Positions 1-64,000 of a DNA stretch of 64,000 bases are shown here, piece by piece. The notes beneath the pieces were generated by a model that saw only the letters and a list, made by a program, of their open reading frames with translations, searched no databases and was not told the origin of the DNA. Origin of the DNA: an uncultured Pseudomonadales bacterium (GTDB lineage Bacteria; Pseudomonadota; Gammaproteobacteria; Pseudomonadales; Azotimanducaceae); the NCBI GenBank assembly GCA_943787425.1, contig CALSMJ010000001.1, positions 1,415,271-1,479,270 on the forward strand, given 5' to 3'. Each line of letters opens with the position of its first letter. Position 1 is the first letter of the stretch. A program made the translations under genes and the position numbers.

Positions 1-141
1 CCTTGGCTCGCCCAAGCACAGTGTTTCAAGCCTACTGGGATATCTGGCCACCCTCACCTTGCGCTGTGGTCGCCATCGCAACCGGTGACTGCGCTCGGCC
101 GCGATCAGAGCCGCTTTAACATCACGCCCTGGTTTAGCGCG

Positions 142-1029
142 TCACGGGATCAGGGTGCCCGCGGCATTAAAATCAACGCTTGCCTGCTCAACACCGGGAA
201 AAACCTCTTTCAATAAACTCAGCATATTCTGCGTGGACCGACGGTCTGCTGCTTCATGCAGGTGACCCGGCGGACCAATGCGGCTCGGCAGTGCAAAGCC
301 GTGGGGCGTTTTTGCATGATCCACAAAACTCCAATCAACACCGGCCTCATCCATCTCTGCAAAGAAACGGTCTTTATGCGTCTGCAACACCAAGTGATCC
401 TCGGCACCATTCTCGATCAGGACAATGGTGTTGGTATTATAGTCATTTGGAATTGACTTTAAGGGCGGTCGCGCCGCACCAAAGCGCGCAGGACTCGGAT
501 CTTCACCCGTTTGGAGTAGGCCATGAAAAGACACCACCGCGCTCAAATCAAGACCGCCTCGAACGCCTTCCAAAACAGCCATACCCCCAAAACAATACCC
601 GATGGCCGCAGGCGATAACGCATCGTTCACACACGCCTCGGCTTTGCCCGCGTTGATCCACGCGTCTAGCAAAGCCCGAAACAATTCAGGATCATGGTCT
701 AGCCAAACCATTGCCTCAAAACATTTTGTTTGAAATGCCTCGATCCGGCTGGGATCCGTTGGAAACTCCCGCTCATCGCTCGGCACGCGATCGCCGTACA
801 TATCAATGGCCAATCCAACGTAGCCAAGCCGAGCAAGATATTCCGCCACATCCCGATCGAATTGCTTGAGGCCTTGATAGTTGTGAATAACCAAAACCAG
901 TGGTCGCGGCCCCAAAGCCTCGCTGGGTGCAACCAGATGACCCTCGAAGTGATGCCCGCGAAACACAAACCCAATCCTCCGGTGTTGTAAGTCCGGTGCT
1001 GGTGGCCAAAATTCTGATGGATGGGTCAC
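142..1029 (-). CDS. dienelactone hydrolase family protein
   Basis: Alpha/beta hydrolase of the dienelactone hydrolase (carboxymethylenebutenolidase) family, probably cytosolic, hydrolysing an ester or lactone. About 295 residues. The nucleophile elbow GYCFGG at about 144-149 has Cys in place of Ser, as in true DLH proteins; the acid is probably in ENGAEDH and the histidine in TPHGF near the C-terminus. The open frame runs back to 1263, but that extension is Arg-rich and unlike the family. I chose a GTG at 1029 because GGGGAG sits just upstream and the protein then starts one short segment before the conserved core. It lies 343 bp downstream of the molybdenum hydroxylase operon on the same strand; a shared role is not shown. 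Family is secure, substrate unknown. Confidence 0.8.
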   Translation of the reverse strand: MTHPSEFWPPAPDLQHRRIGFVFRGHHFEGHLVAPSEALGPRPLVLVIHNYQGLKQFDRDVAEYLARLGYVGLAIDMYGDRVPSDEREFPTDPSRIEAFQTKCFEAMVWLDHDPELFRALLDAWINAGKAEACVNDALSPAAIGYCFGGMAVLEGVRGGLDLSAVVSFHGLLQTGEDPSPARFGAARPPLKSIPNDYNTNTIVLIENGAEDHLVLQTHKDRFFAEMDEAGVDWSFVDHAKTPHGFALPSRIGPPGHLHEAADRRSTQNMLSLLKEVFPGVEQASVDFNAAGTLIP

Positions 1030-1372
1030 AGTTTTCTCTCCCCTTTTGGCCTTACTGTAGACAGCGCGAACACGCCTGGCAAGCCAACACCAGACTGCTA
1101 ACCGACGGGTCCTGAGCGACGCGTGCCGCGAAGCTAAGCCGCGAACAACAAGGCGCGGTCCCTCATCAATCTGGACGCGCGTTTTAGATTCAAAAAGGAG
1201 CGGGTCATGATCACTAACCGAGCAACGATTGTGTCGATTCATAATCGCGTCGACGCTTGGCAAGCCAGATCGCGATCATCGTTATCGCACAGCAAAATAA
1301 TTATCTGGTGAAAACAAAAGCATTGTGATTCAGGGGTTCTTTAAGCCGCAACTTTGGTCGCGTCGTCCGAGC
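1030..1372. other. intergenic stretch, 343 bp
   Basis: No gene supported. The minus-strand frame of the downstream hydrolase continues open to 1263, but its translation has no family similarity that I recognise. No terminator-like hairpin with a T-run was seen after the MoaD-like gene. Confidence 0.4.
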
Positions 1373-1615
1373 CTAACCGCCTTGAATTCGCGGCAACAAA
1401 AAGACGTCAGCATTCGTTGGGATTGGTTGATCCTGGCGGTCCCGGTAGATCTCGCCATTGACCGCAACCGCGACCCCCTCATCGAGATGCTTTTGCATCT
1501 CGGGATACCGCAGAACGAGCGATTGCAGCAGCTCGCCAATGGTCGCGCCCGTACACTCCACTAAGCGCGCACCATCAGCTGCCTGACTCAAAATACCCGA
1601 TAGCTGAACCTCCAT
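1373..1615 (-). CDS. MoaD/ThiS-like sulfur carrier protein
   Basis: Small beta-grasp protein of 80 residues ending in Ile-Gln-Gly-Gly. The C-terminal Gly-Gly is what MoaD/ThiS proteins need for adenylation and thiocarboxylation. Other family signs are GATIGELLQSL near 23-33, a central VAVNGEIYRD strand and a final FLLPRIQGG. It begins 14 bp after the stop of the molybdenum subunit gene, so it is almost certainly the last gene of that operon. By family it would carry sulfur for molybdopterin synthesis or a related sulfuration. Whether it is the general MoaD or a dedicated partner of the adjacent hydroxylase cannot be told from here; no moaE is adjacent. Confidence 0.75.
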   Translation of the reverse strand: MEVQLSGILSQAADGARLVECTGATIGELLQSLVLRYPEMQKHLDEGVAVAVNGEIYRDRQDQPIPTNADVFLLPRIQGG

Positions 1616-1629
1616 GATGCAGCCTTAAA

Positions 1630-3891
1630 CTAGGCCTGACCATCCTCAATCGCTTTCAAGATCCGAGGCGGCGACATCGGCACATGGGTCATTCGAACCC
1701 CAACGGCATTTGAAACCGCGTTACCAATCGCGGCCAACGGCGGCACAATCGAGGTTTCTCCCACACCCCGAACACCATAAGGATGATTTGGGTTTGGAAT
1801 TTCAAGAATTTGCGTGTCAATAAACGGCAAATCAGAGCACACCGGAATTCGATAATCTAAGAACCCAGCATTTTGCAGCCGACCATCATCGCCATAGATG
1901 TACTCTTCGTTCAATGCCCAACCAATACCTTGCACCGCACCCCCTTGGAATTGACCCTCGACATAATCCGGATGAATCGCCTTACCGGCGTCCTGCACGA
2001 CGGTGTAACGGAGTATTTTCGTCGCCCCAGTTTCAGGATCGACCTCAACGTCACACATGTGACTGGCAAAGGAAACGCCAGCACCGTCGGCAACGACTTC
2101 GTTATGACCCGCAATGGGTCCGCCGGTACGAGGCGACTTCGCCGCAATTTCTTTCAAGGATAAGGGCGGCAAATTATTATTTTGCTTACCCTTAGCGCGC
2201 GCTTCGCCCGCTTCCCAAACCACTTGCTCGACAGGAATATCCCAGGTTGCCGCAGCTCGCTGCCGCAGCACTTCAACCGCATTGCGCGCCGCAAAGATTG
2301 TTGCCATCCCGGAGGAGAAGGTCCCTCTGCTGCCTTCTGTTGTGTCGTTGTGTCCAAGCGAGTTGGTGTCGCCAATGGTGACCCGGACCTGATCGTAATC
2401 AATCCCCAGCTCTTCTGCTGCAATCAAGGCGAGAGATGCTCGAGACCCACCGACGTCAACAGTACCGACGGTTAAGTTGACCGAGCCATCGACACCGATA
2501 TTGAGATCGGTGCAGGTCTGACCGCCAAAGTTAAACCAAAATCCGCAAGCAACCCCGCGCCCCTGATTTTTACCCAGCTTTCGCTTCATATGTGGATGAT
2601 TCTTGACGGCATCCAACGTTGGGCCAATCCCGATAGGACCATAAACCGGACCATAGGAGGCTTTGGTGCCCTTCTTGGCAGCATTCTTAATCCGAAAATC
2701 AACCGCATCCATGCCCAATTCAGCGGCCAACATATCGACCACGCTTTCAACGGCAAAAGCCGCCATCGGCGCAGAGGGCGCCCGATACGCCGCGACCTTT
2801 GGTCTGTTGACCAGGACATCGAAACCAACCGATTTCACATTCTTAAGATCGTAGCAGGCGAAGGAGGTCATCGCGCCAAACATGGCCCACATGCCTGGGA
2901 AAGCACCACTTTGGTAACGCAGTTCGGCGGTCGCCGCGGTAATCTTACCGTTGCGCTTGGCGCCAATCTTGACATCGACCGACGTTGATGACGTCGGCCC
3001 CGTCGCTCGAAACACTTCATCACGAGACATCACCAATTTCACCGGGCGATTGGCTTTTCGCGATAGCTGCAAGGCGACTGGTTCGGTCCAGACGTGCGTC
3101 TTACCGCCAAACCCGCCGCCAATTTCAGAGGAGGTCACCTTCAATTTGGCGACGTCCAACCCCAACAGACTGGCGCAAACATTTCGGAACGTGAAGTGGC
3201 CTTGGGTTGTAACCCACAACTCCCCACTACCATCTGGCCCGAGCGTTGCCAAACAGGCGTGGGGCTCAATATAGCCTTGATGGGTTTGCTCTGTTTTAAA
3301 CGATTTTTCGATAATGACATCGGCTTGTTCAAAACCTGCCTCGACATCCCCGTGTCCAAACTCACTGCGTTGCGCAACATTAGACGCCGCGGTTGGCGCA
3401 GGCGTCACCCCCGCTGTGCGGACCCAATCGTGAATGATCGGCGCGGATGGCTTCATCGCTTCATCCACGTCCGTGACATGCGGCAATAGCTTGTAGGTCA
3501 CTTTGATCAGTTTTAACGCTTTATCCGCGGTATCGGCATCGATCGCAGCGACGGCTGCGACCGCATGACCATCATAAAGGGCACGGCCTCGTGCCATACA
3601 ATTTTCCAAGATATCCATCAGTCCGCGATTACCACCGGTTAGATCCGGGAAGTCCTTGCTCGTCAGTACGGCCTTAACGCCCGGGAGTTTCTCGGCTTTG
3701 CTGGTGTCAATTTTCGTAATGAGTGCGTGGGCATGCGGTGACCGTAACACCCGGCCAACCAATTGACCGGCGGCATTGGCGTCGGCACCGTACTTTGCGC
3801 GCCCAGTGACCTTATCAACCCCATCAGGCCGGTTAACGCGCGTGCCAACTTTGGTGAACCCTTGATTTGTAAAATCTGTTTCGTAAGGCAT
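1630..3891 (-). CDS. xanthine dehydrogenase family molybdopterin-binding subunit
   Basis: Large, Mo-cofactor-binding subunit (about 753 residues) of a three-subunit molybdenum hydroxylase that would hydroxylate an unsaturated carbon of a heterocycle, aldehyde or CoA-ester-like substrate. Visible features are the GGGFGGK loop near 258-264, a MoCo-contact region, and RGVGE with the catalytic Glu near 712. The active-site loop reads AYRAPSAP (about 368-375); this is neither the AYRCSFR of form I CO dehydrogenase nor the AYRGAGR of form II, so CO oxidation is unlikely. The start was placed at ATG 3891 because AAGGAAC precedes it; an ATG at 3909 overlaps that ribosome site. No Tat signal is seen. 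Upstream are the 2Fe-2S and FAD subunits, downstream the MoaD-like gene. Confidence 0.88.
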   Translation of the reverse strand: MPYETDFTNQGFTKVGTRVNRPDGVDKVTGRAKYGADANAAGQLVGRVLRSPHAHALITKIDTSKAEKLPGVKAVLTSKDFPDLTGGNRGLMDILENCMARGRALYDGHAVAAVAAIDADTADKALKLIKVTYKLLPHVTDVDEAMKPSAPIIHDWVRTAGVTPAPTAASNVAQRSEFGHGDVEAGFEQADVIIEKSFKTEQTHQGYIEPHACLATLGPDGSGELWVTTQGHFTFRNVCASLLGLDVAKLKVTSSEIGGGFGGKTHVWTEPVALQLSRKANRPVKLVMSRDEVFRATGPTSSTSVDVKIGAKRNGKITAATAELRYQSGAFPGMWAMFGAMTSFACYDLKNVKSVGFDVLVNRPKVAAYRAPSAPMAAFAVESVVDMLAAELGMDAVDFRIKNAAKKGTKASYGPVYGPIGIGPTLDAVKNHPHMKRKLGKNQGRGVACGFWFNFGGQTCTDLNIGVDGSVNLTVGTVDVGGSRASLALIAAEELGIDYDQVRVTIGDTNSLGHNDTTEGSRGTFSSGMATIFAARNAVEVLRQRAAATWDIPVEQVVWEAGEARAKGKQNNNLPPLSLKEIAAKSPRTGGPIAGHNEVVADGAGVSFASHMCDVEVDPETGATKILRYTVVQDAGKAIHPDYVEGQFQGGAVQGIGWALNEEYIYGDDGRLQNAGFLDYRIPVCSDLPFIDTQILEIPNPNHPYGVRGVGETSIVPPLAAIGNAVSNAVGVRMTHVPMSPPRILKAIEDGQA

Positions 3892-4050
3892 ATTGTTCCT
3901 TCCTTCCATTGCTTCTAGCGTTTTTGGCGATTTTTGGTTTTACCCGATCCGATCTCGCTCGATCGTAACCAATCCTTGCCTTAATTTTTTCTGAAGACCC
4001 GACAACTCAAAAATAGTGTTATCGGACCTGCTTGATCCTTTTTCTAAAGG

Positions 4051-4542
4051 TTATCGTGCCGACTTTTTACCGCGACGCATCATTTTCGCGGCCGACTGAA
4101 CTGCCCGAACAATCTTGTCATACCCAGTACAACGACAGAGATTACCGGCTAGGGCATAACGGATCTCTTCTTCGCTCGGGTTGGGATTTCGCTCAAGCAG
4201 GGATTTTGCGGCCACCAGAAATCCTGGTGTGCAGATACCGCATTGCAATGCCGCTTTTTCGATAAACGCCTCCTGCAACGGATGCAGCTGACCGCCTTCG
4301 CTTAAGCCTTCTACTGTGCCAATTTCGCGGCCTTCGGCTTCCGCACCCAATACCAAGCAAGCACACACTAAGCGACCATCGAGGGTAATCGAGCAAGCAC
4401 CACAGTCGCCCGTGCCACAACCCTCTTTAACGCCCGTTAAGTTAAGCCGATTCCGCAAGACGTCTAACAAGGACTCGTCTGCTGGACAAACATATTGAAC
4501 GGCATCGCCATTCACTTTTGCTGAAACTGTTACGCCGTTCAT
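4051..4542 (-). CDS. (2Fe-2S)-binding subunit of molybdenum hydroxylase
   Basis: Small iron-sulfur subunit (163 residues) passing electrons from the Mo site to FAD. The N-terminal plant-ferredoxin-type cluster is given by CxxxxCxxC (EGCGTGDCGAC, about 41-50) plus a later Cys in LVCACLVLG, and the C-terminal all-helical cluster domain by QCGICTPG and LCRCTGY. Length is normal for the CoxS/XdhC-type subunit. Its ATG overlaps the stop of the FAD-subunit gene by 4 bp (ATGA), indicating translational coupling. A 159-bp gap then separates it from the large subunit, longer than usual inside such operons. Confidence 0.92.
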   Translation of the reverse strand: MNGVTVSAKVNGDAVQYVCPADESLLDVLRNRLNLTGVKEGCGTGDCGACSITLDGRLVCACLVLGAEAEGREIGTVEGLSEGGQLHPLQEAFIEKAALQCGICTPGFLVAAKSLLERNPNPSEEEIRYALAGNLCRCTGYDKIVRAVQSAAKMMRRGKKSAR

Positions 4543-5399
4543 TTTGATCCTCCTGCTCGTTCATAGGCTGAGAGCGCAGCGCGTCTTGCCATCACACCGG
4601 CAACTTTCGTTCGGTACTCTATGGTGCCACGCTTATCATCGATTGGATTGCATGCGGCCCGACACGCAGCAACCATCTTATCGAGCGCTGCGTCATCTAA
4701 TTTCGTTCCGATCAATGCCTTTGCTGCCGCCGGCACAATCACCGCCGTTGGCGCAACAGCCCCTAAAACCACCTTCGCCGACTGAACAACACCCCGTGAC
4801 AAGGTCAAATTGACCGCCGCACTCACGACCGCAATATCCATTTCCGTTCTCGGCGTGAAACGCAAGTAAGCATCGGCGGATTTGCCAGTTCGCGCTGGCA
4901 GCACTACCGCTTCGATGAACTCATCTCGCGCGAGACTTGTCCGACCCGGCCCTAACACCACTTTTTCCACTGCGACCCGACGTTTGCCTTTTGGCCCGAC
5001 GATCAACGCTTTCGCACCCGCTGCAATTAAGGCCGGCACACTATCTGCGGCCGGTGACGCATTACAGAGATTACCAACGACGGTGCATCGCCCTTGGATC
5101 TGATCAGAACCAATTAAATTCGCCGCCTCGACAACGCCGGGCCATAGACTGCGCAATTTATCTGACTCACCCAATCGAACGGCTGGAACCGCCGCGCCGA
5201 TCTGCACACCAGCCGCTGCGACTTTTAGCGTTCGCAGGCTCTCGATGCGTTTAATATCAACGATTAAATCGGGCTCGATCGCGCCCATCTTCATCCGGAC
5301 TAAAAGGTCCGTGCCGCCGGCGAGTACGTGCGCGACCCCAGACTCTGATCCGAGCAGTGTTGCTGCGGCTTTTGTAGTTGTTGGCGATTCAAATCTCAT
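4539..5399 (-). CDS. FAD-binding subunit of molybdenum hydroxylase
   Basis: Medium, FAD-binding subunit (286 residues) of the molybdenum hydroxylase. FAD-contact motifs are AGGTDLLVRMKMG near 26-38 and TVVGNLCNASPAADS near 106-120, both typical of CoxM-like proteins, followed by the CO-dehydrogenase flavoprotein C-terminal domain. It is the first gene of the operon and overlaps the next by 4 bp. The 400-bp region upstream contains a 15-bp palindrome and a 17-bp tandem duplication that could bear on control. Confidence 0.9.
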   Translation of the reverse strand: MRFESPTTTKAAATLLGSESGVAHVLAGGTDLLVRMKMGAIEPDLIVDIKRIESLRTLKVAAAGVQIGAAVPAVRLGESDKLRSLWPGVVEAANLIGSDQIQGRCTVVGNLCNASPAADSVPALIAAGAKALIVGPKGKRRVAVEKVVLGPGRTSLARDEFIEAVVLPARTGKSADAYLRFTPRTEMDIAVVSAAVNLTLSRGVVQSAKVVLGAVAPTAVIVPAAAKALIGTKLDDAALDKMVAACRAACNPIDDKRGTIEYRTKVAGVMARRAALSAYERAGGSK

Positions 5400-5416
5400 A
5401 GTTTTCCTCGTTCATT

Positions 5417-5450
5417 ATTAGTCGGTCTACGCCATTAGTCGGTCTACGCC
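5417..5450. repeat. 17-bp perfect tandem duplication
   Basis: ATTAGTCGGTCTACGCC occurs twice back to back (5417-5433 and 5434-5450), 18 bp upstream of the FAD-subunit start. The placement in the probable 5' leader of the operon is notable; it may simply be a slippage duplication. Confidence 0.9.
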
Positions 5451-5528
5451 GACCGATTACCCTGCCCTTTTTTAACGTTGGCCATCACGGGTGAATAGCC
5501 CAATGCTTACTCAGGACTCTGACATTAC

Positions 5529-5543
5529 TGATTCAATGAATCA
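5529..5543. promoter_or_regulatory. 15-bp palindrome, possible operator
   Basis: TGATTCA-A-TGAATCA is a perfect inverted repeat with a 1-nt centre, lying about 130 bp upstream of the molybdenum hydroxylase operon and 257 bp upstream of the esterase. A dimeric regulator site is possible. No regulator gene is adjacent. Confidence 0.3.
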
Positions 5544-5799
5544 ATCACATGGCAATAGCACTGCCTGTATCTAAACTTAGACATGCCCGCAAATCAATCA
5601 TTGCTGTTATTAATTTAAAGTCAGCATAACCCGCCCGGTCCGACCGAGGCATCCGCTGTAATCTGGGCCCGAGCAGGCTTCAGGCGCAGGCTAACGCTTT
5701 TGACCCGCGCCGCGGCGAGTGGGATGATCTACTGGCAGCCGGCAGCGGGATAAACTAAATCGTCTCCGCCGACCGGCTTAATCAGAATAAGGAAGCCCC

Positions 5800-7269
5800 A
5801 TGCACGGCAAGCGCGAAACACAACCGGTAGTAGAACTCAAAGACGGCGCTTTGATGGGTCGGATCAAAGATGCGGTTTATCTGTTTTGCGGTATTCCCTA
5901 TGCGGCGCCACCCATTGGGCCGGCGCGCTTTAAAGCTGCGCAACCCGTGCAGCCCTGGGAAGGCATCCGGGATGCAACAAAATTTGGTCCGGCAGCACCG
6001 CAGATTCCGTCCGGTGGTATGACCGACCGGGTGCCTGTGCGTTGGGATGAAGACTGCCTGACGCTCAACGTTGCAACGCCGAGCATCACCGCCGATAAGA
6101 AGGCGGTCTTGGTCTGGATTCATGGCGGCGCTTATCGGTCAGGACAAGGCGCAATTCCCTGGTATAACGGCGCGAGTTTCGCAACGCTTGGCAATATTGT
6201 CGTTGTCACCATTAACTATCGCTTGGGTGCGCTGGGTTTTACGGACCTGTCGAGCTTTGCTGAAGGCTATGAGACATCGGGCGTGAATGGCTTGCTCGAC
6301 CAAATCAAGGCACTAGAATGGGTGCAGCATAATATTAGCGCGTTTGGCGGTGACCCAGAACGCGTCACGATCGCTGGCGAATCGGCGGGCGCTTTTTCTG
6401 TCACCACGCTGTTAGGCGCCCCTCGGGCAAAGGGCTTATTCCATCGCGCGATTCCTCAGAGCGGCGCGGCCCATCACACCTTGACCCAGACTCAGGGACT
6501 ACGCGTTGCTGAACTCCTGATGCAAGAGACGCAATCAGCGGATGTGCAAGCCCTGATCGACTGCCCCGTTGAGACCCTCTTAAACGCGCAAAACACCGCC
6601 TCGGCCCGCTACCACACAGAGGGTCACTCTCCAGGGGTACAAGCTTTTTATCCGGTTTGCGGCAATGAGATCATTCCAACGACACTACTCGAGGCGATCG
6701 AAACCGGCGTGGGGCGTGATATTCCGGTCTTAATTGGGACCAATCAGGATGAGTCCAGCCTCTTTATGCTGGGATCGCCAGAGGACAGCACGGCCGAAAC
6801 CCAGAGCAAGGCTTATGGCAGCAGCGACTTGCACAAACACTATGCACGCCTCTTCCCGAGCTTTAGTCCGAGAGACCTTGCCGTTCGGATGGCAACCGAC
6901 TTTTCATTCAAACTGCCCGCCGTCAGGCTGGCTGAACTGCGCGCAGAAACGGGCTCTGAAACCTACGTCTATCAATTTAACTGGCGCTCGAGAATTCCAG
7001 GGCTCGGCGCAACCCACGCCCTGGAGATTCCATTTGTCTTTAATATGCTGCAGGCTCCCGGCGTCACGGCGTTTATTGGGCCAGGGGCGCTACCCCAACC
7101 GCTTGCCAGTCATATGCATGACATCTGGATCCGCTTCATCAATGGCCAAGCGCCGGAGTGGCCGAGCTATCAACGCGCTGATCGCGCCGTCATGCACTTT
7201 GATGAAACCTCGCACTTGAAACACAACGATTATGAAGCGGTGATTGATCTTTGGGCAGGCCTACGCTGA
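5800..7269 (+). CDS. type-B carboxylesterase / lipase family protein
   Basis: Carboxylesterase (489 residues) of the cholinesterase-like family, hydrolysing carboxylic esters. The nucleophile elbow is GESAGAF near 195-201, preceded by the family signature EDCLTLNV near 85-92 and the oxyanion HGGAY near 108-112. Acid and histidine are expected around DESS and THALEIPF. No signal peptide is visible, so it is probably cytoplasmic. The ATG is preceded by AAGGAAG at good spacing. Monocistronic, divergent from the molybdenum hydroxylase operon. The natural substrate cannot be read from the sequence. Confidence 0.9.
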   Translation: MHGKRETQPVVELKDGALMGRIKDAVYLFCGIPYAAPPIGPARFKAAQPVQPWEGIRDATKFGPAAPQIPSGGMTDRVPVRWDEDCLTLNVATPSITADKKAVLVWIHGGAYRSGQGAIPWYNGASFATLGNIVVVTINYRLGALGFTDLSSFAEGYETSGVNGLLDQIKALEWVQHNISAFGGDPERVTIAGESAGAFSVTTLLGAPRAKGLFHRAIPQSGAAHHTLTQTQGLRVAELLMQETQSADVQALIDCPVETLLNAQNTASARYHTEGHSPGVQAFYPVCGNEIIPTTLLEAIETGVGRDIPVLIGTNQDESSLFMLGSPEDSTAETQSKAYGSSDLHKHYARLFPSFSPRDLAVRMATDFSFKLPAVRLAELRAETGSETYVYQFNWRSRIPGLGATHALEIPFVFNMLQAPGVTAFIGPGALPQPLASHMHDIWIRFINGQAPEWPSYQRADRAVMHFDETSHLKHNDYEAVIDLWAGLR

Positions 7270-7289
7270 GCCATCCGTGGGGCAAGCGT

Positions 7290-7754
7290 TTAGCCTTCGA
7301 CTTGGGCAACCGCTTTTGCAAGCTCGAACCGTAAAACCACGTGCCGGGTTGCGGCGACGGCTAAATCTGCCGCGTTCGGCTCTAACTTTACATTCAACCG
7401 AACGCCGGCGAATAAGGCATCGATTGGATTGTGTGCGATGAGCATCCGCATCTGCGTCTCAATGGTTGCAGCCTCGTTAGCCACCAACTGGACCGGCGCC
7501 ACCTGCCGCTGTCCTCGATAAATCAGCGTGGCCGACGAGCAGTCTTGCAAGTTGCGCCACCAAAGATTTTCGCCCAGGGTCAAACAAATAAGATCACCGG
7601 ATTGCTTGGCATAGCTGACGGGAATTCGATAGATCCGTCCCGAACGACGGCCCGTTATCTCCAGTAACAGCAGTTGAAAACTGATTAATCGGTGCAGCCG
7701 GGATTGCAGCAACCATGCGACGAATGGGTTAATCATCCTGAAAAAAAATTTCAC
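7290..7754 (-). CDS. nitroreductase/quinone reductase (DDN-type deazaflavin oxidoreductase) family protein
   Basis: Small split-barrel protein (about 154 residues) related to the deazaflavin (F420)-dependent nitroreductase family PF04075. The tell-tale core is LLEITGRRSGRIYRIPVSY, followed by a buried strand ending LWWRNLQD and RHVVLRFEL near the C-terminus. I placed the start at GTG 7754, preceded by AGAGG; the open frame extends to 7868, but the added residues are basic and unlike the family. It converges on the carboxylesterase with a 20-bp gap. Members act on F420 or flavin cofactors; whether this host makes F420 is not known. Confidence 0.72.
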   Translation of the reverse strand: MKFFFRMINPFVAWLLQSRLHRLISFQLLLLEITGRRSGRIYRIPVSYAKQSGDLICLTLGENLWWRNLQDCSSATLIYRGQRQVAPVQLVANEAATIETQMRMLIAHNPIDALFAGVRLNVKLEPNAADLAVAATRHVVLRFELAKAVAQVEG

Positions 7755-8000
7755 AGCGCACCCTCTTTTACCGGTTTGTGGCCTTCGATGTCGCGCGCCT
7801 TGATGACGCCCTGCTTTTCTTACAGCGATATACGGCGCAATCGCCTTGTGAGATGCCCTCGTCATCATTAAAAACCGCGCCCGATTTTCGCGCCCGGCAC
7901 ACCAACCTCAAAATGACAAACCAGGCCAAGCGTTTTGCTACGCCTGGCGCCTCTGTGAAACCACCCAAGGCCGCGATTCCCGCCACCGAGTAGAGCTGCT

Positions 8001-9413
8001 ATGGTTCGTCAAACTGCGACCAGCGAGTTTAGTTTGCATTTCCTAAGTGCCAAGCCGCCAAACTATACGATGCTTCCCCGAGGCGTCATCCTAGCTTATG
8101 CCGTCCCGAGAATTGCCTTTGGTATTATGGGGACCTTATTCGTTGTGTACTTCATGAAGTTCGCGACCGACGTTTTGCTGATCGCGCCTGCGGTCATTGG
8201 CACAATCCTCGCCATCGGGCGTTTATGGGATGGGATTACCGATCCGATCATTGGGTTTTTATCAGACCGGACCCGCTCGCGCATCGGTCGGCGACGGCTC
8301 TGGTTATTTTGCGCGGCGGTGCCCATGGCCTTGTCGCTCGTTGGTATCTGGTCACCGCCTGAATTTCTCAGCGGGATCACGTTGATCATTTGGATGACAA
8401 TCTGTTTGTTGCTGTATGAAACAGCGCAAACGGCCTTTTTCGTGCCCCACGGCGCCCTCTCCATTGAGCTGTCCCAGGATTATCACGAGCGCACCCGGTT
8501 ATATGGCCTAAGCCATATGATCGGTATCTTCGGCGTGGCGGCGGGACTATTGTCATTGCACTTTATGCAACAGGCGGAAGACAAACGGCTCTTTGCCTTT
8601 CAACTGTCCCTGTTTGCTGCAGCGACCATTGCGCTACTGGTGATTTGGACCACCTATCTGCTGCCGGAGCGCGCGGATCACCAGGGCCGAGCCTTTAAAA
8701 ACCCCTTTCAAACCTTTTTGGACATCTTGAGAAACCCGCACGCCAGACTGTTACTCATCGTCTACGGGATCGAAACCTTTGGCGGCGCAACGCTCGGCAT
8801 CCTCGCTGCCTATGCCGCCGAATACGTTGTTAAAATGGACTCCCTGGTCATCATTTTGGTTGTTTATCAAATTCCGCAATTCCTATTCGCCCCGCTTTGG
8901 ATTCGTTTTTCAAAGGTGACCGGCAAACGCAACCTTTGGATTATCGGCACGCTCATCTCAGCGGTGTCCTATGGCGGCCTATTCTTTGCTGGCGCGGGGA
9001 ACGATCTATATGTTTACACCTGCTGCTTTTTTGCTGGGGTTGGCGCCGGCGCCGGGGCGGTACTGCCGCCCTCGATTCAGGCCGACATTGTCGACTACGA
9101 TGAATTCCTTACCGGGGAGCGCAAAGAGGGTGCTTACCTCGCGGTTTGGAATTTGGTTCGTAAAATCGCCAGTTCAATCACCGCTTTTGTCATCGGTCTT
9201 GCGCTGCAATTCTCAGGGTTTGAGCCCAATGTCGAGCAATCCGAGGCGACGCAAGACACCATCCGCTGGCTTTTGGCGCTCATGCCCTGCGCCTGTTATA
9301 TTGTTGGCGCGCTGCTGCTCATGCGATTTTCGTTTAACGAACCCGAGCACCGAGCGGTCCGCGCGGCATTAGATGCGCGACCAATCCAATCAGCCCTTAA
9401 CGAAAAGTCCTGA
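8001..9413 (+). CDS. MFS transporter of the glycoside-pentoside-hexuronide (GPH) type
   Basis: Inner-membrane secondary transporter of 470 residues with about twelve hydrophobic segments. The motif after helix 2, GRLWDGITDPIIGFLSDRT followed by RSRIGRRR (about 74-100), is the signature of GPH/MFS_2 sodium- or proton-coupled sugar symporters. A second hallmark is the acidic loop QADIVDYDEFLTGERKEGAY near 355-375. Substrate unknown; relatives in proteobacteria often sit with hydrolases or steroid/lipid catabolism. No operon partner on its strand. A hairpin at 9409-9437 overlaps its stop. Confidence 0.85.
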   Translation: MVRQTATSEFSLHFLSAKPPNYTMLPRGVILAYAVPRIAFGIMGTLFVVYFMKFATDVLLIAPAVIGTILAIGRLWDGITDPIIGFLSDRTRSRIGRRRLWLFCAAVPMALSLVGIWSPPEFLSGITLIIWMTICLLLYETAQTAFFVPHGALSIELSQDYHERTRLYGLSHMIGIFGVAAGLLSLHFMQQAEDKRLFAFQLSLFAAATIALLVIWTTYLLPERADHQGRAFKNPFQTFLDILRNPHARLLLIVYGIETFGGATLGILAAYAAEYVVKMDSLVIILVVYQIPQFLFAPLWIRFSKVTGKRNLWIIGTLISAVSYGGLFFAGAGNDLYVYTCCFFAGVGAGAGAVLPPSIQADIVDYDEFLTGERKEGAYLAVWNLVRKIASSITAFVIGLALQFSGFEPNVEQSEATQDTIRWLLALMPCACYIVGALLLMRFSFNEPEHRAVRAALDARPIQSALNEKS

Positions 9414-9437
9414 CGCTTGTGCTGGTTTGGCGTCAGG
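9409..9437 (+). terminator. hairpin overlapping the transporter stop
   Basis: CCTGACGC and GCGTCAGG form an 8-bp perfect stem with a 13-nt loop across the TGA stop. There is no T-run, so termination by it is only suggested. Confidence 0.3.
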
Positions 9438-9569
9438 ACGATCCGATCTTGGAATGAGCGAGACGCTAAGGCCTTTAACGAGACGGTAATTTTAACGTCT
9501 GCGCGCCCAGTCTTAGAAACCAATGCGCTGGCAATGATTTACCGGCGTTGACCCAGAATAAGGAGATCT

Positions 9570-9902
9570 ATGAATCAGCTTGGTGCACTATGGCCTGTTA
9601 GCGACTATACCCTTGGCGGCGGCGGTATCGGTCAAGTTTGGGGATCAACTGATCGCGCCGAGGCCGTTGCAACGGTGCAAGCGGCCGTCGATCACGGCAT
9701 AACCCTGCTGGACCTTGCGCCCCTGTACGGTCGCGGTGAAGCAGAACGCGTGGTTGGCGCGGCCTTCAACGGCAGCCTCCCCGACGGCATCCGGGTGACC
9801 TCGAAGTGTTTACTCGCAACCGACACAAACCGAGGCCATTGCAGATCGCTTAGAAAAATCCATTCTGCGCAGCTTAGACAGCCTAAGGGCCGAGCACATT
9901 GA
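9570..9902 (+). CDS. aldo/keto reductase, N-terminal part (frameshifted)
   Basis: First part of an aldo/keto reductase. LGGGGIGQVWG near 15-25 and LDLAPLYGRGEAERVVG near 47-63 contain the expected catalytic Asp and Tyr, and VTSKC near 76-80 the Lys. After about 9811 the frame departs from the family; the conserved continuation (QTEAIADRLEKSILRSLDSL, then AEHIDLFF) is found one base later up to about 9910. Removing one T from the TTT run at 9809-9811 restores it. RBS AAGGAG precedes the ATG. The rest of the gene is at 9899-10543. Confidence 0.75.
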   Translation: MNQLGALWPVSDYTLGGGGIGQVWGSTDRAEAVATVQAAVDHGITLLDLAPLYGRGEAERVVGAAFNGSLPDGIRVTSKCLLATDTNRGHCRSLRKIHSAQLRQPKGRAH

Positions 9903-10543
9903 TCTGTTCTTTTCTGCACTCCCAGATCATTTTAGATGATTACCAATTCCCTGCGCCGCTGAACGAAACCCAGCAGCAATGGTCGGTGACGCAACACTGT
10001 TTTGATGAGGCTGTAAGGCCCGCCTTTGAAGCGCTGATCCAGCGCGGTCTGATTGGTGCCTGGGGCATTACCGGTACCGGTCACCCCGATGCCATCGAAC
10101 ACATTTTGGCCAGCGACAAACCACCACAGGTGGTGCAACTGATTAGCAATTTATTAGACAGCCCAGGCGGCATCAAGCGCTATCCCGAAGCGGCTCGACA
10201 GCGAGCGCTCATAGCGCAAGCTGCAGCCAACGGCATCGGCGTCATGGGTATTCGCGCGGTTCAAGCCGGCGCACTGTGCGCCGAATTTGATCGCCCGATT
10301 GCCATGGATCATCCAGAAATGCTGGATTACGACCGGGCCGCACCCTTCCGCGCGCTTTGCCAAACCTGGGCCATGGATCCGGCCGTGGTTGCACATCGTT
10401 ATGCCCTTGCCATGCAGGGGGTGTCGACCGTTGTCCTGGGTGTTAAAAATCAACAAGAGCTCAGGGCCTGCCTCGATGGCGGCGGACCTTTATCGATGGA
10501 ACAAGTCGCGTCGATCGACGCCCTTGGCTTACAAAGGCCTTAA
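9899..10543 (+). CDS. aldo/keto reductase, C-terminal part (frameshifted)
   Basis: Second part of the same aldo/keto reductase. It resumes at LHSQIILDDYQF, after a further +1 base in the TTTT run at 9910-9913; dropping that T gives the conserved IDLFFLHSQ with the active-site His. Later family features are LIQRGLIGAWGITGTG, GVMGIRAVQAGAL and VSTVVLGVKNQQEL. Corrected for both insertions, 9570-10543 encodes one enzyme of about 323 residues that would reduce an aldehyde or ketone with NADPH. The TTG at 9899 is only the first start codon in this frame, not a real start. Confidence 0.75.
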   Translation: MICSFLHSQIILDDYQFPAPLNETQQQWSVTQHCFDEAVRPAFEALIQRGLIGAWGITGTGHPDAIEHILASDKPPQVVQLISNLLDSPGGIKRYPEAARQRALIAQAAANGIGVMGIRAVQAGALCAEFDRPIAMDHPEMLDYDRAAPFRALCQTWAMDPAVVAHRYALAMQGVSTVVLGVKNQQELRACLDGGGPLSMEQVASIDALGLQRP

Positions 10544-10799
10544 CGCGTCCTGATGCGCTCGCCGCCCCGGATTGCCTGACAGCTCGGGGCGTGCATCGGC
10601 TAAGCTGACGGTTTGAGGCGATGTGTAAGCTCTTCTCAAGGGACTTTGGACGTTATACTGCCCTTTCAATTTCATGACCTTTTGACTCTCAGGATATGCT
10701 ATGACCCGCCTTGTAAACCTCGCCCAGATCGGGTGTTTTAGTCGCTCTTCAGCCTGAGCACTCATCTCGGGCTGCGCGACCAGCCCAGCACCTGCACCC

Positions 10800-11123
10800 T
10801 TGACCGACACAACCGCAACCGATGTGGTTGTCAAAAGTCCCAACGATCAAAGGGAATACGCCCACGTCACCCTCGACAACGGCATGCGCGTCCTGCTCAT
10901 CTCCGATCCTGATGCGGATAAATCAGCGGCAGCGTTAGTTGCCTTTCGAGGCAACTTCCACGATCCGAAGGATCGACCTGGGCTGGCACACTTTTTAGAG
11001 CACATGTTATTCATTGGGACGGAGAAATACCCTGAACCCGATGGCTACTTTGCGTTTGTTCAAAAAACATGGTGGCGGCTCGAATGCTTATACCGCGCCA
11101 GACCACACCAATTACTTTTTTGA
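10800..11123 (+). CDS. M16 insulinase-like protease, N-terminal part (frameshifted)
   Basis: Start of a pitrilysin/insulinase metallopeptidase. It holds the inverted zinc motif HFLEH (about 64-68) followed by MLFIGTEKYPEPDGYFAF. After the A6 run at 11062-11067 the frame is lost; five As would give FVQKHGGGSNAYT, the conserved continuation found in the next frame. Upstream in the same frame, codons from 10758 encode ALISGC, a good lipobox, then a Pro/Ala linker, but a TGA at 10755 separates it from an in-frame ATG at 10701 preceded by AGGA. The mature protein is therefore probably a lipoprotein whose signal-peptide region is also damaged in this sequence. Confidence 0.8.
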   Translation: MTDTTATDVVVKSPNDQREYAHVTLDNGMRVLLISDPDADKSAAALVAFRGNFHDPKDRPGLAHFLEHMLFIGTEKYPEPDGYFAFVQKTWWRLECLYRARPHQLLF

Positions 11124-13503
11124 TATCCAGCCGGAGTATTTCGTCGAAGGCTTAGACCGCTTCGCACAGTTTTTTATCTCGCCGTTACTCGACAAAGCCT
11201 ATGTCGACCGAGAAAAAAATGCGGTGCACTCAGAGTACCAGATGCAAATCAAAGAAGATGGCTGGCGCGGCTTTATGGTTCAGAAGGTTGCGATGAACCC
11301 TGAGCACCCAATCTCAAAATTCAGTATCGGCACACTCGATACACTCGACGGCGACGCCTACAGCGCATTGATCACATTTTTTGAGGGCCATTACTCCGCC
11401 AATCAGATGGGCGCGGTGATTCTGCACAACGAGTCCATCGCAACGCTTAAGCCCTGGGTCACCGAACTCCTCGGTCAAGTGCCTAACAGAAATTTACCCA
11501 GCCTGGACCTAACAACCCCCTTAACCGCACCAGGGCAATTGCCAGCAACCCTGCGACATCAAACCTTAAAGTCAGATCGATCAGTCTCTTATGCTTTTCC
11601 GATTCCAGCCATTGACCCTTATTACCAAACAAAGCCGACCGGCTATATCGGATCCCTCATCGGGCATGAGGGACAAGGCAGCCTGCATCAGTTGCTGACT
11701 CAAAAAGGTTGGATTACCGGTCTGGGCGCCGGTAGTCAAAACATTGATCAAGCTAACGCCATCTTTGAGATCACCGTACAACTGACCGAAGCCGGGATGG
11801 GTGCCGTGCCCGCCATCACCGATCTCGTTTTCGACTACATTAATTTATTACGCACCGAGAAAGCCCAAGCATGGCTATATCGAGAGGCCGCAACCGTTGC
11901 GACCTTGGGGTTTCGGTTTCGGGAGCAGATCCCTTCCATTGCCGCAGTCCAAAGCCTCGCCCCCAACCTCATGAAGTTTCCCGCAAAGGATCTTTTGATC
12001 GCGCCTTACTTACTCGAAAACTTTGATGCTGACCTGATCGACGATTACTTGGGCTATCTGCGCCCAGACAATGTCCTGGTAACCGTTGCAGGCCCTGAGG
12101 TTGAGGGTGACAAAACAGAGCAATGGTTTAATGTTGCCTACTCTTTGGACAATGGTATTGAGCGCCGCGATGCCGAATCCAGCGCCCTGACGCTGCCGGC
12201 GCCAAACCCCTTCCTACCCGAAGATTTAACCTTAATTGAATCGGCTAGCAATGCACCCGAGGCCCTGCCGAGTGCGAGCCCAATGACGTTTTACCTTGCC
12301 GCTGACACTGAGTTCGGTGTGCCTCGGGCCATGCTCCACGTCAGCCTAAGACGACCCGATGGCCTGATCTCAGTTGCTGATAGTGTGCGCGCACGCTTAT
12401 ACCGAAACTTAGTTGAAGATGATCTCAATGCCTTATCCTATCCCGCACTTCTGGCTGGCGTGAGTTATGGGATCTCGACACCAGACCGCGGCTTTCGGAT
12501 CAGCCTCGGCGGCTACCAGGATAAACAAAGCGAACTGCTGCAGGTGGTCTTAGACCGATTAACCAGCCTTACAATTAACCCAGAGCGGTTTCTTGTTTTA
12601 AAAACCGAACTCGAAAACAGTTTGCAAGACTCCTTTAAAAACAGACCTTTTCAGCAAGGTTTTGATCGCTTAAGACAAAACATTTTGTCCTCGAACTGGC
12701 CCGCGGCAGATCAATTGGCTGAATTGGCGACGGTGACACCTGAAGATCTGAGCCTTTGGCGAGACGCTTATTTTGAGCAGGTTGGTGTTGAAGCACTGGC
12801 GGTTGGCAACCTAGACAGGGCGGCCGCGCAGCGGATCCAAGCCCAATTGACCAATAGCTTAGTGATTACACCAACCGCTGCCGCAGCCCCGACCGTAACC
12901 CAAATTGACGGGCCAATCACTGACGTCATGGCCATTGACCATAACGATGCATCCCTCGTGTTGTATCTTCAGAACAATAATGATGCCCTACTCGAGACGG
13001 CCAAAAGCAACCTCTTAGCGCACATCATCGCGCCGGAATATTTCTCTTCTTTGCGCACAGAGCAACAACTCGGTTACGTGGTGTCCGCATTTAGTCCAGA
13101 ATTTGAGCAGCAGGGCGGCCTAGGCTTTGTCATTCAATCGCCTTCAGCGCCAGCTGATGCCTTGCATCAAAAAACCCTCGAATTTCTTGAGGGCGAAGTC
13201 ACCCGACTGGCTGATATGAGCCCTGAAGACTATGCACAGAATCAGCAAGGCTTGATCGCGCAGGTGCTCGAGAAAGATAAAAATCTCGGCGAGCGCGCTT
13301 GGCGGTATTGGTCTGATTTAGATGAGGGTTATCAGAACTTCGATGGCAACCAACAATTGGCGGAGGCCATCTCAAGCATCGATCATGAAAGCTTAAAAGC
13401 GTATCTCGATGACATGCTTAAGAAAGCCAAAAACCAGTATTTACTGATCCTCAGTGAGGGGCGATTTAAAGAGCCTGCTACCACATCGGACGAGGCCTCC
13501 TAG
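11014..13503 (+). CDS. M16 insulinase-like protease, main part (frameshifted)
   Basis: Remainder (about 815 true residues, from roughly 11060) of an M16 protease of the insulysin/protease III type. It begins with KHGGGSNAYTAPDHTNYFF and carries the third zinc ligand Glu in NAVHSEYQMQ near 65-74; the middle and C-terminal M16 domains follow, including RTEQQLGYVVSAFSP. With the 5' part the enzyme is about 900 residues, the usual size, and would degrade peptides in the periplasm. The zinc motif lies in the other fragment, so this part alone would be inactive. A strong hairpin follows at 13531-13558. Confidence 0.88.
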   Translation: MGRRNTLNPMATLRLFKKHGGGSNAYTAPDHTNYFFDIQPEYFVEGLDRFAQFFISPLLDKAYVDREKNAVHSEYQMQIKEDGWRGFMVQKVAMNPEHPISKFSIGTLDTLDGDAYSALITFFEGHYSANQMGAVILHNESIATLKPWVTELLGQVPNRNLPSLDLTTPLTAPGQLPATLRHQTLKSDRSVSYAFPIPAIDPYYQTKPTGYIGSLIGHEGQGSLHQLLTQKGWITGLGAGSQNIDQANAIFEITVQLTEAGMGAVPAITDLVFDYINLLRTEKAQAWLYREAATVATLGFRFREQIPSIAAVQSLAPNLMKFPAKDLLIAPYLLENFDADLIDDYLGYLRPDNVLVTVAGPEVEGDKTEQWFNVAYSLDNGIERRDAESSALTLPAPNPFLPEDLTLIESASNAPEALPSASPMTFYLAADTEFGVPRAMLHVSLRRPDGLISVADSVRARLYRNLVEDDLNALSYPALLAGVSYGISTPDRGFRISLGGYQDKQSELLQVVLDRLTSLTINPERFLVLKTELENSLQDSFKNRPFQQGFDRLRQNILSSNWPAADQLAELATVTPEDLSLWRDAYFEQVGVEALAVGNLDRAAAQRIQAQLTNSLVITPTAAAAPTVTQIDGPITDVMAIDHNDASLVLYLQNNNDALLETAKSNLLAHIIAPEYFSSLRTEQQLGYVVSAFSPEFEQQGGLGFVIQSPSAPADALHQKTLEFLEGEVTRLADMSPEDYAQNQQGLIAQVLEKDKNLGERAWRYWSDLDEGYQNFDGNQQLAEAISSIDHESLKAYLDDMLKKAKNQYLLILSEGRFKEPATTSDEAS

Positions 13504-13530
13504 TCGAGCCCTCCTAGCAACCCAGGATCA

Positions 13531-13558
13531 CGGCAGCGAATCACACCATTCGCTGCCG
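13531..13558. terminator. 11-bp hairpin between convergent genes
   Basis: CGGCAGCGAAT and ATTCGCTGCCG form a perfect stem with a 6-nt loop, 28 bp after the protease stop and before the convergent oxidoreductase at 13686. There is no long T-run, but position and stability fit a terminator. Confidence 0.55.
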
Positions 13559-13685
13559 GCTACTGCGAGCCAAAAGCGCAAGCCGCGCAACCCACCGCAT
13601 CACGGCCAACCGCTCATTGATGCCCAAACCGCCGATCGACGGCAGCCGTCGTGAGACTACTTTCGCTGCACTATGACCTAGCGCA

Positions 13686-14678
13686 TCACAGCTTTAGCAG
13701 CTGTTTGCCGAAGTTGGCGCCGTCAAACACCCGTTTCAGGGTCGCCGGTATCTGCTCGAAACCAGACTGCACATCTTCTTTATAGAGCAGCTGGCCTTGC
13801 TGCAACCAGTCGGCTAAGCGGGCTCGAGCTGCTGGAAACTCACTCGCATAATCGGTCACCAAAAAGCCAGACATGGTTGAGCGCTTGAAAACCAAGTTAA
13901 AGTAATTTGCCGGCCCAGCCGGCAGAACCGCCTGTTCATAACGCGAGATACCGCCGCAAATTACCACCCGCGCGTTGAGCGCAATACAGGCCAAGGCATC
14001 GTTCAAAATCGTGCCGCCAACATTGTCGAAAAACACATTCACGCCAGCCGGACAGGCCGCCCGAATTGCGGCTTTGACGCGGTCATTCTTGTAGTCAATC
14101 GCCTCATCAAACCCCAATTCATTGACCAGCCAAGCACATTTTTCTGCGCCGCCCGCAATGCCTACCACCCGACAGCCGGCAAGCTTCGCCAATTGGCCAA
14201 CGATCGAACCCGTGGCGCCAGCAGCACCCGACACTAAAACCGTATCACCCGGCACCGGCCGGCCAACTCGAAACAAGCCAAAATAAGCCGTCAGACCCGT
14301 GCCGCCGAGGGGACCCAAGTGCGCGCCCAACGGCGCATCCCCCGTTATCACCTCCAGCTTCTCAGCCGCCATCACCGCATAGCGCTGCCAACCGAGGCTG
14401 CCCATCACTTTGGTGCCAATCGGTAATCGATCGACGTTGGACTCAATGACCTCGCCTACGCCAGTTGCGTTCATCACCTGCCCAAATTCCGTTTCCGCAG
14501 CATAGCCGACGTTTTCCATTTGGCCCTTCTGAGAAGGGTCAAAGCTCAGCATCTCGACTTTCACCAGCACCTCCCCTTCGGTCAACGCCGGCAATAACAT
14601 GGTATGCCGTTTAAAGTCCGATGCTTCTAAGGCCCGTCCTTTTGGACTACCGTTGATTAACCACTGATCGTTTTCCAC
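13686..14678 (-). CDS. zinc-independent NADP-dependent oxidoreductase (MDR family)
   Basis: Medium-chain dehydrogenase/reductase of about 330 residues, similar to curcumin reductase, prostaglandin reductase and 2-alkenal reductase, which reduce activated C=C bonds with NADPH. The nucleotide-binding loop is SGAAGATGS near 150-158, with GVNVFFDNVGG near 213-223; there are no zinc-binding Cys. I chose the GTG at 14678, five bases after AAGGAG, over the GTG at 14684 that overlaps the ribosome site. A paralogue lies at 59342-60343. Substrate unknown. Confidence 0.85.
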   Translation of the reverse strand: MENDQWLINGSPKGRALEASDFKRHTMLLPALTEGEVLVKVEMLSFDPSQKGQMENVGYAAETEFGQVMNATGVGEVIESNVDRLPIGTKVMGSLGWQRYAVMAAEKLEVITGDAPLGAHLGPLGGTGLTAYFGLFRVGRPVPGDTVLVSGAAGATGSIVGQLAKLAGCRVVGIAGGAEKCAWLVNELGFDEAIDYKNDRVKAAIRAACPAGVNVFFDNVGGTILNDALACIALNARVVICGGISRYEQAVLPAGPANYFNLVFKRSTMSGFLVTDYASEFPAARARLADWLQQGQLLYKEDVQSGFEQIPATLKRVFDGANFGKQLLKL

Positions 14679-14765
14679 ACGCACTCCTTAATTGTTAGGT
14701 CATCGCGATTGACTCGCGAGTTCGCTCAACGACCATCACCCACTAGCCGAAAAGCGCATAACACC

Positions 14766-16220
14766 TTATTGAATCAGATCGCCAACACGAATAATTTTTA
14801 GAGTATTCGTGCCACCATGAACATTCACGAAATCGCCCTTTGTCATAATCACCAAATCACCCGGCTCAAGATGCGCGATTTTTCGAACGGTCTCAACCGC
14901 AAAGTGATTGATCATCGAAGGCTTCATAGCCGACGCTTGAAAATAGACCGGAATCACGCCCTTATAAAGCGCCGTGATGGCGCTTGTCCCCACTTGTTCT
15001 GCTAGCGCAAAAATCGGCAAGGACGATTGCATACGCGACATCCAGCGTGGGGTTTTGCCGGTTTCTGTTAAGCAAATAACCGCTTTTATGCCCGCCAGCT
15101 GGTTTGCGGCGTACATGGCTGACAGGGCAACGGCCTGATCAATCTCGCCAAAAAGGGGCGTTGACTGGTGCTGGGCACGCTCGAGGGTCGGATGTTGCTC
15201 GGCACCCACGATCACCCGCGCCATCGCTCGAACCGTTTCAACCGGATAGCGGCCGACCGCCGTTTCCGCTGACAGCATCACCGCGTCAGTGCCATCCAAA
15301 ACCGCATTGGCAACATCAAACACCTCCGCTCGGGTTGGGGTCGGCGCATCTATCATCGATTCCATCATTTGGGTTGCGGTGATGGTCACCTTGTTGGCAG
15401 AAATGGCGCGACTGATGAGCTCTTTCTGAACGGCAATCAGATTCTCATCCCCAATTTCAACCCCCAAATCGCCGCGCGCAACCATGATGCCATCGGCTGC
15501 GGCAATGATTTCGGAAAGCCAAGGCGCGGCAATTGCCTCGGCACGCTCCATCTTGGCAATGATGTGCGCCTGACTGCCGGCACTTGTTAAATGCTGGCGA
15601 GCCAAGTGAACGTCTTCCGCTGATTTCACGAAAGACACCGCGAGGTAATCCGTTTTAAGTTCTGCAGCAACTTTTAGGTCCGAAAAATCTTTTTCGGTGA
15701 GCGCCGGTGCGGATAAGCCCCCACCAAACTTATTGACGCCTTTGAGGCCTGAAATAATACCGCCGCGACGGACAATACAGTCTGCACAGTTGGCATCAAG
15801 GCTTTGTACTTCAAGCTCAAGGCGACCATCATCGATGAGCAATCGATCTTTTGGCGCAAGATCGGTCAGTACCCACGCTTGTAAATAGACCCCCTTGTTC
15901 GATCCCGCCATCGGGTCAATCAACGTTGATAACGCAAACCGGTCACCCACCTGCAACCGCGGTTTTTGGTTACCTGCAAACTCACCGATTCTGATTTTCG
16001 GTCCCTGCAGATCGCATAAGACAGCAACTGGCAAATCTAAGCGCTGGCTGATCGCGCGCACATGACCCGCTGTCACAACGTGATGCTCGGCGAGACCATG
16101 AGAGAAGTTCAGCCGAAACACATTAACGCCGGCTTGGATTAACGCCTCAATCGTATCCGGGCTATCACTGCCGGGTCCCAAAGTTGCGACAATCTTTGTT
16201 CGACGCCATACATCACTCAC
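14766..16220 (-). CDS. pyk: pyruvate kinase
   Basis: Glycolytic pyruvate kinase (484 residues), converting phosphoenolpyruvate and ADP to pyruvate and ATP in the cytosol. Seen are RRTKIVATLGPGS near 6-18, VFRLNFSHG near 34-42, the active-site region IIAKMERAEAI near 220-230 with the catalytic Lys, the MVARGDLGVEIG block, and ATQMMESM with APTPTRAEVFDVANAV. The start is GTG at 16220 with AAGGAAGG upstream. It stands alone, downstream of a 351-bp gap. Confidence 0.95.
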   Translation of the reverse strand: MSDVWRRTKIVATLGPGSDSPDTIEALIQAGVNVFRLNFSHGLAEHHVVTAGHVRAISQRLDLPVAVLCDLQGPKIRIGEFAGNQKPRLQVGDRFALSTLIDPMAGSNKGVYLQAWVLTDLAPKDRLLIDDGRLELEVQSLDANCADCIVRRGGIISGLKGVNKFGGGLSAPALTEKDFSDLKVAAELKTDYLAVSFVKSAEDVHLARQHLTSAGSQAHIIAKMERAEAIAAPWLSEIIAAADGIMVARGDLGVEIGDENLIAVQKELISRAISANKVTITATQMMESMIDAPTPTRAEVFDVANAVLDGTDAVMLSAETAVGRYPVETVRAMARVIVGAEQHPTLERAQHQSTPLFGEIDQAVALSAMYAANQLAGIKAVICLTETGKTPRWMSRMQSSLPIFALAEQVGTSAITALYKGVIPVYFQASAMKPSMINHFAVETVRKIAHLEPGDLVIMTKGDFVNVHGGTNTLKIIRVGDLIQ

Positions 16221-16571
16221 AGGTAGCCTTCCTTACTTTGCGCACGCTCACCGGATGAGGTGCGATGATTTAACGCAAACCGCTTGGCTAAAATCACCCA
16301 AAATCCGAGCTTCGAGTCAGACGACTCGGACAAGACCTTACGACTGCTTGGACAAGACCCTACGACTACTCGATCCCGCCTGACACTTAACGCATTCATC
16401 ATCAATCGAAAATTAGACAATAACCCCTATTCTTGACTTACAAAGCCTAGCAACTTTGGGCTCATACCAGACTGAAGCGTCTCATTTTCGACGGAAAATC
16501 CCAGGCTGCCCGTGTACCTTACTTTTTGAGTCAAGCAACGTCACAAAGCTTCGCCATTTCAAGTCAGCTTG
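16221..16571. other. intergenic region upstream of pyruvate kinase, 351 bp
   Basis: Contains the probable pyk promoter and a 22-bp imperfect tandem repeat at 16328-16371. The short open frame on the minus strand (to 16420) has no recognisable product. Confidence 0.45.
16328..16371. repeat. 22-bp imperfect tandem repeat
   Basis: Two adjacent copies of GGACAAGACC(T/C)TACGACT followed by five more bases, differing at three positions, at 16328-16349 and 16350-16371, about 110 bp upstream of pyk. Confidence 0.8.
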
Positions 16572-18374
16572 CTAATGCCCGGTGCGAACTTCAGGAAGCT
16601 GTGGTTGGTTAAACTGTAGTTTAACCATTTCACGGTAGATTGGCTCATGTTCCATCAGCCATTGGTGCTGGCCAATATTGATTACCTGCCCTTCAACCAT
16701 GACCAGTATTCGGTCTGCGTTCATAACGGTTGCAAGGCGATGCGCAATGACCAAGGTCGTACGCTGATGACGGAGCTGATCGAGCGCTGCTTGAACCAGT
16801 CGCTCGCTTTCAGCATCGAGGGCATTGGTCGCCTCATCCAAAAGCAAAATAGTTGGATTCTTCAGCACTGCTCTGGCAATCGCAATGCGTTGCCGCTGAC
16901 CGCCAGATAGCCGCGCCCCCTTTTCGCCAAGATCGGTGTCGTAGCCGTCCGGTAGGGCGGCTAAAAATTCGTGCGCATGCGCGACCTTTGCCGCTTGCAT
17001 AACCGCCGCATCGGTGGCGTCTGGCGCGCCAAAGCGAATATTGTCTTTGGCGCTAACACCAAAAATAACGGTCTCCTGCGGAACTATGCCAATAAATCGC
17101 CGAAGCCGCTCGAGGGATAACTGCTGCAGGTCAATACCATCAATTTCGATCCGACCGGATTGAGGGTCATACATCCGCAGTAACAACTGAAACAGCGTCG
17201 ACTTGCCCGCGCCCGATGGCCCAACCACCGCGATCTGCTCACCCGGCTCAATGGTCAAACTTAAGTTCTTTATCGCGGGTGACTCGGGTCTTGATGGGTA
17301 GCTAAAACGCACCGCTGCCAGCACTAATCGTCCCGGACTTTTCTCAACCAGCGTTTCCGGCACTGCCGGGCTGACCACTTCCGGACGCAACAGCAAGAGC
17401 TGACCCAAACGCTCCATCGCGCCCGCAGCCCGCTGAAGCTCGCCCCAAAACTCGATGAGTGCACCGCCCGACGCGCCAATCAGAACGGCATAGATCACAA
17501 ACTGACCCAGCTCCCCACCCGTAATCTCTTGCGCCAAAACCGCCCGCGCGCCCATCCAAAGCACCACAATAAAAGCACCAAAAAGGCCTGTCATGGCAAC
17601 CGTTGTCAATAACGCCCGGGCTTTGATTCTTGCGACAGCCGTCGTGAAACTGCTCTCAACGGCTGCTTCAAACCTTGCAGCCTCGACCGGCTCAGCGGTA
17701 AACATTTGAACCGTCTGCACCGCATTGAGCATCTCACCCGCTTGCCCGCTCGCATCGGCTATGCGGTCTTGTGAGTCTCGAGACAACCGCCGAACCCAAC
17801 GGCCAATGATCATGACCGGCGCGATGACCGCCGGTAATAAAACGAGCAACATGAGCGTCAGTTTTAAATTGGTAAATCCCAATAGCACCAAGGCACCCAA
17901 AAACTGAATGCTGGACCTTAAAACAATCGATAACCCGACGCCTGAGATGGATTGGATTAGGGTTGTGTCGGTTGTCAATCGAGAGAGCACCTCCCCGACC
18001 TTCGTGGACTCGAAGAACTTCATATCCATAGACAGAACTTGACTAAAGACCTGATTGCGAAGGTCTGCAACCACCCGCTCGCCGAGCCAATTGACAAAAT
18101 AGGCGCGGGCCGCGCCAAACACGCCAATTAATACAGCAAATCCCATCAGCACAAAAAAGTATTGGTCAATCTGCGAGGCGGCTTCCGATGAAAAGCCATG
18201 ATCAATCACGTCCCGGACCGCCATCGGCATCAGCAGAACCGCCGCGGAGGACAATAGTAGCGCCGCGAGCGCCAGGACCAACGTGCGCCAATAGGGTTTT
18301 ATAAAGGGCACGAGCATTAGCAGCGGTCGCATGGACTTGCTGATGGGGCGGTCTTCTAACGCTGCGTCGGTCAT
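16572..18374 (-). CDS. ABC exporter, fused permease and ATPase (MsbA-like)
   Basis: Half-transporter of about 600 residues: an N-terminal six-helix exporter domain, then one ATPase domain. ATPase signatures are GPSGAGKST (Walker A, about 389-397), LSGGQRQRIAIARA (signature) and ILLLDEATNALDAES (Walker B). It should work as an inner-membrane homodimer exporting a lipid or hydrophobic compound. The ATG at 18374 is preceded by AGGA; the frame extends to 18431, but the added segment is not family-like. It matches the MsbA-related class seen in proteobacteria, not the lipid A flippase in particular. Confidence 0.88.
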   Translation of the reverse strand: MTDAALEDRPISKSMRPLLMLVPFIKPYWRTLVLALAALLLSSAAVLLMPMAVRDVIDHGFSSEAASQIDQYFFVLMGFAVLIGVFGAARAYFVNWLGERVVADLRNQVFSQVLSMDMKFFESTKVGEVLSRLTTDTTLIQSISGVGLSIVLRSSIQFLGALVLLGFTNLKLTLMLLVLLPAVIAPVMIIGRWVRRLSRDSQDRIADASGQAGEMLNAVQTVQMFTAEPVEAARFEAAVESSFTTAVARIKARALLTTVAMTGLFGAFIVVLWMGARAVLAQEITGGELGQFVIYAVLIGASGGALIEFWGELQRAAGAMERLGQLLLLRPEVVSPAVPETLVEKSPGRLVLAAVRFSYPSRPESPAIKNLSLTIEPGEQIAVVGPSGAGKSTLFQLLLRMYDPQSGRIEIDGIDLQQLSLERLRRFIGIVPQETVIFGVSAKDNIRFGAPDATDAAVMQAAKVAHAHEFLAALPDGYDTDLGEKGARLSGGQRQRIAIARAVLKNPTILLLDEATNALDAESERLVQAALDQLRHQRTTLVIAHRLATVMNADRILVMVEGQVINIGQHQWLMEHEPIYREMVKLQFNQPQLPEVRTGH

Positions 18375-18596
18375 AGGATTCCTAATCGCAACCGGCATCG
18401 ATTGCAGATTGCGTTGCGCATTAGACCACATCCAACAAATCCAGCGAACAGCTGAGGCTTTGGGCGACCGAAAGATTGCGCGATCTCGCTCTGAAAAGCA
18501 TCCTGCCAGGGATTCAATTGAGAAACCGCGGCGACTTTTCGATCGGCCTTGGCGTATCGATGCGCAAGCCGCTCAGGACATGGCGGTCGAGGCAGG

Positions 18597-20006
18597 TCAG
18601 GTTGTCGGCGTTTCTGAACGCACATCGGTCACCGTAAACAACAGGATCCCGCCAACGGCAATCAACACAACGAGCGACGCGAATCCTGCGCGCTGAGAAT
18701 CAAACCACTGGGTTGTGGTGGCAACCAGCAAAGGGGCTAAAAAGGCTGTCACCGAACCCGACAGCCCGTAAAGCCCAAAAAACTGCGTCGCTTTTTCCGG
18801 CGGACAAATCTTTGCCATGAGCGTTCTGGACGCGGACAATGCGGTTACAAAGAACAAGGCGAAAACCTGATTGGTTCCGAAATACACCACCTCGGCGATG
18901 GTTGTGAAATAAGGAAAGTCCCAAACAGGCTGCGTTGAAACCGTGAACCAAAAGCCAATCTGATCGGTCTGAATCGAAACCAATGCGAGTAGAATCAGAC
19001 AGGTCATGAACACCGAAACCTTCAGGGTCAACAAGGATCCTAAACGATCATCAATGCGCCCCCCTAAGTACGCACCAATCATGGCAGAGACACTGGTGCA
19101 CAACCCGAAGATTAAAAGCGAGATGGTATCCCAATCAAAGGTTCCGGCCGCATAGACGCCGCCGAATACCAATACCCCGACCATGCCATCGTTAAAGAGC
19201 ATTCGCGCCAGAAGATAACGCGCAATATTGGCGTAATGTTTAAGTTGCGAGACGGTCGCAAGGACATCCTGAATCCCAGACTTTGCCGCCTGCCCAATCG
19301 TCAATCCGGACTTGGGCGTATCGGGTGTAAAAATGAGCAGCGGTAGGGTAAAGACCAGCATCCAGATGCCGGCGATGGGCCCAACGATACGGTCTTGTTC
19401 GTGGGCGGCCTGATCAATCCCCCACCAGGCGATCTCCGGTAAAAACCACCAAGTCTGCGCGCCGGGCAAAGCAAAGGCGTACAGCACAAACAACATCAAG
19501 GATAACCCGCCTAAATTACCCAAGGAGAAGGCCAGACCCGACACCAAGCCAGCTCGATTTGCGGGCGTGATCGCCGGCAGCATGGCGTTATGGAATACTT
19601 CTGAGTAGGCGAACGCGATGTTAATCAGCAGCAGCAACCCAAATCCCAACCAGAGCGTCATCCCGGCCGCATTGGGCTTAATGAACCAAAGTAAACACGC
19701 ACCAACCCCCATAAAAATAACCGTTCCGGCGATCCAGGGCTTCCGGCGGCCCTGCTTGTCGGCGATCGCTCCCAAAAACGGAATGGTCATTGCCAAGAAG
19801 GCACCGGCCGCCGCATTCAAATAACCGATTAAGGTTTGACCGTAGACCGGGTCGCCGACTACGACACTACTGAAATAGGGGAAAAAAATATAAATGACCA
19901 CCAGGATGTAATACGGGTCTCGACCCAATTGACCACTGGTCCAACTGAAATACCCCAAGGGGGCGGCTGCCGGCGTTCCTGCAATCGAAAGGTTTGGTGT
20001 TGACAT
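18597..20006 (-). CDS. MFS transporter of the UMF1/Atg22-like family
   Basis: Membrane protein of about 469 residues with about twelve helices. The start region, WTSGQLGRDPYYILVVIYIF, and the loop PFLGAIADKQGRRKPWI near 75-91 are typical of Atg22-like/UMF1 permeases. The start at 20006 follows AAGGAGG; the frame extends to 20045 without support. Its start lies about 50 bp after the stop of the CoA-transferase gene on the same strand, so the two may be cotranscribed, hinting at uptake of a compound that is then activated as a CoA ester. Substrate not known. Confidence 0.82.
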   Translation of the reverse strand: MSTPNLSIAGTPAAAPLGYFSWTSGQLGRDPYYILVVIYIFFPYFSSVVVGDPVYGQTLIGYLNAAAGAFLAMTIPFLGAIADKQGRRKPWIAGTVIFMGVGACLLWFIKPNAAGMTLWLGFGLLLLINIAFAYSEVFHNAMLPAITPANRAGLVSGLAFSLGNLGGLSLMLFVLYAFALPGAQTWWFLPEIAWWGIDQAAHEQDRIVGPIAGIWMLVFTLPLLIFTPDTPKSGLTIGQAAKSGIQDVLATVSQLKHYANIARYLLARMLFNDGMVGVLVFGGVYAAGTFDWDTISLLIFGLCTSVSAMIGAYLGGRIDDRLGSLLTLKVSVFMTCLILLALVSIQTDQIGFWFTVSTQPVWDFPYFTTIAEVVYFGTNQVFALFFVTALSASRTLMAKICPPEKATQFFGLYGLSGSVTAFLAPLLVATTTQWFDSQRAGFASLVVLIAVGGILLFTVTDVRSETPTT

Positions 20007-20054
20007 CGCGCCTCCTTGATCCGTCTCGGGCCCGATTGGCGGCAAGACTTAACG

Positions 20055-21146
20055 TTATCCTATGGCCCCCTCTTGCGCCCATTCGATCAACGTCTCCATA
20101 CTGTATCCTAAGTCCATCAGAACTGCTGCGGTATGCTCACCAACATCGGGGGAGGGTCGGTTTTCACCATGCCGGGTTGCGCCGAATCGAGCCGGCGCTC
20201 GAGGTTGAATCATGGCGCCTGCTCTTGGGTGCTGAAACCGCTCGAGGGTTTCGGCAGCCTGAATTTGAGGATCATTGACAAGATCATCACGCCGATTGAC
20301 GCGTCCGACCGGGATCTCATTTGCAGCAAAAAGATCGATCAATTCTTCTGTGGAATAAGCACTGCAGTCCCCGTTTAACTGGTGCGAGACAATCGCGCCG
20401 TCGCGGGTGGCACTGACTTCATACAGATCCGCCAGATCGCCGGCGAGCGCCGCCCCCGCGCCTTCAAAGCTCTGGTTCCACATCAGATCCGCCCAATTAA
20501 AGTAGACCGCTGTGTCGAGCATCGACAAGGCGATATGTTGCCCCCCGGCGCCGCGCTCGCGTGCGAACAAGGCAGCCGTCATAGCCTGAGCCGCCGTTAG
20601 CGCTGTGACCTTGTCAAAAATGATGGTCCGCACCATGGCGTAGGGATCTTGCACACCTTGTGCCTCGAGCAGACCGCTCATGCCCTGAATCACATAGTCA
20701 TAAACTTTCTGGCCGGCGTAGGGTCCAACGTCTCCCATGCCAGAGATCGACAGATAAATCAGTTCCGGAAACCGAGGTTTCAAGGTTTCGTAATCAAGGC
20801 CCAGCCGCTTCATTTTGCCCGGCCGATAATTCTGCAATACCACATCAGCCGTGCCAATCAACTCCTCTGCGAGCTGTCGACCCTGGGGATGCTTTAAATT
20901 AAGGCCAACGGATTTCTTATTGCGATTGATCAGCGTAAAGATCGCGCTGACGCCATTACGACTCGCGCCCAAACCGCGTACCCCATCACCCCAGCCGGGC
21001 GGCTCGATTTTGATGACCTCAGCGCCCTGATCAGCCAACATCACAGCGGCCATAGGACCAGACACCACAGCCGACAGATCGATAATGCGCACGCCCGCAA
21101 GCGGGCCCATCGAGGCGGGAATCGTTGCGTGGGACTCTTCAGACAT
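20055..21146 (-). CDS. CaiB/BaiF family CoA-transferase
   Basis: Class III CoA-transferase (about 363 residues) moving CoA between carboxylic acids. It shows DLSAVVSGPMAAVMLADQGA and VIKIEPPGWGD near the N-terminus, NRNKKSVGLNLKHPQG near 84-99, and VYDYVIQGMSGLL with the expected catalytic Asp near 165. The C-terminal half is short: after ATRDGAIVSHQLNG the usual 30-40 residues before the EELIDLFAANEIPVGRV segment are largely missing, with no frameshift. I took the ATG at 21146 as start; a TTG at 21167 is possible. Probably transcribed with the MFS gene at 18597-20006. Confidence 0.82.
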   Translation of the reverse strand: MSEESHATIPASMGPLAGVRIIDLSAVVSGPMAAVMLADQGAEVIKIEPPGWGDGVRGLGASRNGVSAIFTLINRNKKSVGLNLKHPQGRQLAEELIGTADVVLQNYRPGKMKRLGLDYETLKPRFPELIYLSISGMGDVGPYAGQKVYDYVIQGMSGLLEAQGVQDPYAMVRTIIFDKVTALTAAQAMTAALFARERGAGGQHIALSMLDTAVYFNWADLMWNQSFEGAGAALAGDLADLYEVSATRDGAIVSHQLNGDCSAYSTEELIDLFAANEIPVGRVNRRDDLVNDPQIQAAETLERFQHPRAGAMIQPRAPARFGATRHGENRPSPDVGEHTAAVLMDLGYSMETLIEWAQEGAIG

Positions 21147-21732
21147 GCCTGCATTGGATCTCGGCAATCCGGGCGAGTCAACGTTTAATTGTCAATCACG
21201 ATTGCGACGGCTTATCGCCTTAAAGGACCGAGTTCTTTGCCGGGTAAAAGGTTGCCGGGTCACCCCGGTTCAATAGCCCCAGTCACGCGCCAAACCTTAA
21301 GCGGTTCGCGACCGGTCCAGCGCCTTATATCAGTACATTTTGGAATATATTAGTTTTAATTTATTCCTTATAACAATTAAACCGACCCTGCTACCTTTCA
21401 CTCCGCACGTTTAAAGCACCTATCACAACCCATTCGGAGAACCTTCTCATGGCCCAATCTCAAAGCGCGGTCGCGGTACGTTACCCAACCAACCCAGAGC
21501 AACCTGAAATCAAACGATGTCTGCCAAACGTCCGCCCCGACATCGAACTCTCGGAGTGGGATCGGGCACGACAAACCAGCAAGACCTGGTCCATGGAACA
21601 AGATTAAGGCGCGCACCATCACAAACAGCCTCCTTGCCCACCCGTGCCGGAACGCGGTCTTGGCTGCACTGGTTGCGGAAGACGCAGCCGCCCTTCGGCC
21701 GACGCTCGCCTTACGGCGCCGGATGACATGAC
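21147..21732. other. intergenic region, 586 bp
   Basis: Divergent gap between the CoA-transferase and the PhzF-like gene. An AT-rich block at about 21328-21385 looks promoter-like. It is followed by one possible small reading frame (21449-21607). Nothing else recognised. Confidence 0.4.
21449..21607 (+). CDS. possible small protein, 52 residues
   Basis: ATG-initiated frame of 52 residues with GGAGA about 10 bp upstream, positioned just after the AT-rich block. The product is polar, without membrane segment or known motif (it contains PNVRPDIELSEWDRA). I do not recognise it; it may be a real small gene or chance. Confidence 0.25.
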   Translation: MAQSQSAVAVRYPTNPEQPEIKRCLPNVRPDIELSEWDRARQTSKTWSMEQD

Positions 21733-22527
21733 ATGAAGCTGCCCTACTTTTTGATCGACGCCTTTACCGACCAAGCCTTTGCGGGCAACCCCGCGGCGGT
21801 GTATGTGCTGGACAGACCGATATCCGACGCCCTCATGCAAAAAATTGCGGGTGAGATGAATCTTTCCGAAACGGCATTCGTCCTGCAGGACGGCAATGTA
21901 ACCCGCCTGCGTTGGTTCACCCCCACAACGGAAGTCGATCTTTGTGGTCATGCAACCCTGGCCAGCGCCCACGCCCTGTTTACAGCCATTGATCAACCGC
22001 TCAGCGGCGCCCTTACCTTTGACTCAGCCAGCGGCGCGTTAATCTGTGAGCAAACAGCAGATGGCATCCGCTTAGATTTTCCAGCTACCCCACCAAGCCC
22101 CATGCCCCCCGATGCGATCATTTGCGAACAGCTCGGGGTGGCCGACCCAATCTACTTCGGCCGTTCAACGTTCGACTACCTGATTCATCTGTCGCGCGAG
22201 GACGACCTGCTGGCCCTGGCCCCGAACTTCTCGGCCTTAGCCGGCATTGAAACCCGCGGTTTTATCGTGACTGCCAAGGCCAATGCCGAAGACCTGGATT
22301 TCGTGTCTCGGTTTTTTGCGCCGGCCACGGGCGTTAATGAGGACCCCGTGACGGGATCGGCCCACTGCTGCCTGGGACCCTACTGGGCGGCGCATCTCAA
22401 TAAGCCGGCTTTGCGCGCTGCCCAACGCTCCGAACGCGGCGGCCGTTTAAAGGTTGAAGTGGCCTCTGGCCGGGTCTTGCTCACAGGGCACGCCGTACTA
22501 ATTGGTCGCGGCGAGTTGCTGCTTTAA
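21733..22527 (+). CDS. PhzF family protein
   Basis: PhzF-like isomerase fold (264 residues, normal for the family). The N-terminal YFLIDAFTDQAFAGNPAAV and the NLSETAFV segment with the catalytic Glu near 46 are diagnostic; a second half repeats the fold with RFFAPATGVNEDPVTGSAH. Most such proteins are uncharacterised epimerases or isomerases and not phenazine enzymes; no other phenazine gene is present. Stand-alone gene. Confidence 0.88.
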   Translation: MKLPYFLIDAFTDQAFAGNPAAVYVLDRPISDALMQKIAGEMNLSETAFVLQDGNVTRLRWFTPTTEVDLCGHATLASAHALFTAIDQPLSGALTFDSASGALICEQTADGIRLDFPATPPSPMPPDAIICEQLGVADPIYFGRSTFDYLIHLSREDDLLALAPNFSALAGIETRGFIVTAKANAEDLDFVSRFFAPATGVNEDPVTGSAHCCLGPYWAAHLNKPALRAAQRSERGGRLKVEVASGRVLLTGHAVLIGRGELLL

Positions 22528-22869
22528 AGCCTTGCGATTGGTTTCAACGCAAGCAGCCCACTCACCCCACAGGTCGATCGAGCGCGACGTCTCCCGCAAT
22601 CTTCGCCGCGGCTTGCAAGAACGCGCTGATCCTGATCCTTTCAATGCGATCGCAACAGGCACTCGGCTTGCTACTTCGATCTCATTACCCGCAGGGGTCA
22701 TCAAGACACACGCATTAATCGTCACGCTTTTTGAACGAAAACCCAACGTGTCGCTCAGCAAAGCGTCGAGCACCCTCAGGTTTTGGCGACTACCAGCCCG
22801 AGTCATTGACAGACGCCCTCGAACCATTCCAATATTAATGAAACTATTCAGTTATTACGGAGACAGCGC
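22528..22869. other. intergenic stretch, 342 bp
   Basis: Lies before the subtilase gene. A 109-codon minus-strand frame overlapping the PhzF end (22498-22827) has no recognisable product and no clear ribosome site. No terminator seen. Confidence 0.35.
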
Positions 22870-24090
22870 TTGCATCATAAGACCTTTGCGTTCAAAACAT
22901 CGCTTACTACAACCTGCCTCGCCCTTGCCCTATTCGGCTCGGGTCTGACCCAGCCTGCCGAAGCGACGCAAGATACCGCCAGTTTTGGTATCGATTCCGC
23001 TTTGCTCGATGTACACAACCGCTGCATCGTTCGACTCAGCGATGACTTACCCAAGGCCGATGTGGTGGGGCGCGCCAAAGGGTTGCTCGCTCGGGCCAAT
23101 GCCATGACTCGCGGTAATGCTGCCTTGAAACACGTCTACCAGCATTCCATTAAAGGCTTCACCATTGGCATGCCCTGCGCGCAGGCGCAGCGCGCTTTTG
23201 GTCATGACGCCATGGTGCAGAGCCTGACGCCTGACAGCATCGTTCATATGAATCCGCGACCACCCGGAAAAGGCCCTGGCGGCGGTGGCGGTGACGGCGG
23301 TGGTGAAACACCAGATCCTCAAACAACGCCATGGGGCATCTCGCGAGTGGGCGGGCCAGTGCCAGGCGCGGGTTACACCGCCTGGGTGATTGACACCGGC
23401 ATCGACCTTGATCATCCCGATCTTGTCGTTGATGGCGGCCGCGGCTTTTCCGCGTTCACCAAGGGTAAAAATGCCGGTGTCGACGACGGACAGGGGCATG
23501 GTACCCATGTCGCCGGTACCATCGCAGCGCTCGATAACAACCGCGACGTGGTCGGTGTGGCCGCAGGCGCGACGGTTATCCCGGTGAAGGTGCTCGACGC
23601 CCGCGGCTCAGGCAGCACCTCCGGTGTCATCGCTGGCATTGATCACGTCGCTAACAATGCAGCGCCCGGCGACTGCGCCAATATGAGTCTCGGCGGCGGC
23701 GTAAGCCAAATCCTTGATGACGCCGTCATTGCTGCCGCGGCTCAGTCCGGGGCCTATTTCGTGCTCGCAGCGGGCAACGACGGGAATGACGCGAATGGGC
23801 ACTCCCCGGCTCGCGCCAATGGGCCCAATGTCTTCACCATTTCGGCATCGGATAGCAACGACCGCATGGCCAGCTTCTCCAACTTCGGCAATCCACCCGT
23901 GGATTACGCGGCACCGGGCGTTGGCGTTCTGTCGACCAAAAAAGGGGGCGGCACGGTCAGCTACAGCGGGACCTCTATGGCGGCGCCCCATGCCTGCGCC
24001 GTTTTAATGCTCACCGGCGGCAACCCAGCAACCGATGGTGTGATTAGTGGCGACCCCGACGGTACCCCAGATTCGATCATCGCACTATAA
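22870..24090 (+). CDS. secreted S8 family serine peptidase (subtilase)
   Basis: Subtilisin-like protease of 406 residues. An N-terminal signal peptide (hydrophobic stretch LALALFGSGLTQPAEA) is followed by a prodomain-like region and a Gly-rich linker near 135-150. The catalytic triad is visible as AWVIDTGIDLDHPD (Asp), GHGTHVAGT (His) and SGTSMAAPHACA (Ser), with the oxyanion Asn in AAGNDG. The start is TTG at 22870 with GGAGA upstream. Exported, probably extracellular or periplasmic. It ends near 24090, convergent with katG and the terminator at 24432-24459. Confidence 0.9.
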   Translation: MHHKTFAFKTSLTTTCLALALFGSGLTQPAEATQDTASFGIDSALLDVHNRCIVRLSDDLPKADVVGRAKGLLARANAMTRGNAALKHVYQHSIKGFTIGMPCAQAQRAFGHDAMVQSLTPDSIVHMNPRPPGKGPGGGGGDGGGETPDPQTTPWGISRVGGPVPGAGYTAWVIDTGIDLDHPDLVVDGGRGFSAFTKGKNAGVDDGQGHGTHVAGTIAALDNNRDVVGVAAGATVIPVKVLDARGSGSTSGVIAGIDHVANNAAPGDCANMSLGGGVSQILDDAVIAAAAQSGAYFVLAAGNDGNDANGHSPARANGPNVFTISASDSNDRMASFSNFGNPPVDYAAPGVGVLSTKKGGGTVSYSGTSMAAPHACAVLMLTGGNPATDGVISGDPDGTPDSIIAL

Positions 24091-24478
24091 CCTCCTTGCC
24101 CGCGCGCGCATTCGGCCGCGCGGGCAACCTCTGGCTTTTTCAACCCGCCGTTCACCAGCCCAGCCCATGACCACCAAAATTGCGCTTGGGCGCCCCAAGG
24201 GCGTCGAGCAACACGCGCCTTGGCAGACCTTAGCGTCCGAAAGCAATCCCATCGCAGCGCGGCATCAAACGTCATCGACTTGGCGTAAACCCACTGGCGA
24301 CGACCGCTTCTCAACCCCAAGCCTGTGCTCGCCACTCGCATTCAACGCATCGATTCTCGCAGGCCATCGTTCAATGCCGAACACCCTGAACCGCAGCCCG
24401 CGCCAGACGCGCCGCCTTGGACGCCGCGCAAAAAAAACCCAGCAGACGCTGGGTTTTTTCAACTACAGTTTACTTGAA
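24091..24478. other. intergenic region between convergent genes, 388 bp
   Basis: Between the subtilase (plus) and the catalase-peroxidase (minus). Only the bidirectional terminator at 24432-24459 was recognised. Confidence 0.45.
24432..24459. terminator. bidirectional rho-independent terminator
   Basis: Stem CCCAGC/GCTGGG with a 4-nt loop, flanked by six As on one side and six Ts on the other, giving U-tracts in both directions. It lies 20 bp after the katG stop and serves the convergent subtilase too. Confidence 0.85.
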
Positions 24479-27106
<2,628 letters not shown>

Positions 27107-28915
27107 ATGAACGACGCCTTAACCACGACCACCCAACTCGACTTTGACCCGGATGCCCTCCGCGCAAAGTATCGATTAGAGCGAGACAAGCGGATCCGAG
27201 TCGATGGCAACCAACAGTATTTGGCGATTGAAGGCGACTTTTCAAATTACATCGACGACCCCTACGTCGATGGCCTCGACACCAGAGAACCACTGAACGA
27301 TACCGTGGACGTTGTGATTATCGGCGGTGGCTTTGGCGGCCTGATCTCCGGCGCTCGCTTAAAAGAAGCCGGTATCAACCGTGTTCGCATCATCGAAAAA
27401 GGCGGCGACTTCGGGGGTACTTGGTATTGGAACCGTTATCCCGGCGCCGCTTGCGATACCGAGTCTTACGTCTATCTGCCTTTGTGTGACGAATTGGGGA
27501 TTGTGCCAACCGAGAAATATGCCCGGGGTCCGGAAATTTTTGCGCACAGCCAACAGATCGCTCGACACTATGATTTATACCAAAATGCTTGCTTACAGAC
27601 CCAGGTCACCGAGCTGACGTGGGATGCGGCCCTGCGGCAATGGCAGGTCAAAACCGATCGCGGCGATGCAATGCACGCCCGCTTTGTCATTATGTCGAAC
27701 GGCCCGTTGAACCGCCCCAAACTGCCTGGCATACCCGGTATCGCTCAGTTTAAAGGTCACACCTTTCATACCAGTCGCTGGGATTATGACTATACGGGTG
27801 GTGACTCGAACGGCAATCTTGAAAAGCTTGGCGATCAGCGCGTTGGCATTATTGGCACAGGCGCCTCGGCCGTGCAATGCATTCCTCATTTGGGCGAAGC
27901 GGCCAAAGCGCTCTATGTTTTTCAGCGAACCCCCTCGTCAATCGATGTTCGTGCGAACCGACCGACCGACAGAGCATGGGAAAAAACTCTCACCAAAGGC
28001 TGGCAAAAAGCGCGGATGGAAAATTTCAATGCCCTGACGTCTGGACGGATTGTTGAAGAAGACCTGGTCATGGACGGCTGGACCGAGATCATTCGAAATC
28101 TGATCTCGATGGCGAATTATCGGGGCAAAGACATCGACCCAGCGGAGATTCCTCGGTTGATGGAACTGGCAGACTTTCAAAAAATGCAGCAGATCCGTGC
28201 CCGAGTCGATGCCTTGGTTGACGACCCGGTCACCGCTGAAGCCTTAAAACCCTACTATCGACAATTCTGCAAGCGCCCCTGCTTCCACGACAGTTACCTG
28301 CAAACGTTTAATCGCTCGAACGTGACCCTCGTTGACACCCAGGGTCAGGGCGTTGAGGCGATGACGGCAGCTGGCGTTGTGGCACTTGGGCGCGTCTACG
28401 AGCTTGACTGCGTTATTTTTGCCACAGGTTTTGAAGTTGGCACCGACTATACCCGGCGGGCTGGATGTGATCCGACCGGCACTGAGGGGCTCACGCTCAG
28501 CAAGAAATGGGCGCAAGGCATCCGAACTTTGCACGGACTGCACAGTCGAGGATTCCCGAACATGTTTTTCATGAGCACCGCCCAAAGCGGCTTTACGACC
28601 AGCTTTCCACACGCGATGGATGAGACCGCTCAACATATTGCTTTTATTGTCGATCGCTGCCTAACGGACGGCATTGCCGCCATCGAGCCAAGCCAAGCAG
28701 CAGAGGATGAGTGGGTTGCAGAAATCATTAAGCTCTCTCGTATCAGCGAGTCATTTCAAGCCGAGTGCACGCCTGGGTACTACAACAACGAGGGACAACC
28801 CAACCCTCGCAGCGTGCAAAACAGCCCCTATGGAAAAGGACCGATCCCCTTCTTTAACCGAATGAAAGCCTGGCGGGATGAAGGCACCCTTGCCGGCCTT
28901 GACTGCCGTTCGTAG
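27107..28915 (+). CDS. flavin-containing monooxygenase, Baeyer-Villiger type
   Basis: FAD- and NADPH-dependent monooxygenase of 602 residues, the size of phenylacetone and steroid monooxygenases. It has two Rossmann motifs (GGGFGGLISG near 71-80 and GTGASAVQCIP near 250-260) flanking the Baeyer-Villiger fingerprint FKGHTFHTSRWDY near 215-227, and ATGFEVG near the C-terminus. It would convert a ketone to an ester or lactone in the cytosol. Together with the esterases nearby it could open ketone or cyclic substrates, but there is no operon link. Confidence 0.9.
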   Translation: MNDALTTTTQLDFDPDALRAKYRLERDKRIRVDGNQQYLAIEGDFSNYIDDPYVDGLDTREPLNDTVDVVIIGGGFGGLISGARLKEAGINRVRIIEKGGDFGGTWYWNRYPGAACDTESYVYLPLCDELGIVPTEKYARGPEIFAHSQQIARHYDLYQNACLQTQVTELTWDAALRQWQVKTDRGDAMHARFVIMSNGPLNRPKLPGIPGIAQFKGHTFHTSRWDYDYTGGDSNGNLEKLGDQRVGIIGTGASAVQCIPHLGEAAKALYVFQRTPSSIDVRANRPTDRAWEKTLTKGWQKARMENFNALTSGRIVEEDLVMDGWTEIIRNLISMANYRGKDIDPAEIPRLMELADFQKMQQIRARVDALVDDPVTAEALKPYYRQFCKRPCFHDSYLQTFNRSNVTLVDTQGQGVEAMTAAGVVALGRVYELDCVIFATGFEVGTDYTRRAGCDPTGTEGLTLSKKWAQGIRTLHGLHSRGFPNMFFMSTAQSGFTTSFPHAMDETAQHIAFIVDRCLTDGIAAIEPSQAAEDEWVAEIIKLSRISESFQAECTPGYYNNEGQPNPRSVQNSPYGKGPIPFFNRMKAWRDEGTLAGLDCRS

Positions 28916-29035
28916 CGCGCCGATTGCGCTCGACAGAATAATCCCCAGAAGTTTTCAAGGTTGATTCATTACAACAGTTGACCGCTTACCCACTTCCGGA
29001 TTAAATGCCGCTCCACGCGATTTCGAGCCCTTGCC

Positions 29036-29665
29036 GTGCTGAATCTATTTATCGAAAATTTTATTCTGATCTTCGTCGCCATCGACCCGGTGGGGTTGTT
29101 ACCCATCTTTGCGCCCTTTACGAAAGGCTTAACCAAAGCCGAGGTTAGGCAACTGACATTGCGCAGTGGTTTTACGGCTTTTTTCGTTCTGCTGGCGTTT
29201 TGGTGTTTTGGCAGCACCATACTGTATTACATGGGCATCAGCATTGATTCTTTTAAAATCATCGGGGGGTTATTCCTGATTGTGATCGCGTATCAAATGC
29301 TGTTTGAACAACGCCAAGAACAACGCCAAGACACAATGGACAAGGCGATGCGGGACAAAGCACTGAGTTCTTTGGCAACCTTTCCAATTGCCATTCCGCT
29401 CATATCAGGCCCTGGCGCGATCGCGATTACCATGTTGATGCAAGAGAGAATTGATGAGTCGCTCGAGCAACAAATCGTTGGGTTTGCGCCGATCGTTACG
29501 GTGCTGGTGATGGCAGCAGCGTCCCTTTGGCTCTCTTCAAAAGTTGCGAAAGCGCTACCCACTTCGGTGATCGGTGCCATTCAACGCGTTTTCGGATTAC
29601 TCCTCGGCGCCTTGGCCATTGAATTTGTGATCGACGGCATCAAAACCACCTTTGGCTTGGCGTGA
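29036..29665 (+). CDS. MarC family integral membrane protein
   Basis: Six-helix inner-membrane protein of 209 residues of the MarC/YchE family. Characteristic stretches are FVAIDPVGLLPIFAPFTKG near 13-31 and TFPIAIPLISGPGAIAITML near 118-137. Despite the name the family is not established in multidrug resistance; its function is unclear. The GTG at 29036 was used as start; the ribosome site is weak. Stand-alone gene. Confidence 0.9.
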   Translation: MLNLFIENFILIFVAIDPVGLLPIFAPFTKGLTKAEVRQLTLRSGFTAFFVLLAFWCFGSTILYYMGISIDSFKIIGGLFLIVIAYQMLFEQRQEQRQDTMDKAMRDKALSSLATFPIAIPLISGPGAIAITMLMQERIDESLEQQIVGFAPIVTVLVMAAASLWLSSKVAKALPTSVIGAIQRVFGLLLGALAIEFVIDGIKTTFGLA

Positions 29666-29702
29666 TCAACTGCCGTAAGCCATCGTTTTGCGCACGCAGG
29701 GA

Positions 29703-30518
29703 TCAACGACCCCGAAACAAAAAGTCTTTTATCTCAGATCGGGCGGCTTGAATATCAGTCGCCTTGACGCGATCGGTGTCGCCGACTTCTTCCGGGACAT
29801 AAAAATGAATCGGATCGCTGTTGTGATACGCCGCCCAAACCGCGTCGGCAATCGCTGATGCGGGCATCAGACGGTAAGCACCCGTTTTGGGCAGGCGGTC
29901 CAGCATCGATAACTCAAAGGGCCGTCCGGAACCTTTCGCGGTTTCAGTTCGCAACATGGGCGTATCGATACAACCCGGCAGCACATCCGCCGTTCGAATG
30001 TCGTATTGCTCAAGCTCTAACGACAAGGCTTCGGTCAGCCCCTTAACCGCAAACTTACTCGCTGTGTATACCGCGCGCATGGCGTGACCGAAGGTTGCAA
30101 CCGAGCTCGAGGTACTGATGCACAGCGCGTTGTCGGTGCGCTTTAAGATCGGCAATGCTGCCCGAATCCCATGGATCACACCAAAAACATTGACGTCGAT
30201 CACCGCGCGGATGGTCGCCACAGACATTTCCTCGAGTAGGCCGCCCGGCGCAATCCCCGCATTATTAAACAAGATATCCATTCGGTCGCCACTCCAAGCC
30301 GAAAACAGCTTGACCGCTTCAGAAAAGGCATCAGGGTCGGTAACATCAAGTACCCCCGTCATCACCGCCTCAGACCCAATGGCCGCCTTCGCTGCGGCCA
30401 GCGCTGCGGCGTCCAGATCAAACAAGCCCACGCGCCAACCGGCCTCAGCAAATCGCTGACCGGTGGCAAGCCCCATCCCGCCAGCGCCGCCGGTAATAAA
30501 AATCGCTTTTGTGTTCAT
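29703..30518 (-). CDS. short-chain dehydrogenase/reductase
   Basis: SDR of about 271 residues oxidising an alcohol or reducing a ketone with NAD(P). It has TGGAGGMGLATG near 8-19, NNAGIAPGG near 82-90, catalytic Ser in STSSSVATFG and YTASKFAVKG with the Tyr-Lys pair near 152-161. The ATG at 30518 was chosen since it begins the Rossmann strand directly and has AGGATG upstream; the frame continues to 30617. It precedes the region of P450 and acyl-CoA genes and may act on alcohols there (inference). Confidence 0.87.
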   Translation of the reverse strand: MNTKAIFITGGAGGMGLATGQRFAEAGWRVGLFDLDAAALAAAKAAIGSEAVMTGVLDVTDPDAFSEAVKLFSAWSGDRMDILFNNAGIAPGGLLEEMSVATIRAVIDVNVFGVIHGIRAALPILKRTDNALCISTSSSVATFGHAMRAVYTASKFAVKGLTEALSLELEQYDIRTADVLPGCIDTPMLRTETAKGSGRPFELSMLDRLPKTGAYRLMPASAIADAVWAAYHNSDPIHFYVPEEVGDTDRVKATDIQAARSEIKDFLFRGR

Positions 30519-30682
30519 CGCTTTGCATCCTGTCATTGCTGTTTTATTCAAAACGCTCCTCGGTTTTGCCTGCGTCACGTTCCAAACCAAAACCCGCTCT
30601 TGCAAAAGGCGACGCACATCGCGCGTCAGGATCTTGGCAGAGCGCGCCCGTCATGGGCGCTATCCAGCGCTGGCGCCCTCAA

Positions 30683-31864
30683 TCAATCCGGCAAGCCCAA
30701 TACCCGCTTGGCAATGATATTGAGCTGCACTTCTTTGGTGCCGCCCGCGATCGTTAAGGATTTCTGATAAAGCCATTTCTGGAGCGCCGCGAGCTCGTCA
30801 GCATCCGCCGTTTCAGGGTCCCACCGCAAGCCTTGCGACCCCATCGCCGCAACCAACAACTCATCGCCGTCTTGTATGTTCAACGCGTTCGTGAGTTTTA
30901 CGGCCGAGGAGGTAAAGCCCGGCGCCCGAGAACTAAGCTCCTCAATCGCCCGACGTTGTGTGATCCGTTGCGCATGGGAGTTCATTTCAAATTCTGTTAG
31001 CCAACGCCTCAGCGCCGGGTCCGATAATTGGCCCGCTTGGCTTGAGACATAGCGCGCAACCAATGCAGGCATCTGACTCTTTTCTGATCGCCCGCCCTGG
31101 GAACCCGAGATATTAATCCCTGCATGGGTTGAGCGCTCAAATTGCAATAATCGCTTGCCCACGGTCCAACCGCGGTCGATGCCGCCAATGACATCCTCCA
31201 GCGGCACCACAGCATCAGAAAAATGGGTTTCACAAAATGGCGAGGCGCCGGAAATCAATTGAATGGGCGAAACCGTGACGCCGGGTTGATGCATGTCCAC
31301 GAGCATCAAGCTGATGCCTTCGTGTTTTGGCTTTTCGGGCGACGTGCGCACCAGGACAAAAATGTAATCACAAAGGGTCGCGTCACTGGTCCACATTTTT
31401 GAGCCGTTGATCCGGTAATGGTCCCCTTCCTTCACCGCCCGCGTATTTAAACTTGCCAAATCAGACCCCGCACCGGGCTCGGAATAACCCATCGCCCAAG
31501 CCCCTTCACCCCGCGCACAGATCGGCAACCATTTCGCTTTTTGCGCATCGGTTCCAAATTCCAAAATAGTCGGCCCGATATAATTCACGCCTCGGCCCGT
31601 AAGCGGCGTGCGCGCCCCGGCGCGCTTTAATTCATCGATCAGCACCTCATATTCAGCGCGTTCAAGTCCCGCACCGCCATATTCCTTCGGCCAGGTCGGC
31701 ACGGTCCAACCTCGGGACACCATCGCTTGCAGCCAAGCCGCAACGTCTTGCGTTAATGCGACCTTGCTACTCCCGAAGGGGATCTGGCCAGGCCCGCGCG
31801 CGCCTTGGGGACAATTCGCCTCGATCCACGCGCGCGTTTCCGCCCGAAAAGCTTCAATGGACAC
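30683..31864 (-). CDS. acyl-CoA dehydrogenase family protein
   Basis: FAD-dependent acyl-CoA dehydrogenase (393 residues) introducing a C=C bond into an acyl-CoA. N-terminal helical domain, then GYSEPGAGSDLASL near 123-136 and KMWTSDATLCDYIFV in the middle beta domain, and a C-terminal AGGTKEVQLNIIAKRVLGLP. The GTG start at 31864 follows AGGAG. It lies 165 bp upstream of the SDR gene on the same strand and probably shares its transcript. An inverted repeat at 31932-31951 is a candidate operator just upstream. Chain-length preference cannot be read. Confidence 0.9.
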   Translation of the reverse strand: MSIEAFRAETRAWIEANCPQGARGPGQIPFGSSKVALTQDVAAWLQAMVSRGWTVPTWPKEYGGAGLERAEYEVLIDELKRAGARTPLTGRGVNYIGPTILEFGTDAQKAKWLPICARGEGAWAMGYSEPGAGSDLASLNTRAVKEGDHYRINGSKMWTSDATLCDYIFVLVRTSPEKPKHEGISLMLVDMHQPGVTVSPIQLISGASPFCETHFSDAVVPLEDVIGGIDRGWTVGKRLLQFERSTHAGINISGSQGGRSEKSQMPALVARYVSSQAGQLSDPALRRWLTEFEMNSHAQRITQRRAIEELSSRAPGFTSSAVKLTNALNIQDGDELLVAAMGSQGLRWDPETADADELAALQKWLYQKSLTIAGGTKEVQLNIIAKRVLGLPD

Positions 31865-32316
31865 AGTTGATTTCTCCTAGGTTTGAGTCCTAACGGGTTG
31901 CGAAAATTGCCGACCCATTCTTAGTATCCCATTTGCAGCTGACACTGCAAACGATATCATTTTGTCGCATCAGGCCAGCCTAATGGACCGACGCCATCCA
32001 AGCTGCCAAGCGCCCAACTTTGGCTCGCCCGAAGGCTTCATTGTGCCCATCGCAGGCGCGCATCAGCGCCTTAAAGTCAGCCCGAGACGAAGGAAAACCC
32101 CACAAGTACGATGCGTCAACAGCGCGCGTCGCGCCGCAACAACGCCGCTAAAGCCTCAGCCCAGAACGGAACAGCAGCGCACGGTGGTATCTGACTCGCT
32201 GAATTGACAGCCAGCGCTGAGCATTCTCTAATGAGCGTGCACGGCGCCATGACAGCAATCACTAGCCCACCAGCTGTGAGATTCAATCCACCCCTTAACC
32301 CAAGCGAGTACCGCCA
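31865..32316. other. divergent region between acyl-CoA dehydrogenase and P450 genes, 452 bp
   Basis: Promoters for both genes are expected here. Contains the inverted repeat at 31932-31951. Open frames on both strands here show no recognisable product. Confidence 0.4.
31932..31951. promoter_or_regulatory. inverted repeat, candidate operator
   Basis: TTTGCAG and CTGCAAA, separated by 6 nt, form a perfect 20-bp dyad 68 bp upstream of the acyl-CoA dehydrogenase start. Size and symmetry fit a TetR-type operator; no regulator gene is in the neighbourhood. Confidence 0.4.
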
Positions 32317-33669
32317 ATGAACAATCAATATTTGAATCCAGATGATCAAAACAGAAATGCGTTATCCGAGCGGTTGCGAGGCGGTGATCTCACGGTTTCG
32401 AATAAAGAACTTCAAGCAGCCTGGGCGATCGACCCGCACTACCCCGCGGCCGATATCCCGCTGGACCGACTGGATCCATCGCACCCAGCGCTGTTTGCCC
32501 ATGACACCTTGTGGGATCATTTTGCGCGACTTCGAGCAGAGGACCCAGTGCACTACCACGAACACAGCCTTGTTGGCCCTTATTGGTCAGTGACGCGCTA
32601 TGACGACATCATGACGGTCGATAAGCACCACGAATTATTTTCGTCCCAGCAGCGCCTTGGGGGTATCACCTTAGGCGGCATCGCCAGAGAAGACGATGAC
32701 CCCTTCGCTTTACCCATGTTCATTCAAGAAGACCCACCCAAACATGACAAACAACGCAAGGTTGTGACCCCCATGTTTATCCCGAGAAACCTGGCCGAAC
32801 TCGAGCCGCTCATTCGCCAACGGGCAGGGCAAATCCTGGACGACCTTCCTATTAATGAGGAATTCAACTGGGTCAAGCACGTCTCCGTTGAACTGACCGG
32901 ACAAATGCTCGCAACCTTGTTCGATGTCCCCCAAGAAGATCGCCTAAAACTGGTGCATTGGTCTGACACGGTCCAAAACCTCGGGGATCCGGAATTCTTT
33001 GAAACCCCTGAGCAAGGCTTCCAAGAATTATTCGCCTGCCTTGCCTACTTCACCGAATTTTATGAAGCGCGGAAGAAGGCGCCACCAAAGTTCGACTTGA
33101 TCTCGATGCTCGCCCACGATGAGTCCACCAAGGATATGTCGCCCCAGGAGCTGCTCGGCAACATCATTCTGCTGATTGTTGGCGGCAACGACACCACGCG
33201 CAACTCGATTTCCGGCGGCGTCTTGGCGCTAAACAATTACCCCGAACAATACGAAAAACTGCTGCAGAACCCAGGCCTTATCCCCAAGATGGTGCCTGAG
33301 ATTATCCGCTGGCAAACGCCGCTCGCTCATATGGCCCGCACCGCCTTGGCCGATACTGAATTAGGCGGCAAGCAGATCAAAAAAGGCGATCGCCTTGCGA
33401 TGTGGTACATCTCCGGTAATCGAGATGAGTCCTACATTGATCGCGCTGATGAATTCATCATTGACCGCCCGAATCCCAGAAACCACACGGCTTTTGGGTA
33501 TGGCATCCATCGTTGTGTCGGTAACCGGCTGGCCGAAATGCAACTCAATGTCATGTGGGAAGAAATCAATAAGCGGTTCTCTAAAATCGAAGTAACCGGC
33601 GACCCCCTACTCTTGACCTCCAGTTTTGTTCACGGCATCCGTGAGCTGCCGGTAACGATCCGGGGATAG
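32317..33669 (+). CDS. cytochrome P450, CYP153 type
   Basis: Soluble bacterial P450 of 450 residues closely resembling CYP153 terminal alkane/fatty-acid hydroxylases. The I-helix reads GGNDTTRNS (289-297), the ExxR motif is EIIR (328-331), and the haem loop is FGYGIHRCVGNRLAE with the thiolate Cys at 400. LTGQMLATLFDVP, LGNIILLIVGG and RWQTPLAHMAR are also CYP153-like. It would hydroxylate the end of an alkane, fatty acid or related chain using ferredoxin and a reductase, neither of which is adjacent. The ribosome site is weak. Its 3' end overlaps the convergent hydrolase gene by 63 bp. Confidence 0.93.
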   Translation: MNNQYLNPDDQNRNALSERLRGGDLTVSNKELQAAWAIDPHYPAADIPLDRLDPSHPALFAHDTLWDHFARLRAEDPVHYHEHSLVGPYWSVTRYDDIMTVDKHHELFSSQQRLGGITLGGIAREDDDPFALPMFIQEDPPKHDKQRKVVTPMFIPRNLAELEPLIRQRAGQILDDLPINEEFNWVKHVSVELTGQMLATLFDVPQEDRLKLVHWSDTVQNLGDPEFFETPEQGFQELFACLAYFTEFYEARKKAPPKFDLISMLAHDESTKDMSPQELLGNIILLIVGGNDTTRNSISGGVLALNNYPEQYEKLLQNPGLIPKMVPEIIRWQTPLAHMARTALADTELGGKQIKKGDRLAMWYISGNRDESYIDRADEFIIDRPNPRNHTAFGYGIHRCVGNRLAEMQLNVMWEEINKRFSKIEVTGDPLLLTSSFVHGIRELPVTIRG

Positions 33670-34530
33670 TGCCTCCGATTCAAGCGCCTCGCCGTTTGCA
33701 AAGCGCTCGATCAATGCTGCAATCGATGCGGATTCCGCCTGCATATGCAGATGATGGTGACCCGGCCTATGAACCACCGTCAAACGCTCACTGGAGGTTG
33801 CCATGACAACCTCCAGTGAGCGCTGCAGCCAATCATTGGACAGATCCGCCACAATCATTAAGGTCTCTGCCGTGATCTGCTGAATCAGTTGCTGTAATTG
33901 CGCATCGGTTAGCTCCAGGGGCCCTGAGCCCTTGATTCTGGGATCCGTGCGCCAGGTGTAACCACCATCTACCTCAGCATGTCCTCGGGCCACAATCGCC
34001 TCGGCAGATGCCGCGCTTTGTCCGGTTGCATCCGACAGTCGGGCACTCATCGCAGCAAGCGTCGGAAACACTTTCAACCGCGCGCCCTGCTTGAACGACG
34101 CCGAGACCGATGCGGCCAAGTGCTCGAGTGTCACCGGCACGATATTGGTGCTGCAAAACCCATCGATGCACACGAGCGATGCGACGCGTTCTGGAAAGAG
34201 GCCCGCGATCTGAGAGCCAATTTCCGCGCCCATTGAATGTCCTATCAAATGAAAGCGGGACCAGCCAAAGTCATCCGCAACCGCCAGGACATCTCGAATA
34301 TCCAACAACCCTGAATACAGCTCATGCGGCCTGCGATGATCGGAAGCCCCGTGCCCGGCAAAATCCATCGCGAAAATTCGGTGGTTCGGTAAGCGCGGCG
34401 CCAGCGCATCAAAACTATTGGCGTTATCAAGATAGCCATGCAGGGCGATGGTAGGCAGCCCCGTTTCGGGTCCCCAAAGCTTGCCTCGGATCCACTGACC
34501 GCCTAGATCGATTTCGAGGTCTTGAAACAT
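33607..34530 (-). CDS. alpha/beta hydrolase (SERHL-like)
   Basis: Serine hydrolase of 307 residues resembling SERHL/MEST-type alpha/beta hydrolases. HGYLDNANSFD near 31-41 carries the oxyanion region, GHSMG the nucleophile Ser99, and PGHHHLHM near 260 the catalytic His. No signal peptide. It lies on the minus strand between the two P450 genes and overlaps the end of the first P450 gene by 63 bp. The coding sequence contains a perfect 16-bp inverted repeat (33785-33822). Substrate unknown. Confidence 0.85.
   Translation of the reverse strand: MFQDLEIDLGGQWIRGKLWGPETGLPTIALHGYLDNANSFDALAPRLPNHRIFAMDFAGHGASDHRRPHELYSGLLDIRDVLAVADDFGWSRFHLIGHSMGAEIGSQIAGLFPERVASLVCIDGFCSTNIVPVTLEHLAASVSASFKQGARLKVFPTLAAMSARLSDATGQSAASAEAIVARGHAEVDGGYTWRTDPRIKGSGPLELTDAQLQQLIQQITAETLMIVADLSNDWLQRSLEVVMATSSERLTVVHRPGHHHLHMQAESASIAALIERFANGEALESEALSPDRYRQLTDAVNKTGGQE
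33785..33822. repeat. perfect 16-bp inverted repeat inside a coding sequence
   Basis: CGCTCACTGGAGGTTG (33785-33800) and its exact complement (33807-33822), with a 6-nt loop. It lies in codons 237-249 of the hydrolase gene (RSLEVVMATSSER) and 116 bp downstream of the convergent P450 stop, so it could terminate or protect P450 read-through RNA. Confidence 0.9.
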
Positions 34531-34658
34531 GGTCCCATCCTTGCCAGAAAAGCCGGCAGTCTATCCTCCTGCTCGCATGAATTTCAGTGTATTCCAACTA
34601 ACTGATGGCCGGGCATCACGGTACTTAATTCCGCGTTGGGGTTGACCTGCTTTTCTGC

Positions 34659-34692
34659 TAACGTTTTGCCTGACTTTTAAAACCAAACGTTA
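34659..34692. promoter_or_regulatory. interrupted inverted repeat upstream of P450
   Basis: TAACGTTT (34659-34666) and AAACGTTA (34685-34692), spaced by 18 nt, end 15 bp before the P450 ATG. A regulator bound there would overlap the promoter or leader. Confidence 0.35.
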
Positions 34693-34707
34693 ACAGGGCG
34701 CCGCACC

Positions 34708-36027
34708 ATGACCGACACGTCGCAATCCATCAAAACCGAACCGCCGGGGCCTTTGATGAGTCCCTATCTCTCCAACAATCCGCCGCCCATTATTCGTGAC
34801 CCTTACAGTGTGCCGATCGAGGAAATCAACATGATCGACGGCCGTCTGTTCCAAGAAGATATTCAATTCGCTCATTTTGATCGGCTACGCAAAGAAGACC
34901 CGGTTCATCTAAACGAGCTGCCCGGTTTCGGACGCTACTGGTCGATCACGAAGTTTGAAGACATTATGTTTGTTGATAAGAATCATCAGCTGTTTTCATC
35001 CGCGCATGGCATTTCAATTGGACCGCAAATTGATACCCCGGAAGACCCCAGCCAGCTGAATTTTTCGAATTTCATTGCCATGGATCCGCCCAAACATGAT
35101 CTGCAGCGAGCGACCGTCAGCGGCGTCGTCGCGCCCCCCAATTTAGCAAAGCTTGAGGGCACCATTCGAACGAGAGCAGGTGAGATTCTGGACAATCTCC
35201 CGGTTGGCGAAACCTTCGATTGGGTTGACCGGGTGTCAATCGAACTTACAACCCAAATGCTGGCGACCTTGTTCGACTTTCCCTTCGAGGACCGCCGGAA
35301 ACTCACGCGCTGGTCCGATGTTGCCACCGCGCCACCCGGCACTGGGATTGTTGACACCATAGAGCAGCGGCGCGACGAGCTGCTCGAGTGTTTGACTTAT
35401 TTTACCCGCCTGTGGAATGAGCGCGCCGCCCAAACTGAGCCGGGATCCGATCTCATCTCGATGCTTGCTCATGGCGAGAATACCAAGAACATGGCGCCGC
35501 TTGAATTTCTTGGCAATCTCATACTGCTGATCGTCGGCGGCAATGACACCACCCGCAACTCCATCAGCGGCGGCGTCCTAGCACTCAACCAAAATCCAGC
35601 GGAATACGACAAACTTCGCGCCAATCCATCGGTGATTCCCACGATGGTTTCTGAAATCATTCGTTGGCAAACCCCGCTGCCCTACATGCGACGCACCGCC
35701 AATCAGGATATCGAACTTCGCGGCAAGCAGATCAAAAAAGGCGACCAACTGCTGATGTGGTATATCTCCGGCAATCGCGATGAGGAGGTCATCGATCGGC
35801 CAGATGCGTTCATTATCGATCGCGCGCAAGCTCGGCATCATCTTGCCTTCGGGTTTGGCATTCATCGCTGTATGGGCAACCGCTTGGCTGAAATGCAGTT
35901 GCGGATCGTGTGGGAAGAAATTCTAAAACGCTTTGCCTTCGTTGAAATTGTTGGCACGCCAAAGCGGTTGAGATCCAGTTTTGTTCGGGGCATCACCGAA
36001 CTACCGGTTCGGGTCCATCCCCACTAA
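34708..36027 (+). CDS. cytochrome P450, CYP153 type (second copy)
   Basis: P450 of 439 residues, again of CYP153 type and closer to typical CYP153A than the first copy. The haem loop is FGFGIHRCMGNRLAE with Cys at 388; the I-helix is GGNDTTRNS; other CYP153 signatures are IAMDPPKHDLQR, SGVVAPPNLAKLEG, LTTQMLATLFDFPFEDR and IRWQTPLPYMRR. Expected to make primary alcohols from alkanes or to omega-hydroxylate fatty acids. The promoter region carries an interrupted inverted repeat (34659-34692). The two copies are clearly homologous but not a recent duplicate. Confidence 0.94.
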   Translation: MTDTSQSIKTEPPGPLMSPYLSNNPPPIIRDPYSVPIEEINMIDGRLFQEDIQFAHFDRLRKEDPVHLNELPGFGRYWSITKFEDIMFVDKNHQLFSSAHGISIGPQIDTPEDPSQLNFSNFIAMDPPKHDLQRATVSGVVAPPNLAKLEGTIRTRAGEILDNLPVGETFDWVDRVSIELTTQMLATLFDFPFEDRRKLTRWSDVATAPPGTGIVDTIEQRRDELLECLTYFTRLWNERAAQTEPGSDLISMLAHGENTKNMAPLEFLGNLILLIVGGNDTTRNSISGGVLALNQNPAEYDKLRANPSVIPTMVSEIIRWQTPLPYMRRTANQDIELRGKQIKKGDQLLMWYISGNRDEEVIDRPDAFIIDRAQARHHLAFGFGIHRCMGNRLAEMQLRIVWEEILKRFAFVEIVGTPKRLRSSFVRGITELPVRVHPH

Positions 36028-36117
36028 TCGGCAAGCGTGTGCGCATTGCTTATGTTTAAAGCACTGCGTATTGACGGCTCAACCGACTGACAAATTGACC
36101 CTGTCCGTTACACGGTT

Positions 36118-37047
36118 ATGACCCTACTGATCCCATTGATTGCAACCCTGCTGCTGGCGCTGCTCGCCTATCGAGCCTTCCAGCGCGCCTTACGCGTCGA
36201 TCGGTTTAAAACGCGTTTCGAAAGTCTTTATCCCCCGTCCGAGACGGTAACCTGGCTTGCGCGCCCAGGCCAAAGGCCCCTGCTTGCCCACCTTTACAAG
36301 CCTGATGGCTGGCATCACACCGATCAAAGGCCCTGCATCGTGTTGTTTTTTGGCGGCGCCTGGCGGGTCGGCAGTGCTTGGCAATTTGCGCCGTTTGCAC
36401 AACGACTGTGCGCACTCGGCGCGGTGGTGATTCTGCCGGAGTACCGAATTAAAAGTCGCGATCGCAGTACGGTCGACGAGGCGGTTGTTGATGGCTTTGC
36501 GGTTATGGATAAGGTTTGCGAATCCGCCGATTGTCTGGGTATCGATCTCGCTCGCATCAGCGTTGGCGGCGGGTCGGCGGGCGGTCATTTAGCCGCTTGG
36601 ATCGCCGCCGGCGTCCGTCCAAATGCCGCTGAGGCAACCCAGGCCTACAAACCAGCGGCACTGCTTTTATTCAATCCAGCTGTGAACTTTTCAATTGATC
36701 CCCTGGCTTACAAAGGCTACAGCCGACGGCAAAAATTTTCAGCGCGGGCGCTCGCAAAACTCAGCGCGCTCGACCCCATGGCGCATCTTCGGTGGGGCCA
36801 TCCCGACACGCTCATTTTGCATGGCGATCAAGACCAGTTGGTGCCGGTTGATAAGGTTAAGGGGTACGCCGCTGCACTACGGGACCGGGGCGCGGCGGTG
36901 GTTATGACACTCTATCCCGGACGACACCACGCTTTTTTTAACCCGACCAACAGCCTCGATGACTTTGAATCGAGCTGTAAAAACGTCATTGCCTTCCTAA
37001 GCGAGCGAGATCTGATCGAGTCAAAGGTCGAGCGCATCCATTCTTGA
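36118..37047 (+). CDS. membrane-anchored alpha/beta hydrolase (acetyl-esterase/HSL-like)
   Basis: Esterase of 309 residues with an N-terminal hydrophobic helix (LLIPLIATLLLALLAYRAF) that probably anchors or exports it. The oxyanion motif is FFGGAWRVGS near 77-86 (in place of HGG), the nucleophile lies in GGGSAGGH near 151-158, the acid in HGDQDQLVPVD and the His in GRHHAFFN. It follows the second P450 by 90 bp on the same strand and may be cotranscribed. Confidence 0.8.
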   Translation: MTLLIPLIATLLLALLAYRAFQRALRVDRFKTRFESLYPPSETVTWLARPGQRPLLAHLYKPDGWHHTDQRPCIVLFFGGAWRVGSAWQFAPFAQRLCALGAVVILPEYRIKSRDRSTVDEAVVDGFAVMDKVCESADCLGIDLARISVGGGSAGGHLAAWIAAGVRPNAAEATQAYKPAALLLFNPAVNFSIDPLAYKGYSRRQKFSARALAKLSALDPMAHLRWGHPDTLILHGDQDQLVPVDKVKGYAAALRDRGAAVVMTLYPGRHHAFFNPTNSLDDFESSCKNVIAFLSERDLIESKVERIHS

Positions 37048-37053
37048 TCGCGT

Positions 37054-38505
37054 TTAGTGGAAATGACTCGGCGCTTGAAACCCCCCAAGGCGCTCAGCGA
37101 GCAGGGCTGTAAAGCCGATGGTTTCATAATCGCAAAATGGTCCGCCCAGGGCCTGAAGCCCAATGGGCAATCCATCATCCGCCAAGCCCGTTGGGAAAAC
37201 GGTACTGGGTAAATAGGCATTCACCGCGAGCCCAGCCCAAAACAATTGTTCAAAATACCCGCGCTCAACCCCATCGACTGCCAAGGTGCGCTGCCCAAAG
37301 GGCTGATGATCATGAACAAAGGCTGTCGTCGCCATTTGGGGGCAAACCACAATATCCCACGTGTCAAAAAAATCGTCCCAAGCTGCCCTGATTTTTTCAC
37401 GCTGACCGTGTGCGCGGATCCAATCGCGGTGCGATAACACCGCGGCGCGGGTAATGAGCGCCTCGCGGCTCTGATCGCCATCCGTTAGATTATCGGCGCG
37501 ACGCTGCATCCGCGCCACGCCCTCGGCATCCATGCCAGAGGTCATCGCTGAGTTTAAGAGCGTTTGATAGTTTTCATGCGCCCTTGCCGGATCAAAGTCC
37601 GGACGCGCTGTGTAAGACACCTTGGCGCCGGCGGCCTCCAGTTCTGCGCCAATCGCCAGCGCCCTGGATGAGACCGCGGAACTGACCGGTGCGACGGCAT
37701 CCGTTGCCCAAACCACGACCTTAAAGTCCGACAAGGCTTGTTTCGCGGCAGGCTTAAGCGCCAACTGCCAACCCTTGGCCTGCCGCTCTGCGGGCCCTGC
37801 CATAATAGACAAGGCAAGACTCAAGTCATCCGCGTTTCGGGCCAAGGGCCCACACACCGCAAGGTCCCCCTCTGGGAGTCCGGATAGTAATTCATGGCCT
37901 TGCATGGGCACGACGCCATAAGTTGGCTTATGCCCATAAACGCCGCAAAAATGCGCCGGATTCCGAATCGAGCCACCGATATCAGACCCTGCCTCCAACG
38001 CGGAAAAGCCAGCGGCCAAGGCCGCGGCGCTTCCGCCGGAGGAACCGCCCGGCGTTCGGGTGACATCCCAGGGATTACCGGTTGCACCATAGAGGGGGTT
38101 ATAGCTTTGAAAATCCGCCAGATCGACCGGAACATTGGTCTTGCCTAGAAAATGTGCGCCGGCGGCTTTAAACCGCTGCACAATCAAACCGTCGTGTTTT
38201 GATTGATTATGGCGGAACCGTTCAAGCCCCCAGGTTGTGACAGTGCCTGCAAGCACATAGGATTCTTTGATGGTCATCGGCACACCATGCAAGGGTCCGA
38301 GCCACCGACCCTCGGCCGCAGCCGCATCCGCCGCAACGGCAGCAGCCCGGGCTGCCTCAAAGGTGCGGACGACCACCGCGTTAATCTCACCATCGAGGCG
38401 CTCAATTCGATCGATAAAGTAATCGGTTAAGGCGACCGAGCTGATTGCGCCAGCTTTGATCTGTGCGGCCAGATCGGTTGCAGAAAGAAATGCCCAGTCT
38501 GTCAT
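37054..38505 (-). CDS. amidase (amidase-signature family)
   Basis: Amidase of 483 residues cleaving a carboxamide to acid and ammonia. The Ser-cisSer-Lys triad is visible: Lys in MTIKESYVLAG near 78-88, cis-Ser and Ser in TPGGSSGGSAAALAAGFSAL and GSDIGGSIRNPA near 150-184. ATG with AAGGAG upstream. No signal peptide. Only 6 bp separates its end from the convergent esterase gene. Substrate unknown; fatty-acid amides are possible given the neighbourhood. Confidence 0.9.
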   Translation of the reverse strand: MTDWAFLSATDLAAQIKAGAISSVALTDYFIDRIERLDGEINAVVVRTFEAARAAAVAADAAAAEGRWLGPLHGVPMTIKESYVLAGTVTTWGLERFRHNQSKHDGLIVQRFKAAGAHFLGKTNVPVDLADFQSYNPLYGATGNPWDVTRTPGGSSGGSAAALAAGFSALEAGSDIGGSIRNPAHFCGVYGHKPTYGVVPMQGHELLSGLPEGDLAVCGPLARNADDLSLALSIMAGPAERQAKGWQLALKPAAKQALSDFKVVVWATDAVAPVSSAVSSRALAIGAELEAAGAKVSYTARPDFDPARAHENYQTLLNSAMTSGMDAEGVARMQRRADNLTDGDQSREALITRAAVLSHRDWIRAHGQREKIRAAWDDFFDTWDIVVCPQMATTAFVHDHQPFGQRTLAVDGVERGYFEQLFWAGLAVNAYLPSTVFPTGLADDGLPIGLQALGGPFCDYETIGFTALLAERLGGFQAPSHFH

Positions 38506-38690
38506 GCGCGCTCCTTAGTTATCCTCGCGGGTAGCAGCCCGCGTTCCATCACCGCTATCAGCCAATTCAAATTCAACACGACGATCGGGCAGCAACACAC
38601 GCCGCCGAGGCTGATCAGGCCCGCCTGGCGCCCTGGTTGGTCGTCGGTTTGGCGACCCGTTTGCACTGAACCTGGGTTGAAACGCCAGTG

Positions 38691-40499
38691 CTAAAACCCA
38701 GCTTCCCGAGCCTCAATTTTCTCGAGCATGGCCAGGTCGAAAGGTGCATAGCGATCAGAGCCCGGCAACAAAGCATAAACAGGATCTTCAAAGGATCGAA
38801 TGTCATAGGCTTGCTTACGCAAGTCGCCTTTCACCATTTTGAACGTGCCCGTGACATCAATGTCCGGCTGAACTCGGACAAACAGCGGCACGGCGTAGGC
38901 CGGTAATTCTGATCGTAAGAAGCTTGAAAACGCGTCGACATCCAACGCCGATACCCCATCCTGCAGGGTCACTGCCGCCATGCCCGCACGCCCATCCGTG
39001 CCTGGAATCTCTACCCCATAAACATTACAAAACTTGATCTGATCAAAACCATTAATGATTTCACCGACTTCGTTGGTTGAGACGTTTTCAGATTTCCAAC
39101 GAAAGGTATCTCCGACCCGATCAACAAACTGATAATGGGGATAGCCAAGGGTAAATCCAACATCCACCGTCCGCATCAGATCACCCGAGTTAAACCAGGC
39201 ATCATCGGATTCAAGCGCCGAGCGCACAATTTTTTTCTCGGTGGCTTCCGGGTCGGTATACCCTTCGAACACCGTGTCTTCGGTTATCTTACCGAGCAAT
39301 AGGCCTGGCTCGCCCTCCTTCACCGGCACACAGCGCCCAGCCGCGTCACGCACGATTTCGTCGTTATCAACATCGTATTCAACGAGCGCCACTTCTGCTG
39401 ACGTCATACCAACCGTGCAATCCCGGTTCATTAAGTTCGCAAACGCGACATTGCCTTCAGAGGCGCCATAGAACTCAGCGACTCTTGAGATGCCAAACCG
39501 TTTTTTAAAGCCAAGCCAAACATCCGGCCGCAGGCCGTTACCCATCATCGAGCGCAGAGGGTTTTTATGATCACCCGCTTGGGCCTCGGTATTTGAAAGA
39601 TACCGACATAACTCGCCAATGTAGACCAGCAAGGTGCACCCGTGCGCTCGGACCTCTGGCAAAAAATTCGACGCCGAAAACTTCCGGCGAATAAACATGC
39701 TGGCGCCGGAGACCATCGCTGCGCCCGCGCCGACCATCAGCCCAGTCCCGTGATATAACGGCAAGCAAATATACATGCGATCTTGTTCCGTGCATTTAAA
39801 GCCCGCCATAGCCGCCATGTCGGCGCTGGTTAAATAGCGGCGATTCGACAAAACTGCTGCCTTCGGTAAGCCTGTCGTCCCGGAGGTAAAGATATACAAC
39901 GCCACTTCGCCCAACGTAATCAAACTCGTTTCTTCGGGGTTTTCCGAACTTGCCGAGGCCGCCCCTTCTGCTAAATTCTTGGCCCAGTTGCTGGTCGCAT
40001 CGAGCCCGCCATCTGGCATCTCAAAATAGTCTTCGCCCTCGGTCAGCCCAAGCTCATCCTTGACTTCATTCAGCGCACCCGATACCTCGCTGCCAAAAAT
40101 GCATTTCTTGGAATGGGTCACGGTAATACAGTGGATTAATGGCTTACCGGTTAAGTTGGTATTGATAAGGCCCGCGGTTACCCCAATTTTATTGACGCCC
40201 ACGAGCAGCGCCAAAAATTCGATTCGGTTTTCCATGATCACGCTGACGGTATCACCGCGCTGAACGCCCTGGCTTTTCAAGTAATTTGCATATTGATTCG
40301 CCAACGCATTGAACTCGGACCAGGTGACTTCTTGGCCTTCAAAGACAATGGCAGAGCGTTGTCCAAACTTAAGCGCGTTGGCCTCAACTCGAGCGCCAAA
40401 ACAGTCGGCAACGGATGCGGGGCGCGGCACCATGCCTTTTTTCAGTTTCAGTAGTGTGGGCATTTCAGACAACACCGAAACAACATCAACGATTCCCAT
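38691..40499 (-). CDS. long/very-long-chain acyl-CoA synthetase
   Basis: AMP-forming acyl-CoA synthetase of 602 residues, of the bacterial long-chain-acyl-CoA synthetase class related to FATP/VLACS proteins. ATP/AMP motifs are YIFTSGTTGLPKAAV near 208-222, EFYGASEGN near 345-353 and a C-terminal GTFKMVKGDLRKQ with the conserved Lys. It activates fatty acids with ATP and CoA, membrane-associated. AAGGGG precedes the ATG. It would feed acids from terminal oxidation into beta-oxidation (inference). The gene before it, gntK, ends 99 bp upstream. Confidence 0.9.
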   Translation of the reverse strand: MGIVDVVSVLSEMPTLLKLKKGMVPRPASVADCFGARVEANALKFGQRSAIVFEGQEVTWSEFNALANQYANYLKSQGVQRGDTVSVIMENRIEFLALLVGVNKIGVTAGLINTNLTGKPLIHCITVTHSKKCIFGSEVSGALNEVKDELGLTEGEDYFEMPDGGLDATSNWAKNLAEGAASASSENPEETSLITLGEVALYIFTSGTTGLPKAAVLSNRRYLTSADMAAMAGFKCTEQDRMYICLPLYHGTGLMVGAGAAMVSGASMFIRRKFSASNFLPEVRAHGCTLLVYIGELCRYLSNTEAQAGDHKNPLRSMMGNGLRPDVWLGFKKRFGISRVAEFYGASEGNVAFANLMNRDCTVGMTSAEVALVEYDVDNDEIVRDAAGRCVPVKEGEPGLLLGKITEDTVFEGYTDPEATEKKIVRSALESDDAWFNSGDLMRTVDVGFTLGYPHYQFVDRVGDTFRWKSENVSTNEVGEIINGFDQIKFCNVYGVEIPGTDGRAGMAAVTLQDGVSALDVDAFSSFLRSELPAYAVPLFVRVQPDIDVTGTFKMVKGDLRKQAYDIRSFEDPVYALLPGSDRYAPFDLAMLEKIEAREAGF

Positions 40500-40598
40500 T
40501 GTGTAACCCCTTTTTTGACTTCCTTAGATGGTACAAGACCCAAGGACTGACTGCCACCGCTGGAACCTTGACAGTAATCTTGGCCGTAACTTGACGTG

Positions 40599-41126
40599 TT
40601 ATTTGAGCAATGCCGTACAAATTTGCGCGACCAACGCCTCTGGCGGATCCGCAATATCAAGGGTCAAAGCCTGCCTTGGCGCCTCCAGCGTCGATAACTG
40701 ACTTTGCAGCAGCGTCTCCGGCATGAAAGCATGTTCGCGCGCGGACAACCGCGCCCGCAGCAAGGCTTCTGAGCCTTGGAGAAAGACGACCTGCACCCCG
40801 GATTTTTGGCCGACTAAGATCGCCCGGTACTCTTCTTTCAAGGCGGAACAGGCAAGCACCAAGCCGGCAGGTTGATCAGCAAAATCCGCGCCCGCGACAC
40901 CTAGCCAGGCGTCAATGACAACGCTTAAGGACCTAAGCCAGGGTCGTCGGTCGGCATCGGTTAACGCAATGCCCCGCGCCATCTTGTCGATGTTGCTTTG
41001 GGGGTGATAGGTGTCGGCATCTTCAAACGTCCAGCACAGTTGCTCGGCCAACAACGCACCAACCGTGGTTTTTCCCGAACCCATGACGCCCATTAACAAG
41101 ATCACGCGCGGCATTGCCGGGGTCAT
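40599..41126 (-). CDS. gntK: gluconokinase
   Basis: Small kinase (175 residues) phosphorylating D-gluconate to 6-phosphogluconate. Walker A is GVMGSGKTTVG near 13-23; DADTYHPQSNIDKMARGIAL near 37-56 and DADRRPWLRSL near 58-68 are GntK signatures. Length is normal. No gluconate transporter or Entner-Doudoroff gene is adjacent. Start at 41126 or the nearby ATG at 41114. Confidence 0.92.
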   Translation of the reverse strand: MTPAMPRVILLMGVMGSGKTTVGALLAEQLCWTFEDADTYHPQSNIDKMARGIALTDADRRPWLRSLSVVIDAWLGVAGADFADQPAGLVLACSALKEEYRAILVGQKSGVQVVFLQGSEALLRARLSAREHAFMPETLLQSQLSTLEAPRQALTLDIADPPEALVAQICTALLK

Positions 41127-41371
41127 GCCAATGCCGCCAACACGCTGTGTTCTGACTGAACCCTAATCGCTGTCATACCGTCATCCCCTGCGGCCCTAAC
41201 CCCAACCCTCTCAATTGTGACACAAGCACGTTGCGACAACCCCATTTGCGTTAATTCGGTGTTAGATTAAACGTATCGAATGAAGCTACCGCGCGCCCAC
41301 TCAATTGGAGGACCTAAAAACCCTTTCAAAGTAGGCTTATTCTAAACGTCGCCTGACTTAAGGAGCCGGCA

Positions 41372-42154
41372 ATGATGCAAAACCTTTTCGATTTAACGGG
41401 TAAAGTCGCCTTAATTACCGGCGGCAACGGCGGCATCGGACTGGGCATGGCGGAGGGCTTGGCCTCGCAAGGCTGCGAGGTTGCCATTTGGGGCACCAAT
41501 GCAGATAAGAATGATCAAGCCCTGGCCGTTCTTCGTCAGTATGGCCCGAAAGTCTCGGCCGAGGTCTGCGATGTTTCGGACCCGACCGCCGTTGCGGACT
41601 GTTTTGCCGCCAGCCTGAAAATTCACGGCCGAGTCGATGGTTGCTTCGCCAATGCCGGGGTCGGTGGTCGTGCAACAGCCTTCGATGAGATGACCCAAGC
41701 GGAGTGGGATCGAATCATCGGTGTCAACTTAAACGGCGTGTTTTACGTTTTTCGATGCGCGGCCCAACATATGAAACAACGGGCCCAAAGCGGGGATGCT
41801 TTTGGTCGCCTCGTGGGGACAGCGAGCCTGGCCGCAATTTCGGGTCAAGCCAAAGGCCAGCACTATGCGGCAACGAAAGGGGGGTTGATCTCGATGGCCA
41901 AAGCCCTTGCCGTTGAATATGCCCGCTATGGGGTTACCGCGCACACCTTGCTCCCAGGCTGGATCGAAACCGCCATGACTGAATCCACGTTTGCTTGGGA
42001 TCGTTTTACCGACAATGTGATGCCAAGAATACCCATGCGGCGCTGGGGGACTGGCGAGGATTTCGCAGGCATTGCGGTTTACATTATGAGCCAGGCGAGC
42101 AGCTACCATACCGCCGAAACCTTTTTAATCGACGGGGGTTACGCAAATTTTTAA
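41372..42154 (+). CDS. short-chain dehydrogenase/reductase
   Basis: SDR of 260 residues. Cofactor loop ITGGNGGIGLGMA near 15-27, NAGVGG near 91-96, catalytic Ser in VGTASLAAISGQ and HYAATKGGL with Tyr-Lys near 163-171. AAGGAG precedes the ATG. Divergent from gntK. Substrate unknown; members often act on 3-oxoacyl or gluconate-like compounds. Confidence 0.9.
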   Translation: MMQNLFDLTGKVALITGGNGGIGLGMAEGLASQGCEVAIWGTNADKNDQALAVLRQYGPKVSAEVCDVSDPTAVADCFAASLKIHGRVDGCFANAGVGGRATAFDEMTQAEWDRIIGVNLNGVFYVFRCAAQHMKQRAQSGDAFGRLVGTASLAAISGQAKGQHYAATKGGLISMAKALAVEYARYGVTAHTLLPGWIETAMTESTFAWDRFTDNVMPRIPMRRWGTGEDFAGIAVYIMSQASSYHTAETFLIDGGYANF

Positions 42155-42550
42155 GCTTTGAGCTGCGCCGGCAACCCGCCCATTCATTCGCCTCTGGCGC
42201 GCAACGTCACGTTGCCGACCCGCCCGGGCACACGGTATTGAATTGCCGCCACCAAAGCGGCTAACACAGCCTTGAACCGAAGGCTGCCTCAACTGCTGCG
42301 CCCTCGCGCGCCCACACCTTTATCGGACGATATCTGCATCGGGCGATATCTGCTTTTTTTTGAAACGGCTTGCGTCCCCATTTGGACGTAACTTCTGCCA
42401 ACTTCGTCTGATCCAACGCAAAACCGGCTTGTGGCTGTGCTACCCTTTTTTCAACCAGTCGCTATGATGACACGTCACAAGACGCTCACTTTAGACTGGG
42501 TCTACAGCGCAACGACAAAAACCGCAACAATAAGCAAAAAGGTTCCTTTT
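42155..42550. other. intergenic region, 396 bp
   Basis: Between the SDR and the MelB-like transporter, same strand. It contains a 16-bp near-perfect tandem repeat followed by a T-run (42322-42362). No gene recognised. Confidence 0.4.
42322..42353. repeat. 16-bp tandem repeat
   Basis: ATCGG(A/G)CGATATCTGC occurs twice in tandem with one mismatch, immediately followed by a run of nine Ts. The T-run suggests a possible terminator context but no strong hairpin precedes it. Confidence 0.8.
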
Positions 42551-43090
42551 ATGAGCGCAAACACTCAGCAGCTTAGCTTTAGCGAAAAGGTTGGATATGG
42601 GTTAGGCGATGGCGCCTCCAATTTTTTCTTTCAAACCTTTAATGTTTTCTTACTCTACTACTACACAGATATTTTTGGTCTCTCCCCCGCGGCGGTGGGT
42701 ACGATGCTGCTCGTGACCAAACTGATCGATGCGGTCACAGATCCCGTTATGGGCATGGTTGCGGATCGAACGAACAGCCGTTGGGGTAAATTTAGACCTT
42801 ATCTGCTTTGGATGGCCATTCCCTATGGGCTGTGTGGCTATGCCATGTTCGCAAATCCTGAGCTGTCGGATTCTGGAAAGCTGATTTACGCCTATGTCAC
42901 CTACACCCTGATGATGCTCGCCTACACTGCGATCAATGTGCCCTATTCTGCGCTCATGGGGGTTATCTCGCCCGTTTCGATCGAGCGTACGAAAGTTTCT
43001 AGCTACCCGATTTTTCTTCGCTTTTACAGCGGGCTGGTTGATTGTCACCTTTGTTCGACCTTTGAAGGACCTATTGGGTGGGGGCGATGA
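42551..43090 (+). CDS. MelB-like GPH symporter, N-terminal part (frameshifted)
   Basis: N-terminal part of a sodium-coupled sugar symporter. KLIDAVTDPVMGMVADRTN near 58-76 followed by SRWGKFRPYL is the GPH signature. The ATG at 42551 (with AAGG upstream) begins the true protein; the frame runs back to 42431 without support. The frame breaks after ERTKVSSY, where one extra C in the CCC run at 43006-43008 shifts it; the conserved RFFFAFTAGWLIVTFV is in the next frame. The remainder is at 42936-43931. Confidence 0.8.
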   Translation: MSANTQQLSFSEKVGYGLGDGASNFFFQTFNVFLLYYYTDIFGLSPAAVGTMLLVTKLIDAVTDPVMGMVADRTNSRWGKFRPYLLWMAIPYGLCGYAMFANPELSDSGKLIYAYVTYTLMMLAYTAINVPYSALMGVISPVSIERTKVSSYPIFLRFYSGLVDCHLCSTFEGPIGWGR

Positions 43091-43931
43091 AGTCCTCGGC
43101 TTTCAATTAACGATGGCGATCTTTGCCGTCTTATCCGTCATTTTTTTCTGGCTTTGTTTTGCTCTCACGAAGGAACGTGTGGTGCCACCGCCCAAGCAAA
43201 GTACCAATGTAAAATCAGACCTAAAGGCGCTTATGAGTAATGGGCCCCGGCTCATCTTGTTCATTGCCGGCATCTTGACCCTCATGTCCATCGCCGTGCG
43301 AAGTGGCGGCACCATGTATTACTTCAAGTACTTTATTGGCGATGATGGCGCCGTGATGTTTCACCTGCTGGGCCTTGATTTCGATCGAACCAGTGTCTTC
43401 ATGTCCTTGGGCCTTTTGGCCATGTTGGTGGGCATCACCTTCACTAAAACCCTCGCGACCCACTTTGAAAAGCGAACCTTGATGATTGTCCTGTCGCTGG
43501 GCAATGTCGCGGCCTCAATCGGCTTCTTTTTTATTCCAGCGGACCAGTACTGGACTATGGTCTTGGTGAACTGCATCGGCTCAATCATTAACGGCCCGAC
43601 CCCTGCAATCGTCTGGGCCATGTACGCTGACAGCGCCGACTACGGCGAATGGAAAACGGGTCGACGGACCACCGGCTTGATTTTCTCGGGCATTCAGTTC
43701 GCACAAAAAATGGGGCTGGCGGTGGGCGCAGGCTTATCCGGATACATCCTGGCGTGGTACGGCTTTGTCGCCAATGAAGTACAGACCGAGGACACCATTA
43801 TGGGCATCCGTTTGATGTTCACGGTTTTCCCAGGCGTATTGGCAATTCTAGGCACCATTGCTTTCTTCTTTTATCGCCTAGATCGATCGATGATCAGCAC
43901 CATCGAGTCGGAGCTGAGCACTCGAGCCTGA
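42936..43931 (+). CDS. MelB-like GPH symporter, C-terminal part (frameshifted)
   Basis: Second part of the same transporter, genuine from RFFFAFTAGWLIVTFVRPL (about 43008) on. It contains the remaining membrane helices and the acidic GPH loop AMYADSADYGEWKTGRRTT. Joined, the protein is about 460 residues with about twelve helices and would import a sugar or related solute with sodium or protons. It is distinct from the GPH transporter at 8001-9413. Confidence 0.82.
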   Translation: MCPILRSWGLSRPFRSSVRKFLATRFFFAFTAGWLIVTFVRPLKDLLGGGDEVLGFQLTMAIFAVLSVIFFWLCFALTKERVVPPPKQSTNVKSDLKALMSNGPRLILFIAGILTLMSIAVRSGGTMYYFKYFIGDDGAVMFHLLGLDFDRTSVFMSLGLLAMLVGITFTKTLATHFEKRTLMIVLSLGNVAASIGFFFIPADQYWTMVLVNCIGSIINGPTPAIVWAMYADSADYGEWKTGRRTTGLIFSGIQFAQKMGLAVGAGLSGYILAWYGFVANEVQTEDTIMGIRLMFTVFPGVLAILGTIAFFFYRLDRSMISTIESELSTRA

Positions 43932-44041
43932 GGCTGTCCTCAACGCGCGAGCGGTCGCAACAGCACTGCTCGCCAGATTCACAGTTCATGCTCAGCCAAC
44001 TCGGCGCTACGCTTTCAACGCAAGCCAAGTCGCGCAGCACG

Positions 44042-45457
44042 TTAGTAATCCGAGGCAAGCGCGGTCAGTAGCGTCGTGTAGTACAGTAAGGATGCCTCGA
44101 TGTTATCCGTTGGCACCCGCTCATTGAGGCCATGGGAATAATCGTCGCTCAATTTCAAAAAGGTGCCACTCGCGCCGTAGCTGGGAATACCCAGCGCCCG
44201 GTACCACATTGAATCAGTCGCACCAGCGGCTTGCGAGGCGATAATCGGCATCTCGCCAAAGGCAAGACTGATCGCGTGTGTCACGGCGTCAACAAATCGC
44301 ACATCAAATGGCGAGGCAGGCGCTGTCACAACAAAATCGGCATCAACCTCAACCATTTTAAGCTGCGTTTCCGCTGCAACTTGTCGAAGCTCTGACGCAA
44401 TGGCGGCTTTTTCATGCCCTGGGAAAATGCGACAGTTCACAATGGCGGTAACCCTTTGCGGTAGGGCATTTCGGGCATGCCCGCCGTCAACCATCGTCGG
44501 GACACAGGTTGTACCAATTATTCCGATCAGGGCTGGATCAGCCCTTAGCGCTGCAATCGCCTCTGAATTGCCGGGGTCCTGGGCAAAGGCTCGCATCAAA
44601 GCGGCTTTCTGTAGATCGGGCTCAAGGTCTGCTGATTGGGTCAGATAATCACGCGTAATGTCGTTCAATTCGGGCTTGAAGCGATGCCTTGCAATGCGCG
44701 CCAGCACACCCGACATTTGTGCGATGGCGTTATCAGCTCTCGGCGCGGAGCTGTGGCCACCGGGATTGGTAATCACCAGCTCAAAATCGGCGTAGGTTTT
44801 CTCGGCGCCTTGCCAGGACCAATAGCTTGGTCGCCCCGTCTCTTCATCCAAAACACCAGACGCGCCATCAACATTGAGGACCAAGGCGGCATCGCGCAGG
44901 CGATGGGCAATCAATTTGGAACTGTGCATGGTTGTTTCTTCATCGCCCGAGAAGGCCGCGATGATTGTTCGTCTTGGTTTGAAACCCTGCCCGCGAAGCT
45001 CAATCATCGCGATCAAGGCTTGGGCTGCATCAAATTTGGTATCGCTGGCACCCCGACCGTAGAGATAGCCGTTTTCAACAACCGGCTGGAAGGGGTCTCG
45101 CTCCCAATCCTCGCGCTTGGCTTCCACCACGTCCATATGGGCAGAGATCACGATTGGTCCTAAGCTTGGATCAGATCCCGGCCAAGTCGCGATAAAGTAA
45201 GCCGTGTCGTCGAGGGGTACGATGTCGATGTCCTCGTTCGACCAGCCGCCATCGAGCAAGGCGTCCCGAAACAAGGCTGCGACCGCTGGGGTTTGATTAT
45301 CCACCCCTCGAACCGACCGAAGACTGATCGCGGCCTTAGCAAGCGCAAGCACTTTTTCTTCGGACTCAGCAAAGTCTTTGGCGGCGCTCAAAAAGGGTGC
45401 CGCTAAAAACCCCAAGATCAATCCAGCTGTCATGCAACGTTGCGTCACGGTCTTCAT
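44042..45457 (-). CDS. secreted M20 family metallopeptidase
   Basis: Zinc carboxypeptidase-like protein of 471 residues with a signal peptide (AGLILGFLAAPFLSAAKD). Metal-binding and catalytic segments: VISAHMDVVEA near 109-119 (His, Asp), YLYGRGASDTKFD near 136-148 (Asp), FSGDEET near 170-176 (catalytic Glu, metal Glu). Periplasmic peptide hydrolysis is likely. AAGGAAA precedes the ATG. A paralogue is at 62050-63465. Confidence 0.88.
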   Translation of the reverse strand: MKTVTQRCMTAGLILGFLAAPFLSAAKDFAESEEKVLALAKAAISLRSVRGVDNQTPAVAALFRDALLDGGWSNEDIDIVPLDDTAYFIATWPGSDPSLGPIVISAHMDVVEAKREDWERDPFQPVVENGYLYGRGASDTKFDAAQALIAMIELRGQGFKPRRTIIAAFSGDEETTMHSSKLIAHRLRDAALVLNVDGASGVLDEETGRPSYWSWQGAEKTYADFELVITNPGGHSSAPRADNAIAQMSGVLARIARHRFKPELNDITRDYLTQSADLEPDLQKAALMRAFAQDPGNSEAIAALRADPALIGIIGTTCVPTMVDGGHARNALPQRVTAIVNCRIFPGHEKAAIASELRQVAAETQLKMVEVDADFVVTAPASPFDVRFVDAVTHAISLAFGEMPIIASQAAGATDSMWYRALGIPSYGASGTFLKLSDDYSHGLNERVPTDNIEASLLYYTTLLTALASDY

Positions 45458-45666
45458 AATCGTGTTTCCTTGGCTAGATAAGGGCTGCTGCGCCGACTCC
45501 TGTATGATTGTGCGCCGGTAACCGCGAAGGCTTAACGGCCTTGTCCCTTGGGCCGAATTCTCTTCGCTAGGCTTACAGCTTGTTCAGCAGGATTCAGCGC
45601 ACAAAGCCTGCCGCCGCCTTTGGCTGCTGAGGCTTTGAAGATCGTCCCGCAACACAACCTGAGACC

Positions 45667-46326
45667 TCAATAACTTTTAGCTTCTAAAGCCCGCATAACG
45701 TCTGAGGGTAACTGCTTCGGATCAAGGACCGGATCCGGCTGCAATGCGCCCGTCTGCAACACCAGCGGCAAAACCCCAGCCCATACCGATGCGGCGTAGT
45801 CTTCATCTTCATCATCTGGCGGGCCGCTGCTGATTTTGGCACTGGCAGACTCAATTCGAAGGCGCAGCACCCCTGTCATCGCAATCTCGCGGGCCGTTGA
45901 GGGACGCACCTCTGCCCACCGACCTGGCATGACTTGTTCACTCATAACCTGCAGCGCAGCTTCCTTTTCTGCTGGATCATCCACGAGTTCGGCTGATCCA
46001 AACACGCTTACTGAGCGGTAATTCATCGAGGAATTAAAGGTCGAGCGCGCCAAGACAATCCCATCGAGCAAGGTCACGTGGACGCAGACCTTTGGATTGG
46101 CTGCGAGCAGCCGAATCACGCGCGCCTTGCGCGCACCGTGCAAATACAGCGTCTGCCCCTGACGACCATAAATCATCGGCACAATAAACGGTTGATCCCC
46201 TTGACTGAAAGCCACCTGGCAAACCAACCCGGCATCAAGCACGCCGTGGACGGATTCATGATCGTAGCGCGCCTTCTCGGCCAGCTGCCGAACGCGATTC
46301 CGGACCTCGGTCTCATAGCGCGCCAT
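45667..46326 (-). CDS. pyridoxamine 5'-phosphate oxidase-like flavin protein
   Basis: Split-barrel FMN-binding fold protein (219 residues) of the Pyridox_ox_2/NimA-like type. Core: YDHESVHGVLDAGLVCQVAF, PFIVPMIYGRQGQTLYLHGA near 67-86, and SMNYRSVSVFGSAELVDD. Members bind FMN, haem or F420; function uncertain. It starts 35 bp after the luciferase-like oxidoreductase gene on the same strand, so the two form an operon and may share a cofactor. Confidence 0.82.
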   Translation of the reverse strand: MARYETEVRNRVRQLAEKARYDHESVHGVLDAGLVCQVAFSQGDQPFIVPMIYGRQGQTLYLHGARKARVIRLLAANPKVCVHVTLLDGIVLARSTFNSSMNYRSVSVFGSAELVDDPAEKEAALQVMSEQVMPGRWAEVRPSTAREIAMTGVLRLRIESASAKISSGPPDDEDEDYAASVWAGVLPLVLQTGALQPDPVLDPKQLPSDVMRALEAKSY

Positions 46327-46361
46327 TTAATCCGCCCAGTTAATCCGATTGCACATCAAGA

Positions 46362-47234
46362 TTACGCAGCCGCCAGCGGCATGATCTCTTCGGCTAACGC
46401 GGCCATCCGGTCCAGACCACCTGGGCCGGCAAAGAAAAATGCTGGGATCATAATCCGGCCAACCCCAGCATCTCGCATTTCTTCAATACCCGCTTTGGGA
46501 TCGCTCATTTGGGTGCCAAACATGGCATTGATCTCGAGGCTCGCAGGGTCCCGCCCAGCGGTTTCACAAGCGCCGTGTACTCGGCCGATCAGCGCTCGGA
46601 GCCGGTCGATATCGCCCTCGCCTGGAAAATAGCCATCCGCCAGTTTCACAGCGCGCGCAATCGCCGCGGGGGTATCGCCTCCGACCAAAATTGGGATGTT
46701 GCCATTAACGGGTTTCGGGCTGCACGTTACCGGGTCAAAGTCGACAAACTCACCATGAAATTCGGCATGAGACGCCGCCCAAACCGCGCGCATGGCAGCA
46801 ATGTACTCATCATTTCTGGCGCCGCGGCGCGCCCAAGGCACGCCCAGCGCGTCAAATTCTTCTTTCATCCAACCCACACCAAGCCCCAACTCAACCCGAC
46901 CACCAGAGAGCTGATCTAAGGTTGCGAGCTCTTTCGCTAAAATCAAAGGATTGCGCTGCGGCACAATTAAAATACACGTGCCAAGGCGAAGCGTCGGTGC
47001 CGCAGCGGCGGCATAGGCCAGCCAAATCAGCGGATCTGGAATCGGCGTGTCGGGTTCGGCAGGGATTTTACCATCCGGGGTATACGGATACTTCGAGCCG
47101 ATCGCATCCGGCATGATGACATGCTCGCCACCCCAGATCGATTCAAACCCAGCCGCTTCAGCGCGCTCACAGAGCGCCATGGTTGATGGCCCATCGATGG
47201 CAATGCTGCTTCCAAAGGCTAATCCTACTTTCAT
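46362..47234 (-). CDS. luciferase-like (LLM class) oxidoreductase, F420-type
   Basis: TIM-barrel flavin/deazaflavin oxidoreductase of 290 residues, resembling the TIGR03619 'probable F420-dependent' class. LGTCILIVPQRNPLILAKE and LDQLSGGRVELGLGVGWMKEEF near 106-127 are diagnostic. It could use F420 or FMN. GGAG precedes the ATG. First gene of a likely two-gene operon with the split-barrel protein at 45667-46326. Confidence 0.85.
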   Translation of the reverse strand: MKVGLAFGSSIAIDGPSTMALCERAEAAGFESIWGGEHVIMPDAIGSKYPYTPDGKIPAEPDTPIPDPLIWLAYAAAAAPTLRLGTCILIVPQRNPLILAKELATLDQLSGGRVELGLGVGWMKEEFDALGVPWARRGARNDEYIAAMRAVWAASHAEFHGEFVDFDPVTCSPKPVNGNIPILVGGDTPAAIARAVKLADGYFPGEGDIDRLRALIGRVHGACETAGRDPASLEINAMFGTQMSDPKAGIEEMRDAGVGRIMIPAFFFAGPGGLDRMAALAEEIMPLAAA

Positions 47235-47618
47235 ACTGTGACTCCGTTTTTGCTTTCCTGCATCCTACCGCAAAAAACGGGTTTGCGCGGTGTGCAATGC
47301 GATTTCGGTTTTCGTCCTGGATAACCGATGAGAAATCCTTCGCGCGCAAACCTTCGCTGCTGAGCCTGCGACCATGAAAGCCAGTGCCCCGTCTGGTTAT
47401 TATTTGGATACTAAAAAGGCGCCTGTACGGCGCAGGCCATTGGCCTTCGACCGTGGCAGGCCTGTTCAAGGTCACGTGTTGCGACTATGAGGGGCGCGTA
47501 TTTTTGCGCTAAAGTCATAGAACCTTCGCGACCAGCCCGAGATTAAAGCGCGCTCGCAAGACCCTATCAATCAAGCTCGATTGCGTATTTCGAGCCAATA
47601 ACCCAAAGGAACATCGCG
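47235..47618. other. divergent region, 384 bp
   Basis: Between the luciferase-like gene (minus) and the VOC gene (plus). No gene, strong palindrome or terminator was recognised. Confidence 0.4.
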
Positions 47619-48308
47619 ATGAACAAAATTGACGGACTCCATCACCTCGCCATTTGCACCGCCGATATGAAAGCTCAGATCGCATTTTTTACCGACAAAC
47701 TCGGCATGGAATTGGTCGCGCTGTATTGGATGCACGGCGTTGAAAACACCTGGCACGGCTTTTTGAGATTGAACGATGAGAGCTCGATCGCCTTTGTCAG
47801 CAATCCGGACATGAAAACCATTCCGGCGACCCTTGGCCAGACCCACGCTGGTAATGCAGCCGCCAATGCCGCGCCCGGCACCATGCAACACGTTGCACTC
47901 AGAGTCGATTGCCATGAGACACTCCTTGCTATGCGGGACCGGCTTCGGGATAAGGGTGTGCCGGTTATGGGCCCTGTTGATCATGGCTTTTGCGCCTCGA
48001 TTTATTTTGCCGGACCTGAAAACTTGGCCCTCGAGCTGTCTTACTCAAAGACAGCCCTAGACCAAAACGCCTGGATCGACCCAGAGGTGGTTGCCTTGGC
48101 CGGCATTACGTCAGATGAGTTGATGCAGTACAAAGCGCCCCCGCCCTATCAAGATCAGGCTGGCGCCGTTGCCCAGCCGGTGCTGAGTGAAACCGAGGGA
48201 CCACATTTAAGCAATTATCCGCCAGGCGCTTACGAGGCCATCATGGGGATACCCGATGAGCGCATCTGGCAAATGGTTGACCATGAGCCACCAGTGAAGA
48301 TCAGCTAA
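47619..48308 (+). CDS. VOC family (glyoxalase/dioxygenase fold) protein
   Basis: Protein of 229 residues with a vicinal-oxygen-chelate fold: LHHLAICTADMKAQIAFFTD near 7-26 supplies the first metal His, MQHVALRVDCHET near 88-100 the second and NLALELSY near 138-145 the Glu. The C-terminal 80 residues are a less conserved tail. Substrate unknown; relatives include ring-cleaving dioxygenases and glyoxalases. AAGGAA precedes the ATG. Convergent with the aldo/keto reductase 9 bp away. Confidence 0.82.
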   Translation: MNKIDGLHHLAICTADMKAQIAFFTDKLGMELVALYWMHGVENTWHGFLRLNDESSIAFVSNPDMKTIPATLGQTHAGNAAANAAPGTMQHVALRVDCHETLLAMRDRLRDKGVPVMGPVDHGFCASIYFAGPENLALELSYSKTALDQNAWIDPEVVALAGITSDELMQYKAPPPYQDQAGAVAQPVLSETEGPHLSNYPPGAYEAIMGIPDERIWQMVDHEPPVKIS

Positions 48309-48317
48309 TCGGCTGCA

Positions 48318-49274
48318 TTACCACGCATAAGCTTCAGGCGCGCGACCCATCGGCGGGAAGATCTCATCGAGCCTTGCGAGCTGCGCCCTATCCAATGCCA
48401 GATCGCGCGCCGTCAGCGCTTGCTCAAGTTGCGCAACCGAGGACGGGCCAATAATTACAGAGGCAACCGCTGGTTGATGCAACAACCAGGAAAGCGCAAC
48501 GGTGCTGGGGTCCAACCCGAGATCGGCAGCAAACGCTTCAAATGCCGCAAGCTGTTCTCGGTGCAACCCTCGGGTTGTTTGAAGCTGCTGCCGACGTCCA
48601 GCAGTTGAACTCGGTCCCGCCAGCAATCCCCCTGCCAAAGGACTCCAAGGCAAAAGACCAACCCCATAGCCTTGGCAAGCAGGAATGACTTCAAGCTCAG
48701 CGTGACGGGTAAAAAGATTATACAGGCCTTGTTCAGACACCAGACCAAGCCGTTGCTGGAAGCCGCGCCGCTCATTGGTTTGGGCAATCCCCCAGCCTGG
48801 AAAATTACTCGATCCCACGTAAATAATTTTACCTTGCGTGATTAACCGATCCATGGCTTGCCAAATTTCATCCAACGGCGCTGAGCGATCAATGTGATGC
48901 ATTTGATACAAGTCAATGGTTTCAACGCCCAACCGCTTAAGGCTTGCCTCACAGGCTGAGACGATATGCCGGGCTGATAATCCACGATGATTCACGTCGT
49001 CCGACATGGGTTCATAGACTTTGGTGGCCAGCACCAAAGCCTCGCGACGACTGCGATCCTCAGCCAGCCAGCGCCCAAGCAGCAATTCCGTTGCGCCGAC
49101 GCCTAGGTGACCACCATATTGATCCGCTGTATCGACAAAATTAAGCCCACTTGCAAGGGCGTGATTCAACATCAAAAAGGCATCCGCCTCGGGCGTTCTA
49201 GGGCCAAAGTTCATCGTACCCAAGGCCAGTTCACTGACCTTTAGGGCTGAGCGCCCAAGACGTCGATATTGCAT
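48318..49274 (-). CDS. aldo/keto reductase
   Basis: NADPH-dependent aldo/keto reductase of 318 residues. It shows LALGTMNFG near 16-24, FVDTADQYGG near 46-55 (Asp, Tyr), ATKVYEP near 87-93 (Lys), YQMHHID near 122-128 (His) and SEQGLYNLFTR with the cofactor region. Full length, unlike the broken relative at 9570-10543. Its start is 12 bp after the PhyH gene, so the two are probably an operon. Confidence 0.9.
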   Translation of the reverse strand: MQYRRLGRSALKVSELALGTMNFGPRTPEADAFLMLNHALASGLNFVDTADQYGGHLGVGATELLLGRWLAEDRSRREALVLATKVYEPMSDDVNHRGLSARHIVSACEASLKRLGVETIDLYQMHHIDRSAPLDEIWQAMDRLITQGKIIYVGSSNFPGWGIAQTNERRGFQQRLGLVSEQGLYNLFTRHAELEVIPACQGYGVGLLPWSPLAGGLLAGPSSTAGRRQQLQTTRGLHREQLAAFEAFAADLGLDPSTVALSWLLHQPAVASVIIGPSSVAQLEQALTARDLALDRAQLARLDEIFPPMGRAPEAYAW

Positions 49275-49286
49275 TAACTTCCCCTC

Positions 49287-50210
49287 TTATGGCGCGCGCA
49301 AGGTTGCACCGGTGACCAATTCTTGGTCTTTACCGGCCACACAGAACCGCGTTAATTGTTGTGCGCGGGCTGGTAATAATTGATGGTCCGCATAGCTAAT
49401 GCCCGGCACGACCGGTTCTCGGAACCACGGCGCATAAAACTCCAGATTCGGGATAGATCGCACCTCATCGGATAGGTTTGGCGTGCCACCGTGCCAGGCC
49501 CTCACGTCGCGTACCATAATACTGCCCGCTGATACTGGGCAAACTGTGCTCAAGCGCATCCACTCCGGCTCTGCCTTCAATCCCGGAATCCGCTCGCGCG
49601 ACTTTTGGGTACCCGGGATTTGCCGTGTTGGACCATTGAGCGCGTGAACGTCTTGGGGCAAAAAATTAACGCAAACATAAGGACAAGGCAGGTCACGAAT
49701 ACTGGCATTGCCCCTTGGGTCATGAAACGCGCTGAAGGGCGTTTTGTCTGGCGCTTCCCAATCTCGAACATCCGCATGCAGCCGCTGATAGTCGACGGCC
49801 CCCGGTAGGCAAAAGTCGCCGCTGGCGCTTCTCAAGGCATAGTCTGGATTGCCAAAAATTGCGTCCAACAGCTCGATCACCGGCTTGACCGACAACAGCA
49901 TCTGCCAGGCAGGACGATGCAACTGACTACGCGTTAGACTCGAGCCCCCAAAGGAATAGCGCTTGGGGCCGCGATTCCCCAAACCTGTTGGGTCCAGCGC
50001 CGTAATCTCAGCGACTGCGTCGGCAACACCGGATTGCAACAACGCCAATTCATCGCTTGATAACACGTCTTCTATGACGACAAAGCCATCTCGATCAAAC
50101 AACCCAACAGCGCGTTCAAGCTCTGTTGGCTTCAGAATTTCTAGGCCTTGAATGCCGGAATTCGTTAGCAGGTGCGTTTTCAGCTTCGTTAATGCTTTCT
50201 CTGAGAGCAT
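49287..50210 (-). CDS. phytanoyl-CoA dioxygenase family protein
   Basis: Fe(II)/2-oxoglutarate-dependent oxygenase of the PhyH family (307 residues). The metal triad is visible as HADVRD near 143-148 (His, Asp) and AWHGG near 235-239 (His), with an Arg for 2-oxoglutarate in DEVRSIPNLEFYAPW. It would hydroxylate an unknown substrate. AAGGGG precedes the ATG; operon with the aldo/keto reductase downstream. Confidence 0.87.
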   Translation of the reverse strand: MLSEKALTKLKTHLLTNSGIQGLEILKPTELERAVGLFDRDGFVVIEDVLSSDELALLQSGVADAVAEITALDPTGLGNRGPKRYSFGGSSLTRSQLHRPAWQMLLSVKPVIELLDAIFGNPDYALRSASGDFCLPGAVDYQRLHADVRDWEAPDKTPFSAFHDPRGNASIRDLPCPYVCVNFLPQDVHALNGPTRQIPGTQKSRERIPGLKAEPEWMRLSTVCPVSAGSIMVRDVRAWHGGTPNLSDEVRSIPNLEFYAPWFREPVVPGISYADHQLLPARAQQLTRFCVAGKDQELVTGATLRAP

Positions 50211-50479
50211 CGGGACACCCCTTTACACACAAGTCAATCATCACTTCGGCCTATTGGGGTGGCGCACCCTCAAACGGCTGGACCGGGCCGAACTTTTTTT
50301 GTTTTGACGTTAGCACAATACGCCAAAGCACCACACCCGAGCTGTTCTCGAGGCCGCGCTTAGGTACGACGAAGGGCTCGGCCATGGTCCCCGTACTAAA
50401 ACGACAGCGGGTCACCCAGTGCGCCACGCACCGTTCAGGTGTCGAAGCTGACTTCGTTTCGAATTCTTATAGCAGCTGA

Positions 50480-51397
50480 TTAAGCCAAAAACACGCAGGT
50501 TGGACAGCCCGAGTCTGCCGCCTCGGCGTCCGACTCAAACTGATACTGCGGCGTGTCGAGCCGGGGCAGTCTAAAATCACTGTCTGCCCCAGCGCCGTCT
50601 GGCGCTGCCGGTCGCATCACCGCATCCTTCCAACCGTGGTCCGGCTGCCACTCAAAGGGCAGGGTTTTAATGTCACCTGAATGCGTCATCTCTTCAAACC
50701 CCTTCAGCGCCTCAGACATCAGGGCGATCTGCTCATCCAATGCATGCGGTCGGCCACTGGTATGACCCAATGGGAAGTCCACGAAACTTGCCCGCGGAGG
50801 CCGTACCGCACGGGTAATCGACAAAGCGCTCGACAGGCACATCGTCGGGATTCCTAAGGCTTCAATTTCACGCGCAATCAGTCCCACGGACTGATGACAA
50901 ACCGGTCACGCCGGAACCAGTAACACCACGTCAGGTTGATCAGACAACAAACGGGCAGCCAAGGCCGGCGCCAGGATGTCTTTCACTTTGCGGGCGGAAT
51001 AAATACCGCCCATAAAGGTGTAGGCGCGCTCGGCAAGTGCGCCAAGAAAGCCCGAAGCCACGAGTCGCTTTAAAGGCTCAACCGGAAACACAACGTTCGG
51101 ATCCTTCCGCACTGGCGCCAAGTCGTAAGCAAAGTGGGTCGCCCGCAAATCCTCGGCACGCCCTAGGACATTGATTTCACGATAGCTCAGGTCATCTTTG
51201 TAATGAAACGCGACCTGCCCGCGAGTGTAAAGCCCGCCCGAGGCAATCAACGACAGTTTGGCTTCAGATAGTGGTTTTTTTAAGGGTGCCAAGGCGATCG
51301 CTGTGTCGTTATAGACCCACTGATAGCTGGGATAACCCAACGCCTCATACTGTTTTTGGGTGCGCTCGATATAATCAATAGGGGGTTGCTTAACCAT
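50480..51397 (-). CDS. putative selenoprotein, glycine/sarcosine/betaine reductase B family
   Basis: Single gene of 305 residues with one internal TGA (50906-50908) read as selenocysteine, residue 164. Frames on both sides are the same frame, and the translation across is continuous family sequence: DVVLLVPA-U-PVCHQSVGLIAREIE. The N-terminal half (LSLIASGGLYTRGQ, DLSYREINV, TFMGGIYSA) matches the GrdB-like family, in which this site is Sec or Cys. UxxC (164-167) would be the redox site; the C-terminus also has a CxxC (GCPTC). A perfect hairpin 10 nt after the TGA fits a bacterial SECIS. GAGGA precedes the ATG. GrdA/GrdC partners are absent, so glycine reductase activity is not implied. A nonsense mutation of a Cys codon is the alternative. 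Confidence 0.85.
50877..50895 (-). promoter_or_regulatory. candidate bacterial SECIS hairpin
   Basis: On the coding strand AUCAGUCC-GUG-GGACUGAU: 8-bp perfect stem, 3-nt loop beginning with G. It starts 10 nt after the UGA and its loop is 18 nt after it, within the spacing known for bacterial SECIS elements. The stem can extend past one mismatch by U-G, G-C and U-G pairs. Confidence 0.7.
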
Positions 51398-51493
51398 CGC
51401 GTGTCCTCTTCGAATCCTTGCAAAACGTTAACAGGATCTTGCCGCTAAGGTCTAGCAGACTTGCGCCGGCAACCTTCATCCAGGGTGCAACCG

Positions 51494-53053
51494 CTACCAC
51501 CAAGTGGTATACAGCGCGATGAGAATCAAAGTCACAACCAATGCCGAGAGGTTGAATGCCCGGGTCGTGCCGAATTCAATTTCAACCAGGTCGATGGCGC
51601 CTGCTTGCTTTTCGCCGCCTTGCCACAAGCTGACCACGACAGCAAGCAGCCCGCACAGCACAAAGACCAGCCCAACTCGGTCAATGAACGGCAGTTCTGG
51701 CCAAGTTATTTTGAAGGCAAACGACAGCACTGCCGAGCCCACCGCCGCCGTCAGCGCCGCGCTCGCCGTGGCGCGCGGCCAAAACATCCCCAGCAAAAAA
51801 ATCACCACAATCCCTGGGGTAAAAAATCCAGTGAACTCCTGGATGTATTGAAAAGCCTGATCGAAATTACCCAGTAGGGGCCGGGCGCAAACCATGGCCA
51901 GCAGCATTGCAACCAGTGCCGCACCACGCCCCACCCGGACCAAATGGCGCTCTGACTTCTGCGCTGAAAACGGCGCATACAGATCTAAGGTGAAGATGGT
52001 CGCAATGCTATTAATCATTGAGGCGAGCGACGACACGATCGCCGCCAACAAGGCTGCAAAGACCAAGCCCTTTAAGCCAACGGGTAATAGGGTCATAGCC
52101 AGAGGATAGGCTTGATCTGGGGCATCAAGCCCGGGCTCGAGCACAAACATCGCAATCCCGGGCAACACCACAATCAAAGGCATCAATAATTTCAAAAAAG
52201 CGGCGAACGCCATGCCTTTTTGTGCGGCCTGCAGACTACCGGCCGCCAGTGCTCGCTGAATAATGTATTGATTAAAGCCCCAATAGGACACATTCATGAC
52301 CCACATTCCGCCCAGCAACACCGATAAGCCCGGCAAGCTGATGTAGTGCGGATGCGCCGGCGTCAAAATCATGTCGAATTTTTCAGGCGCGGTATCCAAC
52401 AGCTGAACAAACCCTTGCCAAGGTCCAGCGCCCAGCGCAATCTCATCGAGCAAGATCCACGAGATGAGCAGTCCGCCAGCAATCAAAAGTACGACCTGAA
52501 GCAGATCGGTAAAGGCGACCGCTTTCAAGCCGCCATACAAGGAGTACAGGAGTGCAAAAACCCCAATCAATCCGAGCCCGGTGTTCAAAGCCAATCCAGT
52601 CACGGTGTGAATGGTGAGCGCGCCCAACCACAAAATGGCGGTTAGGTTGACAAAAACATAGACCGCAAGCCAAAACAGCGCGAGCACAAGACGGACCCTT
52701 GAATCGAAGCGTTGCTCCAAAAATTGCGGCATGGTCTGAATATTGTGCTTTAAAAAAACAGGTAACAAAAATTTACCGACTAAAATCAAAGTGATCGCCG
52801 CCATCCACTCATACGATGCAATGGCTAAACCAATTGCATAGCCCGAGCCCGACATGCCAATAATTTGCTCGGCTGAGATATTGGCGGCCACCAGAGACGC
52901 GCCCACAGCCCACCACGGCAGTGACCGACTGGCCAAGAAATAATCTTGGGTTGTCTTCTCATGCCCTGCGGGTTCTCGCGAGAACCAAGTGGCCAAGCCA
53001 ATGAGCAACAAGGCATAAAGCCCAATAATGACGACATCAGGGGTTGCGAGCAT
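51494..53053 (-). CDS. sodium/solute symporter (SGLT-like, SSS family)
   Basis: Inner-membrane sodium symporter of 519 residues with 13-14 helices. Typical SSS/SGLT stretches are DYFLASRSLPWWAVGASLVA near 37-56, NISAEQIIGMSGSGYA near 59-74, and a sodium-site region LLAAIVSSLASMINSIATIF near 338-357. vSGLT-like proteins import sugars such as glucose or galactose. It follows a GH30 glycosidase and a cupin on the same strand, which suggests uptake of the released sugar. Confidence 0.9.
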   Translation of the reverse strand: MLATPDVVIIGLYALLLIGLATWFSREPAGHEKTTQDYFLASRSLPWWAVGASLVAANISAEQIIGMSGSGYAIGLAIASYEWMAAITLILVGKFLLPVFLKHNIQTMPQFLEQRFDSRVRLVLALFWLAVYVFVNLTAILWLGALTIHTVTGLALNTGLGLIGVFALLYSLYGGLKAVAFTDLLQVVLLIAGGLLISWILLDEIALGAGPWQGFVQLLDTAPEKFDMILTPAHPHYISLPGLSVLLGGMWVMNVSYWGFNQYIIQRALAAGSLQAAQKGMAFAAFLKLLMPLIVVLPGIAMFVLEPGLDAPDQAYPLAMTLLPVGLKGLVFAALLAAIVSSLASMINSIATIFTLDLYAPFSAQKSERHLVRVGRGAALVAMLLAMVCARPLLGNFDQAFQYIQEFTGFFTPGIVVIFLLGMFWPRATASAALTAAVGSAVLSFAFKITWPELPFIDRVGLVFVLCGLLAVVVSLWQGGEKQAGAIDLVEIEFGTTRAFNLSALVVTLILIALYTTWW

Positions 53054-53242
53054 CCTTTGTTCCTTCTTATTTTCTGGCCCTTGGTGGCAGCACCCGAGAG
53101 ATTAATCGGTCGCCCAAATTAGTCGCGGGGCTGTTCTTGTTTTCAATTGGGGCCCTCGTGGCGCCACGCTTCATGATGGACTGACCGCATTCGCTGGCCG
53201 CACTCCGCCAGCCCGTTCAATCAGGATCTTGTAACACTGGCT

Positions 53243-54157
53243 TTAAGTTGTCTCTGACAACGCCGCTGACAGATCCACCCGGATCGTCTGCAGGGCGTTG
53301 GCCGGCAAAGTGATCACCGCGTGGTGTCCGAGCAAACCCAGACTAACGGTCAGGGCCGTTGTTTGAGTATTGAGCATTTGGATTGAGATCAAACCCTTTG
53401 GGCTGAGGGTTGCACCAACATGCAGCGCGTCCTCGGGCAGCGCATTGTCCTGAATTGAAACTGTCACGGCCTGATCTCCCGGCCGAATGGTGCGACTAAA
53501 CTGTGCCAGGACATCAAATATCGGCGTGAAGTAGACGTCTTGGGTTTCAAGGTTCACCATAATGGGGGCGCCGCAGAAATTGCCAACATGATTTGGGCCA
53601 CCCCGCGCATCAAGCACAGGGTTCCAGTCGATCCAACCTGAAACCCAATGATTCAAGCTACCAATAATATTGCGAGCATAGCGATGGACCGGGGTATACA
53701 TCGGGTGATCTTCTGCTTTTGGCGCCCAGCTCGCCGTGTAGGCCCAATCCGTTGCCCTGCGCTGCCACCAGAACGCATCATTGTTAAACCAGTTGGTTTC
53801 GGTGAAACCAACTGGGTCGCCAATACCGCCCGGCGCTGGCTTGCCCAGATCATCGATCGTGCCCTCGGTATGGATGAGGTCAAAATCAGGAAAGCGCGTG
53901 TGGACCCGCTCTAAAACATCCCCATACACATTCGTCGTACTGGCATACCAGTGGATGGCGCTGCCATACACGTACTGCGCGACATCCGGTTGACTTAAAA
54001 TGGTTTCAGCCCAATGTTCAAGACGATCCCGATTTTGATCGAAGATCAATAACTTGGTCTCGGCATAGGCGCTCGCCTGCAATTTTGGCCCCAAGTGCGC
54101 TTCAATAAAGCGCGCCTGGACTGGCCGCCGTAAAATGCATACTCTCCCATTGCCCAC
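53243..54157 (-). CDS. GH30 family glycosidase, C-terminal part (frameshifted)
   Basis: Catalytic C-terminal half of a GH30 glycosidase (glucosylceramidase/beta-1,6-glucanase-like), genuine from PVQARFIEAHLGPKLQAS on (about 54124). The nucleophile Glu is in DLIHTEGTIDD, and GWIDWNPVLDARGGPNHVGN is a GH30 signature; a final beta domain follows. The first codons of this frame are not real, as the gene arrives from another frame. It is part of a transport/hydrolysis cluster with the SSS symporter downstream. Confidence 0.85.
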   Translation of the reverse strand: MGNGRVCILRRPVQARFIEAHLGPKLQASAYAETKLLIFDQNRDRLEHWAETILSQPDVAQYVYGSAIHWYASTTNVYGDVLERVHTRFPDFDLIHTEGTIDDLGKPAPGGIGDPVGFTETNWFNNDAFWWQRRATDWAYTASWAPKAEDHPMYTPVHRYARNIIGSLNHWVSGWIDWNPVLDARGGPNHVGNFCGAPIMVNLETQDVYFTPIFDVLAQFSRTIRPGDQAVTVSIQDNALPEDALHVGATLSPKGLISIQMLNTQTTALTVSLGLLGHHAVITLPANALQTIRVDLSAALSETT

Positions 54158-54965
54158 TATTGCCTTCTGGTTCGTTCACGGGAGTGAGCCCCCAGATCGG
54201 CACACCCGCCTCGGCGTAGGCGTCGAGATAGCGCAGAAGGTAATCCGCATAAACCGACTCATAACCCGGCTTTAACTGACCGCCTGTGCCTTCGTAGTTG
54301 TTGTCCGCCGTACCCGGCCGATAATATTCCTCGATATCCTTCATCCAGGGCGGTGCGGTCCACGCTGAGGCAATAATGCGCAGGGCCGAATCTGCTTGCC
54401 CCTTGCTTGATGGCCAGCGCCTCGTCGATCATCGGTAACAAATCAAAGTCTGGCGCGATCACCCTGGATACCGCGCAGGGTCGAATCCTGCAACCGGTCT
54501 TCAGCGATTGAGAAATGCTGAAGATCTAGATCATTCGGCGACCGGCGCGTAGTCATACTTGCCTTCAACCGAAAAATCGGTCGCGCCAATGGGCGTGCGC
54601 GCCAAGGAAAAATTAGCCCCCTGATCAGAGAACAATTGCGCCATCACAGACCGCCGCGCCGGCCTCCGGCAGGTGCGCTAAAACAAATGCGGAAGATTCG
54701 GTAAATGACGTCCCGATCCCTGTCACGGTTTGGCGCGTCATTGCAAGGGATCAATTTGAACCTGCGCCGCCCCGGCCCGGGTATTGTCTGAGGAGAACTG
54801 CACGGGGTCCATGACGGCAAGCTTGTGGCCTGCCGCACTCGTCAATAACACCTCGGTTGAAACCAAGCTAGGCACTTGCTTCGCGCGGAGCGGCTGGCTC
54901 GTCTGTAAACCGATGATCGGCGAGCAGTCGCGACCTGGAACCCCAATATTGAACTGCCGACGCAT
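54124..54965 (-). pseudogene. GH30 family glycosidase, N-terminal part (multiply frameshifted)
   Basis: N-terminal half of the same GH30 enzyme, split over several frames. Reading segments in order: LTSAAGHKLAVMDPVQF; TVTGIGTSFTESSAFVLAHL; SVMAQLFSDQGANFSLARTP; APDFDLLPMIDEALAIKQ; TAPPWMKDIEEYYRPGTADN; GVPIWGLTPVNEPEG with the acid/base Glu. Breaks lie near 54740, 54660, 54535, 54463, 54400 and 54125; five fit single extra bases and one (54740) a missing base. Corrected length is about 560 residues. No clear signal peptide. Either a decayed gene or a poorly sequenced stretch. Confidence 0.75.
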
Positions 54966-55116
54966 GCTGCCTCCCTTCGATCGAAGACCAAAGCTTCACC
55001 GGTTTTGACAGCGCTGTCAATTTTGTCATGTTTTCGATTTAGCGCTTAATGCGTTGGCTTTTGCCTGCGCGGCTCAGACAACCAGCACTCGTGACGCAGC
55101 TTATGACCGTGCTGTA

Positions 55117-55482
55117 CTAGCGGCCATTACCCCGCGCTGGATCCTTGGGGTCTAACAAGGCCAATTGCGTCCGTAAGGATCCCGGCGTTTCGGTCCCAAC
55201 AATGTAGATAACCTCGCCGACCACCGCGCCCTCCGCGTGCAAGGTCCCGCGCGGGATGTTGAGTTTGTCCCCCGGTTCAAGGGTATGGTGCTGGCCCGCC
55301 TCATCGACAAGATACGTCGTGCCTTCGATCACATAGCCCGACACATCAAGATCATGCCAGTGCAGCGGCAACTCAGGCGATGCGCTCGAGACAAAGGTGG
55401 TTGGCCAGTGGCCAGTTTGAGCCAAATCCTCAAACACTTGTTCACGGCGCTCAAAAAACTTTTTCTGTACGGTTAAACCCAT
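55117..55482 (-). CDS. cupin domain protein
   Basis: Single-domain cupin of 121 residues. Metal-binding motif 1 is LHWHDLDVSGYVIEG near 41-55 and motif 2 PRGTLHAEG near 78-86. It may bind a metal and act as an isomerase, sensor or small dioxygenase; function unknown. GGAGG precedes the ATG. It lies upstream of the GH30 and symporter genes on the same strand, with a 151-bp gap, so a sugar-related role is possible. Confidence 0.8.
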   Translation of the reverse strand: MGLTVQKKFFERREQVFEDLAQTGHWPTTFVSSASPELPLHWHDLDVSGYVIEGTTYLVDEAGQHHTLEPGDKLNIPRGTLHAEGAVVGEVIYIVGTETPGSLRTQLALLDPKDPARGNGR

Positions 55483-56203
55483 GACGCCTCCGGTTTTTTA
55501 ACCCAATCTAAACCACATTGCTGACAATTTGCACGCACCTTGTGAGACGCATCCCGAGCGCCTTGCGCTTTTAGCCCTCGTCATTCCAGCAAAGCGTCGC
55601 GGCGTTCCCACCGGGCGTCGGAGCAGTCCAGCGCCTTGCTCGGTTCACATGCCAATGGCGGTCACTCTATGATTTTTGTTTCACAGCGCAGCGCTGAAGC
55701 GCTTGTGGTTCCCGAGCGACTTGTTATCGCTGGGACCAAATGACTCGATGATGGGGCAACGATTCCCTTACCGCGCGCGCTTGGAAAGCGGTCACCAGCG
55801 GTCTTGACGACACGTAGCTGCGCCAGCTCGAAGCCCCTACGTGATCTCTCAGAGCATTAGACGATCTACGAGCGGCCATCCTCAAAGGCGTTGCCGAGCA
55901 AGGCGAGTTAGCGAACCGGCTCAAAGCTGCAATTTTGGCCGCAGCTACGAAGATCCGTGGCCTACAGCCTCTGACGAGGTCAATCATGCGGTTACCAATC
56001 CGAAAACCTTTCAACAGGCGGCGGGTTTCTTGAAGATTCAGGCCGGCGATCATCCGCTCCCTGAATCGCGCGGCCACCCTGATTCCTATGCTTTGGTTGA
56101 AACCAGGTTTCAACAGTGCGCGCCCGATCCAAGACATCCTAGGCGACGCGCGTTAGATGGCCAGACCCACAGCGTCAAGCTTTTACCGGGTTTCTTTACC
56201 CCG
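55483..56203. other. 721-bp region without an intact gene
   Basis: No intact gene recognised. On the plus strand one frame from 55845 to 56156 reads like protein (DDLRAAILKGVAEQGELANR and later TRSIMRLPI) but has TGA at 55842 and 56031, so it may be a gene remnant. The open minus-strand frame 55724-56137 is Arg-rich and not convincing. Confidence 0.35.
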
Positions 56204-57034
56204 CTAAATCGGATGGGGAACGGGGGGTATCCCCCCGGTCAGCATGCCGTCGGCCCGCGCTTTGACCAGATCGACATAACGAGGATGGGTCATAATCCAA
56301 AAGGTGCCATCGTTGATCGCTCGAAGCACAGCTTGCGCAACGACCTCGGGTTCGATCGCTTCGGTTGCGGTGATGAGGCCTTCTTCACCAAAGGCATCAC
56401 CCTTGACGCCGCCTGGTCGATTGCGCTCGCTGACGCCAATCTTGGTTCGAACCACCCCAGGGCACAGTACCGAAACCCGTATTGGCAACTTTTCGGCCAT
56501 CGCATCGGCCAACAAGACCTCAGACAACGCCACCACTCCTTGTTTTGCAACATCGTAGGACGCAATGCCCGGAAAGGCGACGACACCCGCCGTTGAGGCC
56601 GTATTCACCACATGGCCAGGCTCGCCAGAGGCAATCATGCGGGGTACAAACGCCTTGACGCCATAGATTGGCCCCCAGAGGTCAACCCCGAGAACCCACT
56701 CCCACGATGCAATCGAGGCTTCCCACGTGAGATCACGGTGCACAACCCCTGCGTTATTGCAGAGAACATGGACCGCGCCAAACGTTTCGTAAGCAAACGC
56801 CGCCAATGCCTCAACCGCTTTTTGGTCCGAGACATCGCACTGCATGGCCGAACAAGAAAATCCCGCCGCCTTTAACTGTGTCGTGGCGATCTCCAAGGCA
56901 CCTTGCTCGACATCTGCAATGACGAGGTTCATACCCGCTCCGCCAAATCGCTGCGCCATTGCAAGGCCAATGCCCGATGCGCCCCCCGTAATCACCGCTG
57001 TCTTGCCTTGCAAGTTGCCCAGTACCCCGGTCAT
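56204..57034 (-). CDS. short-chain dehydrogenase/reductase
   Basis: SDR of 276 residues with ITGGASGIGLAMAQRF near 15-30, CNNAGVVHRD near 90-99, catalytic Ser in NTASTAGVVAFPG and SYDVAKQGVVAL with Tyr-Lys near 162-173. AGGAGA precedes the ATG. Divergent from the dehalogenase; the shared upstream region holds an 18-bp dyad. It could act on the alcohol produced by the dehalogenase (inference). Confidence 0.9.
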   Translation of the reverse strand: MTGVLGNLQGKTAVITGGASGIGLAMAQRFGGAGMNLVIADVEQGALEIATTQLKAAGFSCSAMQCDVSDQKAVEALAAFAYETFGAVHVLCNNAGVVHRDLTWEASIASWEWVLGVDLWGPIYGVKAFVPRMIASGEPGHVVNTASTAGVVAFPGIASYDVAKQGVVALSEVLLADAMAEKLPIRVSVLCPGVVRTKIGVSERNRPGGVKGDAFGEEGLITATEAIEPEVVAQAVLRAINDGTFWIMTHPRYVDLVKARADGMLTGGIPPVPHPI

Positions 57035-57103
57035 ACAATCTCCTATCCATCTTGGTTAATTTTGAAACCCTCATTCAATCAGGTTGCCATTACCCGTCGT
57101 TTT

Positions 57104-57121
57104 TAAGTTGAGGTCAACTTA
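57104..57121. promoter_or_regulatory. 18-bp dyad between SDR and dehalogenase genes
   Basis: TAAGTTGA-GG-TCAACTTA: perfect 8-bp arms, 70 bp upstream of the SDR start and 190 bp upstream of the dehalogenase start. A good candidate for a dimeric (MerR- or TetR-type) regulator. Confidence 0.45.
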
Positions 57122-57159
57122 CTGACTTAGGCGTTATCAGATCGGGGCAATCCTCTTGA

Positions 57160-57192
57160 CGGCAGATCACGAGCTGAAAATAAGATCTGCCG
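57160..57192. promoter_or_regulatory. 9-bp inverted repeat upstream of dehalogenase
   Basis: CGGCAGATC (57160-57168) and GATCTGCCG (57184-57192), spaced by 15 nt, about 120 bp before the dehalogenase start. Could be an operator or a hairpin in the leader. Confidence 0.3.
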
Positions 57193-57310
57193 CGTTCGGC
57201 ACGCAAAAAACCATGACACCCGTAAAATTTAATCGCCGCCAAAAGTAATGCTCGTCATTAAAATAGTGGTATGATCCGAACGATTATTGCAGTTTAAAGG
57301 AAGGCAACCT

Positions 57311-58069
57311 GTGCACATACTCCGAACCCCAGATCGCTGTTTTGATGGCCTAAAAGACTACCCGTTTGAACCGAACTATACCCAAATCACGACCGATGAT
57401 GGCAGCGCACTCCGCATTCACCATCTCGATGAGGGCGCTCGGGAGGGCGATCTCGTGTTGTGTCTGCATGGGCAACCCGTCTGGAGTTATCTCTATCGCA
57501 AGATGGTGCCGTACTTAACCCAAAGTGGCTTGAGGGTGATCGCGCCGGACCTGCCAGGTTACGGTAAGTCAGACAAACCCGCAGCGCGCGAAGACTACTC
57601 CTACGAGCGACAAGTTGAATGGATGGGCCAATGGTTGGAACAAAACGATTTCAACAACATTACGGTTTTTGGACAAGACTGGGGCGGCCTGATTGGGCTT
57701 CGTCTGGTTGCCAATCATCCTGACCGATTCGCGCGCGTGGTCATCTCCAATACTGGGCTACCTTACAACCCGACGACACTTCGGAGCAGCTCCTTGCAAG
57801 AGATTCAACGGTTTCGAACCGAGGCCCCGACGCCATCACTCATGGCCATGCAAAAAGCGATCAGCGGCATGCCCAGTGGCGACCCTGCATTGAAGTTCGC
57901 TTATTGGCAAAAGTTCTGCTGGGAGTCCGAGCAGCTCCCAGTCGGCATGATGATGCAGATGATGATGGAGCGTCCCGCGACCCCCGTTATGGCCGTCAAT
58001 TTCCTCATGAATCAATTGGGCCTGTTCAAATACTCGCCCTGCCGATCCGATGATTGCCAAGGCCTATGA
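57311..58069 (+). CDS. haloalkane dehalogenase (HLD-I type), main part (frameshifted)
   Basis: Alpha/beta hydrolase closely like subfamily I haloalkane dehalogenases, which hydrolyse haloalkanes to alcohol and halide. The start [20 protein letters not shown] and [13 protein letters not shown] (53-65, usually [13 protein letters not shown]) are diagnostic; the nucleophile is Asp123 in GQDWGG with the halide-binding Trp next to it. GTG at 57311 follows AAGGAAGG. The frame breaks after NQLGLF at an AAA run (58028-58030); two As give [19 protein letters not shown]. Epoxide hydrolase-like activity is an alternative. Confidence 0.85.
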
Positions 58070-58385
58070 TGCGCCCTTTCCTGACGCCAGCTACAAAATG
58101 GGGCCCAGGGCCATGCCGAGCCATGTGCCAACAACGTCGGCTTCGGCCTCGCTGGCCCAGCAAGCCGCAGCCTGGCAGTTCTTTGAGACCTTTGAGAAGC
58201 CGTTTCTCTGCGCCTTCGCGGACGATGATCCGGTCACCAAGGGCGGCGACAAGATTTTTCAGGATCGTGTACCCGGGACCCAGGGTCTGCCCCATACCGA
58301 AATCAAAGGGGGCGGGCACTTTGTACAAGAACGCGCGCCGGAACAGGTTGCTGCCGTCATTAGCCAGTTAATCGCAAGCACTTAA
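58050..58385 (+). CDS. haloalkane dehalogenase, C-terminal part (frameshifted)
   Basis: C-terminal 110 residues of the same dehalogenase: [20 protein letters not shown], the acid in [12 protein letters not shown] and the catalytic His in KGGGHFVQE. Joined to the first part the enzyme is about 358 residues, somewhat longer than the usual 300-310. Confidence 0.82.
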
Positions 58386-58489
58386 CCATGACCGACGCGA
58401 AGCCTGCGCGCCGCTGACCCATGGCTTTCCTGCGCTTTTGGCATCCCTTCCAGCGAGCGAACCAGGCAGGTGCCAAGCACCCGCTGCGC

Positions 58490-59047
58490 TCACGGCCCGA
58501 TTCTGAGCACTTTGGAGCCGGCCCGCCGGTTAGCACCGGTTCGCCCAACGGGTCGGCGGCGTAAGCCAGCCGATCGAAAAAACACTAGACGGGTTTCAGC
58601 AGGCTCCATGCGCTGGCCATAATCCCAGGCCGAGATCCAAACTGGTTTGAGCCTGAGCTCCAGCTCCTCGTCCACCCGGCTCATCAGCCACTTGCCTAAC
58701 CCGGCGTTACTATCCCCCATGTACCGTTTGATGAGCCTCGGCAAACTCTGCGCCGCGGCCGATGCATCGACCTCAATGACCGCCTTACCTCGAACACCAC
58801 AATACGGCGGCGTATTGGCGGCGATTTCAAACGCGCACCGCGGATTCTTGGTAATCAACCGCGCGATTTGACTGCGCACGTGGGTTGCGCAAATGAGCAC
58901 GCCTTGCACAGGATCATAATCAAACCAAAGTGAGCAAATGGTTGGGAACGCCCCATCCGTGATTGCGATCCGCATGGGGATTACCGTCTTTTTCAAATAG
59001 TCGCCAATTTCTGTTTCGTTCCAGCTACTCTTCTGACTCACCTTCAT
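58490..59047 (-). CDS. pyridoxamine 5'-phosphate oxidase family (split-barrel flavin) protein
   Basis: Split-barrel protein of 185 residues. The core (MRIAITDGAFPTICSLWFDY near 25-44, ARLITKNPRCAFEIAANTPP near 62-81, VRGKAVIEVD) fits the pyridoxamine-phosphate-oxidase-like flavin/F420 oxidoreductases. The C-terminal 30 residues are Arg-rich and unlike the family, perhaps another small frameshift near the end. Function unknown. Confidence 0.72.
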   Translation of the reverse strand: MKVSQKSSWNETEIGDYLKKTVIPMRIAITDGAFPTICSLWFDYDPVQGVLICATHVRSQIARLITKNPRCAFEIAANTPPYCGVRGKAVIEVDASAAAQSLPRLIKRYMGDSNAGLGKWLMSRVDEELELRLKPVWISAWDYGQRMEPAETRLVFFRSAGLRRRPVGRTGANRRAGSKVLRIGP

Positions 59048-59218
59048 GATTGGCCATCTCTATTGGTAAAGGTTGATGGATTGGTAGGGTTGATGGTTTT
59101 ACACCCCATACTGTACAACATTGCTCTGATCTGTCTTAACCGTAAAAATACTAGCAAGCCTGTCGCTTTATTTTTTATCCAGGCCTTTAGCTGAGGCTTG
59201 CAATCGCGCCGCACAAGG

Positions 59219-59297
59219 CTTTTCGCTAAGGCTTTTCTCTCAGATTTTTCTTTATGGTTTTTCTTTAAAGCTGCTTTCTTTAATGCTTTTCTTTAAT
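59219..59297. repeat. CTTT-rich low-complexity tract
   Basis: Repeated TTTTTCTTTA-like and GCTTTTCT-like units on the plus strand in the 294-bp gap between two minus-strand genes. No hairpin. Its role is not evident. Confidence 0.5.
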
Positions 59298-59341
59298 GAA
59301 CCGACGCACTCGCGCCGGCTCACGTGCGCTGATAAAGCGCC

Positions 59342-60343
59342 TTAAATTTTGACCATCAGTTTGCCTAAATTACCGCCAGAAAACATAAAGCCCAAGGCAT
59401 TCGGGTAACTTTCGATGCCTGGTAAGATCTCCTCCGGCAGCGTGATCGAGTCTTCTTTGATCCACTGACTGATCGCCGCTTTCGCCTCCGGGATCGCCTC
59501 TGGAAAGTGAAAGTAAGCAAACCCTTCCATAACCGATTGTCGCTCTGCCAAACGCAGGTAAAGAGACGGGCCCTGGACCTGCGTCATATTATCGTACTGC
59601 GATACCGCACCGCAGATCACAACCCGCGCGCGCAAAGCTAGGTTGTCTAAGACCGCATCCAAAATCGCACCACCAACATTATCAAAAAACACATTGACCC
59701 CCGCCGGCGCCAAACGCTTGAGCTCGCTTGCAACATCTTGGCTTTTGTAATCGATGACCGCATCAAAACCCAATTGACTTGTGAGATAGGCGCCCTTGCG
59801 ATCGCCGCCGGCTATACCAATCACCCTCGCCCCGGCCTTCTTTGCAATTTGTCCCGCAACACAACCCACCGCCCCGGCGGCCGCTGACACCACAAACACC
59901 TCACCCGGTTGCACTTTCGCAACCTGGGTCATACCAATCCAGGCCGTCACACCGGTCGAGCCACCGAGCAAGCCCAAGTGCAGGCTGAGCGGCCCAAGGT
60001 CGCCATCCACCTTTTCAAGCAGATCTGGCTTTAGGGTTGCTATCGTCTGAGCGCCTAGGGGGCCCCGCACGGCCTGTCCTACCGCCCAGTCTTCGGCATT
60101 GGATTCCACAATCCGGCCAACCGCACCGGCCAGAACAACGCCTCCTAACGGCACCTGGCGGTGGAAACCTTCTCCCATAAGCATCGTTCGCGTACCCGCA
60201 TCGACCGAGACATACGCCACCGCTACCCGCACTTCGCCGGCAGCCAGGGTTTGTAGCGCCTGGGACTGGACTTCAAAACAATCTGGCGTCGCATCCCGGT
60301 CTGGACGCTTCACTAAAATAACGGCTTGATTCAGATTTGCCAT
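59342..60343 (-). CDS. zinc-independent NADP-dependent oxidoreductase (MDR family)
   Basis: Second MDR-type oxidoreductase (about 333 residues), with VVSAAAGAVGCVAGQIAKKA near 153-172 and GVNVFFDNVGGAILDAVL near 217-234. It is a paralogue of 13686-14678 and would likewise reduce activated C=C bonds with NADPH. The ATG at 60343 has GAGAG upstream; the frame extends to 60490 without support. Divergent from the spinster-like transporter. Confidence 0.85.
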   Translation of the reverse strand: MANLNQAVILVKRPDRDATPDCFEVQSQALQTLAAGEVRVAVAYVSVDAGTRTMLMGEGFHRQVPLGGVVLAGAVGRIVESNAEDWAVGQAVRGPLGAQTIATLKPDLLEKVDGDLGPLSLHLGLLGGSTGVTAWIGMTQVAKVQPGEVFVVSAAAGAVGCVAGQIAKKAGARVIGIAGGDRKGAYLTSQLGFDAVIDYKSQDVASELKRLAPAGVNVFFDNVGGAILDAVLDNLALRARVVICGAVSQYDNMTQVQGPSLYLRLAERQSVMEGFAYFHFPEAIPEAKAAISQWIKEDSITLPEEILPGIESYPNALGFMFSGGNLGKLMVKI

Positions 60344-60573
60344 CAATTTGCTCTCATCAGTTAACACAGCCAGACATACTATCGTGACACGATAGAAAGG
60401 CAATGGTTGATCCTGAAAACCCACACCGATCGACACAGAAAGCATTGCGCTCCTTGACACTGTCGAAGGTTTGGGCTCGATAGCCACCAATTTTTTCGTT
60501 CCTAAGTCTTAGGACCTTGCTTCTTACACACAGGCAAGCGATGCTAATGCACGTTCCAAAATAAGAAGAAGCA

Positions 60574-61860
60574 ATGGCCGAGTCAGATCAAACCAATTTG
60601 TCCGTTTTCAGCCCACAGGTTCGAAATTACGCGCTCGGCGTTTTAGTGGTGGTGTATACCTTCAACTTTATCGATCGACAGATTTTATCCATCTTGCTCG
60701 AGCCCATTAAACAGGATTTGGGCTTGTCTGACACCGCCCTTGGGATGCTCACTGGATTCGCCTTTGCCCTTTTTTATGCAACCCTCGGTATCCCGATTGC
60801 TCGATTGGCAGACCGCGGCAACCGGCGCAACATCATCGCTGGCGCGCTCACCATCTGGAGCGTGATGACCGCGATATCGGGTCTGGCCCAAAACTTTTGG
60901 CACTTGCTGATTGCGAGGATCGGCGTTGGCGTTGGCGAGGCAGGCTGCTCACCGCCAGCGCATTCAATGATTGCAGACTATTTTCCGGCGGAAAACCGAG
61001 CCACTGCATTGGGCATTTATGCGCTCGGCATCCCGGTGGGTATTTTATTTGGCTTTATTGCTGGCGGTTGGATCAACGAGTTCTTTGGTTGGCGAATCGC
61101 CTTTTTTGTGGTCGGCGTCCCGGGCATTTTACTGGCGGTTGTCGTGCGATGGACGCTGCGCGAACCGGAGCGCGGTATGGCAGAAGGCAAGCAGGCGAGC
61201 GCCGAGCAACCGGGCGTCATGGAAACCTTTACCTATCTCTGGAAAAAACGCTCCTTTCGCCACATGGCCGTCGGCGGCGGCCTCACTGCTTTTGTCGGTT
61301 ATGGCATTGTGACTTGGGTCCCCTCATTTTTGATGCGCTCGTATGGTATGCAAACTGGCGAAATCGGCACCTATCTCGGCCTAATTCTGGGCATTCCCGG
61401 CGGCATCGGGATTGCGCTGGGCGGCTTCTTAGCAGATCGCTACGGCGCTCGGGATAAACGCTGGTACCTCTGGGTGGTTTCTGTCGCCCTCGTACTCGCC
61501 GTACCGCTGACAGTTGGCGTTTACTTGAGCAATAGCGCAACAGCCAGTTTGTTGTTCCTCATCATGCCCGTGCTGCTTGGTAATTTTTACCAAGCGACGA
61601 CCTTTTCCCAAGCCCAAGGATTGGTCCCACTGCGCATGCGCGCTGTGGCTGCGGCCGTCTTGTTATTCATTCTCAACATTATTGGTTTGGGCGCAGGACC
61701 TCAGGTCGTTGGCATTTTGTCAGATCTGTTACAGCCCAGTTATGGCGATGAGTCCTTACGATATGCCTTGCTGATCCTCTGCCTCGTAAACCTTTGGGCG
61801 GCCTATCACTATTTTATAGCTGGGAAATATCTGAAGGACGACCTGGTGATCGACGCGTAA
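60574..61860 (+). CDS. MFS transporter, spinster-like
   Basis: MFS protein of 428 residues with twelve helices. TFNFIDRQILSILLEPIKQD near 28-47, GIPIARLADRGNRRNIIAG near 70-88 and ARIGVGVGEAGCSPPAHSMI near 110-129 match the spinster/hexuronate-like group common in proteobacterial lipid and steroid catabolism clusters. Substrate unknown. A strong inverted repeat follows at 61999-62034. Confidence 0.88.
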   Translation: MAESDQTNLSVFSPQVRNYALGVLVVVYTFNFIDRQILSILLEPIKQDLGLSDTALGMLTGFAFALFYATLGIPIARLADRGNRRNIIAGALTIWSVMTAISGLAQNFWHLLIARIGVGVGEAGCSPPAHSMIADYFPAENRATALGIYALGIPVGILFGFIAGGWINEFFGWRIAFFVVGVPGILLAVVVRWTLREPERGMAEGKQASAEQPGVMETFTYLWKKRSFRHMAVGGGLTAFVGYGIVTWVPSFLMRSYGMQTGEIGTYLGLILGIPGGIGIALGGFLADRYGARDKRWYLWVVSVALVLAVPLTVGVYLSNSATASLLFLIMPVLLGNFYQATTFSQAQGLVPLRMRAVAAAVLLFILNIIGLGAGPQVVGILSDLLQPSYGDESLRYALLILCLVNLWAAYHYFIAGKYLKDDLVIDA

Positions 61861-61998
61861 TCACGTTGAAGTCATCAACCCGCGGGGTTGGTCAGATCAC
61901 CGCACGGCAACCATTGAGCCCCGGCGCGCACGCACTTTTTAGACTGCGTCACCAGCAGAGCGCCCTGCGCAACGCTTCCTGGAAATTTTCAAGTCAAG

Positions 61999-62034
61999 CA
62001 GGCCTTAATCAAAAACCATTTTGATTAAGGCCTG
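61999..62034. terminator. 16-bp inverted repeat, probable bidirectional terminator
   Basis: CAGGCCTTAATCAAAA and its exact complement, with a 4-nt loop. It lies between the convergent MFS and M20 genes, 16 bp after the M20 stop. The A/T-rich inner part gives no external T-run, but the position fits termination. Confidence 0.6.
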
Positions 62035-62049
62035 TCGACCCGAACAAGC

Positions 62050-63465
62050 TCATTGAGCAGCGCTCAAAACAAACGCCTCGACCACCGCTTGATAATCCGA
62101 CACGGCGCGCCGATACCGCTCAACATGCAGGGCCTCGTTATTGCCATGCACGCCGCGCGCCTCACCGTCTAAATACAGCATCGGTGAAAACCCATAGCTT
62201 TGGATGCCGAGATCACGCGTGAAGTGACTGTCGGTAAAGCCCGAGGCCACTGAAAAGGTAAACCGGGCGCCTGGATGACGCGCGCTAAGCGTTTTTCGAA
62301 TACTTGCGATCAAGCTTGATGAGGCATCTGAAATCGCGGGTGAAAACGCCATGGTCAAATCAACCGTTAGGCCCTCGCCCGCAACCCGCGCCTTAAAATC
62401 CTCAACAAAGGCACTCGCCGGCCGATCGGGCAACATTCTACAATCAACCTCCGCTTCGGCGACCGGCGGCACCACATTGATTTTACTCGACCCCGTCAAC
62501 ATCGTGATCGAGCAGGTATCGCGCAGCAGCGCATGAAGCGCCGGGTGAGACCGATGCAACGCGCGAACAAAGTCAGGGCGTTGCACCGCGACCGCGATGT
62601 CCTGGTAATCAATCGCTTGCTGGCCGGACAGCCCGGCTGCTAGGCCTTTAAAGTATCGATCAACCGGCGGAATAACTCGAACCGGAAAGGGCGTGCTTTG
62701 CAGGTTATTGAGTGCTTTGAGCAGCGTCGTGACAGCGGACTCGGGTCTTGGATAAGAGCCATGACCCGGCTCACCTTCAGCTGAGATCTTAAGCCAAACC
62801 GGCACTTTTTGAGTGACCTCAATGGCAAAGACTTTCGCCTCCTCCTGAAGCAGCCCACTGCCGCCCTCGTTCAGCAGATAGCCAACGCCATCAAAGGCTT
62901 CCGGATGGTTCTTGATCACCCAGTCGACACCAAAAAACCCGCCTGCCTCTTCATCGGCGCTTGCCATAAAAACCAGATCCCGGTTCAAGGCGACGCCAGA
63001 TTGGGCAATGGCGACGAAGGCTAAAAACTGCGCAATACCAGTGCCCTTCATGTCGACCACACCGCGACCGTAGAGATAACCCTCGCGGATTTCTGCTCGC
63101 AAGGGGTCCGACAACCAGTAACGCGGGTCGCCCGGAACCACGTCTGTATGCTGCAGCAACATCAGACCCGGCGCCGAGCCACCTTTGAGTCGTGCCCACA
63201 GGTTGCCTCGACCGGGTGCGGATTCACCCGTCTCGTACTCAATCCCCAGCTGATCGAAGTACTGCGCATAAAAGGCAACGGCATTCGCCTCGTTGCCGGG
63301 CGGGTTTACCGTATCCACCGCGACAAAGGCGGAGAGGAGCTCAAGAGGATCCAACTCAGCTTGGGCCGAGACACTCCCAATGCCGCCCAAAATGAAAACG
63401 CCGCTGGCCAACCATTTAACAACGTTGCGCAGCAACCGGTTGAACCTATTTGTTCTGGCCTTCAT
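62050..63465 (-). CDS. secreted M20 family metallopeptidase
   Basis: Zinc peptidase of 471 residues with a signal peptide (WLASGVFILGGIGSVSAQA). Metal and catalytic segments: LLQHTDVVPGD near 103-113, YLYGRGVVDMKGTG near 132-145 and ASADEEAGG near 169-177. Periplasmic hydrolysis of dipeptides or N-acyl amino acids is likely. AGGAGAGG precedes the ATG. It is 147 bp downstream of a D-aminoacylase-like gene on the same strand; together they could process N-acylated amino acids. Confidence 0.88.
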   Translation of the reverse strand: MKARTNRFNRLLRNVVKWLASGVFILGGIGSVSAQAELDPLELLSAFVAVDTVNPPGNEANAVAFYAQYFDQLGIEYETGESAPGRGNLWARLKGGSAPGLMLLQHTDVVPGDPRYWLSDPLRAEIREGYLYGRGVVDMKGTGIAQFLAFVAIAQSGVALNRDLVFMASADEEAGGFFGVDWVIKNHPEAFDGVGYLLNEGGSGLLQEEAKVFAIEVTQKVPVWLKISAEGEPGHGSYPRPESAVTTLLKALNNLQSTPFPVRVIPPVDRYFKGLAAGLSGQQAIDYQDIAVAVQRPDFVRALHRSHPALHALLRDTCSITMLTGSSKINVVPPVAEAEVDCRMLPDRPASAFVEDFKARVAGEGLTVDLTMAFSPAISDASSSLIASIRKTLSARHPGARFTFSVASGFTDSHFTRDLGIQSYGFSPMLYLDGEARGVHGNNEALHVERYRRAVSDYQAVVEAFVLSAAQ

Positions 63466-63612
63466 GTCATCCTCTCCTAAAATGTCTTAACGGTTTATCG
63501 CTGAGAATCCTTGCGTATTCGGTATGCCTTCCGGCGGTTTTTCGTCAGAGCCAGGCCGGTCATCCATCGCACAGATAGACCAAGCAGCCCAAAAGCGCTT
63601 CGCCGGATAGCG

Positions 63613-64000
63613 CTAGTGCGCTGAGACGCGACCACCCCGAATCAGCCGGCCTGGGCGCGCCCCGGTATCCTCGTCAAACCGCCGCGTAATCACGCCATTA
63701 ACGATTGTGGCCCAATAACCTGTGGCGCCTTGCATGAGCCGCTTTCCGCCAGCGGGCAAGTCTTGCCGGACCTCCAAGGGGCCCAACTGCAAGCCTTCAA
63801 AATCGATCACATTGATGTCGGCGCGCTTACCAGGGGCAAGATGGCCACGATCGGTAAAGCCAAATAGCTGCGCGTTGCGATAGGTTGCGCGGTGAATCAA
63901 ATAGCCGAGATCGAGCACCTCGCCTCGGCTACGATCTCGCCCCCAATACGTCAGCTGATAGGTCGGGTTAACCGCATCAAAAATTAAACAGACGTGCGCG
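63613..64000 (-). CDS. amidohydrolase, D-aminoacylase-like (C-terminal end, cut by window)
   Basis: Last 128 residues of an amidohydrolase; the rest lies beyond the window. The fragment runs through TYWGRDRSRGEVLDLGYLIH, FGFTDRGHLAPGKRADINVI, and YWATIVNGVITRRFDEDTG, the typical C-terminus of N-acyl-D-amino-acid deacylases. The frame is open to the window edge. Confidence 0.82.
   Translation of the reverse strand, partial: AHVCLIFDAVNPTYQLTYWGRDRSRGEVLDLGYLIHRATYRNAQLFGFTDRGHLAPGKRADINVIDFEGLQLGPLEVRQDLPAGGKRLMQGATGYWATIVNGVITRRFDEDTGARPGRLIRGGRVSAH

Follow-up and report, generated by a model that had tools for sequence, protein, structure and literature searches.

An in-frame UGA in a gene of the PrdB/GrdB superfamily from an uncultured Pseudomonadales bacterium is very likely read as selenocysteine

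Two consecutive open reading frames on the minus strand of the window, by which we mean the whole 64,000-nucleotide stretch of DNA that was analysed, raise the question of whether the TGA between them ends a protein or is read through as selenocysteine (Sec). The list of open reading frames divides the locus into a frame of 163 amino acids followed by TGA (50906..51397) and a second of 135 amino acids (50480..50887), and ordinary annotation is likely to split the gene in the same way. Translation of the minus-strand frame 51397..50480, from the ATG at 51397-51395 to the TAA at 50482-50480, crosses a single TGA (50908-50906) with no second internal stop and gives 305 amino acids, along the full length of which homologues can be aligned. 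An earlier note on this DNA had described the two frames as one frame interrupted by one TGA, with a single ribosome site, and both observations held: a purine-rich AAGAGGA ends 6 nt 5′ of the ATG, and by eye there is none before the GTG that opens the second frame. This GTG (50887-50885) is a mechanical start call and coincides with the apical loop of a hairpin. The TGA (50906..50908) corresponds to residue 164, in the redox-site context LVPA-U164-PVCHQSVGLI, where the U-P-V-C-H motif also contains Cys167 (50897..50899), the predicted resolving cysteine of a UxxC pair. We consider it very likely that the gene encodes one Sec-bearing redox protein of the PrdB/GrdB superfamily, and are close to certain that the UGA at codon 164 is decoded as Sec. 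For annotation, the locus is a clear case in which a UGA cuts a real gene in two.

Conservation of the TGA and of the hairpin downstream of it

A contig search yielded 127 relatives, and in the best 80 of these, the loci that were kept, the codon-164 site is TGA without exception (80/80). A sequence pattern recognised 79 of them, while the truncated locus L138 failed the pattern and was read separately. According to their record titles, the relatives come from Pseudomonadales and other Gammaproteobacteria, Myxococcota, Deltaproteobacteria, Binatota, Chloroflexi, and Entotheonella. Searching the genomes of the family gave matches in 132 of 150, with TGA in every match among those listed; three of the entries listed also have TAG and two have two TGAs. 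The same TGA is present in three separate assemblies (L071, L072, and L073) at 86-89% protein identity, and loci L021-L050 and L071-L150 were partly drawn from the same genomes. Two plasmid-borne alphaproteobacterial relatives have TGC, and hence Cys, at the Sec site. Aligning homologues at residue 164, a check that the earlier note had proposed, favoured its reading of a selenoprotein gene with a UxxC motif. Judged from the sequences compared, so conserved a TGA is more than chance.

Immediately 3′ of the UGA, the codons CAT CAG TCC GTG GGA CTG ATT form a SECIS-type hairpin (50877..50895, minus strand; 10-28 nt after the UGA) with an 8-bp stem and a small GUG apical loop. Its G in the loop and its position directly after the UGA fit the description of bacterial SECIS elements given in passages of the 2005 Sargasso Sea survey (PMC1088965). 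The synonymous codons that build the stem are close to fixed. The Ser codon is TCC in 77 of 79 loci and the Gly codon is GGA in 74 of 79, whereas over the rest of the downstream halves of these genes TCC makes up 17% of 717 Ser codons and GGA 16% of 649 Gly codons. Pairing between the Gln wobble base and the first base of the Leu codon is compensatory, 70 of 79 distinct sequences having G-C, 8 having A-T, and 1 having G-T; the 79 were obtained from 81 loci, including the window's own and L138, the latter standing outside the 79-locus codon and tail counts. The two outermost stem pairs are kept in 77 and 65 of the 79, not always. The remaining UxxC paralogues with Sec (16 loci, 15 distinct sequences) show A-T in place of a T-A pair in 14 of 15 and lack the innermost stem pair in 14 of 15. 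In five paralogues with a UxxD motif ACC pairs with GGT, and in the two Cys (TGC) homologues the stem pairing is not kept.

Folding energy was dropped as proof of a SECIS element, being weak for the window's own sequence. Its hairpin did not stand out from synonymous recodings (z = -0.49), of which 30% were as stable, or from shuffles (z = -1.43; 19/200 as stable), and the mean z over 30 loci in the energy test was -1.49. Because single-sequence folding energies are weak, we relied on codon constraint and covariation. An Rfam search of 4.2 kb around the gene gave no match to a SECIS family and one chance-level miRNA match. Comparison among related sequences, which are not independent of one another, shows that this candidate element is under selection as RNA, as a bacterial SECIS element would be.

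The genome of the window has a second UGA gene (C3:529944-530717; L163:1426-2277, minus strand) with the context IPL-U-PVCHQTVSL and its own stem, TCAAAC/GTTTGA. The ATG of this gene overlaps the TGA that terminates a gene for an acyl-CoA thioesterase, and the UGA gene lies downstream of an adenosylhomocysteinase-like gene. The five UxxD paralogues (L174, L176, L178, L179, and L182) were drawn from five further genomes of this family, one of which, G127, is of the same genus. They read UPLDHQ, with Asp in place of the resolving Cys, and keep both the TGA and the hairpin, forming a selenoprotein group that lacks the usual second thiol. These five of the 21 paralogue loci failed the UxxC pattern; they stand outside the 16-locus UxxC stem counts and inside the count of tails, which took in 21/21.

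Selenocysteine machinery of the genome

Whether this bacterium can insert Sec was a further check put forward by the earlier note, and it was borne out for tRNA-Sec and selD, while selA and selB were not found. ARAGORN placed a tRNA-SeC (UCA) on contig C6 of the genome, which Infernal scored at 45.8 bits, just under the Rfam cut-off of 47. The molecule has Sec-type features, namely an 8-bp acceptor in the centroid fold and a 6-bp D stem, and its fold is unremarkable against shuffles (z = -1.21). The same 93-nt sequence occurs unchanged in five genomes of the genus (the window's own, G142, G104, G071, and G087), of which G142, G104, and G071 have selA. In a profile search of the genome selD scored 259 bits, over its cut-off of 125. 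The SelD part is fused to a pyridine nucleotide-disulphide oxidoreductase domain in one 740-residue protein, also on C6 (L019:13052-15274); similar Ndh-SelD fusions are described in passages of the 2008 GOS paper (PMC2398784).

No match to selA was obtained in the assembly (93.66% complete), nor anything over the cut-off for selB; nine selB matches below the cut-off look, in our reading, like other translation GTPases. Across the family, selA exceeded its cut-off in 125 of 150 genomes and gave no match in 18, which include the window's own and G087. In two genomes of the same genus, G087 (96% complete) and G116 (80%), selA was not found and the TGA gene is present; G087 has the identical tRNA-Sec yet no selA match. 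The near relative G022 has selB adjoining selA on a 19.4-kb contig, which by Pfam also carries FtsX/MacB-type permeases, an ABC ATPase, and a competence protein, together with genes that from their sequence appear to encode a thioesterase and a histidinol-phosphate aminotransferase. The permeases and ATPase are presumably LolCDE, which is essential in gammaproteobacteria. Against the genome of the window this 19.4-kb stretch gave two short matches only, and the permease found at best 25-36% identity over part of its length, whereas the neighbourhood of the UGA gene has 84-87% DNA identity to L072, which we take to be from G022. Pieces of 3-8 kb of the G022 selA-selB stretch are present at 83-87% in G135 and G142. 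The simplest reading of the absence of selA and selB is an assembly gap, because the assembly lacks all of the 19-kb segment that carries selA and selB in the relative, unrelated genes included, and because the presumed LolCDE genes sit on that segment. The family genomes with no selA match, G087 at 96% completeness among them, weigh against this reading.

These observations bear on three other accounts of the locus. The UGA could be a true stop that separates two half-proteins, or be read as another residue by another route, in keeping with the selA and selB genes not found in this assembly and with the lack of a selA match in G087 and G116. We judge this highly improbable given a UCA tRNA with Sec-type features that is identical in selA-bearing relatives; general reassignment is unlikely as TGA serves as the stop codon of the acyl-CoA thioesterase gene that precedes the second paralogue, and the unrelated genes on the missing segment make a gap the simpler account. 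A hairpin that arises merely from conserved protein sequence and codon bias would agree with the peptide HQSVGL, invariant in alignment A3, and with the weak single-sequence energy tests. Nevertheless, the codons fixed for Ser and Gly are uncommon ones in these genes, the wobble positions covary, and pairing is lost in the two Cys homologues, so that we give this account even less credence. Least probable of all, to the point of being negligible, is that the TGA arose by sequencing error or marks a decayed pseudogene: in this assembly it is known from the assembled sequence rather than from reads, but it recurs in every kept locus, both halves of the protein are conserved, and the hairpin is under codon constraint. 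Decoding of the UGA as Sec in one continuous protein is the reading that we carry forward.

Family assignment, C-terminal tail and proposed function

The earlier note had placed the protein in the GrdB family; this stood at the level of the superfamily, while the nearest curated model is PrdB, not GrdB. Pfam PF07355 (GRDB) matched at 6e-8 with 32.8 bits, above the gathering cut-off of 22, over profile positions 213-345 of 347 only. Of five NCBIfam models, PrdB scored far higher than those for GrdB, and none reached its cut-off: TIGR04483 (PrdB) gave 159.1 bits (1.2e-46) vs 300, TIGR01917 (GrdB) 40 bits vs 602.2, and the broader TIGR01918 39.3 bits vs 65.45, while for TIGR01917, NF040794, and NF040795 the protein reached less than 10% of the cut-off.

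The protein might accordingly be the PrdB subunit of D-proline reductase, as marine surveys name such proteins, and TIGR04483, its best curated model, is matched by 59 of 59 members. We think this very unlikely. The score is about half the cut-off, and identity to clostridial PrdB is 33.6% over 70% of the query. The partner subunit PrdA had no match in the window's own genome (G000, 93.66% complete) or in G022, with a clostridial control record matching at 2e-296, and PrdA was likewise not found in the window or the 80 related loci, with the control found.

The protein ends in a subfamily-specific tail with the motif CPTC (Cys298 and Cys301; 50495..50506, minus strand), which clostridial PrdB lacks. 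A CxxC is present at this end in 77 of 79 subfamily loci (L124 and L142 are without it), in 0 of 21 other Sec paralogues, and in neither of the 2 Cys homologues, with every one of these read as far as its stop. The second UGA gene of this genome likewise has no such tail. When 59 sequences were aligned, U164 (entered as C), C167, and H168 were invariant and C298 and C301 nearly so; C167 is invariant in both alignments A1 and A3 and is replaced by Asp in the separate UxxD paralogue group. In a tree of every third of the 79 loci, a single tail group appeared in only 52% of bootstrap trees. An AlphaFold2 model (pLDDT 92.3, pTM 0.92) sets residue 164 directly before a helix (165-180) and after a strand (157-161), and the mean pLDDT of 95 for residues 291-300 and of 92 for residues 301-305 suggests that in the model the tail is packed. 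No solved relative was found by sequence, and a fold search of the PDB gave a best match of TM 0.31, nothing usable.

The gene neighbourhood was dropped as a guide to function, with no pathway assigned. On the same strand, a sodium:solute symporter gene (SSF; 51494..53053) lies 96 bp upstream (6 of the 80 loci have a related gene on that side, 5 of them within 250 bp), and downstream lie genes for a phytanoyl-CoA dioxygenase-like protein (PhyH; 49287..50210) and an aldo/keto reductase (48318..49274), each linked in 5 of 80 related loci. These links are limited to 5-6 loci near the window's own clade, and a fumarase gene adjoins in 5 loci. We clustered 913 neighbouring ORFs of the 80 loci; among the best 25 clusters, the largest covers 14 of 80 loci and is more than 500 bp from the gene in each. 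Pfam was run on 52 of 55 close same-strand neighbours (the three omitted overlap the gene ends), with 25 of 41 families listed. The neighbours of the gene change between lineages.

In the mechanism that we propose, a tRNA-Sec(UCA), charged by way of SelA and SelD and brought to the ribosome by SelB bound to the hairpin, would allow the UGA to be read as Sec. The selenolate of Sec164 would attack an electrophilic substrate, Cys167 would resolve the intermediate as an Se-S bond, and the Cys298/Cys301 pair would pass on electrons from thioredoxin or a similar donor. The protein would then work like the Sec half of the GrdB/PrdB reductases, without a pyruvoyl subunit. We regard a stand-alone thiol/selenol reductase as probable, and a role of the CxxC tail as electron relay as plausible at slightly less than even chances. 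A somewhat more tentative proposal is that the members with the tail form a separate reductase that is self-sufficient and combines Sec164-Cys167 chemistry with the CxxC as a built-in relay; a selenium nucleophile of Stickland type would here have been freed from the pyruvoyl complex for use by non-clostridial, many of them marine, bacteria, and the name "proline reductase" would be wrong for the group. Passages of one report propose that a GrdB-type Sec attacks the polar C-F bond of fluoroacetate in a Synergistota bacterium (PMC10838667), and by analogy the window protein might carry out attack chemistry of the C-F type.

Comparison with known relatives

This kind of selenoprotein is itself already in the field, at least as passages of two marine surveys present it. 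In the Sargasso Sea survey of 2005, Sec-containing PrdB with UxxC ranks third in abundance among the families, with 42 genes, and the text ascribes D-proline reduction to it (PMC1088965); the 2008 GOS survey counts 235 Sec and 110 Cys members of PrdB, and its table gives UxxC and Pfam GRDB (PMC2398784). A marine survey of 2021 attributes 6.4% of selenoprotein genes to "proline reductase" (PMC9402790). The window gene appears to fit this marine PrdB group, the shared Sec, UxxC, and Pfam GRDB being a likeness of name and motif rather than of sequence; it differs in that D-proline reduction is ascribed there, while PrdA was not found here. The literature passages on the group make no mention of the C-terminal tail, the UxxD group, or a missing PrdA, and a literature search covering sources outside subscription journals gave no title or abstract start on the tail or function of the subfamily. 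In so far as these passages describe it, the group is among the commonest marine selenoproteins, and its published name points to a reaction for which the partner subunit was sought here but not found.

Clostridial PrdB (Terrisporobacter, TIGR04483) is homologous over residues 36-251 and shares the U-x-x-C-H active site. It differs in reading UGTCHRS rather than UPVCHQS, in being shorter at both ends, and in having prdA, prdC, and prdD as neighbours. GrdB, GrdF, and GrdH are more distant: residues 33-212 of the window protein are weakly homologous to their C-terminal half, whereas at least the first 211 profile positions are unmatched. The two alphaproteobacterial relatives (WP_207415257.1 and WP_035710215.1), which are annotated "glycine/sarcosine/betaine reductase selenoprotein B family protein", carry CPxCHQ at the same site and have no prd genes in the stretch shown. 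At about 34% identity, they differ from the window protein in the Cys for Sec, the unkept stem, and the missing tail. On a Roseomonas plasmid (L185:3968-6353), the Cys homologue lies tail to tail with a gene annotated as protein adenylyltransferase SelO. A direct biochemical handle is offered by the CxxC conserved at the C-terminus and by the relatives that separately carry UxxC, UxxD, or Cys.
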